From positions 1-50,975 of the forward strand of contig PLYL01000022.1 in the NCBI GenBank assembly GCA_003151795.1: a stretch of 50,975 nt of DNA, in the 5' to 3' direction. Positions 1 through 50,975 of the stretch are shown piece after piece. Both the position numbers and the translations under genes were made by a program. Below the pieces are notes generated by a model. That model saw nothing but the letters and a program-made list of their open reading frames with translations. It was not told the DNA's origin and searched no databases. Positions within the stretch are counted from its first letter, which is position 1. Every line of letters starts with the position of its first letter. This stretch comes from Candidatus Yanofskyibacteriota bacterium. Lineage in GTDB: Bacteria; Patescibacteriota; Minisyncoccia; 2-02-FULL-40-12; GWA2-44-9.

Positions 1-5
1 GGCAG

Positions 6-95
6 AACCCCGAAAGAAAAACACCCTTTCCTTTTTCAAAAGAAATTTCACCCCCGCCAAATCAGAAATGCAAGGAGTGTTTTTCTTTCGGGGTT
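6..95. repeat. 19-bp perfect inverted repeat (AACCCCGAAAGAAAAACAC / GTGTTTTTCTTTCGGGGTT) with 52-nt loop
   Basis: Arms at 6-24 and 77-95 are exact reverse complements by eye. Confidence 0.8.
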
Positions 96-170
96 GCCGA
101 GGCTCTGCGAGGCAGTGGCGGGACGATTCATTCTCGCTCAAAAAAAGTTCGAGCAAATGATATAATGACA

Positions 171-302
171 CCACCAAACGAAACATTGTCGGAATTAAGA
201 AAACGGAGCGATTTTGCGGGAGCCAAAATCGCGCTATCATTTTTTTCAAAACCCTTTCCGCCTACGGCGGAAGCCGTGAATTCCCAAAGCTCCCCCCAAT
301 TG
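171..302 (+). repeat. Left 132-bp inverted repeat of recombinase element 1
   Basis: Exact reverse complement of 1717-1848; outer end CCACCA, contains CCGCCTACGGCGG. Confidence 0.93.
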
Positions 303-307
303 AAATC

Positions 308-1864
308 ATGAAAGAACTCAAACCAAAATATTTTCTCTACGCGAGGAAATCAACAGAGGATGATGACCACCAGATAATGTCTATTGAGGCACAGCTTTTT
401 GAATTGCACGAATATGCGCGTAGAGAAAATCTTGAAATTCTTGAGGAATTTCAAGAGTCGAAAAGCGCAAAGAAACCGGGTCGTGAACTATTTAACGAAA
501 TGATGGCCCGCATTGAAAATATGGACGGCGTAGGCATCCTCGCGTGGCATCCAGACCGTCTTGCTCGCAATAGTGTCGACGGCGGGCGCATCATTTACGC
601 AGTAGACACGACCAAAATAGTTTCTTTACGCTTTCCGACATTTTGGTTTGAGCCAACTCCGCAAGGCAAATTTATGTTGCAGGTGGCGTTCGGACAGAGT
701 AAGTATTACAGCGATAATCTAGTTGAAAATATTACGCGTGGTATCCGCCAAAAAGTCCGTCGAGGCGAGTGGTTGGTGCGCGCTCCCTTTGGCTATGTGA
801 ATAATCCAAAAACGAGAAATATTGAACCTCACCCGACTAAATCTCGCATTGTGGTGAAAGCGTTTGAAGAATACGCCAAAGGGACGCACACCCTCGGCAC
901 TATCGCGGACTTTTTGGCGGATCACGGCGTGAGTACGAAAGGAACGCCACCTGCCAAAGCTTCCGTCGCTCGTATGCTCTCAAATCGTGTCTATCTCGGC
1001 TTTACATACCACAAGGGCGAGTATTACGACGGAAGCTTTGCGCCAATTATTTCTCCGACACTGTTTGAAGCAGTCCAAAAAATGCTTGCGAAAAAATCTC
1101 GCCCTCGCGTGCAAAAAGTACCGAACCATTTTCCATTTGCACAATTCGCTCGGTGCGGTGAGTGCGGAAGTATGATTACGGCTCAATATGCGACAAATCG
1201 TTTTGGTACTAAATATACTTACTATCGCTGTACCAAAAAGAAAGGTGTTTGTCATCAGCCGTATCTATCATCTTCCGCACTCATTTCGCAAGCAAAAAAT
1301 CTGCTTCAATCAGTGTCGCTTCCTCTTTCAGAAATTGAGAACATGGAAAAGCAAATTGACTTGTGGGACAAAGAGTCAATTTCCGAAAGAGGAAGTGTTG
1401 CCCAAAATCTTAAAACCAAACTTTCCGAAACGAAGGAGAAGCTGGACAAACTTGTTTCCATTTATCTTGACGGCGATATTGAACGCGAAATATATTTACA
1501 GCGAAAAGACCTTCTCCTTCGTCAGAAAGCAACGTTTGAGGAAAGTTTTAAGGATTTTGGGCAACAGAGAAAAAATTGGGTCGAACCCTTGCGGAGTTTC
1601 GTTTTGTCTTTGAGAGAAGCCGTTATTTTGGAAAAAAGCGAAAACTATTTCGCATGGAAAGAGTTTTTCCAAAAAATCGGCTCTAACCCTATTCTCAAAG
1701 ACAAAACGCTTTCATGCAATTGGGGGGAGCTTTGGGAATTCACGGCTTCCGCCGTAGGCGGAAAGGGTTTTGAAAAAAATGATAGCGCGATTTTGGCTCC
1801 CGCAAAATCGCTCCGTTTTCTTAATTCCGACAATGTTTCGTTTGGTGGACCGTACCGGACTTGA
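308..1864 (+). CDS. Large serine recombinase (resolvase domain, recombinase domain, zinc ribbon)
   Basis: N-term YARKSTEDDDHQIMSIEAQ, TFWFEPTPQGKFMLQVAFGQSKYY, CGECGSMITA...YYRCTKKKGVC. Confidence 0.93.
   Translation: MKELKPKYFLYARKSTEDDDHQIMSIEAQLFELHEYARRENLEILEEFQESKSAKKPGRELFNEMMARIENMDGVGILAWHPDRLARNSVDGGRIIYAVDTTKIVSLRFPTFWFEPTPQGKFMLQVAFGQSKYYSDNLVENITRGIRQKVRRGEWLVRAPFGYVNNPKTRNIEPHPTKSRIVVKAFEEYAKGTHTLGTIADFLADHGVSTKGTPPAKASVARMLSNRVYLGFTYHKGEYYDGSFAPIISPTLFEAVQKMLAKKSRPRVQKVPNHFPFAQFARCGECGSMITAQYATNRFGTKYTYYRCTKKKGVCHQPYLSSSALISQAKNLLQSVSLPLSEIENMEKQIDLWDKESISERGSVAQNLKTKLSETKEKLDKLVSIYLDGDIEREIYLQRKDLLLRQKATFEESFKDFGQQRKNWVEPLRSFVLSLREAVILEKSENYFAWKEFFQKIGSNPILKDKTLSCNWGELWEFTASAVGGKGFEKNDSAILAPAKSLRFLNSDNVSFGGPYRT
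1717..1848 (-). repeat. Right 132-bp inverted repeat of recombinase element 1
   Basis: Reverse complement of 171-302; lies inside the recombinase 3' coding end. Confidence 0.93.
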
Positions 1865-1918
1865 ACCGGTGACCTCTTCGATGCCATCGAAGCGCTCTAC
1901 CAGCTGAGCTAACGGCCC
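1843..1918 (-). tRNA. tRNA-Ala(GGC), CCA encoded
   Basis: Minus strand GGGCCGT TA GCTC..GAGC G CTTCG ATGGCAT CGAAG AGGTC ACCGG TTCAAGT CCGGT ACGGTCC A CCA; cloverleaf folds by hand. Confidence 0.95.
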
Positions 1919-1984
1919 ATACAGAACAAGCGTATACATACTAGTACACTTTCAATTGTTCTAATGTTCTGATATAATTATATC

Positions 1985-2590
1985 ATGAGAAGACACAGTA
2001 ATCAAACTATTACTCGCCTAAAGTTTCTGAGAAAAAAGGGGCACAGTATTGAAACACTTGTAAGAGAAATGTCCCTGCCCAAAACAACCATCTGGCACCA
2101 TATTCACAAAATTAAGCTGGCGGAAAAATATAGAAAAATATTAAAAGCAAACCAAGGAGGAAGTCGGTTAAAAAAAGAGAGGGATTTATTTCGGGCCCAA
2201 GAAGAGGCGAAAAAATTACTTGAGACTCCTGATAAATATTTATATGCTACTATCGCTTCTCTTTATTGGGCAGAGGGGAGCAGGGCTAGATGTGAACTCG
2301 TAAATACAGATGGGGAAATGATTAAACTTTACTTAAAAATACTTAGAAATTATCTAAAAATTCCAGAGGATAAAATTGAAGCAGTACTAAGGATTTTTTC
2401 AAATCACGAAAGAAACGAGTGTTTAGGTTATTGGTCTAATATCACTGGGATACCTAAAAATAAATTTATTATTTTTACAAATGATGGTGGCAATAGGGGT
2501 CGAGGTCATGGAATGTGCAGAATAGTTATAAGAAAGGGTGGATACACCTTAAAATTATTTAGAGCTATAATTAACGAGCTTTGCAAATAG
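1985..2590 (+). CDS. HTH-containing protein with LAGLIDADG-like C-terminal region (uncertain)
   Basis: N-term SIETLVREMSLPKTTIWHHIHKI reads as HTH; SLYWAEGS...NTDGEMIKLYLKILRNYLKI resembles families common in CPR/archaea; -10-like TATAAT just upstream. Confidence 0.55.
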   Translation: MRRHSNQTITRLKFLRKKGHSIETLVREMSLPKTTIWHHIHKIKLAEKYRKILKANQGGSRLKKERDLFRAQEEAKKLLETPDKYLYATIASLYWAEGSRARCELVNTDGEMIKLYLKILRNYLKIPEDKIEAVLRIFSNHERNECLGYWSNITGIPKNKFIIFTNDGGNRGRGHGMCRIVIRKGGYTLKLFRAIINELCK

Positions 2591-2597
2591 ATAAATT

Positions 2598-2670
2598 GTC
2601 CCGGTAGCTTAATGGATTAAGCAGCCCCGTCCTAAGGGGAAGACTGCAGGTTCAAGTCCTGCCCGGGACA
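2598..2670 (+). tRNA. tRNA-Arg(CCT)
   Basis: GTCCCGG/CCGGGAC acceptor, anticodon loop GTCCTAA, T-arm GCAGG TTCAAGT CCTGC. Confidence 0.92.
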
Positions 2671-2678
2671 CATACAAA

Positions 2679-4112
2679 ATGCGATTACCGAAAGAAGTAC
2701 AATCGATTCTCTCAACCCTCAAAGAAGGGGGTTTTGAGGCGTATGTTGTCGGGGGATGTGTCCGTGATCTAATCGTCGGCAATGTGCCCAAAGACTGGGA
2801 TGTGACGACCAATGCCCCGCCCGAGAAAATTCAGGAACTTTTTCCCGAACACGTCTACGAAAACACGTTCGGCACCGTCGGCGTAAAGACGGGTTCCGCC
2901 GACCCAGTGCTCGCGCTGGTAGAAGTTACGCCCTACCGCACCGAAGGCAAGTATAGCGACAAACGCCATCCCGACAATGTAAAATTCGCGGCCAGGCTTG
3001 AAGACGACCTCTCGCGCCGCGACTTTACTATCAACGCGCTGGCGATGGATATTGAGGGCAACATTATCGATCCGTTCGAGGGCAAGAAAGACCTCAAAAA
3101 CAAAATTGTCCGCACGGTCGGCGCGGCCGAACAACGCTTCAACGAAGACGCTCTGCGCCTGCTCCGGGCGATTCGCTTCGCGGCCCAGCTTGGATTTGAG
3201 ATTGATTTGGAAACACAAACCGCGGTAAAGAAAAATGCCGAGTGGCTCCGCGCGATTTCCAAAGAACGTATCCGCGATGAATTCGTTAAAATTATCGAAT
3301 CGGATCAGGGCTACGAGGGTATCTTGTTATTGGAGGAACTGGGCCTCATGAAATACATCGTGCCCGAACTGCGAGAGGGTATCGGCATCGACCAGAATCT
3401 CCACCACATCTACACAGTCTGGGAACATAATACTCGAGCCATGAAATACGCGGTTGAGAAAAAATATTCTCTGGCTATTCGGCTGGGTGCCTTGTTCCAC
3501 GACATCGGCAAGCCCCGCACCAAACGCGGCGAGGGGAAGCACGCGACATTCTATGGCCACGAAGTCGTTGGCGCCCGCATGGCGGCCGGCATCATGGATA
3601 CGTTGAAATTTCCGAAAGATATCGGCGAAAAAATCGTAAAGCTTGTCCGCTATCATATGTTTTACTACAACGTCGACGAAGTCACCGAATCTTCGGTGCG
3701 CCGATTGCTAGTCAATGTCGGCCAGGAAAATGTCGAAGACCTGCTCAAAATCCGCGAAGCCGACCGGATTGGTTCGGGCCGGCCCAAAGCCATTCCGTAT
3801 AAACTCCGCCATCTCAAATACATCATCGACAAAGTTTCGCATGACCCCATCTCGGTCAAAATGCTCAAGGTCAACGGCGAAGACGTCATGGGCAAGCTTG
3901 CTTCGGGGCCTGGCGCTAAAATTGGACTGGTCTTGAATTGCTTGCTGGCCGAGGTGCTGGATGACCCGGCCAAGAATACTAAAGAGTATTTGATAGAACG
4001 CATCCGCGAACTCGACAAGCAGTCGCCCGAAAATTTAAAAAAGGCCCTGGAAAAAATCGAGCGGGCCCAAGAAGAAGAGGAAAAAGAACGAGCGAAAAAG
4101 TACTATGTTTAG
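2679..4112 (+). CDS. cca: CCA tRNA nucleotidyltransferase / poly(A) polymerase with HD domain
   Basis: YVVGGCVRDLIVGNVPKDWDVTT, RRDFTINALAMD, LFHDIGKP HD motif. Confidence 0.93.
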   Translation: MRLPKEVQSILSTLKEGGFEAYVVGGCVRDLIVGNVPKDWDVTTNAPPEKIQELFPEHVYENTFGTVGVKTGSADPVLALVEVTPYRTEGKYSDKRHPDNVKFAARLEDDLSRRDFTINALAMDIEGNIIDPFEGKKDLKNKIVRTVGAAEQRFNEDALRLLRAIRFAAQLGFEIDLETQTAVKKNAEWLRAISKERIRDEFVKIIESDQGYEGILLLEELGLMKYIVPELREGIGIDQNLHHIYTVWEHNTRAMKYAVEKKYSLAIRLGALFHDIGKPRTKRGEGKHATFYGHEVVGARMAAGIMDTLKFPKDIGEKIVKLVRYHMFYYNVDEVTESSVRRLLVNVGQENVEDLLKIREADRIGSGRPKAIPYKLRHLKYIIDKVSHDPISVKMLKVNGEDVMGKLASGPGAKIGLVLNCLLAEVLDDPAKNTKEYLIERIRELDKQSPENLKKALEKIERAQEEEEKERAKKYYV

Positions 4113-4152
4113 TCCTAGTAAAATACTGAGAATCTGATAAAATAGCTCGATA

Positions 4153-4223
4153 CGGGCCGGAGTATGCCAGTCGTACGCACGATTCGGGTTCGTGAAGACC
4201 GAGTGCAATTCTCGGCGGCCCGA
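4153..4223 (+). tRNA. tRNA-Pro(CGG), with atypical T-loop
   Basis: Acceptor CGGGCCG/CGGCCCG, anticodon arm CACGA TTCGGGT TCGTG, T-arm CCGAG TGCAATT CTCGG; no CCA encoded. Confidence 0.7.
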
Positions 4224-4286
4224 AGGATTGACGGAAATTTTTAGAGAGAGTACACTTAATTGTAACAAAGATTATTACAAAAAATA

Positions 4287-4499
4287 ATGAGAAACATTAT
4301 AAATATTTCGTTACCAAAAGAACTTGTGATGTCAGTAAAAAAAGAAGTTAAAAGGGGCAATTTTGCCAGTACAAGCGAATATTTCCGCCATCTTTTGCGC
4401 ATCCAGAAAGCGGCAAATGAGATCGAGGAAGCGCGTAACGACTGGGAGAATGGCCGTAAGAATTGGAAAGTATTGAAATCGCTTAAGGAATTGATGTAG
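4287..4499 (+). CDS. Ribbon-helix-helix antitoxin-like protein
   Basis: MRNIINISLPKELVMSVKKEVKRGNFASTSEYFRHLLRI; directly upstream of a RelE-like ORF. Confidence 0.75.
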   Translation: MRNIINISLPKELVMSVKKEVKRGNFASTSEYFRHLLRIQKAANEIEEARNDWENGRKNWKVLKSLKELM

Positions 4500-4503
4500 G
4501 CTA

Positions 4504-4761
4504 ATGAAAATCTTTTACCACGCGAACTTCAAACAACAGTTTAAAAAGTTGCATCGCAATATACAGCTCTCGGCGTTGCACAAGGAACAAATTTTCAAAA
4601 TTGACCCATTTGATAAAAGCCTCGAGACCCACAAACTTCACGGACCGTTTAAAAACTCGTGGGCTTTTTCCGTGAACAACAAGTACAGGATAGCTTTTGA
4701 TTTTATGGACAATGATTTAGTTCTTTTCTTCGCCATAGGCACCCACGATATTTATAAATAA
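4504..4761 (+). CDS. RelE/YafQ-like toxin
   Basis: FKKLHRNIQ...HKLHGPFKNSWAFSVNNKYRIAFDF...LFFAIGTHDIYK. Confidence 0.8.
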   Translation: MKIFYHANFKQQFKKLHRNIQLSALHKEQIFKIDPFDKSLETHKLHGPFKNSWAFSVNNKYRIAFDFMDNDLVLFFAIGTHDIYK

Positions 4762-4774
4762 AGAATATACGGCC

Positions 4775-5452
4775 ATGCGCGTCGCGATTTTTGGGAACAA
4801 TAAAGCTGAAGCGGAAAATCTGGCCGAGAAGGCCGGCTTCACTTTGGCTGATGACAAGCTGGATTTTGTCGTCAGTTACGGCGGAGATGGCACGTTTATG
4901 AAATCAGAGTTCGCGTATCCAGGCGTGCCGAAAATAGTTTTGAAAGATAGCCAAATCTGCAAAGTCTGTTCGGCATTTCCGAACGATGAAGTGCTGGCCA
5001 AAGTCCGAGCGGGGAGCTATGAGATTAGACCGCTCATCAAACTTGAAGCCACCGCCAATGGCCGGGCTATCACCGCCATGAACGATATCATCGTCCATAA
5101 CTCCGACCCGCGCCATGGCATCCGGTATCAAATTTGGTCAGATGGCCGTCAATTCGGCGATACCATCATCGGCGACGGCGTCGTCGTGGCCACGCCGTTC
5201 GGTTCCACGGCCTACTACCGAAGCATCACCGACAGCTTCTTTGAAACCGGCCTCGGCTTGGCCTTCAACAACAGCACCGAGCAGATGGACCATGTCGTCC
5301 TTGATGACCAGAAGACTATCAAGATTAAAATCACCCGCGGTATGGTCGGTGTCTACGCCGATAATCAGGAAGAACATTTAAACCTAAAAGAAGATGACGA
5401 AGTGGTAATTAAAAAATCAGCTTCGGTCGCACAGTGGGTAATAGTGAAATAG
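4775..5452 (+). CDS. nadK: NAD kinase
   Basis: GGDGTFM, NDIIVHNSDPRHGIRYQIW, GDGVVVATPFGSTAY. Confidence 0.85.
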   Translation: MRVAIFGNNKAEAENLAEKAGFTLADDKLDFVVSYGGDGTFMKSEFAYPGVPKIVLKDSQICKVCSAFPNDEVLAKVRAGSYEIRPLIKLEATANGRAITAMNDIIVHNSDPRHGIRYQIWSDGRQFGDTIIGDGVVVATPFGSTAYYRSITDSFFETGLGLAFNNSTEQMDHVVLDDQKTIKIKITRGMVGVYADNQEEHLNLKEDDEVVIKKSASVAQWVIVK

Positions 5453-5462
5453 CTTAATAATT

Positions 5463-5652
5463 GGGCCTGTCGTAAAGTGGTATTATACGACATTCGTTCA
5501 CCCGCCCAAACTTTCCCCTGGGCCCATAGCTCAGCTGGTAGAGCGCGTCATTCGCATTGACGAGGCCGCCGGTTCGAATCCGGCTGGGTCCACAGGAAAG
5601 TTTAGGCGGGCAAGTTGCCGGGTCGGGAGTCCGATTCTCCCCAGGTCCACCA
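5463..5652 (+). other. Outer tRNA-like halves (about 5463-5499 and 5613-5652) bracketing a complete tRNA-Ala(CGC)
   Basis: GGGCCTG (5463) pairs with CAGGTCC (5642-5648); D-arm-like GTAAAGTGGTATTATAC; T-arm GGGAG TCCGATT CTCCC then ACCA; internal 16-nt arms 5501-5516/5595-5610 pair at 15 of 16 positions. Confidence 0.5.
5520..5592 (+). tRNA. tRNA-Ala(CGC)
   Basis: GGGCCCA TA GCTCAGCTGGTAGAGC G CGTCA TTCGCAT TGACG ... CCGG TTCGAAT CCGG TGGGTCC A; no CCA encoded. Confidence 0.93.
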
Positions 5653-7119
5653 GAGAGGAAATTGCAAGTTTTTGGGCATAGGGCCGCCGCAGGCGGCCAC
5701 CAAATCGTAAGGAATTTTGGGCGAAAAAAGCAGTTGGCGATTCTGCAAAATGCAGTTCGAGCCGATATTTTTAAGAAATGTTGTCATTTCCGATTTGTTT
5801 TCAAATTCAAGCAGTTTAGAGGCTTGATTCAAGGACAAAACAAACTCACGAGCCGGTTCGAGCCAAGATAATCCTATTTGTTCAAAATCCGTAATTTTCT
5901 CGCCAAGCCCTACCTTTTGGATAACAAGGATTTCCTTTCTTACTTTGTAGTCATCGGCAGAAATGACCTCGTTAAGATATACGTCAAGAAGTTTTTGGAG
6001 TTTGGCCTCAATCTTGGTTAATTCTGTTTTGAAATTTTGAACAGTAGTTTTAGCTTCCTCTTTTGCTCGGCTTTCATCTTTTTCTAGCTCGGCTAAAACT
6101 TTCTTGGTGTCTTGGCTTGACAAAGAAACTTTTTGAAGAAACGACTTAACTTGTTTATATAGTTCTTCATCTCGCAAAAAATACTTTTCTTGGCACGGCC
6201 CTTTCTTTTTCGTGCACCGATAGTAAATATATTCTCTACCGCTTGGCTTGATTTTCTTTTCGGCTGTTATAGCTGCAGAACAAGGACATTTCATTAAGCC
6301 AAGAAAAGCAAAATTATGTTTCTTAATTTTTTGCGATTTTCCTTTTTCTCGCATGATCTCTTGTACTCTATCAAAAAGTTTCTTTGAAATAAGCGGCTCG
6401 TGAGTTCCTTGGAAAATTTCTCCTTTGTATTTCATCAGCCCTATATAAAAAACATTTTGGAGTATTTTAGGGACTTGCGAGATATACATACCTTTATCCA
6501 AATTGCTTTTGGTACTTACTCGCATATACCACTCGGCTAATTCTCGGAGGTTGTAATTTCCAGTGGCATAAAGCTCAAAAAGTTTTTTTACTTTGCGGGC
6601 TTTTTCTGTATTAACATCAATCCCGCGTGTCTTTGGATTATTGAGATAGCCGAGCGGTGCTTTGCTAGGCCAAACTCCGTTTCTCACTTTTTGTCTCATC
6701 CCACGAGTTACATTTTCACGTAGGGCGTCCACATAATATTTTGATTGGCCAAAAGCAATTTGGAGCATAAAAAGTCCTTGTGGCGTTGGTTCAAACCAAA
6801 ATGTTGGAAATTTCAACGCTTTAATCAAGCCGCGATCTATCATGTGAATTATTCTTCCGCCATCTACGGAATTACGAGCAAGACGGTCGGGATTCCACGA
6901 AAGTATGCCGTCCGCTTTTCCTCTCTCAATCAATGCCAACATTTCTGCGAATTTAATTCGCCCAGGTTCTTTGGCAGTTTTTGCCTCTTGAAGAGAGGCG
7001 ACGATTTCAAGTTTTTCTTTGGCGGCAAATTCTTTTAACTCAAAGATTTGGGCCTCAATACTCAAAATTTGTCTATCGTCATCTTCGGTGCTCTTGCGAG
7101 CGTAAAGTATATATTTCAT
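5602..7119 (-). CDS. Large serine recombinase (second copy, related to 308-1864)
   Basis: MKYILYARKSTEDDDRQILSIEAQ, TFWFEPTPQGLFMLQIAFGQSKYY, CPCSAAITAEKK...YYRCTKKKGPC. Confidence 0.93.
   Translation of the reverse strand: MKYILYARKSTEDDDRQILSIEAQIFELKEFAAKEKLEIVASLQEAKTAKEPGRIKFAEMLALIERGKADGILSWNPDRLARNSVDGGRIIHMIDRGLIKALKFPTFWFEPTPQGLFMLQIAFGQSKYYVDALRENVTRGMRQKVRNGVWPSKAPLGYLNNPKTRGIDVNTEKARKVKKLFELYATGNYNLRELAEWYMRVSTKSNLDKGMYISQVPKILQNVFYIGLMKYKGEIFQGTHEPLISKKLFDRVQEIMREKGKSQKIKKHNFAFLGLMKCPCSAAITAEKKIKPSGREYIYYRCTKKKGPCQEKYFLRDEELYKQVKSFLQKVSLSSQDTKKVLAELEKDESRAKEEAKTTVQNFKTELTKIEAKLQKLLDVYLNEVISADDYKVRKEILVIQKVGLGEKITDFEQIGLSWLEPAREFVLSLNQASKLLEFENKSEMTTFLKNIGSNCILQNRQLLFSPKIPYDLVAACGGPMPKNLQFPLWWTWGESDSRPGNLPA
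5647..5747 (+). repeat. 101-bp inverted repeat of recombinase element 2 (tRNA side)
   Basis: Exact reverse complement of 7153-7253; outer end CCACCA; contains CCGCCGCAGGCGG. Confidence 0.93.
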
Positions 7120-7152
7120 ATGGTTTTGATTAAAAATTTTCTTTTCCCAAAA

Positions 7153-7253
7153 TGCAGAATCGCCAACTGCTTTTTTCGCCCAAAATTCCTTACGATTTGG
7201 TGGCCGCCTGCGGCGGCCCTATGCCCAAAAACTTGCAATTTCCTCTCTGGTGG
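7153..7253 (-). repeat. 101-bp inverted repeat of recombinase element 2 (distal side)
   Basis: Reverse complement of 5647-5747. Confidence 0.93.
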
Positions 7254-7338
7254 TCTATTCTTAAAGTAGTTCGGACGCATTTCGCCGCCAAGGGCGGCGG
7301 GGATCTGGCCAAAAATTCCGAACCGAAATTCTGAACTT
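7250..7338 (+). repeat. Left 89-bp inverted repeat of unit 3
   Basis: Exact reverse complement of 8294-8382; contains CCGCCAAGGGCGG. Confidence 0.92.
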
Positions 7339-7446
7339 AAAAACTGCCAAAGAACCTGATAAAAATATCGGCTCGGACCGCATTTTAATTTTGGGAAAAG
7401 AAAATTTTTAATCATTTATTATTAAATCATTAAGCATATAATTTTT

Positions 7447-8229
7447 ATGTCTAACGAAGAATACAAACCAATACCCAAGGAGGTTACAGGCGCAGAAACA
7501 TCTATGCCTGCTGAGCATAGTGAGGCAAGAAGCAAAGATTACAAAACATACGACATTCCAAGACTCACACTAGATTTAACCAACGAACTTGAAACCAAGC
7601 TTATTGTCCCACTTGAAGAAGCTCGTCAAGTCAAGGCTGCTTTAGAATCACTCGAAGATCTTGCGAAGCGTGTTCCAATTAGAATCATCAAAAGTTCTTT
7701 TTCTGGCGGTAGTGGTCGTGCAGATCCTCATAACGAAGGTCCCGGCCCGTGGGCTCCTGAAACAGCAATTAGATACTTGGAATTAGAAGGTCCAGAAGTT
7801 GGATCCCTCAACGAACTTGCATCATCTCTTCGCTATCTAATTGTGGATTTTAACACCGCGAGGAAAGCTGCTGTATCAATTAAACAACAAGGTGGATCAG
7901 GGAAGAAGGCTTTTATTATGATACCTAATTCTGAAGAGAATGGCCTCTATGTAAATCTACATAAGGCCATAGATAAGAAGGGTATAATCGACCACTTTGA
8001 ACCAATAGCACAAGCCAAACTGGATAATGTCACTCAGGAGTGGATTCCACGACTTAGGTCTAATATAAAGAGTACTTTCTTAAAGGCAGTGGAGATTCTT
8101 CGAGAATCCGCTGCAAATCCATCAAGTTGGTCGGATTCGAGTGACCCCTCAACATTCCCCAAGGATCGTCCTGAAACTCTCTTGAGTTTAGCAAAGGAAA
8201 TTGAGGAAATGGAAAGACATATAAACTGA
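7447..8229 (+). CDS. Hypothetical protein (260 aa), cargo of inverted-repeat unit 3
   Basis: Long ORF with coding-like composition; no family recognised. Confidence 0.7.
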   Translation: MSNEEYKPIPKEVTGAETSMPAEHSEARSKDYKTYDIPRLTLDLTNELETKLIVPLEEARQVKAALESLEDLAKRVPIRIIKSSFSGGSGRADPHNEGPGPWAPETAIRYLELEGPEVGSLNELASSLRYLIVDFNTARKAAVSIKQQGGSGKKAFIMIPNSEENGLYVNLHKAIDKKGIIDHFEPIAQAKLDNVTQEWIPRLRSNIKSTFLKAVEILRESAANPSSWSDSSDPSTFPKDRPETLLSLAKEIEEMERHIN

Positions 8230-8293
8230 GTCTGGGGCCTTAGAGTTCAAATAAGAAGAGAATTTGCCGCCAAAGAAAAACTTGAAATTGTCA

Positions 8294-8382
8294 AAGTTCA
8301 GAATTTCGGTTCGGAATTTTTGGCCAGATCCCCGCCGCCCTTGGCGGCGAAATGCGTCCGAACTACTTTAAGAATAGACCAC
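8294..8382 (-). repeat. Right 89-bp inverted repeat of unit 3
   Basis: Reverse complement of 7250-7338. Confidence 0.92.
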
Positions 8383-8476
8383 AACGTTGTCAACATAATT
8401 CATTGGAAGTGGATAAGTGTCTAGTGAAAATAGAGATCCCTAAATTAGGCCTTGTTTTTCCTTAGTTTTTAATGCT

Positions 8477-9004
8477 TAAATATCTCTATATGCGACAGGA
8501 AAGCTAGCGTATATATCGGGGTCGTTCCATGTTCAGTCCAACAGTGCACGGCAGATTCTACGCGAACACGGAATTTCCTACGGTGACAACATTCGATCAA
8601 TCGTGCGCGCAGTCGTCGAAGACATCATCGGCCGAGGCTGGTCGGTGGTACTCGACGGCATGATGTTGGGGGAAGACGAACGTATGATCGTGCGCAACCT
8701 CGCCACCAAGTACAACGCCCTGTTCTCTTTCAACGCCATGATCTGCGATCCAAACCTGGCCGAAGAACGAGCGAGGAAACGATATGCGGACGGCAAGGAG
8801 TCAAGCTTTGAAGATTGGCGAGCCAGTGATCCGGAACAGTATTTCAAGGACATCCACAGCCGCACCAAGCTCGTGGAAGAACTGCTCGCCAAAATCCCGA
8901 CTGATCCGCTGGAACGGATCGGGATGATCGACAACAACGCCGGCGAGCAAGATCTGGTCAACTGGCTGCACCCGATCTGGAGAAACATTGCCAACCGACT
9001 GTAA
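8477..9004 (+). pseudogene. Likely 5'-truncated kinase-like gene (GTG ORF 8603-9004)
   Basis: In-frame coding-like sequence precedes the GTG (VQSNSARQILREHGISYGDNIRSIV) but no good start or P-loop is visible; DLDGM-like motif VVLDGMML. Confidence 0.5.
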
Positions 9005-9017
9005 ACCCAGAACTCCA

Positions 9018-9048
9018 AAATGGGGTCCGCCACGGACCCCATTTTTTC
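9018..9048. terminator. Hairpin terminator AAAATGGGGTCCG..CGGACCCCATTTT
   Basis: Strong stem plus T-run after the 9004 stop. Confidence 0.8.
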
Positions 9049-9079
9049 TTTGGTTGAAATAGGCTAAAATACAGGACAC

Positions 9080-11086
9080 ATGTCAGCGACCAATCCAATC
9101 CTCAAAGGACTGAATGACAAACAGCAGGAAGCCGTCAAGACGATTGACGGCGCGGTTTTGGTTATCTCGGGGCCGGGTTCGGGCAAGACCAAATGCTTGA
9201 CCCATCGAGTGGCCTGGATGATTTCTAAAGGCATCGAGCCGAGGAATATCCTGGCAATAACTTTTACTAACAAATCCGCCAATGAAATGAGAGAACGGAT
9301 TAGAAAATTGCTCGGGTTAAATAAACTCGGTAATGAGAACTGGGAACTCAAAACGTCTTCAAATCTACCAACCATCGGAACATTTCATGCTATTGGGTTA
9401 CGAATTTTAAGAAGAGAGATTCCCATACTCGGCTACAAATCTAATTTCAATATCTGCGATTCGGATGAACAGCTTTCGATGATGAAACGCATAATGGGCA
9501 ACCTCGAAATCGATCCGAAGCGCTACAATCCCCGAAGCATGCTGGGCAAGATTTCCAAACTCAAAACCGCTTTAGTCTGGCCCGATGACTATGAGCCCCA
9601 CGAATACATGGAAAAATTGGTGGCGAAACTCTATGGCCACTACCAGAACGGGCTCAAAGAAATGAATGCGTTGGATTTCGATGATTTGATTGTTCTCACA
9701 GTTAAAATATTCAAAGAAAATCCCAAAATCCTAGAAAAATACCAGGAATGGTGGAAGTACATCATGGTGGATGAGTATCAGGACACCAGTCATGACCAGT
9801 ACCAATTCGTCCAGCTCCTGGCGGGCAAATACAAAAACATTTTCGCCATCGGCGACGATGCCCAATCCATTTATGCTTTTCGGGAAGCCGATATCAGGAA
9901 TATTTTAAATTTCCAAAAAGATTATCCCGAGGCCCAGGTCATCATGCTCGAGCAAAATTACCGCTCGACCCAGACGATTCTCGCGGCCGCCCAGAATATT
10001 ATCTCCAATAACAAAAACCAGTTCCCAAAAACTTTATGGACCGACAACGCGGCAGGAGAGAAGATAGTGGTCAAAGAAACCCTCAATGAACGGACCGAGG
10101 CCAATTTCATCGTCACCCAAATCGTAAAGTACATGCGCAAAGGCTACGGCTTGAATTCGTTTACGATTCTGTACCGCACCCACGCCCAATCCCGCTCGAT
10201 GGAAGAAGCGCTCATCAGCCACGGCTTGCCGTATCAGATTGTCGGCGGGTTGAAATTCTACGAGCGCCGAGAAATCAAAGACATCATGGCGTATTTGAAA
10301 TTAATCCATAACCCGATGGATATTTTAAGTTTGGAACGCATTTACAACGTGCCGGCGCGCGGCATCGGTGATACGACCTACCAAAAGATTCTGGCCGTCG
10401 GCAATCCCAATTTGTTTGAAAGTTTAGCGAGTTTGATTGATAAGGAAGGAGCGACCAAAAAAGCCAACGCTTTAAAATCATTTCACAATCTCCTGACTGA
10501 CTTAAAAAAATTCGCCGACAATAACACGCTCACCAAAACCATGAAACGGATTGTCGAGGCCGTCGGCTATGAACAATACATCCGCGCCCAAGCCCTGGCC
10601 AAAGGCGCCAAGGCCGAAGAAGTCGAATCCCGCATCGAAAACATCGCCGAGTTATTTACCGTCGCCAAAGGCTATGATGTCCTTGACCCTGAAGCGGGAC
10701 GCGGTAAGTTCCTGGAAGAAATCGCGTTGCTTCAACAGGCCGACGCCATCAAAGACAACGCCATTCGTATTACCCTGATGACCATGCATTCGTCCAAGGG
10801 TCTGGAGTTTCCGATTGTCTTTATCATCGGCATGGAAGAAGGCCTCTTCCCGCACGCTCGCACGCTCTACGCGCCCCACGAGATGGAAGAAGAGCGCCGT
10901 CTCTGCTATGTTGGGATTACGCGGGCCAAGGAACGCCTGATTTTGACTCATGCCAAATACCGCAACATTTTTGGTACGACCGAGGTTAATTTGCCGTCGC
11001 GTTTTCTGCACGAGATACCGGCGGAGTTACTAGATAGACAAGTGTCTGATCCGAATAATGAGTATGAGGATGTGGTTGAATATTAG
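9080..11086 (+). CDS. UvrD/PcrA/Rep-family DNA helicase
   Basis: VISGPGSGKTKCLTHR, ITFTNKSANEMRERI, VDEYQDTSHDQYQF, LEQNYRST, MTMHSSKGLEFP, CYVGITRAKE. Confidence 0.95.
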   Translation: MSATNPILKGLNDKQQEAVKTIDGAVLVISGPGSGKTKCLTHRVAWMISKGIEPRNILAITFTNKSANEMRERIRKLLGLNKLGNENWELKTSSNLPTIGTFHAIGLRILRREIPILGYKSNFNICDSDEQLSMMKRIMGNLEIDPKRYNPRSMLGKISKLKTALVWPDDYEPHEYMEKLVAKLYGHYQNGLKEMNALDFDDLIVLTVKIFKENPKILEKYQEWWKYIMVDEYQDTSHDQYQFVQLLAGKYKNIFAIGDDAQSIYAFREADIRNILNFQKDYPEAQVIMLEQNYRSTQTILAAAQNIISNNKNQFPKTLWTDNAAGEKIVVKETLNERTEANFIVTQIVKYMRKGYGLNSFTILYRTHAQSRSMEEALISHGLPYQIVGGLKFYERREIKDIMAYLKLIHNPMDILSLERIYNVPARGIGDTTYQKILAVGNPNLFESLASLIDKEGATKKANALKSFHNLLTDLKKFADNNTLTKTMKRIVEAVGYEQYIRAQALAKGAKAEEVESRIENIAELFTVAKGYDVLDPEAGRGKFLEEIALLQQADAIKDNAIRITLMTMHSSKGLEFPIVFIIGMEEGLFPHARTLYAPHEMEEERRLCYVGITRAKERLILTHAKYRNIFGTTEVNLPSRFLHEIPAELLDRQVSDPNNEYEDVVEY

Positions 11087-11128
11087 TTAGTTTTCAGTTA
11101 TCATTTTCCAGTTTCCAATAAGTTCTCA

Positions 11129-11482
11129 ATGGATCAAAGACCAAACAAATACCCCTTAGAAAATCGCACCGCTGAATTTTCACGGCGTATTATCCAGTTT
11201 TGCAAATCTTTGAAACAGGATTCTGTATCGCGTCCCATAATAGATCAGCTCATGCGGTCTGGCACAAGTATTGGCGCTAATTACATGGAAGCAAACAATG
11301 CCAGTTCCAAGAAAGACTTTCGAAATAAGATCTTCATTTGTAAAAAAGAGGCGCAAGAAACAAAGTACTGGCTCGCTATGTCCAAAGAAATTATTGCAAC
11401 AGAAGAAGTTAAGTCTTTATCGCAAGAAGCCCAAGAGCTTACCATGATATTCCAAAGCATAGTATCAAAAATTGATAAATGA
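11129..11482 (+). CDS. Four-helix bundle protein (S23/IVP family)
   Basis: LMRSGTSIGANYMEANNASSKKDF..KKEAQETKYWL. Confidence 0.85.
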   Translation: MDQRPNKYPLENRTAEFSRRIIQFCKSLKQDSVSRPIIDQLMRSGTSIGANYMEANNASSKKDFRNKIFICKKEAQETKYWLAMSKEIIATEEVKSLSQEAQELTMIFQSIVSKIDK

Positions 11483-12273
11483 AAATTGCTGCGAAAAAAA
11501 GTTTGGGGCAAAACTTTTTAATAAATCAGGGGATAATAGATAAGATCATTAAAGCCGGAGAAATTTATCCGGAAGACATTATTATCGAGGTTGGTCCTGG
11601 TACGGGTAATTTGACCAGAACATTGATTGAAACAGGTGCTAGAGTTATTGCAATTGAGAAGGATCACCGACTAATTGAAGACTTGGAAGCAGAGTTTAGT
11701 GCTGTGCAAATTGAAATCGTGGAAGCAGACGTTTTAGAACTGAAAACTGAAACACTTATTGAAAACTGGGAACTGAGAAATGGAAACTACAAGATAATTG
11801 CCAACTTGCCGTACTACATCACCTCGCATTTTATCCGCACCGTTTTTGAAGAATGGCCGCAACCATTGCACATGGTCCTGATGGTTCAGAAAGAAGTGGC
11901 CAAGCGAATCCTGGCCAAACCGCCGGAGATGAATCTGCTCGCGCTCTCGGTGCAGTACTATGCCCAGCCGGAAATTATCACCCAGGTCAGCCGCGGCAGT
12001 TTTCGGCCCATACCGACCGTGGATTCGGCGGTGATTCGGCTCACACCGAGAACCGAATATTCTTTGCCGGTGGAAAAAGAAGCTCTATTTTTCTCAATTC
12101 TCAAATCGGCTTTCGGCGGAAAAAGAAAACAGCTCATCAATACGCTCCCGCCAATCATCGGCAAAAACAAGCAGGGGACGGCCGAGCTCCTGGCTCAAAT
12201 CGGCCTCACCCCCCAAACCCGCCCCGAAACTGTCGATCTGGCTCACTGGCTCATTCTGGTGAATAGCCTATAA
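11479..12273 (+). CDS. rsmA: 16S rRNA dimethyladenosine transferase RsmA/KsgA
   Basis: KKSLGQNFLINQGIIDKI, EVGPGTGNLTRTL, NLPYYITSHFI. Confidence 0.93.
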   Translation: MKIAAKKSLGQNFLINQGIIDKIIKAGEIYPEDIIIEVGPGTGNLTRTLIETGARVIAIEKDHRLIEDLEAEFSAVQIEIVEADVLELKTETLIENWELRNGNYKIIANLPYYITSHFIRTVFEEWPQPLHMVLMVQKEVAKRILAKPPEMNLLALSVQYYAQPEIITQVSRGSFRPIPTVDSAVIRLTPRTEYSLPVEKEALFFSILKSAFGGKRKQLINTLPPIIGKNKQGTAELLAQIGLTPQTRPETVDLAHWLILVNSL

Positions 12274-12284
12274 TTCAGGCAGGT

Positions 12285-13778
12285 ATGGGCCAAGTTAGAA
12301 CCATTATCAAAAGGTTATCGGAGACAAAGCTAACTGAATTTTGGCCTGGTTTTGTTTTTGGATTAGTCTACTTTGGCTATATATTTTGGTGGTTCTGGTC
12401 TCTATATCCGCTGGACACACTTGGGGTTTCTAGTAAATTTTTATCGTTCATTCTTGTTTGTGCGACATTTTCAATCAGCATAATTGGTATGGCCTTTTTT
12501 TGGGGACTTTTTTCATTTTTTAGCATTAAAATTTTACCTAAACAACAATACCAATACCTCGCACCATGGTATCTGGCGAGTATGTTTGTTCTTATTGAAT
12601 ATGCTCGGGCATGGGGTTTTGGCATACTCTGGCTTGGCAGTGGAAGTCTTCTGGGTCCGCACTGGACCATTGGTAACCCGGCTTATTTCTTCGGCACTTC
12701 TCCGATACTACTTGGGACCGCGTCAATTTGGGGAATCTATGGCATCGATTTTATAATAGTTTTTATCATTAGCGCGATTTGCACCCTGGTATATTTCAAA
12801 AAAAGAAAGACTAGATTCATAGTGGCAGGAGAAATCATTCTTGTTATAGGAGTAATCGCTCTCACGCATCTGCTGACAATCAAACCACCGCAAGAACAAG
12901 CAGGGGTGACATTTTCCGTAATCCAGACCGAAAACCAAACAAAGATTTATTATACACCGGGCGAAATACTGACAGACTTTAGCCAAAAAAATGCGATGCT
13001 CAAAAGCGCCACTAATAAATCGGATCTTATTATTTTCCCAGAAGGAGCTGATTTTTCACAAACGTTAACTGACTTTCTATCTCCAGCAGCAGTTCAAAAA
13101 TATTTCAACAATCTAGCTCCTGAGAATAGGCTCATAATAGACAGTGATGCCATCATGGAATCTTCTGAATTAAAATCAAAAGTTATTTTTATCGATTCAA
13201 AACAAGGGATTGTTGGGTTTTATGACAAACAATTATTAACTCCGGCTGGGGAATTTATTCCCTACTTACTTAAGTTTCCATTTTTGATAATCGGACACAT
13301 ATCGGGGAAGAGTCCGGAAGTGGCGACCGAATTCACGAAGGGATCGGGAACCGATATTATAACCTATCAAGACAACACCTTTAAGATTCTCGTTTGTTCG
13401 GAAATCATCTCTCCGCTTATTTCTCGAACCGGATCATTCGGCTTCATGATTAATATCGACAGTCTAGGCATATTCAAAGGGGACAGTAGGATGAACAGCG
13501 AACTCTTGTCAAGTGCCCGGTTCCGAGCTGCTGAAAACGGTAAATACCTCATTATGGCGTCAAATTATGGCCAATCTTACCTTATTAATTCCGCTGGTAG
13601 TATTACTGATTCAACTAGTTCGTCTGGTTATCAGATATTAACAGGAACGATTGTGCCCAATAAAACCCGTACGTGGTACAATAGGTTAGGAGATTGGCCA
13701 ATTTTGTTATTATCAGTCCTGTTCTTTAGTCTTGGTCTAATCTCAAAAAAATGCCCAGGAAAATCAAGATTGTTCTAA
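12285..13778 (+). CDS. lnt: Apolipoprotein N-acyltransferase-like protein
   Basis: N-terminal TM helices followed by a carbon-nitrogen hydrolase-like domain (IFPEGADF, YDKQLLTPAGEFIPY, LVCSEI). Confidence 0.75.
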   Translation: MGQVRTIIKRLSETKLTEFWPGFVFGLVYFGYIFWWFWSLYPLDTLGVSSKFLSFILVCATFSISIIGMAFFWGLFSFFSIKILPKQQYQYLAPWYLASMFVLIEYARAWGFGILWLGSGSLLGPHWTIGNPAYFFGTSPILLGTASIWGIYGIDFIIVFIISAICTLVYFKKRKTRFIVAGEIILVIGVIALTHLLTIKPPQEQAGVTFSVIQTENQTKIYYTPGEILTDFSQKNAMLKSATNKSDLIIFPEGADFSQTLTDFLSPAAVQKYFNNLAPENRLIIDSDAIMESSELKSKVIFIDSKQGIVGFYDKQLLTPAGEFIPYLLKFPFLIIGHISGKSPEVATEFTKGSGTDIITYQDNTFKILVCSEIISPLISRTGSFGFMINIDSLGIFKGDSRMNSELLSSARFRAAENGKYLIMASNYGQSYLINSAGSITDSTSSSGYQILTGTIVPNKTRTWYNRLGDWPILLLSVLFFSLGLISKKCPGKSRLF

Positions 13779-14722
13779 CTCTCGTGGCCATAGTCGCCGT
13801 ATTTTCGGTTTATGAACTAGCCCACTATGTTCACCTCGCAGCAAACGGGGAAAGTGCGGCCATTTTGAATTCTACAAATCTTCAAGATACTCAAAATTGT
13901 CCGACGTGCGACCCTAATCATGATGGCCTGACCAACGCTCAGGATATTATCTGGGGGATAGACCCGCTCGGACCAAACAAAAACAGCCAAGGATATGTGT
14001 ATGGCGAAGAGGTTGCAGCTGGACGTAATCCGATCACTGGAGAGCTTTTACCGACAATCGACAGCTCTTCTTCGGCTAACATTACTGATGGATTAAGCAC
14101 ATTGATGACTTCAGGGATGTACGCCGGTGCTCTGGATCCGAGCAATCCGACCGCCTACAACAACGCGCTTGCCGATATCAGTTCGACCGTACTGGATAAC
14201 GGCGCACAAGCTCTCGATCCGAGTACGCTTCAACTGGATTCCGCAATCACTTCGTCAGACTCAAAGGCAGACCAAGAGAAATACGTAAACGCCATCGGAT
14301 CCATAATCGAAAGTGATCTATGGGGCGAGATGGTTAATGAACCTACACAAGTTGCGGCCCAAGTTATTACTCTCACAAATCAACCCGCTGATACCGACGC
14401 TCAAAATTTCTTCCAAACTAAGGCGGACTATTATCATAATGTACTCGTAAAAATTAACTCAACGCCGGTGCCGCCGTCTTGGAACGATATCCATCAAAAA
14501 CTATTAACAGCCATCAAGGGCTTGGAAATTGATCACCAAGCACTGGGACAAATAGGGAATGATCCCATGAAAGGAATGATTGCCATGAGTAACCTTGTTT
14601 CGGTTTATCAAAACATACCTCCAATACTTGTCAGCATTGCCCAGAAGATAAACGACGGCCACCTTAATCCGCCAAATAGCCAATTGTGGAGTTTGATTAA
14701 TTCATTAACCAATGGACTTTAG
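13751..14722 (+). CDS. Exported hypothetical protein with a Ca-binding TSP3/dockerin-like loop
   Basis: N-term hydrophobic segment; DPNHDGLTNAQDIIWGIDPLGPN. Confidence 0.6.
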   Translation: MPRKIKIVLTLVAIVAVFSVYELAHYVHLAANGESAAILNSTNLQDTQNCPTCDPNHDGLTNAQDIIWGIDPLGPNKNSQGYVYGEEVAAGRNPITGELLPTIDSSSSANITDGLSTLMTSGMYAGALDPSNPTAYNNALADISSTVLDNGAQALDPSTLQLDSAITSSDSKADQEKYVNAIGSIIESDLWGEMVNEPTQVAAQVITLTNQPADTDAQNFFQTKADYYHNVLVKINSTPVPPSWNDIHQKLLTAIKGLEIDHQALGQIGNDPMKGMIAMSNLVSVYQNIPPILVSIAQKINDGHLNPPNSQLWSLINSLTNGL

Positions 14723-16214
14723 AAAAAAGATTATCTCAATAATCCTTGTAGCAATCCTACTAGAAGCTTGTTTTACTCCATTTGCTAATGCCACCGATTG
14801 GGCAACGGCCGCGGAATGGGCGGCGAACACAGCACTAAAAGCGGCGGCGCAGGCTGTTTATAGAAATGTAACTAACCAGATTATCAGTAAAATCCAAACC
14901 GCTGGTGAAAACGGGAAACCTGCGTTCGTTCAAAATTGGATTAGTTACTTAACCCAATCACAATACAAAGGAGAGGGTATTTTTCGAGCGGAATTAAGCA
15001 CTGCCCATCTGTGCGACTATCTGTCCACAGATATCAAAAAAACTTTCGGCGTAGACCCGAACGCTAAGACGCCTCTCGCAGGGCAGAACACCCGTACTGA
15101 TTCCTCTCAGCCATTTAACCTCCAAGCAAATTGTACTATGCCCGCCGGCTTCACTCCGCAAAAATACCAGCAGGATTTTGCCGGCAACGGCGGCTGGGAT
15201 ACTTTCTCGCGGATGCTCGAACCGCAGAATAATTCTATGGGCCTCATGGCTCTTTCGCAAGATGAAATGACAAAACAAAGAAGTCTCGCAGAATCGGCAG
15301 CTACTGACGAAGCGAATGGGACTGGATTCACTGGAGCCAAAGGTGCCTGCAAACTTCAGGGACCGGGAGGAATTTGTCTCATATCTGGAGACATCTTAAC
15401 TCCCGGTTCAATTTTAGATCAAGGAACTGCTAATGCGCTCAATGGAAGTATTGGATTTCTTACCACCGCAGATGCGGCTTCCGGAGCAATTGCCGCACTA
15501 GTAAATTTTGCCACGGACAAATTATTTAATTTAAGTGCATCAACCACATCAAATTCCAGTACAAGCGACGTCCAAACAACTAATAACTCTTACAATCAAG
15601 AGTTTTGTACCGCTAAAGACGATATGTCTCTTGAAGCGAAGACTTACATTTCGAAGACTTTTCCCCAAGCATACAAAAATTTCCCACCTGGAGGGGGCAG
15701 TTCCCTTAGTTTTCTTCCAGGCCATAGTAACGGCACCGGGAGCTATTGTCAGAGCTTAAATGATAGCAATAATCCCGCCCCTTATACTCGTTGCGTAGTG
15801 AGTTGTGAGAAAGCTGTCAGCAGTGTGCCTAATAATGTGGAGGTATCATCTCCTCCTCCAATAGCATCAACCGCACCACCAGAAAAATCGTGGGCGTGCA
15901 CGCAGTTGGTGACGGACGAACCGAATTTTATGCTTCCTTTATTACAAGCGATACCAGCTATGAACCCGATTACCATACCGGCTTCCCAAATCTATCAGGA
16001 CGCGGTGCAAAGTGTGGTAAGTCAGGCTAATGCTAAATTTGGGGCGCAAACAACTGCCCTGGGTGAAACCACGGACGGAACCGCGGTCCTCTATTATCCT
16101 AATAATGGCACTATCGGGGCGCCGGAGTTCTATCTGGCCGGACCGATACCCGGGCGGACAGTTTCACCACAAACGGGCCTCCCGTGGGATGTTGTCGTCC
16201 GCTGTACTCGTTAA
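14712..16214 (+). CDS. Exported hypothetical protein in a type IV secretion-like cluster
   Basis: Signal-peptide-like N-terminus; overlaps the upstream gene; many Cys residues. Confidence 0.6.
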   Translation: MDFRKKIISIILVAILLEACFTPFANATDWATAAEWAANTALKAAAQAVYRNVTNQIISKIQTAGENGKPAFVQNWISYLTQSQYKGEGIFRAELSTAHLCDYLSTDIKKTFGVDPNAKTPLAGQNTRTDSSQPFNLQANCTMPAGFTPQKYQQDFAGNGGWDTFSRMLEPQNNSMGLMALSQDEMTKQRSLAESAATDEANGTGFTGAKGACKLQGPGGICLISGDILTPGSILDQGTANALNGSIGFLTTADAASGAIAALVNFATDKLFNLSASTTSNSSTSDVQTTNNSYNQEFCTAKDDMSLEAKTYISKTFPQAYKNFPPGGGSSLSFLPGHSNGTGSYCQSLNDSNNPAPYTRCVVSCEKAVSSVPNNVEVSSPPPIASTAPPEKSWACTQLVTDEPNFMLPLLQAIPAMNPITIPASQIYQDAVQSVVSQANAKFGAQTTALGETTDGTAVLYYPNNGTIGAPEFYLAGPIPGRTVSPQTGLPWDVVVRCTR

Positions 16215-16231
16215 ATTAATTTGCGCCCGAC

Positions 16232-18514
16232 ATGCAACTTAAACAAAGACAAAAAATAATTAGCATTGTGGCCCTCGTAGGACTCGTGTCTTTCTTTTTG
16301 CCCACTTATTTTGCCCATGCCTCCTTGTGGGATTATTTAACACCAAGTGGCCTTATAACAACCCTCCTCCAACAAGCTTTTGTTGGGATTAATGGCCTAA
16401 CGGCAGTTACCGCCAATGCCTTATCTCTGGCCGTCGTCGTCCGCGCGGGCGGAAGTATTCCAGTCGTGGCGACAACTTGGAAAATCCTTAGGGATTTCGC
16501 CAACATGTTCTTCATCATCATGCTTATTTATATGGCCTTCGCGACCATCTTTGATCATGGAAAATATACTTTCAAAGATATGATTGTCCGATTTGTGATT
16601 GTCGCGGTTTTAATAAACTTCAGTTTGGTTATCGGCAATATGGTCATTGATGCCAGCCAGGTCTTGGCCAATATTTTCCTGGGCAGTATTGGTAATGTGG
16701 GTAATAGGATTGGTTCACTCCTCAATCCATCCGTGCTGTTTAATGCCGCGAGCGGGGGCGGAATAGATTTTGGCACCGGCGCCAGCGCCGCTTCAATAAC
16801 ATCTCTGCTCTTCGCCATCATCTTGGCTCTGATTTTTCTCTTCAGCTTGCTGGTGGCGACGGTATTCTCAATTGTCCGCATACCAATCATCTGGGGGTTG
16901 CTCATTGTCTCGCCGATTGCCTGGATGAGTCATATCCTCCCGGGAACCAACAAGTGGTGGAGTAAATGGTGGAGTATGTTTTTCGGCTGGAATTTGTTCC
17001 TGCCGGTCTATTTATTTTTTATGTATCTGGGTCTAACCTTCCTCGCCCAGCGCAACCAGATTATAAACGCAGTCATCCAATCTAACAATAGCGGCGTCAA
17101 TCCGGCCAATCTTGGCCTGATAAATGGCCTGGCTAACGGCCTTAGCACAAATCTCACCTTCAATCTTCTATTTTTCTATCTTTTCGCCGCTTTCGTCATG
17201 GTCGGGGGAACCTGGGCCGCCAAAGCAACCACCAGTTTGATGGGTTCTGGTTTTGATAAAGGCCTTGGCTGGGCAAAGAGTTTTGTTAAACGTGTCCCGT
17301 TGCCATACGTCGGCAACTTACAGGCTGGAGAAACCGCGGCCAAAGCGCGCTATGGACAATTCCAGCAAGAAGGATTTAAGCAAGGTGGCTTTATTAACAA
17401 ATGGACTGGTGGCGCGGCAAATAAAGTTTTTGGCGGTGCCGACGCCCAGACTCGCGCCGATGCAAAAGCTGGAGCCAGATTTGGTGTTGAAGGTGCACTG
17501 GAAAAGGGTATCGATATGGAAAAGAAAAGACAAAAACCTTTTACCAATAACATTGAGGAGCTTAAAAAACTTGCCAATACAGGTTCCACCCAACAGAAAA
17601 TCGCCGCACGCATGCGTCTTACCGACTTGGGGGCTTTGGATCCCGCTAGAATAGAAGAAACCTACAGCTGGTTAGGGGGAGATAGAAGCGAAGCGGCAAA
17701 TAAGTATTTGGGTGGTATTGATTTCACCAAGCTTTCTGATAAAGACCGCGAACGTCTCGAGAAGTCGACCAAAATAACCGATATTGAAATTCGCAAAAAG
17801 ATCATCACTGCCATGATTGAGAAAGACAAACTTTCCAAAGATAGAATTGAAGAATTAATAAGAAGCATTGCTATTAACGAGGGGGGTCAAATGCTCAACA
17901 TGGGTCAGCTGAAAGATATTCTTGATAAGGGAAACAAGAAAAACATGCTTGCGGTCGCTAAGGTGAAGTCTGAGATGGGCTTTGAAAGAGACCCATACGA
18001 AAAAGTACTTCAGGATTCACTCAAAAAAATGACCGACGATCAAATATTAGAAACAATGAACGAGTTCAATCTGGCCCCAGGTGCTTCCAATGAATTTACT
18101 GAAGCAATGGAAAAGGTCTTTGAAAAGAATCCTAAGCGCCTAGAATCTCTAGCCGCAAAAGCTGCCGGCGATACCGCCGCGCGACTAGATGAGTTGGCGA
18201 AAGACGCCAAAAGTAAAATAAATGCACCAAAGATTGATAAGGAAGTTAAGAAAAGAGAAAAAGCAGTAGATAGTATACAGGCCGCAGCTACGAAATTAGA
18301 CCAGATTGAAAAACAGATTCGCGGCATGCAAGGCCAGATTGCACTCAACCCGAGTCCAAGTAGCGATGCCAACAAGAGATTCAGAGTAATAATATCCGAT
18401 CTTGAAAAACAGCGTGATGCCAAAAATAACGATGTAAAGTCTCTTAACGAAAAGGTTGAAAAAATAGGTGAAAAAATTGAAGACGTAACCACTGGTACCC
18501 CCACCACACCATGA
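16232..18514 (+). CDS. TrbL/VirB6-like polytopic membrane protein with long soluble C-terminal region
   Basis: Multiple TM segments in the first about 370 aa, then a charged helical C-terminus; sits upstream of PrgI and VirB4 genes. Confidence 0.65.
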   Translation: MQLKQRQKIISIVALVGLVSFFLPTYFAHASLWDYLTPSGLITTLLQQAFVGINGLTAVTANALSLAVVVRAGGSIPVVATTWKILRDFANMFFIIMLIYMAFATIFDHGKYTFKDMIVRFVIVAVLINFSLVIGNMVIDASQVLANIFLGSIGNVGNRIGSLLNPSVLFNAASGGGIDFGTGASAASITSLLFAIILALIFLFSLLVATVFSIVRIPIIWGLLIVSPIAWMSHILPGTNKWWSKWWSMFFGWNLFLPVYLFFMYLGLTFLAQRNQIINAVIQSNNSGVNPANLGLINGLANGLSTNLTFNLLFFYLFAAFVMVGGTWAAKATTSLMGSGFDKGLGWAKSFVKRVPLPYVGNLQAGETAAKARYGQFQQEGFKQGGFINKWTGGAANKVFGGADAQTRADAKAGARFGVEGALEKGIDMEKKRQKPFTNNIEELKKLANTGSTQQKIAARMRLTDLGALDPARIEETYSWLGGDRSEAANKYLGGIDFTKLSDKDRERLEKSTKITDIEIRKKIITAMIEKDKLSKDRIEELIRSIAINEGGQMLNMGQLKDILDKGNKKNMLAVAKVKSEMGFERDPYEKVLQDSLKKMTDDQILETMNEFNLAPGASNEFTEAMEKVFEKNPKRLESLAAKAAGDTAARLDELAKDAKSKINAPKIDKEVKKREKAVDSIQAAATKLDQIEKQIRGMQGQIALNPSPSSDANKRFRVIISDLEKQRDAKNNDVKSLNEKVEKIGEKIEDVTTGTPTTP

Positions 18515-19005
18515 TTTCTTACGAACAATACATAGACTACAGCCCATACTTTGCCCAAATTGATATTGAGGCTCCATCAAGCCGAGCTGAATTTTTGGAA
18601 TTGTTTAATAAAACACCACAGTTAATCAAAAATTGGGTTACATCAACAGAAACAGCCGAACTTTTACTTAACATGGGTATATCATTCAAGCTAGATGAAT
18701 ATGATACTGAAGCTATCGCATATGTTATCAGGCAGATTGTAGTGGGGGAAATACCGCTAATCGAAGCACCAGATACCATCGCCCAAGAAATAAAAATTTC
18801 TCCCAACACGGCACGAGAAATTTTAGGCGCATGCCTTCGAGATATATTGACTCCTGTGCTCGAGGAAGTGAAAAAAATACAAGCCGCACGATTTCCAAAT
18901 ATTACTCCTCAAACAAAGAATCAAAACATGGCAAATCTACAAAAATCTTTTGCTCCATCTGCTGATGTGAACCCATCAAACATTGTCGATCTGCGCACTA
19001 AGTAA
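18511..19005 (+). CDS. Hypothetical protein
   Basis: ATGA overlap with the upstream gene; coding-like composition. Confidence 0.6.
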   Translation: MISYEQYIDYSPYFAQIDIEAPSSRAEFLELFNKTPQLIKNWVTSTETAELLLNMGISFKLDEYDTEAIAYVIRQIVVGEIPLIEAPDTIAQEIKISPNTAREILGACLRDILTPVLEEVKKIQAARFPNITPQTKNQNMANLQKSFAPSADVNPSNIVDLRTK

Positions 19006-19011
19006 AACTAA

Positions 19012-19040
19012 AAAGAGCTCTGTCATCGGGACAGAGCTCT
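19012..19040. terminator. Bidirectional hairpin AGAGCTCTGTC ATCGG GACAGAGCTCT
   Basis: Perfect 11-bp stem between convergent genes. Confidence 0.7.
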
Positions 19041-19535
19041 GAGTGCCACCTCCTGGTTGGCCCTTGTTTGAGTTTCTTTTTCGGCCAGTCGAGCGGTCTT
19101 ACTGGCTACTTCGGCGGCATCGAACTCGGCGACTAGGCAATCAGCCATTTCGGTCAAGCGTCGGTGCATCATCGGAATCGACCTACAGGGCTTCCACCCC
19201 AAGTTGATGCCGAAAACCCTCGAGAAGTTGAAGAGGACTTCATCTTCATATTCACAGATCTTGACTGTGTCCTTGGGTGGATGTTGGGCATGCTTGAACT
19301 TGCCTTCTACCACCTTGCCGTCACGATAGAATTTCACCTCGGCCGTCACTCGAGAAATGTCTTCCTGTCGAGTTACGAGAACAACTCCCCGGAAAACACC
19401 TTCGGGTACCTGCAGCAGGGTAGTGCATTCTACCGAATCGCGAAAGAACATTTTTCCGATCCGTTTCGACTTCCAGGCAGCCCCCTGCCGAGCTAGCTGA
19501 TCAAAACACTGAAACAACTCCATATCATCCTCCAC
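19023..19535 (-). CDS. Hypothetical protein
   Basis: 170-aa ORF between convergent units; no family recognised. Confidence 0.55.
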   Translation of the reverse strand: MEDDMELFQCFDQLARQGAAWKSKRIGKMFFRDSVECTTLLQVPEGVFRGVVLVTRQEDISRVTAEVKFYRDGKVVEGKFKHAQHPPKDTVKICEYEDEVLFNFSRVFGINLGWKPCRSIPMMHRRLTEMADCLVAEFDAAEVASKTARLAEKETQTRANQEVALRALSR

Positions 19536-19632
19536 GCTTAACTACGCCTTTAATCATACTCTAAATTACCACAAAAGTCAAGATGTTGACTAAGTGGGCT
19601 TAAGTTGGGGCTTATTTTGCTATACTTAATCC

Positions 19633-19953
19633 ATGAGATTCCAACTGCCCCAATTCATCGAGACGGAGATAAAGATTATCGGGCCGTTCACGCTCAAGCA
19701 ATTCTTGTGGGTCGCTGCGGGAGCGGTGTTTATATTTTTGGATTTCAGCTTATTCACCGGTCTCATCGCCATTGTCATTGCTGTTCCGATTATCGGCATT
19801 GCCGGAGCGTTCGCGTTCTTGAGAATCGACGACATGCCGTTAATTAACTACTTCGCCAACATGCTTTCGTTCTCCTTCGGCAGTAAGAAGTATCTATACC
19901 GAGACGAACAACAAATGAGCAATGAGCAGGGACCAATGAACATACGCAAATGA
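19633..19953 (+). CDS. PrgI-family protein
   Basis: MRFQLPQFIETEIKIIGPFTLKQFLWVAAGAVFIF; directly upstream of VirB4-like genes. Confidence 0.8.
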   Translation: MRFQLPQFIETEIKIIGPFTLKQFLWVAAGAVFIFLDFSLFTGLIAIVIAVPIIGIAGAFAFLRIDDMPLINYFANMLSFSFGSKKYLYRDEQQMSNEQGPMNIRK

Positions 19954-19968
19954 GTAACCTACTTTTCA

Positions 19969-20670
19969 ATGGTACAATTAAAGACGTGCGGTGTTCATTG
20001 TTCATTGTTCACTATAATTCCTATGGCTACTAAATCAACCAAAGATCTTGTTTCAATCGCGGACATTAAAGACAGCATCGTCTTGCTTAAGAACGGCTCC
20101 CTGCGTGCCGTCATCGAAGTTTCGGCGGTTAATTTTGAATTGCGCTCCGAAGAAGAGCAGACCGGCATCCTCCAAAATTTTCAAAGATTTTTAAACTCGA
20201 TTGATTTTCCGTTGCAGATGATTGTCAATTCCCGCCAACTGAATATGGATGAATACTTGAAAAAAGTCGATGCCGTCGCCGAATCCGCCACCAATGAACT
20301 CCTCAAAATCCAAGCCATTGAATACAGCAAATTCGTCAAAGAATTGCTCGAACTCTCCAACATCATGACCAAGCATTTTTATGTCGTCTTGCCGTTCTAT
20401 GTCTACGAAACACCGACCAAGACCGGGCTTTTGGAAACCGCCAAAGGCTTGTTCAGCAAATCGCAAACGGTTGTCCAAATTAAACCCGAACAGCTCGAAA
20501 CATACCGGACTCAACTAATGCAACGGGCGGAATTGATTCTCGACGGCCTAATTGGCATCGGCTTGAAAGCTCGAATGATGGAAGGCCAGGAAATAAACAA
20601 TTTATATTACAGTTTGTATAATCCCGGCGAAAAGATGACCGTCAATGCGCCCGATAAATTGCCCGCCTAA
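19969..20670 (+). CDS. TraC/VirB4 N-terminal-like protein
   Basis: KSTKDLVSIADIKDSIVLLKNGSLRAVIEVSAVNFELRSEEEQTGILQNFQRFLNSIDFPLQ; start may be at the internal MATKSTKD. Confidence 0.75.
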   Translation: MVQLKTCGVHCSLFTIIPMATKSTKDLVSIADIKDSIVLLKNGSLRAVIEVSAVNFELRSEEEQTGILQNFQRFLNSIDFPLQMIVNSRQLNMDEYLKKVDAVAESATNELLKIQAIEYSKFVKELLELSNIMTKHFYVVLPFYVYETPTKTGLLETAKGLFSKSQTVVQIKPEQLETYRTQLMQRAELILDGLIGIGLKARMMEGQEINNLYYSLYNPGEKMTVNAPDKLPA

Positions 20671-20672
20671 AT

Positions 20673-22427
20673 ATGGCTGATAATCTCACCCAACAACCCC
20701 AGACTCTGCCTGAAACGCTCGCCCCGGCGGCGATGTCGGTGTCTTCGAATTATATCCAAATCGGGCCGAAATTCGCTCGGACGATTTTTCTGGCCACCTA
20801 TCCGCGCTATTTAAACACCAATTGGCTTTCGCCGATTATTAACCTCGACCGCGCTTTTGACGCGGCAATATTTGTCCATCCTAAGAGTACTTCCACCATG
20901 CTCAAGCAGCTGCGCGACCAGCTCGCGCGCTTGCAGGCTCAAGCCATGGAAGAAGCCTCCAAAGGCAAAGTCCGCGACCCGATTCTGGAAACGGCCATGG
21001 GCGACATTGAAGCCTTGCGCGATAAGCTCCAGCAGGGGACCGATAAATTCTTCGAGCTCGGCGTCTATATCACGATTTATGAAAGCAGCGTCAAAGAACT
21101 CGACGATACCGAGATTAAGATTAAAGGTTTACTGGAATACCAGCTGATTTTTGCCAAGCCGGCGACGTTCCGCATGATGGAAGGTTTTAATTCCACGCTC
21201 CCCACGGACGATGACCGCCTCAATGTCCACACTTCTCTCAACACCGAGCCTTTATCCTCGCTCTTCCCGTTTATTTCTTTTGACCTCACTTCCAACTCCG
21301 GCATTCTCTACGGCATCAACACCCACAACAACTCGCTGGTTTTGTTCGACCGGTTCAAACTCGAAAACTACAATTCGGTCGTCTTCGGCAAGTCCGGCGG
21401 AGGCAAAAGCTATACCATTAAACTCGAGATTCTGCGCAGCCTCGTCTTTGGGACCCAGGTTTTAATCATCGACCCTGAAGACGAATACAAATATCTGGCC
21501 GATACCGTCGGCGGTTCGCCCGTTAAAATATCCATTAATTCCGACCAGCATATCAATCCGTTTGATTTGCCCGCCCCCAAAGAGGGGGAACTGGGCGCCG
21601 ACATCTTCCGCTCCCACATTCTCGATCTTTCCGGTCTGATGAAATTGATTTTAGGCACGCTCACGCCCGAAGAATCGGCCATTCTCGACGAAGCCCTTAT
21701 TCAGACCTACGCCATCAAAGATATTTCGCCCGAATCCGACTTCACTAAGTTGCCCCCGCCGGTCTTGGGCGACCTTCAGAGCATTCTCGAAGGCTTGACC
21801 GGCGCCGAATCCATGGCCACGCGCCTCAAGAAATACACTTCGGGCACCTTCGCTGGATTTTTGAATCAGCCGACTAACGTCCCGCTCGATAACCCCATGA
21901 TTGTGTTCGGTATCCGCGATATGGAAGAAGAGCTGCGTCCGATTGCCATGTATCTCATCTTAAATTTTATCTGGGTCAAGGTTCGGCGTGATATTAAACA
22001 AAGAATTATCCTCGTCGACGAGGCCTGGGTACTGATGAAATACGAAGTCGGGGCCAATTTCTTGTCTAACATCGCCAAGCGCTGCCGCAAATATTTCACA
22101 GGCCTGACAACTATTTCCCAAGACATTCCCGATTTCCTCGCCAGTCCGCAGGGCAAGACTATTCTCACCAACTCATCCATTCAAATTCTGATGAAACAGT
22201 CGCCGGCGGCGATTGATATCGTCCAACAAACCTTCAATCTCACCGACGCCGAGAAATTCTATATCCTCGAAGCCCGGGTCGGCTTCGGTTTATTCTTCCT
22301 CGGCCAAAATCATATCGGCATCCGCATCGTCGCTTCCTACGCCGAAGACCAAATCATCACCTCCGATCCGCGCCAAATTATCGAAATCGAAAAAGCCAAA
22401 GAAGAGTGGGCCCAGATCCAGAAATAA
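20673..22427 (+). CDS. virB4: VirB4/TraC-family conjugation ATPase
   Basis: VFGKSGGGKSYTIKLEILRSL Walker A, VLIIDPEDEY, ILVDEAWVLMK. Confidence 0.92.
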   Translation: MADNLTQQPQTLPETLAPAAMSVSSNYIQIGPKFARTIFLATYPRYLNTNWLSPIINLDRAFDAAIFVHPKSTSTMLKQLRDQLARLQAQAMEEASKGKVRDPILETAMGDIEALRDKLQQGTDKFFELGVYITIYESSVKELDDTEIKIKGLLEYQLIFAKPATFRMMEGFNSTLPTDDDRLNVHTSLNTEPLSSLFPFISFDLTSNSGILYGINTHNNSLVLFDRFKLENYNSVVFGKSGGGKSYTIKLEILRSLVFGTQVLIIDPEDEYKYLADTVGGSPVKISINSDQHINPFDLPAPKEGELGADIFRSHILDLSGLMKLILGTLTPEESAILDEALIQTYAIKDISPESDFTKLPPPVLGDLQSILEGLTGAESMATRLKKYTSGTFAGFLNQPTNVPLDNPMIVFGIRDMEEELRPIAMYLILNFIWVKVRRDIKQRIILVDEAWVLMKYEVGANFLSNIAKRCRKYFTGLTTISQDIPDFLASPQGKTILTNSSIQILMKQSPAAIDIVQQTFNLTDAEKFYILEARVGFGLFFLGQNHIGIRIVASYAEDQIITSDPRQIIEIEKAKEEWAQIQK

Positions 22428-22897
22428 CTTCCAATGCCATGCCCACCGAAGAAGATATTATTAAACTTAATCTCGACCGTCAGCGCCGAGCTTATCAGGC
22501 TAGACAGCTTGAAAGCGAAGCGGAGGATGAGCAGAGCACAGCCGAGAGACCAAACCAGATGGGCTGGATTGTTTTTCTAATTGCTTTAGCTTTTACGTTT
22601 ACTCAATTGGGGATTGAGGCGATAACCGGCGGGACAATCGGTTTCATTTTATGTGCGCCAATTAGTGTCGTTCTGTGGTTTATGATGCGTCCGTATACCA
22701 AGTCCCTCAAAGCAGCCAAATTTATTGTCGGCACGTCTTTAGTCGTCGATTCACTGCCATTCATCGGCTTGCTTCCGGTCGATATTGTGGCCATAATATA
22801 CGTGTTCGTAAAATCCCGAAGCGCTTTGGCCGAACATCTGGCGAATCTGGCCGAAAAACGCCAAAACAAACAAGAACCGCTCCAAATAGCCGCCTAA
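22406..22897 (+). CDS. Hypothetical membrane protein
   Basis: Hydrophobic central segments; overlaps the virB4 end. Confidence 0.6.
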   Translation: MGPDPEITSNAMPTEEDIIKLNLDRQRRAYQARQLESEAEDEQSTAERPNQMGWIVFLIALAFTFTQLGIEAITGGTIGFILCAPISVVLWFMMRPYTKSLKAAKFIVGTSLVVDSLPFIGLLPVDIVAIIYVFVKSRSALAEHLANLAEKRQNKQEPLQIAA

Positions 22898-22908
22898 TCC
22901 CGCCCGCA

Positions 22909-23991
22909 ATGACTAGCCAAAAGCAATTAATTATCTTAATCGTCATTACAGCCTCGCTGACCTCCTTTTTGGTAGGCTACTTGCTGACCCAGCCTTCCAG
23001 GCAAAGCGCCGACGTCGTCCAGCAACAGCGCGGCGCGCTGATTGACCGCTTCAGCAGCGTGACCGACAGCTCCACGCCGACTCCGCTGCCGCCGGGACTT
23101 CTTCAGGCGACCACGGATGCCGCCCTCGCCTCCGCCAACGCGCCCGATAGCGACGCGGTGCTCTATTATCACCCTGACAATGGCCATGTGTCGAAGCTCG
23201 ACCTTGAAACTCGGCTCAACACGGTCATCTCCTCTGCCCAACTGACCGGCCTCACGGACGTGATTTGGTCGCCGGATAAAAATCGGGTGATTACGGTCTC
23301 GCGAAGCGCCAAAGGGCCGGTTTATAAATATTTCGATTATACTACCCATGAGAACGGCTTGTTGGGCGCCAATATTAAAGACGCCGTCTTTTCACCCGAC
23401 AGCCAGCGGGTGGCTCTCGTCCGTTCGCTAGGGGATGAAAGCGATATTGAGATTGCCGATTTTGACGGCAAAAATTCCCAAACAATCTCTAAGACCCACC
23501 TCGCCAATATCCACCTCTCCTGGCCCAGCGACCATCTCCTCTCGTTTATCGCCGATGACGCCGGTACCGGTACCCAGTCGCTTTACACGCTGACCGAAAG
23601 CGGCGATCTCGGCGCTCTGGTCGACGGACAGAATAATATTTCCGCCCGATGGTCGCCCGATGGTTCGAAATTCTTATATTCGGACCAAGAAAACGGAAGC
23701 GTTGTCTTGCGTCTTTTCGATATTGCTTCCCAACAAGCCCAAGACGTGCCATTTCAAACAACCGCCACCAATTGCGCCTGGCTCCTGGACCAACGCTCGG
23801 CCATCTGCGCCGTCGAAGCCCAAGGCGAGACCTCGATTGATCAAATAACCTTTGCCGATCTCTCGACAAAAACCCTCTTCTCCAACCTCATCATCTCGCC
23901 CCAAGAAGTCTTCCTGTCCCACCTCGAAGATTTCCTCATCCTGACCAGCGCCGGCGACCAAAGCCTCTGGGAACTCAAGCTCGCTCAGTAA
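22909..23991 (+). CDS. Membrane-anchored beta-propeller (TolB/WD40-like) protein
   Basis: ATG at 22909 in the frame of ORF 22675-23991; repeats such as VIWSPDKNRVITVS, AVFSPDSQRVALV, ARWSPDGSKFLYS. Confidence 0.75.
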   Translation: MTSQKQLIILIVITASLTSFLVGYLLTQPSRQSADVVQQQRGALIDRFSSVTDSSTPTPLPPGLLQATTDAALASANAPDSDAVLYYHPDNGHVSKLDLETRLNTVISSAQLTGLTDVIWSPDKNRVITVSRSAKGPVYKYFDYTTHENGLLGANIKDAVFSPDSQRVALVRSLGDESDIEIADFDGKNSQTISKTHLANIHLSWPSDHLLSFIADDAGTGTQSLYTLTESGDLGALVDGQNNISARWSPDGSKFLYSDQENGSVVLRLFDIASQQAQDVPFQTTATNCAWLLDQRSAICAVEAQGETSIDQITFADLSTKTLFSNLIISPQEVFLSHLEDFLILTSAGDQSLWELKLAQ

Positions 23992-24198
23992 TTAGGGTTT
24001 TCTCACGGCTTCCTCTTGGACTAGTCCTAAAAATTATCTCTCATTTCTCTGGCCGCCCGGGATTACCCTTGTCGGGCCATGTGGTTTTCCTTTCAGGAAA
24101 GCCCATTCCCGACATTCCCGGCTCGGTTCCCAGAGAAATCTCTATATAATTTTTGAACTAGTTTCCAATCGTGCAGATTGTGAGAAAACCCTAATTAC
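23992..24198. ncRNA. Structured rod-like element closed by a 17-bp perfect stem (AATTAGGGTTTTCTCAC)
   Basis: Outer 17-bp stem plus internal complementary blocks (CTAGTCCTAAAAATTAT..ATAATTTTTGAACTAG; TTTCTCTGG..CCAGAGAAA; CCCGGGATTAC..GTCGGGC / GCCGGGAATGTCGGG). Confidence 0.5.
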
Positions 24199-24224
24199 CT
24201 CGCTCGTATTTTTTGGAATTAAAA

Positions 24225-24351
24225 GAGGCCGTCGCGAGATGCAACGGCCTTATTTCCGAAGCGGCTATTGCCGCGGTTTTGGAAATGGTTTGCCGACATT
24301 ACTGAAGCTTTCGAGGATGCAGGGTCCAGCAGGACCTGTACTCACTTCAGT
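24225..24351 (-). ncRNA. Candidate orphan small RNA (about 125 nt) with promoter and intrinsic terminator
   Basis: Minus strand: TTGACA-N16-TATAAT, then hairpins TACTGAAG..CTTCAGTA and TTTCC..GCGGC..GCCGC..GGAAA, then GGCCGT..ACGGCC followed by TCTTTT. Confidence 0.6.
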
Positions 24352-24357
24352 ATTTCC

Positions 24358-24385
24358 ATTATAGCAAACTGGTATAGATTGTCAA
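24358..24385 (-). promoter_or_regulatory. Sigma70-type promoter TTGACA-N16-TATAAT
   Basis: Reverse complement of ATTATA(24358-24363) and TGTCAA(24380-24385). Confidence 0.75.
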
Positions 24386-24423
24386 GCCCTCGTAAAAATG
24401 GCTCAAAACAAGGGTTTTTTAAT

Positions 24424-24637
24424 GAGTGGGGTTAAGCTAATTTTTCTCACTCCGCAGGCAAGAAAATCTTTGAAAGCGAAATCGTATTGATTCAATAATC
24501 ATAGGTCAAGCCACTTAGCTTTAGCTAAGCATAGGTAGAGGCGCGGGTTACCTGTGATTATTGAGTATCAATACTGATTGAGGTGAGAAGATTTCTGAAG
24601 CCGAGGACCAGGGAGAAAAATTAGATTAACCTCACTC
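24424..24637. ncRNA. Long imperfect hairpin element immediately 3' of jag
   Basis: Outer arms GAGTGGGGTTAAGCTAATTTTTCTC / GAGAAAAATTAGATTAACCTCACTC; inner ATTGATTCAATAATCATAGGT / ACCTGTGATTATTGAGTATCAAT. Confidence 0.5.
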
Positions 24638-24638
24638 T

Positions 24639-25115
24639 CTATGAGCGGTATGGCTTCACCACAATCCGGCGTTGGGGTTCTTGGCCGATGGACTCGGTGG
24701 TGATGTCGGATATGGAGGCGAGTTCCATGTGGACGATCCGGCGCTCGTAGGGAGACATGGGGGTGAGGGCTTCAGCGCGCTGGGTGTTGCGAACGCGCAG
24801 AACGGCTTCTTTGGCAAGGGTGGCGACATGGTTGGCTCGGGACTTCTTATAATCATTCACGTCGACGAACAAAGTCATGCCCTGATCTTTCTTTAATAAC
24901 AGGCTCCGCACGACATGCTCGAGGGCTTGGAGATTTTGGCCGTTCTTGCCAATCAGAAACTTAGCATCTTCGGGCGCGGAAATCGAAGCAAAGACAATTT
25001 CTTTTTCTCCGGCTTTTTCTTCGCGGACATCAACCTCGCACGCCACATTCATGGGCAGGATAATCCGTTTGATGGTTTCGGAGATATTATTCTTTTGTTC
25101 AGTGGTTAGACTCAT
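24639..25115 (-). CDS. jag: Jag/KhpB RNA-binding protein (KH + R3H)
   Basis: FLIGKNGQNLQALEHVVRSLL KH loop; MSPYERRIVHMELA R3H-like; next to yidC. Confidence 0.92.
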   Translation of the reverse strand: MSLTTEQKNNISETIKRIILPMNVACEVDVREEKAGEKEIVFASISAPEDAKFLIGKNGQNLQALEHVVRSLLLKKDQGMTLFVDVNDYKKSRANHVATLAKEAVLRVRNTQRAEALTPMSPYERRIVHMELASISDITTESIGQEPQRRIVVKPYRS

Positions 25116-25122
25116 TATCGTA

Positions 25123-25872
25123 TTATTTGGTTCGGCGCAGATAAAATTGTTCTCCGATTGAAAACAAGGTCGTCGTTATCCAGTATAGTATCAGACCGGC
25201 CTGAAGATTCCAACCGATGATGACAATCATGACGGGGAAGAAATACAGCATCTGGGTGTTGAGAGCGGCCATCTGGGGATTAGCCCCGCCGCTGGATTTC
25301 ATATAGGCCATGCTTTGCTTGGCCTGGATGAATTGCAACACCCCGGCCAGCACGGCCAGAACAACATTCCGGCCGGCAATACTGATAAATCCAAGAAAGA
25401 ACGGGTTGATGGCGCCGGGATTGTGCACAAACGGATAGAGCATCGCGAGGCTTTGCGGATTGAGGCCGGCTATAAAAACCCGGTAGAGAGTAATGAGAAT
25501 GGGAAGCTGAATCAGTAAAGGCAAGCACCCGGCGATGGGATTGATGTTGTGCTCCTTGTAGAGTTGCATCATGGCCGCGCCTTGGGCAGCTTGGTCGTGT
25601 TTGTGTTTTTCTTTGATGGCCTGGATGTGGGGATTAATCGCGTTTAAAGCTTTTTGGGAACGCTGGGACTTAATCGAAAGGGGGAAGAATAGAAAACGGA
25701 TTACAATCGTCAGAATAATGATGCTCAAGCCCAAATCGTGATTTGGTATAAAATTAGAAAAGAAAATCAGCGCGTTAAAGAGCGGTATATAGAGAACAAT
25801 CTTAAAAAATTCGAATATGGTGCTCATCCCGTAGGAAATCGTAGGAACAGGCCAGACGTTATAGTGAGACAC
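25123..25872 (-). CDS. yidC: Membrane protein insertase YidC
   Basis: LFFPLSIKSQRSQKALNAINPHIQAIKEKHKHD..MMQLYKEHNINPIAGCLPLLIQLPI; start probably the internal MSTIFEFF. Confidence 0.93.
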   Translation of the reverse strand: MSHYNVWPVPTISYGMSTIFEFFKIVLYIPLFNALIFFSNFIPNHDLGLSIIILTIVIRFLFFPLSIKSQRSQKALNAINPHIQAIKEKHKHDQAAQGAAMMQLYKEHNINPIAGCLPLLIQLPILITLYRVFIAGLNPQSLAMLYPFVHNPGAINPFFLGFISIAGRNVVLAVLAGVLQFIQAKQSMAYMKSSGGANPQMAALNTQMLYFFPVMIVIIGWNLQAGLILYWITTTLFSIGEQFYLRRTK

Positions 25873-25939
25873 TGATGCTACGATATTATACTTAGTGTTT
25901 AACCTTCAAACCCGCTAGGGCGACTTCTGACGGGACTCA

Positions 25940-26170
25940 TTAGGGATAGTCGACACCGCCCGAGCCGAAGGGATTACAGCGGATAATACGGCCGAGGGCC
26001 TTCCACGAACCTTTGATTACGCCGTACTTCTGAACGGCCAGTTCGGCGTATTCGGAACAGGAAGGATGAAACTTGCAGGTGGTGTAGGCAAAACCAGGCA
26101 CTTGGGCCGAGCGAAACCACGCTGTTACTCGGCGATAGAAACGAATGCAGGCGAGAACGGGATTCGTCAT
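25940..26170 (-). CDS. yidD: Membrane protein insertion efficiency factor YidD
   Basis: CKFHPSCSEYAELAVQKYGVIKGSWKALGRIIRCNPFGSGGVDYP. Confidence 0.95.
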   Translation of the reverse strand: MTNPVLACIRFYRRVTAWFRSAQVPGFAYTTCKFHPSCSEYAELAVQKYGVIKGSWKALGRIIRCNPFGSGGVDYP

Positions 26171-26505
26171 ATGAATCGAGCCTGGCGCAACGTGGCGACG
26201 AAATCGTCCCGAATAACCGAGATGTCAGCCGGAATCTTTTTCGTTACCACTACTACGGTATCGCATGATGGCATGTTGGGCAAGCGATCGGGCCAAATAA
26301 CATCGGCTAAGAGCCGGCGAACTTTATTCCGAAGCACGGCTTTGGGAGCGAATTTGGCGGCGACGATAAAACCAAAGCGGGGATAGCCGCGAGACGATGG
26401 GAGTGCTTTCAGAAACAAAAAGGAGCCGTTCAGAGCCTTTCCTTTTTTAAAAACGGCGTCGAAATCCTTTTTGTTCTTGAGGCGATTCTTGGTCGGGAGA
26501 GCCAT
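26167..26505 (-). CDS. rnpA: Ribonuclease P protein component
   Basis: KNRLKNKKDFDAVFKKGKA...AKFAPKAVLRNKVRR; between rpmH and yidD. Confidence 0.92.
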   Translation of the reverse strand: MALPTKNRLKNKKDFDAVFKKGKALNGSFLFLKALPSSRGYPRFGFIVAAKFAPKAVLRNKVRRLLADVIWPDRLPNMPSCDTVVVVTKKIPADISVIRDDFVATLRQARFI

Positions 26506-26514
26506 ACGACAGCG

Positions 26515-26661
26515 CTAGACGGTCAACTTTTTGCGGCCTTTGCGCCGACGGCGGGCGAGAACAGTGCGGCCGTTTTTGGTGTGCATGCGAGACAAAAAAC
26601 CATGCTTTCTTTTGCGCTTGGCTTTTTTAGGGTTGTAAGTGAGGGCGAGTGATTTAGACAT
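26515..26661 (-). CDS. rpmH: 50S ribosomal protein L34 (48 aa, absent from the supplied ORF track)
   Basis: Hand translation [48 protein letters not shown]. Confidence 0.95.
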
Positions 26662-26944
26662 TGGATAAGCTGATTATTTTATTAGAGTATAGCCGAAAAT
26701 TGGTGTTGGGTCAATCCCACTGTTGAAGCACTACGATTAAAAAATTAATTTGACACAATAACAAGCACCGACACCTTGCTTGCAGGTTTTTATGTGCGGG
26801 GTCAATATTTACTATTTTTTTACGCTTGCTATACCAAATAGAGCGGGCGAGGGAACTGCGACGACTTATGAACACCATATCCACTGGCCGGCATGTTCTA
26901 AAAATTTTATTCAGTATAATGAATCGATAAATACCTCTCGATCA

Positions 26945-28318
26945 ATGACGAACGAAGAATTATGGAAGGCGGTGCTTGGTGAAATGGAGCTCTCGCTGAC
27001 GCGCGCGAACTTTATTACCTGGTTCAAGAACACGACTATCGTCGCCCGCGACCATAGTTCTATTGTGGTGAGTGTCCCTAATGGCTTTATCAAGGAATGG
27101 CTCGAAAATAAATTCAATAGAAAAATTCTCCAGTCCATTCGCGGCCTCACGCCGGAAATTCGGGAGATAAAATACTCGATTGGGAAACCCAGAGTAGACT
27201 TTGTCCGCCAGGATATATCGCGAATTATCCTTGAGAAAGAATTAGAGGAGAAGACAAATATTGTTTCGATCGATACTGATGTTGATCATCTCACCAACCT
27301 AAATAAGCGCTACTCCTTTGATTCCTTCGTTTCTGGCTCAAGCAACGAGATGGCGTATGCGGCCTGTCTTTCCGTAACCAAGAACCTCGGCAAAATATAT
27401 AATCCGCTTTTTATCTATGGCAATGTCGGCCTGGGCAAAACCCATCTCATCCAGGCGGTCGGGAACAAAGTCGCGGAAAACAAGGAAAAGAAAGTGCTCT
27501 ATCTCCAAGCGGAACGCTTTACGGCTCAAATTGTCGAAGCAATCATGAACCGGACGATTGAAGACTTAAAAAGCCAATACGAAAAAGTTGACCTGCTCAT
27601 CCTTGATGATGTTCAATTTATCGCCGGCAAAGTAAAAGCTCAAGAAATAATCTTTGCCACATTTAATGAGCTGTATGGAAGGAACAAGCAAATTATTCTC
27701 TCGTCAGACCGGCCGCCGGCCGCCATCCCCACCCTTGAAGAGCGCCTGCGCTCGCGTTTCGAGGGCGGGATGATTGCCGATGTCGGGGTGCCGGAACTGG
27801 AAACCCGTCTGGCCATCTTAAAACAGAAGCTAATCGGTAAAAATGTTGATTTGGGTGAAGAGACTCTTTCTTATATCGCCACCCACATGCAGAAAAATAT
27901 CCGCGAACTGGAAGGCGCGCTTAATCGAGTGGTGGCCTTTACTCAAATCTACAACAAAGTGCCCGAACTCAAAGAAGTTAAAAACATCCTCAACACCTAC
28001 TTGAGCACGCCTTACAAAAAGACCTCCCCGCAGGTAATTTTGAAAGCGGTGGCTGATTTTTATAATATTTCGGCCGCCGACCTGATAAAAAGGAGCCGTA
28101 AAAAAGAAGTTGTCCGGCCCCGGCAAGTCGCCATGTTTTTATTGCGCGATGAAACAAAACTTTCCTTCCCGGAAATCGGCCAGAAGCTCGGCGGCCGAGA
28201 CCATTCGACAGTTATTCATGCTTGTGAAAAAATAAGAAATGAATCGGCGATCGATGAACCCCTTAAACAAGAGCTGACTTTAATTAAAGAGCGCGTGTAT
28301 AACTCTTTTGATAAGTAG
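26945..28318 (+). CDS. dnaA: Chromosomal replication initiator DnaA
   Basis: [50 protein letters not shown]; internal [10 protein letters not shown] chosen as start within ORF 26780-28318. Confidence 0.95.
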
Positions 28319-28537
28319 GGGATAATTCGTGGATAAGGATGTGTTTAAAATATATCCAGACAAAGTATTATTAAACTATCCCTTAATATTCCAGTGCCTG
28401 TCCACAATATTTATGAATAAAAATTCACTTAAAAATATCGGCCTAGTAACGGTTTTTAGACCATATTTAATTAATTATTCACATATCCACTCTCTTAATA
28501 GTAATAATAAAAATATGAAACATAATATTTATTAATT
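28319..28537. other. Candidate oriC: AT-rich dnaA-dnaN intergenic with DnaA-box-like sites
   Basis: CGTGGATAA (28329), CTGTCCACA (28399), TTATTCACA and CATATCCAC (about 28476-28490); long AT tracts. Confidence 0.65.
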
Positions 28538-29626
28538 ATGAAACTTATTGTCAATCAAAAAAATCTCAAGCGAGCCATTAGTCTAGTAGAGAAAGTTGTT
28601 TCCAAAAATACATCCCTCCCAATTCTTGGAAATATATTATTTAAAACCGAAAATGGCCGATTGCGGTTATCAGCCACTAATTTAGAATTGGGGATTAATA
28701 CTTTAATCGGAGTAAAAATAGAAGAAGTCGGGGAAATTGCCGTTCCGGCCCGAATATTCTCTGATTTTATAAACACGGTTCAAGACGAAAAAGTCACTCT
28801 TGTGACTAAAAATAATACCCTGACGATTAACGCCGAACATTATAAAACAAGCATTCTCGGCTTCGACCCGAAAGATTTTCCGATTATTCCAAAAATAAAG
28901 TCTGAACCGATTGTTTCGATACCCGCCAGCATTCTCAAAGGCGCTCTGGTAAAAGTGCTAGACTCAATGGCTATATCCGAGACTAGGCCCGAACTGGCTG
29001 GCGTTCTGGTGCAGATAAAAGACAATCAATGCGTTTTTGTTTCGACCGATATTTTCCGGCTCTCTGAAGTAATTTTACCGATTAAGGCTTCCGCTTCCGC
29101 TTCGATTATTCTTCCCAGAAACACGGTGGCTGAATTAGTGCGCATGTGCAGCGATCTCGAGGGTGATGTGCAAATTAAATACGCCGACAATCAGGTCGCT
29201 TTCGTGGCTGAAGATATAGAGCTTGTTTCCCGAGTGGTGGACGGCACCTATCCGCCGTACAAAAACGTGATTCCAGAGAAGTTCATATCTCGAGCTTTGA
29301 TTAAGCGCGGTGAATTAGAAAACAATATCCGCCTGGCGGGCTTATTCGCTTCCAGTATTTCCGACGTGAAGATTGCCTGCTCAAAAGATAAATTGACGAT
29401 TACCGCCCGCAATAGCGATAAAGGCGAGATTGAGACCGATGTGCCGGCGGTTCTTAAAAACGAGCCGTTTGAGCTGTCTTTGAACTACCGATACATTCTG
29501 GACGGCCTTAAAAACATGCCCGGTAACGACGTGATTATTGAATTTACCGGCGCCGGCAGTCCGCTCGTCATGCGTCCGGGCGATGATAAGTCTTTCGTGT
29601 ATCTTATTATGCCTCTTAGAAACTAG
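28538..29626 (+). CDS. dnaN: DNA polymerase III beta subunit
   Basis: MKLIVNQKNLKRAISLVEKVVSKNTSLPILGNIL...VYLIMPLRN. Confidence 0.95.
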   Translation: MKLIVNQKNLKRAISLVEKVVSKNTSLPILGNILFKTENGRLRLSATNLELGINTLIGVKIEEVGEIAVPARIFSDFINTVQDEKVTLVTKNNTLTINAEHYKTSILGFDPKDFPIIPKIKSEPIVSIPASILKGALVKVLDSMAISETRPELAGVLVQIKDNQCVFVSTDIFRLSEVILPIKASASASIILPRNTVAELVRMCSDLEGDVQIKYADNQVAFVAEDIELVSRVVDGTYPPYKNVIPEKFISRALIKRGELENNIRLAGLFASSISDVKIACSKDKLTITARNSDKGEIETDVPAVLKNEPFELSLNYRYILDGLKNMPGNDVIIEFTGAGSPLVMRPGDDKSFVYLIMPLRN

Positions 29627-29647
29627 GGGTTATATTAATATAACCCC
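29626..29647. repeat. 22-bp perfect palindrome GGGGTTATATTAATATAACCCC at the dnaN stop codon
   Basis: Direct reading; possible terminator. Confidence 0.85.
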
Positions 29648-29650
29648 CCC

Positions 29651-29932
29651 ATGTTCCGAAATATTCAAGATCGCTTCGCGCGACGTCTCGAAAACATTAA
29701 GAGCAAAACCCAAACCCAAACGGAGCTCGAAAAAAATATCCGCTCATTTTTGATTCAAGAATTCGGCCCCATCGGAGAATCATTAAGTTTTAAAGCCGCT
29801 CAAGAAAATAAAAAAATACACATTCGGCTGGAGAGCAAGACGGCGGCCAATGAAATCGTGTTGCGGAGCGGCAAACTTAAAGAATCTCTGCGCGCTTTCG
29901 ATAATAAAATAGAAACTATCAATATCGACTAA
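29651..29932 (+). CDS. Small DciA/DUF721-like protein
   Basis: Short basic ORF after dnaN; IRLESKTAANEIVLRSGKLKESL. Confidence 0.5.
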   Translation: MFRNIQDRFARRLENIKSKTQTQTELEKNIRSFLIQEFGPIGESLSFKAAQENKKIHIRLESKTAANEIVLRSGKLKESLRAFDNKIETINID

Positions 29933-29954
29933 GCTTGCCCGCCTAAGTTTTATT

Positions 29955-32156
29955 CTAAAAGTTTGGCGTGGGCGTCGGAGAAGGAGTCGGTGTGGGGGAC
30001 GGATAATTACCATATGACGCCTCGCCGTAGGCCTGTAGGACCGGCCAGTCCCAATTGGCGAACTGGGGATCGTTGCCAGGATTGGATGGGATTGGACCCA
30101 GCGGGTCGGTCCGGTCGACGTAATAAAGGATTTCATGGTACTGGGTCGGCCCGCCGTCTGGCGGGGTGTAGCTTATGTTGCCATTCAGCATGGGCTTGTC
30201 AGAGCTCACCGGGTCCGGATCGGGGAATGATTCATGGGGAAAAGTCGCCAGGGCTTGGGTCATGAATTCGTGCCACATTGGTCCGGCGGCGCTGACACCG
30301 GCGCCGGCTTGGGTCATGGAACTGTTGTCGTTGTTGCCGGTCCAGACGGCCGTGGAGATGGACGGACTGAAGCCGACCAGCCAGCCGTCGCGATTATCTT
30401 GGGTGGTGCCGGTTTTGGCGGCCACGTCGTAGCCGGGAATATAGAGCGAACTGTTGTAGCCGAACTCCGGCGCCCGGGCGGAATTATCAGAGAGGACATT
30501 ATCAATTAATCGAGCGGTTTGGGTGTCGAGAACACGCTGGGGCTGGTCCTGGGCTTGTTCCAGGATGTTGCCATTCACGTCGGAAACGCTTTTGATAATG
30601 CGATACGGATTACGGACGCCGTCATTGGCGAAGACGCCGTAAGCCGAAGCCATGTCGATTGGTTTCACTTCCGCCCCGCCTAAGACCAAGGAGAGGCCGT
30701 AGCGGCTCGGGTCGGTCAGGGTGGTGATGCCCATTTCTTGAGCGAAACTGATAGTGTCGGGGATGCCCGCGAGATAGAGCGTTTTTACCGACGGCACATT
30801 GAGCGATTCATCAATGGCTTGGCGCATCGTAACGGCGCCGCGGAATTTACCGTCATAATCTTGGGGGTGGTAGCAAGCTAACCCGTATTGGTCGGTGGTC
30901 TGATTTCCATCCGGCGAGCAGTTGGGATTGAATTCTGTTTTGTAATCGAAGATGGTCGTTGAGTCGGGGTAGCCCTTCTGGAAAGCGACCGCATAGGCAA
31001 ATGGCTTGAATGAGGAACCGGGCTGGCGGGCCGCGGTGGCGACATTAAAGTTGCCTTGATTGGCGACGTCGAAATAATTAACCGAGCCGACTAAAGCAAG
31101 GACGTCGCCATTTTTCGGACTGACGGCGACCAGAGCCGCGTTCGAGGCTTTGTATTTTGTTTTGTTGATGGCCGCGTATTTGGTCACGGCCGCTTCGGCG
31201 TAGCCCTGGAGGGTGGCGTCGAGGGTGGTGATGATATTAAAGCCGCCGCTTTCAATCGCCGCCTCGCCGTATTTAGCGGCCAGATAATCTTTGACCATAA
31301 TCACAAAATGCGGAGCGGTGATGCTTTCGGTACTCGAATGAAAGACCGGCTTTTCGGCGACGGCTTGCTGATAGTCGGCGTCGGAGATTGAACCGAGCTT
31401 TTTCATGCTGGCGAGAATAGTATTCTTGCGGGTGATAAGGTCATCAATGTGATTGCCGTAGGGCGAGTAGTAGCTCGGCGCTTGGGGCAGGGCCGCCAGC
31501 GTGGCCGCTTCGCTCAAATCTAATTGAGAGGCGCTTTTGCCGAAGAATGTTTTGGACGCCGCCTCGATACCGTAGGCGTTCGAGCCGTAAGGAATCTGGT
31601 TTAAATACATCCAAAAAATCTGGTCTTTGGAAAACTGGCGTTCCAGCTCAACCGATAAAATCAACTCTTCAACTTTACGCAAGGCTGTTTTCTGGCTTCC
31701 GAGGAGAGTCTGCTTAACTAATTGTTGGGTAATTGTTGAACCACCCTGCGATAAGCTGAAGGTTGTAACATCATTATATATCGACCGAAGAATACCTTTT
31801 ATATCAAACCCGCCATGAGAATAGAAACCGCTGTCTTCGGCGGCGAGAGTCGCGTTCTTTAAATTGGCCGGGATTTGTTCCCAAGGAATGATGGTTCGCT
31901 TTTCTTCGCCATGGATGTCATAGAGAAGGACCTGGCCCGTCCGATCGTAGATTTTGGTCGATTCGCTGACTTTGCGATCGGCGATGGAGTTGGGGTCGGG
32001 AAGGATGCGCTGGATATAGATAAACAAGCCGAAAAACAAAATCGCGCCGATGACGACAAGCCAGAGCACGAACATTCCCACTTGCTTCAGGCTCGGCTTT
32101 TTAATTTTTGAACTCTTGAATACTCGGCCGATAATAGGCGACATGGCTGACATCAT
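29955..32156 (-). CDS. Penicillin-binding protein 1A-like bifunctional transglycosylase/transpeptidase
   Basis: AAEDSGFYSHGGFDIKGILRS, GGSTITQQLVKQTLLGSQKT, ARQPGSSFKPFAYA, AAKTGTTQDNRDGWLVGFS. Confidence 0.95.
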   Translation of the reverse strand: MMSAMSPIIGRVFKSSKIKKPSLKQVGMFVLWLVVIGAILFFGLFIYIQRILPDPNSIADRKVSESTKIYDRTGQVLLYDIHGEEKRTIIPWEQIPANLKNATLAAEDSGFYSHGGFDIKGILRSIYNDVTTFSLSQGGSTITQQLVKQTLLGSQKTALRKVEELILSVELERQFSKDQIFWMYLNQIPYGSNAYGIEAASKTFFGKSASQLDLSEAATLAALPQAPSYYSPYGNHIDDLITRKNTILASMKKLGSISDADYQQAVAEKPVFHSSTESITAPHFVIMVKDYLAAKYGEAAIESGGFNIITTLDATLQGYAEAAVTKYAAINKTKYKASNAALVAVSPKNGDVLALVGSVNYFDVANQGNFNVATAARQPGSSFKPFAYAVAFQKGYPDSTTIFDYKTEFNPNCSPDGNQTTDQYGLACYHPQDYDGKFRGAVTMRQAIDESLNVPSVKTLYLAGIPDTISFAQEMGITTLTDPSRYGLSLVLGGAEVKPIDMASAYGVFANDGVRNPYRIIKSVSDVNGNILEQAQDQPQRVLDTQTARLIDNVLSDNSARAPEFGYNSSLYIPGYDVAAKTGTTQDNRDGWLVGFSPSISTAVWTGNNDNSSMTQAGAGVSAAGPMWHEFMTQALATFPHESFPDPDPVSSDKPMLNGNISYTPPDGGPTQYHEILYYVDRTDPLGPIPSNPGNDPQFANWDWPVLQAYGEASYGNYPSPTPTPSPTPTPNF

Positions 32157-32209
32157 GCCACAAAAACCGCATATTTACAACATTCTGATTACAGGATACT
32201 ATATACATC

Positions 32210-33382
32210 ATGAATGAAATACTAGAACGAGGGGTTGAAGAAATAATCGAACAGGACCATCTAAAAAAACGATTACAAAACGGCGATGTTCTTCGGGTCA
32301 AACTTGGTATCGACCCAACCGCGAAGGATTTACATCTGGGCCACACGGTAGTGCTTCGAAAACTAAGGCAGTTCCAAGATGCGGGCCACCAAGCAGTGTT
32401 TATTATCGGCGATTTTACTGCGCTGATAGGCGATCCTTCGGGCCGAAGCGATTTACGCCCAGTATTAACATCTGAACAAATAAAAGAAAATCTCAAGAAT
32501 TATCTCAAGGAGGCCGGCAAAGTTATTGATTTAAAAAAAGCCGAAGTTCGGTACAACTCTGAATGGTTGGGTAGTCAGGGCCCGGGTTTTATTATGGAGC
32601 TCGCCAGTAAGTTTACTGTGGCGAGGATGCTTGAACGGGATGATTTTCAAAAACGGATTAAGAATGACCAGGATGTTGGAGTTCTCGAAATTATGTACCC
32701 GATTTTACAGGGATATGATTCCGTGGCGGTGAAAGCGGATGTGGAGCTTGGTGGCACAGATCAAAAATTCAACTTGCTTATGGGTAGAAAGGTTCAGAAA
32801 CGCTATGGCCAGCCGGAGCAGGACATAATAACATGCCCGCTTATTGAAGGGCTGGACGGTGTAAATAAAATGAGCAAAAGTCTTGGCAACTATGTCGGTA
32901 TTTCTGATATTCCTGCCGATATGTTCGGGAAAATTATGTCCTTGCCGGACGGCTTGATGATAAAATATTTCACCCTTCTCACTGATGTCCCACAGGAAGA
33001 AATTGATCAGCTAAAAAAAGAGCGAGAAGATTTAAGAGTAACTCCTACTCGCTCGCCAAAAGAATGGAAAGAGAAATTGGCCCACGAGTTGGTTAGAATG
33101 TACCACGGAGAAAAAGAAGCCCAAAAAGCCCAAAAAGAATTTTCTAATGTTTTCTCAAAAAAAGAATTACCAGAAGACATCCAGGAATTTTCCGTCGCCG
33201 GGCAATCAATTCTAGATTTTATTTCTGACAATAATTTAGCCGAGTCTCGTTCGGAAGCAAAAAGATTACTTGAGCAGAAGGCCGTGAAAGTAAATTCGAT
33301 ACATGTTACAGATTGGGGGCAAGTGCTATCGAAAGGGGATATTATTCAAGTTGGTCCGCGAAAATTCGCAAAAGTTAAGTAA
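32210..33382 (+). CDS. tyrS: Tyrosyl-tRNA synthetase
   Basis: KLGIDPTAKDLHLGHTVVLRKL, KMSKSLGNYVGI, C-terminal S4-like domain. Confidence 0.93.
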   Translation: MNEILERGVEEIIEQDHLKKRLQNGDVLRVKLGIDPTAKDLHLGHTVVLRKLRQFQDAGHQAVFIIGDFTALIGDPSGRSDLRPVLTSEQIKENLKNYLKEAGKVIDLKKAEVRYNSEWLGSQGPGFIMELASKFTVARMLERDDFQKRIKNDQDVGVLEIMYPILQGYDSVAVKADVELGGTDQKFNLLMGRKVQKRYGQPEQDIITCPLIEGLDGVNKMSKSLGNYVGISDIPADMFGKIMSLPDGLMIKYFTLLTDVPQEEIDQLKKEREDLRVTPTRSPKEWKEKLAHELVRMYHGEKEAQKAQKEFSNVFSKKELPEDIQEFSVAGQSILDFISDNNLAESRSEAKRLLEQKAVKVNSIHVTDWGQVLSKGDIIQVGPRKFAKVK

Positions 33383-33414
33383 TATAAAATCGGCCTCTCG
33401 GCCGATTTTATATT
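33381..33414. terminator. Terminator hairpin AATATAAAATCGGCC TCTC GGCCGATTTTATATT
   Basis: Perfect long stem after the tyrS stop. Confidence 0.8.
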
Positions 33415-33418
33415 TGAA

Positions 33419-33607
33419 TTAAGAGGTGACTGGTGGCTCTTCCTCATCTTCTTCTTCATCCTCGTCATTTTCATCCGTGTCGTCTTTGTCCACATCTAGG
33501 TCATCTTCCTCATCTTCATCCTCGTCGGGCTTGTCTGGGTCTACATCAGCTTCGAGATTAAGCATCTTCTTTTCGAGTGATTCTTCCAACAAGGACTGGT
33601 CAGTCAT
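33419..33607 (-). CDS. Highly acidic low-complexity small protein (62 aa)
   Basis: DVDPDKPDEDEDEEDDLDVDKDDTDENDEDEEEDEEEPP. Confidence 0.55.
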   Translation of the reverse strand: MTDQSLLEESLEKKMLNLEADVDPDKPDEDEDEEDDLDVDKDDTDENDEDEEEDEEEPPVTS

Positions 33608-33682
33608 AGCGACTGTAAATATCTTCTTTGCGCCGAGCAGATTCCATTAGGAAACAGCACTCATTCACAAACAAGATGGTTA

Positions 33683-34156
33683 TTATACCGATATTCTAGT
33701 AGACGCGGAGCAAATTGCAATAGCTAAGGCGTCGGCGGCGTCATCGGGCTTGATGGGTTCTTTAATATTCAATAGCATCTTAACCATTCGCTGGACCTGG
33801 TCTTTATCGGCTCGGCCATAGGCGCTGATGTTTTGTTTCACTTGTAATGGTGTGAATTCATGGACGGGCAAGTTGTGTTTGGCAAGCGTCAGCATAATCA
33901 CGCCCCGCATCTCACTCACCGCCATCACGGTTTTCTGGTTGTTAAAGAAAAACAGCTTCTCGATACCCGCCGAGTCGGGCTTATATTTTTTAATCAACTT
34001 CGTCAGTGCTTTCTCGGTTTCGATAAAATCAAACAGCTTATCTTTGCCGGTATTGGAAATAATTCCATAGGCAACACAACTCATCTTGTTCCGATCATGC
34101 TGAACGACGCCATAGCCAATTCTGGTTGTGCCGGGATCAATGCCTAATGCTATCAC
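33683..34156 (-). CDS. ruvC: Holliday junction resolvase RuvC
   Basis: MIALGIDPGTTRIGYGVV, GIEKLFFFNNQKTVMAVSEMRGV, DAADALAIAIC. Confidence 0.95.
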   Translation of the reverse strand: MIALGIDPGTTRIGYGVVQHDRNKMSCVAYGIISNTGKDKLFDFIETEKALTKLIKKYKPDSAGIEKLFFFNNQKTVMAVSEMRGVIMLTLAKHNLPVHEFTPLQVKQNISAYGRADKDQVQRMVKMLLNIKEPIKPDDAADALAIAICSASTRISV

Positions 34157-34225
34157 TAGCGTGCAAGCGGTAAGCTAGTAAGTCGGCAAGCTTTTTGCTT
34201 ACACGCTTATCAGCTTACATACTTA

Positions 34226-34732
34226 TTAGCTTTCCAAGTTTGAGGCCACATCATCGACATCGTCTTGGTCATCGAGGGCTTCAAAGAGGGAATCGAGTTT
34301 GGCGTGGTCTTCGGGGCTAATTTCAGCGGGGGTGTGGAACATCCAATCGATGCTTCTGGGTTGAACCATTTTGGCATGGTGGCCGGTTAGTATATTTCGT
34401 ATTTCCGTAATGGTGCGATTCGAATTATCGGTAATGGCTTTAATCTTTAAAGCAACTCCGCCGGGACCGATAGCTTCAACCATAATTTCTTGGAGCTGGG
34501 CCGCCGACTTGTCCGACACTTTCTTGATGGCTCGGTCGATGTTTTCCTTGGGCATATTCGCGGCTCGAGCTTGTTCAATCGCGCCAGCGAGCGTGGAATT
34601 GGATTTTTGGTCGCTTCCATTGCGGGCGGCAAGAGTAATATTCTTTGAAAGTTTCGAAAACAGCTGGCCGCGTTTCTGGTCAGTCGCGCCTTTCTTGTGC
34701 TTGATTGTCGACCATTTCGAATGCCCGCTCAT
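34226..34732 (-). CDS. yebC: YebC/PmpR-family protein, shortened
   Basis: MSGHSKWSTIKHKKGATDQKRGQLFSKLSKNITLAAR; 168 aa. Confidence 0.9.
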   Translation of the reverse strand: MSGHSKWSTIKHKKGATDQKRGQLFSKLSKNITLAARNGSDQKSNSTLAGAIEQARAANMPKENIDRAIKKVSDKSAAQLQEIMVEAIGPGGVALKIKAITDNSNRTITEIRNILTGHHAKMVQPRSIDWMFHTPAEISPEDHAKLDSLFEALDDQDDVDDVASNLES

Positions 34733-34771
34733 AGGATAGTAATTAGGACTTAGAAATTAGTAATTAGAAAT

Positions 34772-35866
34772 TTATAAATCCAGCCCCGCATTTTTGGGTG
34801 GATTTATTTTGATGTGTTTGTAGCCACCCGGAGTGAGGACACGGCCTTTGGAGGTGCGGGCGAGGAGGCCGAGTTGCATGAGGTAGGGTTCGTAGACATC
34901 TTCGACCGTCGCTTCTTCTTCAGAGATGGTCGCGGCGATGGTTTTCAAGCCCACGGGTCCGCCCGCGAATTTTTCGGCGATAGTGAGGAGGATCTTCCGG
35001 TCGGTGTCTTCCAGGCCCTTGTCGTCGACCTCCAGCATGTCTAATGCTTGTTTAGCTAGTTCAGCAGTGATCACCGTATCCTTCATCCCGTCAGAAGTCA
35101 CGCTCGCGCTCGGAGCGCGAGTCCGGAGGACCTTGGCGGGGCTACTTCCCACGGGATTCATCTGGGCGAAATCACGGACGCGTTTGAGTAGCCGATTCGC
35201 CACCCGAGGCGTATACCTAGAAGCAACAGCAATCGCTTTGATCGCTTCGGGTTCGGCTTTAACGCCCAGCAACTTGGCGGAACGGGCGATGATTTTGGAT
35301 ATTTCGGCTTCGTTGTAGAAATCTAAACGGAAGCTAACACCGAAGCGAGAACGAAAAGGCGCCGACAACAACGAAATCTTAGTCGTGGCGGCGATGAGAG
35401 TAAAACGGGGGAGTCCAATCTGGAGGGTTTTGGCACTGTTGCCTTTGCCGATGACGATATCGAGATTAAAGTTCTCCATGGCCGGATAAATAACTTCCTC
35501 AACGCTTTTATTGAGGCGGTGGACTTCATCTATGAATAACACATCGCCATCTTGAAGGCCCGTCAGAATCGAGCCGACATCGCCGGCTTTTTCCAGGGCC
35601 GTGCCGGAAGTGATTTTAATCGAAGTACCCAGTTCTTTGGCTATAAGGTAAGAAAGGGTGGTTTTACCGAGGCCGGACGGGCCATGAAGCAAGAGGTGCT
35701 CGATGGGCTCATTGCGCTTCTTGGCCGCGCCAATCATGACCTTGAGGTTGGCCTTTATTTTCTCTTGGCCGATATACTCATCAAATGTCTTTGGCCGGAG
35801 GGCCTGATCGAGCAATTGGTCGTCTAGGACGGCTACCGGAGTTGTGGAAGAAGGCTGTTGTTTCAT
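34772..35866 (-). CDS. ruvB: Holliday junction helicase RuvB, with internal insertion
   Basis: [55 protein letters not shown]. Confidence 0.95.
35085..35157. repeat. Palindromic element inside ruvB
   Basis: Outer ATCCCGT/ACGGGAT, inner CTCGCGCT CGG AGCGCGAG. Confidence 0.7.
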
Positions 35867-35875
35867 TGGGCTTGA

Positions 35876-35938
35876 CCCCTCACTTGAAAAGCAGTTACTT
35901 GCAGTATTGGGGCCAATTTCTGCTTTTCAAGTGAGGGG
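35876..35938. promoter_or_regulatory. 19-bp perfect inverted repeat in the ruvB leader
   Basis: CCCCTCACTTGAAAAGCAG (35876-35894) / CTGCTTTTCAAGTGAGGGG (35920-35938). Confidence 0.75.
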
Positions 35939-35967
35939 TTGACATTCTCCTTAATTTGGATTAAAAT
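35939..35967 (+). promoter_or_regulatory. Sigma70-type promoter TTGACA-N17-TAAAAT
   Basis: Direct reading; drives the structured region 35974-36165. Confidence 0.7.
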
Positions 35968-35973
35968 ATAAGC

Positions 35974-36165
35974 ATAGTATCGACTCGGAAGGACCTCTTT
36001 AATCTGTAGGCAATTAGACTGCTCCTTAAACGTGGCGGTCTAATCGGGGTATTATCGTGATGGGCGACTCGGCCTCGGCTGGGTCTACCCTCTGACCTAT
36101 CCTGGCCTGCTTCCTTATGGAAACAGGTTTTTGCCTACAGATTAAAAAGGTCCTATTAACTTAGT
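35974..36165 (+). ncRNA. Candidate structured RNA closed by a long stem
   Basis: AGGACCTCTTTAATCTGTAGGCA / TGCCTACAGATTAAAAAGGTCCT; inner hairpins TTAGAC..GTCTAA and CCTGCTTCC..GGAAACAGG. Confidence 0.55.
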
Positions 36166-36317
36166 GGGCGCACGCTCTCGCCTTCGGCTACCGAGCGGCT
36201 CTTGGCCAACTGCTTCGTTGAATCCTCCGCTTGCTCCTCGCTGTACCACTAGTACAGCTCGTCGCAATGCTCGGATTCGCCTCGCATTTGACCAAGCCAC
36301 TGGCGTTAATTAATCTA

Positions 36318-38015
36318 TCAACCCAAAATGCGTTCAATCTCGTCAAACGAGGTTACGCCGGCCAGTAATTTCAAATACGCGTCTTGGCGCATCGTAATCA
36401 TCCCTTGCTTGACCGCTAATTCCGTAACATCGGCCATCGACGGATTCGACATAATTAATTTCTCCATCTCCGGCGTGACATGGAAAGCCTCGTAGACGCC
36501 GATACGGCCCTTGTAGCCGGTGGTGTTGCACTTCTCACAGCCGACCGGTTCAAAAATTTCCATATTCTCGGTCAAAGTAGGAACTTTGTCAGCCAGAGGC
36601 TGACCCGCCTTTGGCGGGAATTTACCCCTAAGGGGTTCAAGGTCGGTTTTTATTTTGGCTAATCGACCGGCGGCTAATGGTTTTTTGGCTCGGCAATTTT
36701 CACACAATTTTCTTAACAAGCGCTGGGCCATGGCCATGCGGATGGCGGGCGCGATAATTTGAGGCTGGACTTTCAGATCAATCAGGCGGGGGATAGTGCC
36801 GGCCGCGTCGTTGGTGTGAATCGTCGAAAGCACCAAGTGGCCCGTCAGAGCCGCGTTCAAAGCGATCTCGGCGGTTTCATTATCTCGGATTTCACCGACC
36901 AGAATAATGTCGGGGTCTTGGCGGACAATCGAGCGCAGGCCGTCGGCAAAAGTGTATCCTTTGGCGGGATCAACTTGGGTTTGGGAGATGCCGGTAATGT
37001 GATATTCAATCGGATCTTCAATGGTGATAATCTTTTCTTCCGATGAGTTTAAAAAGTTCACGAAGGCATACAGCGTCGTGGTCTTGCCGGAACCGGTCGG
37101 GCCGGTGGTCAGGATAGCGCCCGTCGGTTTGGCCAACTGTTCCTTCATCATGTCGAGGAAATCGGGGCGCATGCCCAAGTCTTCGAGCTTGCCTTTGATA
37201 CTGCGCGGGTCGAGCAAACGCATGACGATGGTCTCGCCGAATTCGCTGGGCAGGATAGAAACACGGACCTCGATATCGATGCCGCCCTCGCGGATCGTAA
37301 ACCGGCCGTCTTGGGGCGCACGCTGGATGTTGAGTTTGAGGTGCGAGAGAACTTTAATGCGATTCACCACTTTTTCATATGATGCGCTTTCGATGGTGGT
37401 CACGTCTTCCAGAACGCCATCCATGCGGTAGCGGAGACGGGCATTTTCGTGAGTCGGTTCAAAGTGAATGTCCGAAGCGCCAATCTTCAAAGCGCCGGCC
37501 AAGAGAATTTCCAGCATCTTGGTAACGGATACGCTGGCGACCTGTTGCTGAAGATCTTTGATTGACCCAATTTTGCTTTGGAGTTCGGCCAGGTCGGCTT
37601 CTTTAATATCAATCGAGCCGACTTCAAAGGTGTCGACGCGTTTTAGGTTAATGTATCTCTGCCAGGCATGAGCAAGGCCGGCGGGGGAGGTCATGATGAT
37701 GTGAATCGTGAATCCGCGGGTTTTGAGACTTTTGATTGATTCCAAACCGTCAATTTTGGCGGGGTCGGTAGTAGCGACGGTTAGAGCCACGCCTGTTTTG
37801 AGGATAATAGCGAAATTTCCGGCTCGGGCTTCTTCTTCGGAAACTAAACCCAGCGCGCCGGTGTCGATGGGCGCCGAGGCCAGGTCGGAAAAAGGGATAC
37901 CAAGCTTCTGGGCCGCCGCCTGGAACGAATCCTTGCTTCCATGAGCGCTGATTTGCCCCAGCTTTTTCTCCAATTCTTCCTCTCGTTTTACTTGCGGTGT
38001 TTTGGGGTCTGCCAT
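36318..38015 (-). CDS. pilB: GspE/PilB-family type II secretion / type IV pilus ATPase
   Basis: ILTTGPTGSGKTTTLYAFVNFLN, EDPIEYHITGISQTQVDPAKGYTFADGLRSIVRQDPDIILVGEIRDNETAEIA, CEKCNTTGYKGRIGVYE. Confidence 0.92.
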   Translation of the reverse strand: MADPKTPQVKREEELEKKLGQISAHGSKDSFQAAAQKLGIPFSDLASAPIDTGALGLVSEEEARAGNFAIILKTGVALTVATTDPAKIDGLESIKSLKTRGFTIHIIMTSPAGLAHAWQRYINLKRVDTFEVGSIDIKEADLAELQSKIGSIKDLQQQVASVSVTKMLEILLAGALKIGASDIHFEPTHENARLRYRMDGVLEDVTTIESASYEKVVNRIKVLSHLKLNIQRAPQDGRFTIREGGIDIEVRVSILPSEFGETIVMRLLDPRSIKGKLEDLGMRPDFLDMMKEQLAKPTGAILTTGPTGSGKTTTLYAFVNFLNSSEEKIITIEDPIEYHITGISQTQVDPAKGYTFADGLRSIVRQDPDIILVGEIRDNETAEIALNAALTGHLVLSTIHTNDAAGTIPRLIDLKVQPQIIAPAIRMAMAQRLLRKLCENCRAKKPLAAGRLAKIKTDLEPLRGKFPPKAGQPLADKVPTLTENMEIFEPVGCEKCNTTGYKGRIGVYEAFHVTPEMEKLIMSNPSMADVTELAVKQGMITMRQDAYLKLLAGVTSFDEIERILG

Positions 38016-38371
38016 TCCTGTAATTATATCACCTTAGTTTGTTTGGGATATCACCAACCCTGTGTCTGGCCATACCCTAACGGACTGAATAGCAAAGTAA
38101 ATGTTTTTTTGTGGATAAGCTTCGCCATCGTGATTCTTTCGCTGTTCTCTCCGCTCGTCTCGTATCCTCAACCTCGTTATTGTTCCGAACAAAAAGGCCA
38201 CCTGATTTACGCTTCGCTACAAACATCCTTTTTGTTACCGGAACAATTTCTTCGCTTTCGGTACGAGAGTAGAGCGTCGTTCAACGCTCAGAAATCACGA
38301 TGGCTCCGCTTCTTTTGGTTGGAGCAAAGAAAGAGTTTGTAAATTTTAAGGGTCTATACTACAATGACCGC

Positions 38372-38608
38372 ATGACGACGAAGAATCAATTTACGGCTGT
38401 ATATAAAAAGACCAAAGATTGGTTTATTGCTTGGGTTGAAGAAATTCCCGGCGTAAATACTCAAGGGAAAACCATGAAAGAAGTTCGTGAAAATCTACAC
38501 GAGGCCCTTTTGCTTGTCCTTGAAACCAATCGTAATCACTCAAGATCTGCTCTAAAAAAAGACTCCTCTGCTAAACGAGAGCTTATTAGTGTAAGGCTGT
38601 CTGCGTAA
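38372..38608 (+). CDS. HicB-like antitoxin
   Basis: FTAVYKKTKDWFIAWVEEIPGVNTQGKTMKEVRENLHEALLLVLE; internal MTTKNQ start within ORF 38300-38608. Confidence 0.88.
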   Translation: MTTKNQFTAVYKKTKDWFIAWVEEIPGVNTQGKTMKEVRENLHEALLLVLETNRNHSRSALKKDSSAKRELISVRLSA

Positions 38609-38796
38609 TGAAGCGGAGAGATTTTATTCTCCACCTAAAAAAATATCACTGTTTTCTTGTCCGTGAGGGAGCAAACCACTCTATTTTTCGTAATGTAAAA
38701 AACAATCAGGTCTCCACTGTTCCCAGGCACAACGAAATTGATAATTTTCTATGTAAAAAGATATGCAAGGACCTCGGTGTTCCTCGCATAAAGTAA
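38608..38796 (+). CDS. HicA-like toxin
   Basis: MKRRDFILHLKKYHCFLVREGANHSIFRNVKNNQVSTVPRHNEIDNFLCKKICKDLGV. Confidence 0.88.
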   Translation: MKRRDFILHLKKYHCFLVREGANHSIFRNVKNNQVSTVPRHNEIDNFLCKKICKDLGVPRIK

Positions 38797-38969
38797 AGAT
38801 TCCTCAAGATTATTTCTGGCCCAGCTCCCAATCGTGCAGATTGTGAGAAAAGTAACAAGGCCCCGCTTCTTTTGATGTTGATAAGTTTTCACGGGCTGTG
38901 AGTTTATAAGGGTTTTTTGATTAGTCCCACAGGGTGTACAACATGTAAAAATTCACATATCATAAGGGT

Positions 38970-41282
38970 ATGCCCGAGTTAACTAAATCACTAGAAAGTG
39001 CAACGAGGAAAAAAATAGACAATTGGCTTAGAGAATTAGGGTGGAACATATTTGAAGATTCTCCTGATTGTAATGTATTCACGGAGCGAGCAAAAACTAT
39101 CGAACAAAATAAAAAGTTTGGTGGCAAAAAACCCGACTATGTTCTTTACAAAACTGGTACCGACAATCCAATAGGAATTATTGAAGCAAAGAGAAAGGGG
39201 CAGTCGATTGATGAGGCATTACAGCAGGGTATAGAAAGATACGCCAAACCAATTGGTGTCGATATTGTATTTGCGATTGACGGTACTTTTGTAAAAGCAT
39301 TTTCAATTTCGGAAAATTCAGTATTAATGCTAGATAACGAATCTCTGCTAGAGCTTGTTTCGGAAAAAAAATTACTTCGATTTATCAATGAGGGAGCGAC
39401 TATAAAAGAAGCCCCAGACACAGTAAGACACTCTCGCGAGGAGTTGATTCAGACATTTCGCTGGGCGAATGACTTATTAAGAAAAGAAGGATTGAGAAAT
39501 CTCGACAGATTTGTTGAATTTGCCAACATTTTATTCATAAAGATAATGAGTGAAATCGAGAATGAACGAGAAGCGACTGGTGAGCCACGTCGCTTGGACG
39601 CATCTCTTTGTTGGGAAAGTTTTTCAGAAATGGAAGACCCGAAACAAATGTTGAACTATATCAATAATTCAGTTCTTAAAGATGGGTTTGCAAAAAAGTA
39701 TAACCACAGTGATGATATTTTTCAAAAAACATTACAAATTCGCAACCCCGATACCGTTAAAGATATAGTCAACAGATTATCAAAATTAACCTTAATAAAT
39801 ACGGAGTCAGAAATAAAAGGAGATGCTTTTGAATATTTTTTGAAAGAATTGGCATCAGGGAACGATCTGGGAGAATACTTTACGCCTCGACATGTTGTAA
39901 AACTAATGACCAATATTGTTAACCCAAAATACGGGCAGGCTATATATGACCCATGTTGTGGTACTGGTGGATTTCTGATTGAAGCGTTTAGGCATATAAA
40001 AAAGTCATGCAATACAAACGACAAGGAAATAATGAAAAAACTGACCGAAGACACTATTTTTGGGGTTGAACTAACCGATACTTATAAAATTGCCAAGATG
40101 AACATGATTATTATTGGTGACGGTCACAATAATATAGTTCAAGGAGATTCATTATCTCCACAGTCAAAAAAAGATGAATTTAGTGAGGTTGTTTTAACCA
40201 ACCCACCCTACAGCCAAAAAACAGACTACGGCGAATATTATCCTGTTACATCAAAACAGGCTGATCCAATATTTCTACAACACATAGTCCTTTCACTAAA
40301 AGATGGTGGTGAAGCGGCAGTTATTGTTCCGGAGGGCTTATTATTTAGAAGCGGAGTTTTTGAACAAGTGAGGAAATACCTGTTGGAAAAATGCGATTTG
40401 AAATCTGTTATATCTTTGCCCGCGGGAGTCTTCTTGCCCTACACGGATGTTAAAACAGACGTGATTATTTTCGAGAAAGGTAAATCTACTAAACGAGTTT
40501 GGTTTTATGAAATATTAAATGATGGCTTTGAGCTTAATAGAAATAGACGTCCAATAAAAGGTAGTGATATTCCCGATTTATTAGAAAAGTGGGGCGAAAA
40601 ACCAGAATCTGAAAAAAGCTGGTGGGTAGACATAGAAAAAATAAAAGACAAAGACTTTAGTTTGAAGCCGGATGATTATAAATTTCATGAAAAAGTTAAG
40701 AGTAAATACCCACTAGTTAGATTGGAGGATGTGGCAGAAATATCCGCTGGCTCCACTGCGTCTCAAAATAGAAGCCATTACGAGAGTGGGAGATACCCAT
40801 TTATTCGAGTAAAAGATTTAGCTTTTCCAGAAAATTGGAAATTTGTTGTAAAAACAAGGGACAAAGTAAATGATTTGGCCGTTCAAGAGAAACGGTTGGT
40901 TAAAGTAAAAAAACATTCTATCATTTTTCCTAAAAGTGGCATCTCGCTCCTGCATAATAAAAGAGCAATTTTAAGCGAGGATTCCTTTGTTGTAAATCAC
41001 TTTGCCATCTTATACCCAAACGCAGAAAAAATTGACTATCAGTATCTTTATTACGTTCTTAAAAAAATTGATATGGGAAAATACTGCAATAGAACAACAC
41101 TTCCATCGTTAAATCTATCCGTAATAAAAGAAATAAAGATTCCGTTACCACCCTTGAATAAGCAACGAGAAATTGTAGATAACATTATTGAGCGCGAGAA
41201 TATGATCAAAGAAACCTCCAGCAAGGTTGAATCTTACCAGAAGGAGATTCAAGGTCAGTTGGATAATTTGTTTGAAGAATGA
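38970..41282 (+). CDS. Single-chain restriction-modification protein (nuclease-like N-terminus, N6-adenine methyltransferase, specificity domain)
   Basis: KKPDYVLYKTGTDNPIGIIEAKRKG; YDPCCGTGGFLIEAF; VVLTNPPYSQ; C-terminal LVRLEDVAEISAGST..KEIKIPLPPLNKQREIVD. Confidence 0.88.
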   Translation: MPELTKSLESATRKKIDNWLRELGWNIFEDSPDCNVFTERAKTIEQNKKFGGKKPDYVLYKTGTDNPIGIIEAKRKGQSIDEALQQGIERYAKPIGVDIVFAIDGTFVKAFSISENSVLMLDNESLLELVSEKKLLRFINEGATIKEAPDTVRHSREELIQTFRWANDLLRKEGLRNLDRFVEFANILFIKIMSEIENEREATGEPRRLDASLCWESFSEMEDPKQMLNYINNSVLKDGFAKKYNHSDDIFQKTLQIRNPDTVKDIVNRLSKLTLINTESEIKGDAFEYFLKELASGNDLGEYFTPRHVVKLMTNIVNPKYGQAIYDPCCGTGGFLIEAFRHIKKSCNTNDKEIMKKLTEDTIFGVELTDTYKIAKMNMIIIGDGHNNIVQGDSLSPQSKKDEFSEVVLTNPPYSQKTDYGEYYPVTSKQADPIFLQHIVLSLKDGGEAAVIVPEGLLFRSGVFEQVRKYLLEKCDLKSVISLPAGVFLPYTDVKTDVIIFEKGKSTKRVWFYEILNDGFELNRNRRPIKGSDIPDLLEKWGEKPESEKSWWVDIEKIKDKDFSLKPDDYKFHEKVKSKYPLVRLEDVAEISAGSTASQNRSHYESGRYPFIRVKDLAFPENWKFVVKTRDKVNDLAVQEKRLVKVKKHSIIFPKSGISLLHNKRAILSEDSFVVNHFAILYPNAEKIDYQYLYYVLKKIDMGKYCNRTTLPSLNLSVIKEIKIPLPPLNKQREIVDNIIERENMIKETSSKVESYQKEIQGQLDNLFEE

Positions 41283-41290
41283 CCGCAGAG

Positions 41291-41319
41291 TTGACTTGGG
41301 GATAACCATCTGGTATTAT
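41291..41319 (+). promoter_or_regulatory. Promoter TTGACT-N17-TATTAT upstream of nusA
   Basis: Direct reading. Confidence 0.6.
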
Positions 41320-41405
41320 TGGGGAGTAAGTCAGCTCTATAGTGTTAACGGTCCGCGAGAGCGGGCTTGTTTCTTTAAATAACCAACAATTAACTAACCA
41401 AAACT

Positions 41406-42686
41406 ATGTTCGACATGAAAGAATTCGCTTCGGCGATGAAGCAGATTTCGGAGGAAAAGGGGATCTCGGCAGAGAGTGTATTCGAAACCATTGAAGCGGC
41501 TATCGCCGCGGCCTATAAGCGCGAGTACGGCGAGAAGGGCCAGATTATTAAGGCGACCATGGATCCACAAACTGGGGTTTTGAGCATGACCCAAACTCAC
41601 TATGTCGTGGAAGGCGTGGACGAAGAGGGGAATATCACCGGCCCGTTGCCGGTGAAAGTCGTCGAAGAAAAACCGGACTTCCAAGACATGGAAGGCACGC
41701 GCCGCCGCCCCGCCGCTTTCGGGGCAAGCCGGCCCGGCGAAGAAGCTCCGGTGGAAACGGGCGAAGTTAAAATTAAATTCAATCCCCAGAAACACGTTCT
41801 ATTAGAAGACGCGAAGAAGAAAAACAAAAAGGCCACGGTGGGGGATGAAGTCATCACCAAGCTTGAACCTAAGACTGATTTCGGCCGGATTGCCGCCCAG
41901 ACCGCAAAGCAGGTTATCATTCAGCGCTTGCGCGAAGCCGAGCGGGGCGCGATCTTCAATGAATTCAAAGATCGCGAAGGCGAGATTATTTCGGGTGTCG
42001 TCCAGCGCCGGGAGGGAGCCCTGGTGTTTGTCGACCTAGGCAAGACCAATGGTCTCGTTCCGCCGGCCGAACAAATGTTCACCGACAACTACCGTTTGGG
42101 TCAGCGCTATCGATTTGTCATTACCAAAGTCGAAGAAACCTCGCGCGGGCCGGTGGTGATTTTGTCCCGTTCCAATCCGAAACTGGTGGTCGGTCTTTTT
42201 AAAACCGAAGTGCCGGAAATAGACAGCGGTAGCGTGGAAGTCAAAGCCATCGCCCGCGAGGCGGGCTCGCGCACCAAGATTGCCGTCGCTTCGACCGAAG
42301 AGAGCATTGATCCCATCGGCTCGCTCGTTGGCCAAAAAGGCGTCCGGGTCCAGACCGTCATTAATGAAATCTCGGGCGAAAAAATAGACATCATTCTCTG
42401 GAGCGATAAACCGACTGATTTTATCGCCAACTGTTTCTCGCCGGCTAAAGTGCTCCAAGTCAAAATCGTCGATGAAGAGCGCAAGCACGCGCTGGTTGAA
42501 GTTTCTGACGACCAGTTCTCCCTTGCCATTGGCAAGAAAGGCCAAAACGTCCGCCTGGCCGCTAAGTTGAGCGGTTGGAAGATTGACGTCCGTTCGCCGA
42601 AAGAAGCCGTCACTTTTGACGAGACAGTTGAAGCAGATCCGAATGCACCCATAGTTGAAGTTGCTCCTGATAAATCAGAATCTTAA
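41406..42686 (+). CDS. nusA: Transcription termination/antitermination factor NusA
   Basis: RREGALVFVDLGKTNGLVPPAEQ S1 region; GSLVGQKGVRVQTVINEISGEKIDIILW KH; FSLAIGKKGQNVRLAAKLSGWKIDV. Confidence 0.95.
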   Translation: MFDMKEFASAMKQISEEKGISAESVFETIEAAIAAAYKREYGEKGQIIKATMDPQTGVLSMTQTHYVVEGVDEEGNITGPLPVKVVEEKPDFQDMEGTRRRPAAFGASRPGEEAPVETGEVKIKFNPQKHVLLEDAKKKNKKATVGDEVITKLEPKTDFGRIAAQTAKQVIIQRLREAERGAIFNEFKDREGEIISGVVQRREGALVFVDLGKTNGLVPPAEQMFTDNYRLGQRYRFVITKVEETSRGPVVILSRSNPKLVVGLFKTEVPEIDSGSVEVKAIAREAGSRTKIAVASTEESIDPIGSLVGQKGVRVQTVINEISGEKIDIILWSDKPTDFIANCFSPAKVLQVKIVDEERKHALVEVSDDQFSLAIGKKGQNVRLAAKLSGWKIDVRSPKEAVTFDETVEADPNAPIVEVAPDKSES

Positions 42687-42717
42687 TTCTTTATTCTAAA
42701 TTCTTAATTCTAGTCAG

Positions 42718-44022
42718 ATGACCTCGACCAATAAAAAATTAGACGCCGACCATATCGAACTGGCCGTTGAACTCGGGCGGGATGAACTGGCCGAATATGT
42801 TCGTTCGGCCGAAGATGCCCTAATCCAAGAAGTGACGATTGATGGTTTTAGACCCGGAAAAGCCCCGCGCGACAAAGTCCGCCAGCACGTCGGTGAAGCC
42901 CAGGTCCTTGAATCCGCCCTCCAGACCGCGGTCCAGCAAAGCCTGGCCAAAGTTATTGCCGAGCAGAAACTGGACGTGATTGAAGCCACCGACCTTTCGG
43001 TGAAAGAAAACACGCCCGACAAACTGGTCTACAGCGTGAAGCTCCAGATTTTTCCGGAAGTGAAGCTTCCAGAACTGACCAGTATTAAAGTCAGCCGGCG
43101 TGATGTTGTTATTGATAATAAAGAAATTGATGAGGCACTGGAAACCGTCAAAGCCTCTCGAGCGGTTTTGACTGCCACTGACGAGCCAGCCGTCAAAGGC
43201 GACCGGCTTGAGGTTGATTTTGAAGTCAAAGAAAAAGACGTCCTCATCGAAGATGGCACTAGCGTCAATCACCCCGTCGTCATCGGCAAAGAAAATTTTG
43301 TCCCTGGATTTGAAGACCAATTGATTGGCCTGAAAAAAGGCGAGCGCAAAGAATTCTCTTTGACGGCCCCTAAAGATTTCGCCAATAAAACCGTGGCCGG
43401 CAAGAAACTTGATTTCGCCGTGACGGTGAAGGATATTAAAAAAGTCACCTTGCCCGTGCTCGATGACGCCTTCGCGAAGTCGCTGGGCCAGTTTGAAAAC
43501 CTCGACCAACTCATGCTGAACATCCGAGATGGCTTGACCGAAGAAAAGAAAGACAAAGAAAATCAGCGCGTGCGCCTGGAAATTATGAATGGCCTGATTG
43601 CCAAAACTGTCTGTACCGCCTCGCCCTCGATGGTTGAAGACCAGCTTACGACGATGATGCAGAATTTTGACCAAGATCTGCATCGTCATGACATGGAGTT
43701 GAGTCTATATCTCGCCAAGATTGGCAAGACCCAAGAAGACATCAAGAAAGAATGGCGGCCGGAAGCGGAGCGCCAGGTGAAAATGGCGCTAGTCTTGCAC
43801 GCCATCGCCCGAGAAAATAATCTTGAGATTACCCGCGAAGAAACCGATGAAGCGCTCGAATCATTAATCCAATCAACGATGTTGAGAAGCCCAGCCGGAG
43901 GCGGGCAAGGCGGGGGAGCGAGCCCCAATCTCGATATGGAACGGATGCGTTCCACAATCCAATCCCGGCTTTTGAGCGAGAAGACCTTTCAGTTTCTTGA
44001 GAAGACTTGCCTTACAGTTTAA
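42718..44022 (+). CDS. tig: Trigger factor
   Basis: VTIDGFRPGKAPRDKVRQHVG, VIGKENFVPGFEDQLIGLKKGERKEFSLTAPKDF. Confidence 0.92.
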   Translation: MTSTNKKLDADHIELAVELGRDELAEYVRSAEDALIQEVTIDGFRPGKAPRDKVRQHVGEAQVLESALQTAVQQSLAKVIAEQKLDVIEATDLSVKENTPDKLVYSVKLQIFPEVKLPELTSIKVSRRDVVIDNKEIDEALETVKASRAVLTATDEPAVKGDRLEVDFEVKEKDVLIEDGTSVNHPVVIGKENFVPGFEDQLIGLKKGERKEFSLTAPKDFANKTVAGKKLDFAVTVKDIKKVTLPVLDDAFAKSLGQFENLDQLMLNIRDGLTEEKKDKENQRVRLEIMNGLIAKTVCTASPSMVEDQLTTMMQNFDQDLHRHDMELSLYLAKIGKTQEDIKKEWRPEAERQVKMALVLHAIARENNLEITREETDEALESLIQSTMLRSPAGGGQGGGASPNLDMERMRSTIQSRLLSEKTFQFLEKTCLTV

Positions 44023-44061
44023 CACTTGTGGCAGGACCTATTCTAAGAGTAGAATTGAGCT

Positions 44062-44448
44062 ATGTGGCAATCCCTCCAAACTTCTCATCTGATTTTGCGC
44101 TTATCCCTGGCCATCGTGTTCTTGTGGTTTGGGATTGATAAATTTTTCCATCCGGCCTATTGGCTCAATGCTTGGATGCCTCATTTTATTATAAATTTCG
44201 GGGCCATGTTTCATGTCTCGGCCAACTCGCTCGTCTACAGTATTGGCGTGATTGAGCTTCTGGTGGGGATTAGCCTGGCCAGTAATATGTTCATCGATTT
44301 TTTTGCTCTCATCGCCGTTGTATTCTTGGTTGTCATTTCTCTATTCTATGGCTTCAACGAAGTCCTTGTCCGCGATGTCGGGCTTATCGGGGGATTGTTA
44401 GCGCTTGTTTTTTGGCCCGGTAGTAGAAGTTCGGCCAGCTGGCGCTGA
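44062..44448 (+). CDS. DoxX-like small membrane protein
   Basis: LRLSLAIVFLWFGIDKFFHPAYW, four hydrophobic segments. Confidence 0.65.
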   Translation: MWQSLQTSHLILRLSLAIVFLWFGIDKFFHPAYWLNAWMPHFIINFGAMFHVSANSLVYSIGVIELLVGISLASNMFIDFFALIAVVFLVVISLFYGFNEVLVRDVGLIGGLLALVFWPGSRSSASWR

Positions 44449-44476
44449 AAGAAATAACCGAACTTCGCTACCGGGC
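44415..44476. terminator. Long hairpin spanning the stop of the DoxX-like gene
   Basis: GCCCGGTAGTAGAAGTTCGG / CCGAACTTCGCTACCGGGC with one indel. Confidence 0.6.
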
Positions 44477-44531
44477 AGGCCCTCTCTGTTTAGCTTGCCA
44501 GGTAGTTAATTTTCGAGTAGTATTTCGCCGT

Positions 44532-45701
44532 ATGCAGAAGCATAAAGGCAATCGAAAATTCTACTACCTGGATAATGCCGCTGCCACGCCGATTGACTCT
44601 CAAGTGTTGTCGGCGATGAATAAAGCGGCGGGTCTGTACGGCAATCCGTCGTCGTTTAATAATGCTGGCCGAGCGGCTCGCGCTGAAATTGAAAAATCCC
44701 GCCAAGCTATCGCGGCCTTTCTTGGCGCCCGGCCAGATGAAATTGTGTTTATGGGTTCGGGAAGCGAAGCTAATAATCTAGCCATCCTTGGTTCGCTTTC
44801 AGGCCTAGAATCGGGAACCGTACTGACGACACTCATCGAGCATCGCTCCATTCTGGAGCCATTAAGGCGACTAGCGCTTAAGATTAAATATATTTCTGTC
44901 GATCAAACCGGACTCATTGATTTAAAAGAATTTGAGCGGCTTCTCGGGACCGACTGCCGCATGGTTTCAGTGATGTATGCTAATAATGAAATCGGCACGA
45001 TTGAGCCGATAAAGAAAATATCCCGAACAATCAAAGCGTTTAACAAGAAGTATAATACGAAGATATTATTTCACGTCGATGCTTGTCAGGCGACGCTATT
45101 CCTTGAGATGAATGTTCAAAATCTCGGGGTGGATTTTTTAAGTTTTGATGGTTGCAAGATTTATGGCCCGCACGGCGTCGGCGGACTATACATTCGAAAA
45201 GGGACGGTGGTACAACCTCTTATCGTTGGGGCGGGTCAAGAGCACGGCTTAAAAGCAGGGACCGAAAATATCCAAAATATTGTTGGACTGGCTGAAGCGA
45301 TTTCTCTGATACAGCCAGCTCAAGGAATTAAAATTTCCGCTCTGCGAGATTATGCCATCGGCAAACTTCGGGTAATCCCAGAGGTCATGGTGAACGGGCC
45401 GGCCGGAGATGGGCGCTTACCCAACAATATCAATCTTGCCGTCGCCGGTTTGACCAGCGAAGTCTTGCTCCTGGAACTCGACAAGCATGGCATCTACGCC
45501 GGCTCCGGTTCGGCCTGCACCTCCCATGGCGTCGAACCATCTCGGGTGCTCAAAGCCATCGGCGTACCCGCCAGCCACATCAACGGCGCCCTCCGTTTTT
45601 CCCTCGGCCGGGCCACCACAAAAAAAGATATCGACTACCTCGTTAAAACTCTGGTCAAAATTATTCCCCAACTCGCTAAGCGCTACGCTCGTTTAAGATA
45701 A
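44532..45701 (+). CDS. Cysteine desulfurase (NifS/IscS family)
   Basis: YLDNAAATPIDSQV, MGSGSEANNLAI, HVDACQA, SGSACTSHGVEPSRVL. Confidence 0.93.
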   Translation: MQKHKGNRKFYYLDNAAATPIDSQVLSAMNKAAGLYGNPSSFNNAGRAARAEIEKSRQAIAAFLGARPDEIVFMGSGSEANNLAILGSLSGLESGTVLTTLIEHRSILEPLRRLALKIKYISVDQTGLIDLKEFERLLGTDCRMVSVMYANNEIGTIEPIKKISRTIKAFNKKYNTKILFHVDACQATLFLEMNVQNLGVDFLSFDGCKIYGPHGVGGLYIRKGTVVQPLIVGAGQEHGLKAGTENIQNIVGLAEAISLIQPAQGIKISALRDYAIGKLRVIPEVMVNGPAGDGRLPNNINLAVAGLTSEVLLLELDKHGIYAGSGSACTSHGVEPSRVLKAIGVPASHINGALRFSLGRATTKKDIDYLVKTLVKIIPQLAKRYARLR

Positions 45702-46270
45702 AAAAGAAACTCTTTGTTTTTGCCCTTCTCGCCCAGGATGGGAGATTCGGTCTCGCCGAGTATTTCCAAACCAAGCCCTTTGAGCTTGGCTCTGACTTCG
45801 TGTAAAACTTCGGGGATAGCTTCCTCGGGGAGCTTGCCTTTGATTAGTCTGGGTTGGGCGACTTCATAGTGCGGTTTTACCAAAGTGATGATGTGACCGT
45901 CCGGTTTAAGATTTAAGAGGGCGTTAGGTACGACCTTTTCCAGTTTGGTCCAGCTGGTATCGATAGTTATAAAATCCATTTTCTCGGGTAATTCAATGTG
46001 CATCGCGTTTTTCTTTTCCATCACGACCACCCGCGGGTCATTGCGCAGTTTCCAATCCAAAACACCATAACCAGTTTCAACGGCATAGACTTTCTGGGCG
46101 CCGTGTTGCAAAAGGCAATCCACGAACCCGCCGGTACTGGAACCAAAATCCGCGCAGACGAGATTGGTTACGTCAACTTTGAATTCCTTGAGCGCATGCT
46201 CCAGTTTTTCTCCCGCGCGCGAGGCATAAGCCATGTGTGCCCTTGCTCGGTCTCGGAAACCGAGTATCAA
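45683..46270 (-). CDS. TlyA/FtsJ-like rRNA methyltransferase
   Basis: YASRAGEKLEHALKEF, CADFGSSTGGFVDCLLQHGAQKVYAVETGYG, LVKPHYE. Confidence 0.88.
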   Translation of the reverse strand: MILGFRDRARAHMAYASRAGEKLEHALKEFKVDVTNLVCADFGSSTGGFVDCLLQHGAQKVYAVETGYGVLDWKLRNDPRVVVMEKKNAMHIELPEKMDFITIDTSWTKLEKVVPNALLNLKPDGHIITLVKPHYEVAQPRLIKGKLPEEAIPEVLHEVRAKLKGLGLEILGETESPILGEKGKNKEFLFYLKRA

Positions 46271-46389
46271 GACAGTATAAGGCTTTTTGAGCGATTTTTC
46301 CAGAGCTGGATTGAGCCCGCTCGGTCGGGGTCAAAAACCCAAAAAATGCCAAAATTTTGGTGCGCCTATATCTAAGGTCTAAAAAGTGA

Positions 46390-46650
46390 CAGTTACAAAA
46401 GTGACACGAAAATGTAACATTGGACTGTCACTTTCCCAAGGTCAGAATGTTACAAATGTTACAGTATAAAAGGAGTATGGACTGTAACATTCCGGTGTCT
46501 CATTTCAAAACCAGACCTGTCAAAAACCAAGGATATTTTAACGAATGAGACAAATGAGACACTGTAACGGTATTCGGGACTGTCTCATTTGTCTGTCCCA
46601 AATCTGACAAATGAGACAGTATAAAAAGATGTGGTTTGGTGTCAGATTTT
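46390..46650. repeat. Cluster of related inverted repeats with core AATG-NNN-ACAGT / ACTGT-NNN-CATT
   Basis: AATGTTACAGT..ACTGTAACATT; AAAGTGACA..TGTCACTTT; AAATGAGACA..TGTCTCATTT; ACAGTATAAAA twice. Confidence 0.7.
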
Positions 46651-46700
46651 AGGATGCATAAGACCTAGCTTTTATCAGCCAAAACTGATTAAATATAGAC

Positions 46701-49178
46701 ATGGGATTTGAAGGACCGCCACAAATTAAAAAGGTTGAGAAGTTGCCTGAACCAATTACGCCTCCGTCAGAGGAGGTTATTGAGTCGAAACTAGAAAGCC
46801 GAGAACAGCAAGCAGAAATTATAACCGAGGCTCAAGAAGCGCGTGGCGGTATAGCGAAAAACCTATTAACCTCTGAGATAGTTAGTAACGGACTGGATGT
46901 TCTGCCATTTGCCGGTAGTGGCAAGATGGTAGTTGAAGCTGTGTATGGTGGCACATTATCAGGTAGAGAACTATCAGGCAAAGACAGGATTATCCACGGA
47001 GCTATGGGTGCAGGTATGCTCGCGTTAGATTTCACGGGTGTCGGTGAAGCTATTGAGCTTGGCGGCAAAGCCATACCTCTTGTTGAAAAAATCGGAGCGT
47101 CATTAGCTGAAAAAGGAGCAATAAAAGGTGCTGCTATTTTTACAAAGACAGCTGAATTTATGGGTCGACATCCAGAACTTACTGCTAAAGCAGAAGCTTA
47201 TGCCGAAGGAGAATTAAGAGGAGTGATTACTCAAATAAAAGATTATCAAAAAGAAACTAGACCCGTTCAAGATGTTTCTGTAGAAGAACCTGTAATTGAA
47301 TCTTCACTAATTCCTGGAAGGAATTTAAATGATAATAAAGCTGTCGAGAAAGAATCTGAAAAATCTGTTCAACAAGAAGCCATTCAAGAGGTAGCAACTG
47401 AATCTCCATCACAAACTGAAACAGAAGTTGTGGGTAGAGAGAGTAGAGATTTTAGCAAAAAATATGGGTCGTTAGCTCGCAATGTTCTTGCGGGACAATT
47501 AAGGCACATGAAGGCAGAGTTATCGCAAGGTCGGTCAGGTAAACAAGAATCTTTACAACAAGAAATTTTGGAGAAGGAAAATAATCTTGGTGCTTTGGAA
47601 CAAGAATATAGTCAGCTAGAACAAGAGCTTAATGATAAAAAGAGTAGTTTTGTTAGTCGATTATTTAAACGCACTGAACTATCAAAGTTAGAGCAAAACT
47701 TACAAGAACGCAAAGCTACATTAGATGAGGTAAAAAAAGATATTACAGAACGACAACAATTATTATCAGAAGTTAGTGGATTAGCAGGAGCTGAACAAGA
47801 CCGTACGGAGGTGCGAAAAAAATTGGACGAGTTTTATAAAGACCAAGCTGGACTTAATGAACAATTCGAAAAGGAGCAAGGTGCAAGGAGTGTTGAAGAA
47901 ATTAGTAAAAAAGAAGGGGTATTATTTATTCATGCCATGTCCTTAGCGGGAGAGGTGCAAAACGGTTCAGAATACAATAACTCTGTTATTAACGGCGGAG
48001 CAGTTGATATTAAAACTAAATTAAAGTTAATTATGGGCTTAGAGCCTACGTTATCTTGTTCTACAATAAAAAATGGAGACACTAGAAATGAAATGTAACA
48101 AAAGTCAGGAATTATTCTTGGGCAAGGTAAGGTATTATTCGCAAAAGGCGAAGATGCTCGGACCATTGTTGATAGTAGCCCACTCACAAGACGTTCAAAA
48201 AATGAAACGGAGGATTATAATCCCCTAAGAAGTGACTTACAGCAAAATCCGGAAGGTAACATAAAAGAAGCTATCAATCACAAAGTTGATGGTAAAGAAG
48301 CATATATATCGGGTTATAATGAATTGATAGTTGAAAATCCACAATGTGCAGGTTTCTTTTTTGACGCAGAATCCTATAAAAAAGATACAGCTAAAATTGA
48401 GGAGTTACAAAAATTAGCTGAAGAATTTGGAGTTCCGTTGTATGAATGGAGAGATGGGAAAATGCAAGCATTTGAAGGTTTGGATAAAACAAATGGACAA
48501 GAAATCAGTACTTCTGAGTTACTAACTCGAGCACCAGAGCCATCGTCTGAAATTAAAAGACAATGGCTTGAGGATACTATAACTGAAAGACCATTTAAGA
48601 TAAATACAGAAGTTCAAAGAATGTACACGTCTTATGGTGACGGCGAGTTGGCTTATAAAATACTTACAGAAAAAGACCCTAGAAAGGCTTCAAACGCTAA
48701 AAAATTTAGTACGGATTATGCTTTAATAAAAAGGAAATTTAATGAGGATGAGGATCGGGTAGATGTGAGTGTAAACTCTCCAGAAAATTATTTACAAGAA
48801 ACAGATAATATTGTTAAGAGGTTGGAGAAAGATATTCAAAAATTAACTGTAGAACTTGCAAAACCTAACATTAAATACGAAAAGGCAAGATCATTGATGG
48901 AAGAAAAACAAGGATACAAAGAAAACATCGAGACTGTCTATGCTCTAGTTTATTCTATTAGCGAAACTGCTAGAAAAAATGACAATTTACCGATAGTAGG
49001 AATGATTGATAAATGGCTGATAGATCATTCGGCTAGAGAAAGAATGCAACAGTTCGTAAGCGAAAGAATTGATGAAGATGGGCAACTTAAATTCATAGAA
49101 GAAAAAGATGTGCCAAAAGAAGTTAGGGAAAGATTGGTAACTAATGCAAGTCTGGATACATTAAAGAAAGCAGCATGA
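46701..49178 (+). pseudogene. Large hypothetical ORF split by one in-frame TAA (46701-48098 and 48324-49178)
   Basis: Both ORFs share one frame; sequence after TAA (48096-48098) stays open and coding-like: QKSGIILGQGKVLFAKGEDARTIVDSS. Confidence 0.65.
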
Positions 49179-49345
49179 ACAAAGAAGAATTAAAACAAAT
49201 CATGATAAAACTGGTCGGGTTAGGCGAGGATAAAGACGAATTAGCCTACTGGCTTTATGTTTTTGATGATCTACCTGAAGAAAAACAAAAAGAAATAACA
49301 TCTAATTTTCAAGGTGAATTAAAGAAACTGTCTAGTACAACCTAA
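49175..49345 (+). CDS. Small hypothetical protein (56 aa)
   Basis: ATGA overlap with upstream ORF; MNKEELKQIMIKLVGLGEDKDELAYWLYVFDDLPEEKQKEITSNFQGELKKLSSTT*. Confidence 0.6.
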   Translation: MNKEELKQIMIKLVGLGEDKDELAYWLYVFDDLPEEKQKEITSNFQGELKKLSSTT

Positions 49346-49370
49346 AACCGCCCAGCTGGGCGGTTTTAGG
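49341..49370. terminator. 30-bp perfect palindrome CCTAAAACCGCCCAGCTGGGCGGTTTTAGG
   Basis: Direct reading; at the end of the preceding ORF. Confidence 0.85.
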
Positions 49371-49423
49371 TTACCAACTACCCCGCCTGGACTCCCTTGC
49401 GGGTCTGCGTCATCTCTTAGGGT

Positions 49424-50746
49424 ATGAACAATACAACCCAAGTGCCAATCGGGGCTATGGCCAAGGGAATACCAGCCCCCATAAAGGTCAGATATTGCCT
49501 GTATGCAAGAAAAAGCACCGAGTCAGAAGAACAGCAGATCCTCAGTATAGATAGCCAAATCAAGGAGATGCTGGCTATAGCCGAGCGTGACCATCTGGAA
49601 GTAGTAGAGATCAAGAAGGAATCCCACTCTGCCAAGGAAGCCGGACAACGACCAGTCTTCAATGAAATCGTGGATGAAATCAAGATCGGCAAATTCAATG
49701 GCATCCTGACCTGGGCGGCCGATCGTATCTCCCGAAACGCCGGAGACTTAGGCCGAATCGTCGATCTCATGGATAGCCAACAACTCATTGAAATCCGAAC
49801 CTATGGGCAGAAATTCACCAATAGCCCGAATGAGAAGTTTCTTCTTATGATTCTCGGGAGCCAAGCCAAGCTCGAGAACGACAACAAGGTCGTAAATGTA
49901 AAGCGAGGGCTAAGAGCCAGATGCGAGATGGGCTTGTGGCCATGTACTGCCCCGACCGGATATCTAAACAGCACCAGCAAGGAGAAGAGTTGTCATGTTG
50001 AGTTAGATCCCCACCGAGCACCCGTCATCAAGAAGATGTTTGAAAAGATAGCTTATGAAAAATACAGCGGCCGGAGATTACACGCTTGGCTCAAAGATGA
50101 ACTGAAATTCACGACTAAGAATGGCAAGCCACTTACAATCAGTAATATCTATCTGACTCTTCGCAATACCTTCTACTATGGTAGTTTTGAATATCCGAGA
50201 GGCGGAGGTCAGTGGTATACCGGCAAGCATACGCCCATTATTACTAAGGAATTGTTTGATGCCGTTCAAGCCCAGATGTCAGACTATGAACTCAAAGGAA
50301 GCCATAAGGAGTTTGCCTTCACGAAATTAATGACCTGCGGTCTCTGTGGCAGTGGCATTACCGCCGATGAGAAATTCAAGAAACAGCAGAATGGCAATCT
50401 CCATCGCTATGTCTACTATGGTTGCTCAAGATTCCAAAATAAGAATTGCAAATCCGGCTATATGCGAGAGGAAGATTTGATTGAACAACTAGCTGGTCTT
50501 ATGGACAAGATCGACTTGGACGAGATTGGCATAAAAGAACGAATCAAATCTGAAATCGAACGGCACAAGAAATTCCAATCAGGGCTTCTTGGTATCAGAG
50601 AAAAATCAATCAAAGTTGGCGATATTGATATCCGGAACTATGCTAAATATATACTAAGAGACGGGACGATATTGGAGAAGCGGGAGTTACTAACTTGTCT
50701 GAGGAGTAAGATAACGATGGCGAACAAAGAAATTAAAATCATCTAG
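49424..50746 (+). CDS. Large serine recombinase (third copy, divergent, no long inverted repeats seen)
   Basis: RYCLYARKSTESEEQQILSIDSQ, RISRNAGDLGRIVDLMD, CGLCGSGITADEK. Confidence 0.92.
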   Translation: MNNTTQVPIGAMAKGIPAPIKVRYCLYARKSTESEEQQILSIDSQIKEMLAIAERDHLEVVEIKKESHSAKEAGQRPVFNEIVDEIKIGKFNGILTWAADRISRNAGDLGRIVDLMDSQQLIEIRTYGQKFTNSPNEKFLLMILGSQAKLENDNKVVNVKRGLRARCEMGLWPCTAPTGYLNSTSKEKSCHVELDPHRAPVIKKMFEKIAYEKYSGRRLHAWLKDELKFTTKNGKPLTISNIYLTLRNTFYYGSFEYPRGGGQWYTGKHTPIITKELFDAVQAQMSDYELKGSHKEFAFTKLMTCGLCGSGITADEKFKKQQNGNLHRYVYYGCSRFQNKNCKSGYMREEDLIEQLAGLMDKIDLDEIGIKERIKSEIERHKKFQSGLLGIREKSIKVGDIDIRNYAKYILRDGTILEKRELLTCLRSKITMANKEIKII

Positions 50747-50756
50747 CTGAAAGCAA

Positions 50757-50794
50757 AGGAAAACCCATCAAATATTCGATGGGTTTTCCTTTGC
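50757..50794. terminator. Terminator GGAAAACCCATC..GATGGGTTTTCC
   Basis: Strong hairpin after the recombinase stop. Confidence 0.85.
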
Positions 50795-50850
50795 TTGACT
50801 CAACCGAACCGGTGTCGCCTTGACCCCGTTCGGTCGGTCTCACATGCCTG

Positions 50851-50922
50851 TGCGCCCGGAGGGAATCGAACCCCCACCAACAGCTTCGAAGGCTGCTGCT
50901 CTATCCGTTGAGCTACGGGCGC
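50851..50922 (-). tRNA. tRNA-Arg(TCG)
   Basis: Minus strand GCGCCCG TA GCTC..GAGC..GCAGC CTTCGAA GCTGT..CGGGCGC A. Confidence 0.93.
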
Positions 50923-50975
50923 AAATTTGATTTTAAAATTTCTTCACTCCTTGGTGTATTTATTGTACCAAGTTA

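Follow-up and report, generated by a model that had tools for sequence, protein, structure and literature searches.

A probable compact, LSR-driven integrative element at tRNA gene 3' ends in Patescibacteria, with an intact inverted attP and a single-gene cargo slot

Introduction

Among the described systems, phiC31/Bxb1-type phages and LSR-carrying islands share with the locus analysed here the recombinase domains, the attL/attR bounds and a fixed kind of integration site. In the usual LSR integrative elements attP is split into attL and attR, whereas here, as in relatives of the element, an intact and inverted second attP (7153-7338) is retained within the integrated form. This attP lies inside the recombinase gene, and the element further differs in its two inverted arm pairs of approximately 100 bp, in its one cargo slot and in that no RDF gene common to the elements was found. 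The yeast 2-micron circle has two inverted recombination sites that divide it into two unique regions, a topology comparable to that proposed below; on the other hand, it is an autonomous plasmid with a tyrosine recombinase and does not integrate. Integrons resemble the element in that the recombinase gene is followed by single genes that can be exchanged and share one polarity, and in that cassettes can line up (locus L031, see below). Here, in contrast, a tyrosine integrase, attI and attC are absent and the whole element moves to tRNA genes; an integron was rejected because the recombinase is a serine recombinase.

Two further phage systems are relevant. The single-stranded DNA of the CTX phage carries two inverted attP copies that pair with each other (PMC3089051). 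The likeness lies in the two copies of opposite orientation within one element, but CTX is a filamentous phage that depends on the host tyrosine recombinase XerCD, whereas the present element has its own serine recombinase. In the integration-dependent immunity of mycobacteriophages, attP is located in the repressor gene, integration into a tRNA gene alters the C-terminus of the product, and no RDF is evident (PMC9262239); all of these traits are paralleled here, except that the gene altered is the recombinase gene itself and that the enzyme is a serine rather than a tyrosine recombinase. No published description of the element was found in the literature, searched among open-access papers, and it appears to be a new variant of the LSR integrative elements whose arrangement is apparently undescribed among those papers.

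Results

Boundaries and parts of the element

The window is the whole stretch of DNA analysed, 50,975 nucleotides of a contig assigned to Candidatus Yanofskyibacteriota. The original prediction described at 5463-7253 a second recombinase unit (U2), flanked by exact reverse complements and similar in layout to a first unit (U1). The repeats are exact over 101 bp and lie 1,405 bp apart, a length that, judged from the sequences, is far beyond chance and recurrent in relatives; chance repeats were considered and dropped. The limits of the unit, however, had to be redrawn. Position 5463 is the first base of an interrupted tRNA-Ala gene and not of the element, and the element continues to 8382. A second exact inverted pair of 89 bp overlaps the 101-bp pair by 4 bases, at the att core, and the two pairs form parts of one 2,736-bp element (5647-8382), in which the 101-bp repeats are the P' half of attP and the 89-bp repeats its P half. 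The repeats do flank the recombinase, as had been stated, but they are not the ends of a recombinase-only unit, since one stands at attR and the other makes up half of the internal attP. From attR at the tRNA-Ala 3' half, the element extends through the LSR gene, the inverted intact attP and one cargo gene to attL (Table 1). A terminal-repeat transposon was discarded because the outer ends, P' (5647) and P (8382), are similar in the core only and are not inverted repeats of each other.

Table 1. Positions and strands of the element's features, and of the first unit, in the window
Feature	Position	Strand	Evidence or remark
tRNA-Ala(CGC) 5' part, interrupted gene whose 3' end is the target	5463-5500	+	97% over 34 nt to tRNA-Ala(CGC) of G383 (L136)
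tRNA-Ala(CGC) 3' half, B half of attR	5615-5652	+	97% over 36 nt to L136
Core CCACCA	5647-5652	+	End of tRNA-Ala(CGC) 3' half
P' arm at attR, also coding LSR residues ahead of core	5647-5747	+	Exact reverse complement of 7153-7253
LSR gene, frame through P' into tRNA half	5602-7119	-	PF00239, PF07508, PF13408
Block 'motif' at LSR 3' end, codes KNIGSN	5747-5773	-	Inverted repeat at 7360-7386; pairing conserved in relatives
Block s1 in LSR gene, codes around TAKEPG	6963-6982	-	Inverted repeat at 7339-7358
Hairpin h between s2 and s1, in coding sequence	6983-6999	-	Covarying 7-bp stem in clade
Block s2 in LSR gene	7000-7036	-	Inverted repeat at 8256-8292
Block X2, LSR gene leader	7127-7153	-	Inverted repeat at 7388-7414
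P' arm of internal attP	7153-7253	-	Exact reverse complement of 5647-5747
P arm of internal attP	7250-7338	-	P arm conserved in relatives; exact copy at 8294-8382
Cassette head: copies of s1 (7339-7358), motif (7360-7386), X2 (7388-7414)	7339-7414	+	
Cargo gene, 260 aa, without Pfam family	7447-8229	+	Other genes fill the slot in relatives
Cassette tail, copy of s2	8256-8292	+	Same position in relatives
P arm at attL; chromosome from 8383 on	8294-8382	+	Exact reverse complement of 7250-7338
First unit U1	171-1848	+	P' arms 171-302 and 1717-1848; LSR 308-1864; tRNA-Ala(GGC) 1843-1918

The Resolvase, Recombinase and zinc-ribbon domains of the U2 recombinase all score above the cut-off, and this LSR is 48% identical to that of U1, so the two are related as had been proposed. 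The cargo side of U1 is lost past the contig end. The CCACCA noted at the outer end closes the 3' half of tRNA-Ala(CGC), and an Rfam search of the element gave only tRNA above the cut-off. The tRNA-Ala(CGC) gene at 5463-5652 is broken in its anticodon loop by approximately 114 bp, in which a second tRNA-Ala(CGC), itself complete (5520-5593), lies between inverted repeats (5501-5526 and 5585-5610); this insert is perhaps a replacement tRNA or a tiny separate element. At L011:4473-4610, beside a P' arm, a tRNA-Ala(TGC) with flanking inverted repeats comparably stands against the 3' half of another tRNA-Ala.

Recurrence in relatives and tRNA targets

One scan of GTDB representative genomes yielded 80 relatives, labelled mostly Patescibacteria; the data are sequences alone, mostly short-read MAGs. 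When the relatives were aligned outward from the core, the tRNA-side arm and the gene-upstream arm proved identical in kind (P'), while the far side of the upstream core was a second conserved arm, P, and not tRNA. Because of this alignment, the tRNA-side junction is taken as attR (tRNA.P') and the upstream site as an intact attP (P.core.P'). P occurs again, inverted, 0.8-2.3 kb farther out, where it is joined to the chromosome as attL, and the hybrid junctions tRNA.P' and P.B' share a common core in relatives. The P' repeats were found in 54 of the 64 relatives with enough flank to be tested (median 98.5 bp, mean identity 98%) and the P repeats in 43 of 60 (91.5 bp, 97%). Distant LSRs (42-60% identity) follow the same plan with longer cargo: L140, at tRNA-Gln, has a P of 297 bp, exact, and a cargo unit of 4.1 kb, and L194, in a three-contig genome and at tRNA-Ser, has P' of 120 bp and P of 216 bp, both exact.

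A complete tRNA gene adjoins the P' arm on the gene's 3' side in 42 of 59 loci, and 12 isotypes are represented. The recurrence of repeats and tRNA adjacency upholds the proposal of a real element class, and a check for homologues that consistently lack both found no such pattern. The layout common to the two units was also borne out, but the repeats that had been called unrelated are att arms, a part that changes fast, from two subfamilies of a single kind of element. Homologues of the U1 recombinase occur in 31 of the 103 genomes of the class, and the window's genome holds five such elements: U1, U2, L093 (on C2), L095 (C15) and L097 (C6, cut by the contig end). An internal control is provided by four more LSR-related genes of that genome (31-38% identity), which lie near tRNA genes and lack such repeats. 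At the right end of the window, an LSR-related gene (49424-50746) without inverted repeats lies near tRNA-Arg (50850-50922).

In nearly all loci the 3' end of the LSR gene points towards the tRNA (42 versus 1 and 34 versus 1, in partly overlapping sets). At L011, L063 and L147 the tRNA adjoins the P' arm on the gene's 5' side, opposite to all other loci; each of these is rearranged or cut, and they are possibly the other insertion isomer or rearrangements. L093 and L095 have homologous DNA (CTTAACCCGAGTGGCCCGC) outside the P' arm, without a recognised tRNA, and because of this flank some targets may be other than intact tRNA genes. In G075 and G381, of the same genus, NAD kinase, tRNA-Ala(CGC) and uvrD are present without the element; both also lack approximately 700 bp past 8383, which hides the precise B' junction of the unoccupied site.

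Searches of phage and plasmid records gave no relative above 60% identity, and the IMG/VR search gave just two partial matches, at the edges of phage contigs (L091 and L092). These contigs open with 117 codons from the start of a related LSR gene, hairpin h included, and continue with other DNA. The exact s1-motif junction pattern was tried as a survey tool and given up as too strict, since it matched 4 of 380 genomes of the phylum and missed the window's own copy.

The attachment site within the recombinase gene

attP is located within the final codons of the LSR gene. When P' was joined to P, the LSR frame remained open beyond the core in 84 of 90 cases, some loci being entered twice under different handles in this count, and a conserved RT tail appeared in 73 of the 90. 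The tails read ...LWWSILKVVRTHF for U2 of the window, ...VIISFARTFFERE for U1 and ...DEIRTFFERN for others. In the P arms of the U2 clade, the tail frame is free of stops in 33 of 33, while the other two frames contain stops in 33 and 25, and most of the variation falls, codon-like, at third positions. In the integrated copies the RT tail is lost and replaced by antisense-tRNA codons (...WWTWGESDSRPGNLPA in U2). With attP inside the gene, the C-terminus of the LSR thus changes on integration, and the resident copy's enzyme, carrying a foreign tail, is probably restrained. The best evidence that the joined (P'.P) form recurs is the conservation of a tail that is absent from every integrated gene.

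Cargo slot, shared blocks and hairpin

Between the P arms there is usually one gene, reading outward behind the leader X2. Pfam families found in this place include dihydroorotate dehydrogenase, sodium:solute symporter, sodium/calcium exchanger, methyltransferases, RDD, DUF218 and deoxyribosyltransferase, and several cargo proteins start with MNQKGF followed by a hydrophobic stretch. The Pfam matches are in outward ORFs, with none in 36 inward ORFs. When the cargo of 39 elements was compared, only three weak matches were obtained, despite recombinase genes up to 89% identical; by this comparison, the slot turns over far faster than the recombinase. In L031 (199-2496), two tandem cassettes are joined by s2, a P.P palindrome without core, and s1. 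A second kind of cargo is found in the cassettes of L017, L018, L028, L029, L034, L053 and L056: an entire transcription unit, which starts with a short hairpin resembling a terminator and a TTGAC promoter and has a common 3' block near s2.

Four short blocks of the cassette scaffold have counterparts in the recombinase gene: s1, motif and X2 ahead of the cargo gene and s2 after it. The blocks vary between elements, yet the cassette and gene copies agree within an element, and in L093 all four are exact. The within-element mean scores of s1, motif and X2 were above all 5,000 permutations; that of s2 was not. Between s2 and s1 the gene has hairpin h. Covariation preserves the 7-bp stem of this hairpin even across amino-acid changes, and none of 5,000 shuffles keeping the residues and the column codons reached the observed pairing. 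U1-type genes lack this hairpin. In the cassette, the P arms occupy the position that h has in the gene. The blocks and the hairpin point to a nucleic-acid structure that would be under selection. Two further models were abandoned. One fold pairing all the repeated blocks, tried on paper, has crossing pairs and gives no single nested structure. Derivation of the scaffold from a recombinase gene that was permuted by opening at h and that lacks P' agrees with the block order, but no intermediate was found.

Discussion

With a probability of roughly 0.77, 5647-8382 is an LSR-driven compact integrative element at a tRNA 3' end, which serves as a one-gene cassette carrier with a tail switch. Its best supported part, judged from the junctions, is LSR integration at tRNA 3' ends by attP x attB. 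The element's own LSR probably directs it to tRNA gene 3' ends; the LSR frame is thereby cut at the core, leaving attR (tRNA.P') and attL (P.B'). Excision by attL x attR would give a circle of approximately 2.7 kb with two identical inverted attP sites, in which (P'.P) the LSR would be full length with the conserved RT tail. The two sites would part the circle into an LSR half and a cargo half, and once one had been used in integration, the other would stay intact in the element's middle. In the cargo half, the scaffold P-s1-motif-X2-[gene]-s2-P would stay constant while the gene in its slot is swapped, probably through homologous recombination in the arms on either side; the element is therefore regarded as a one-gene cassette carrier. 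Against this explanation it counts that a double-stranded circle with two attP sites predicts two insertion isomers, whereas nearly all loci show one. Either the other isomer would be unstable, with its LSR transcribed from the tRNA promoter, or the process would be strand-directed.

Several simpler accounts of the repeats were weighed. That the recombinase gene with terminal inverted repeats (5647-7253) moves alone, transposon-like, with the cargo unit as a separate neighbour, would agree with the neat bounding of the gene by its repeats and with the similar second unit in the window; it is nevertheless very unlikely, because relatives at many different tRNA genes have the same P arm beyond the right repeat, and in 43 of 60 the recombinase is accompanied by the cargo unit and the second P arm. 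Slightly less probable still is an amplifier like that of the 2-micron plasmid, in which inversion between the two attP sites during replication would raise the copy number: the inferred circle has the same topology, with two inverted sites parting it into two unique regions, but none of the elements read has a replication gene, and the LSR and cargo halves stand in one relative orientation in all aligned loci. The inverted arms can hardly be a product of short-read assembly. The material is MAG data and 26 of the 80 relatives have a contig end no more than 300 bp from the gene, but the same anatomy with different arms recurs in dozens of independent assemblies, including the three-contig genome, and contig ends at the arms are what real repeats would be expected to cause. 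Short-read assembly may account for part of the exact identity of the long arms, as long repeats may be copied from one consensus; the reading-frame result and the short blocks are independent of such copying.

Two other readings bear on the retained attP and on the single isomer. Besides integrating, the element may be a self-inverting switch, which would explain the intact internal attP: the LSR half would flip by way of the two P' arms, one at attR and one in the internal attP, from an off state with the enzyme lacking its tail to an on state with P'.P read-through and the RT tail, in which the LSR is joined to the cargo and the tRNA promoter. Topology and frame permit this, the P arm of the internal attP codes for the same tail, and in L011, L063 and L147 the tRNA is on the gene's 5' side. 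The reading is possible but has the odds clearly against it, since one orientation is almost totally dominant, the three loci just named are rearranged or truncated at contig ends, and attP x attR is not a standard LSR reaction, such that homologous recombination would be needed. More doubtful is a fold-back site, in which the inverted attP copies would pair on single-stranded DNA into one duplex attP and give a strand-directed insertion of one orientation. Serine recombinases cleave and exchange all four strands, which speaks against it. In its favour, a one-strand dumbbell exchange would give exactly the observed attR-LSR-attP-cargo-attL as a single isomer, and the arms are perfectly complementary, the blocks agree and the hairpin covaries; the cassette and recombinase blocks and the coding hairpin would then be parts of the folded structure. 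There is also the CTX precedent (PMC3089051), and the inferred circle likewise has two attP copies in opposite orientation; moreover, DNA uptake through ComEC delivers single strands (PMC8579336). Single-stranded DNA, such as that taken up in natural transformation, could then be integrated and resolved in one fixed orientation, spreading single genes among Patescibacteria, although we consider this improbable. If true, the single-strand exchange would be new for a serine recombinase.

The genomes of Patescibacteria are small, and few mobile elements particular to them have been described. The probable integrative element would be a defined and very small vehicle for single genes, whose exact boundaries make it possible to list the cargo and to measure how the element spreads. 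Because its repeats break assemblies, it may have escaped notice. It would also be a case of an integrase gene altered by its own integration, and it provides a natural serine recombinase set in which attL, attP and attR can be read in one locus, with tRNA targets of 12 isotypes.
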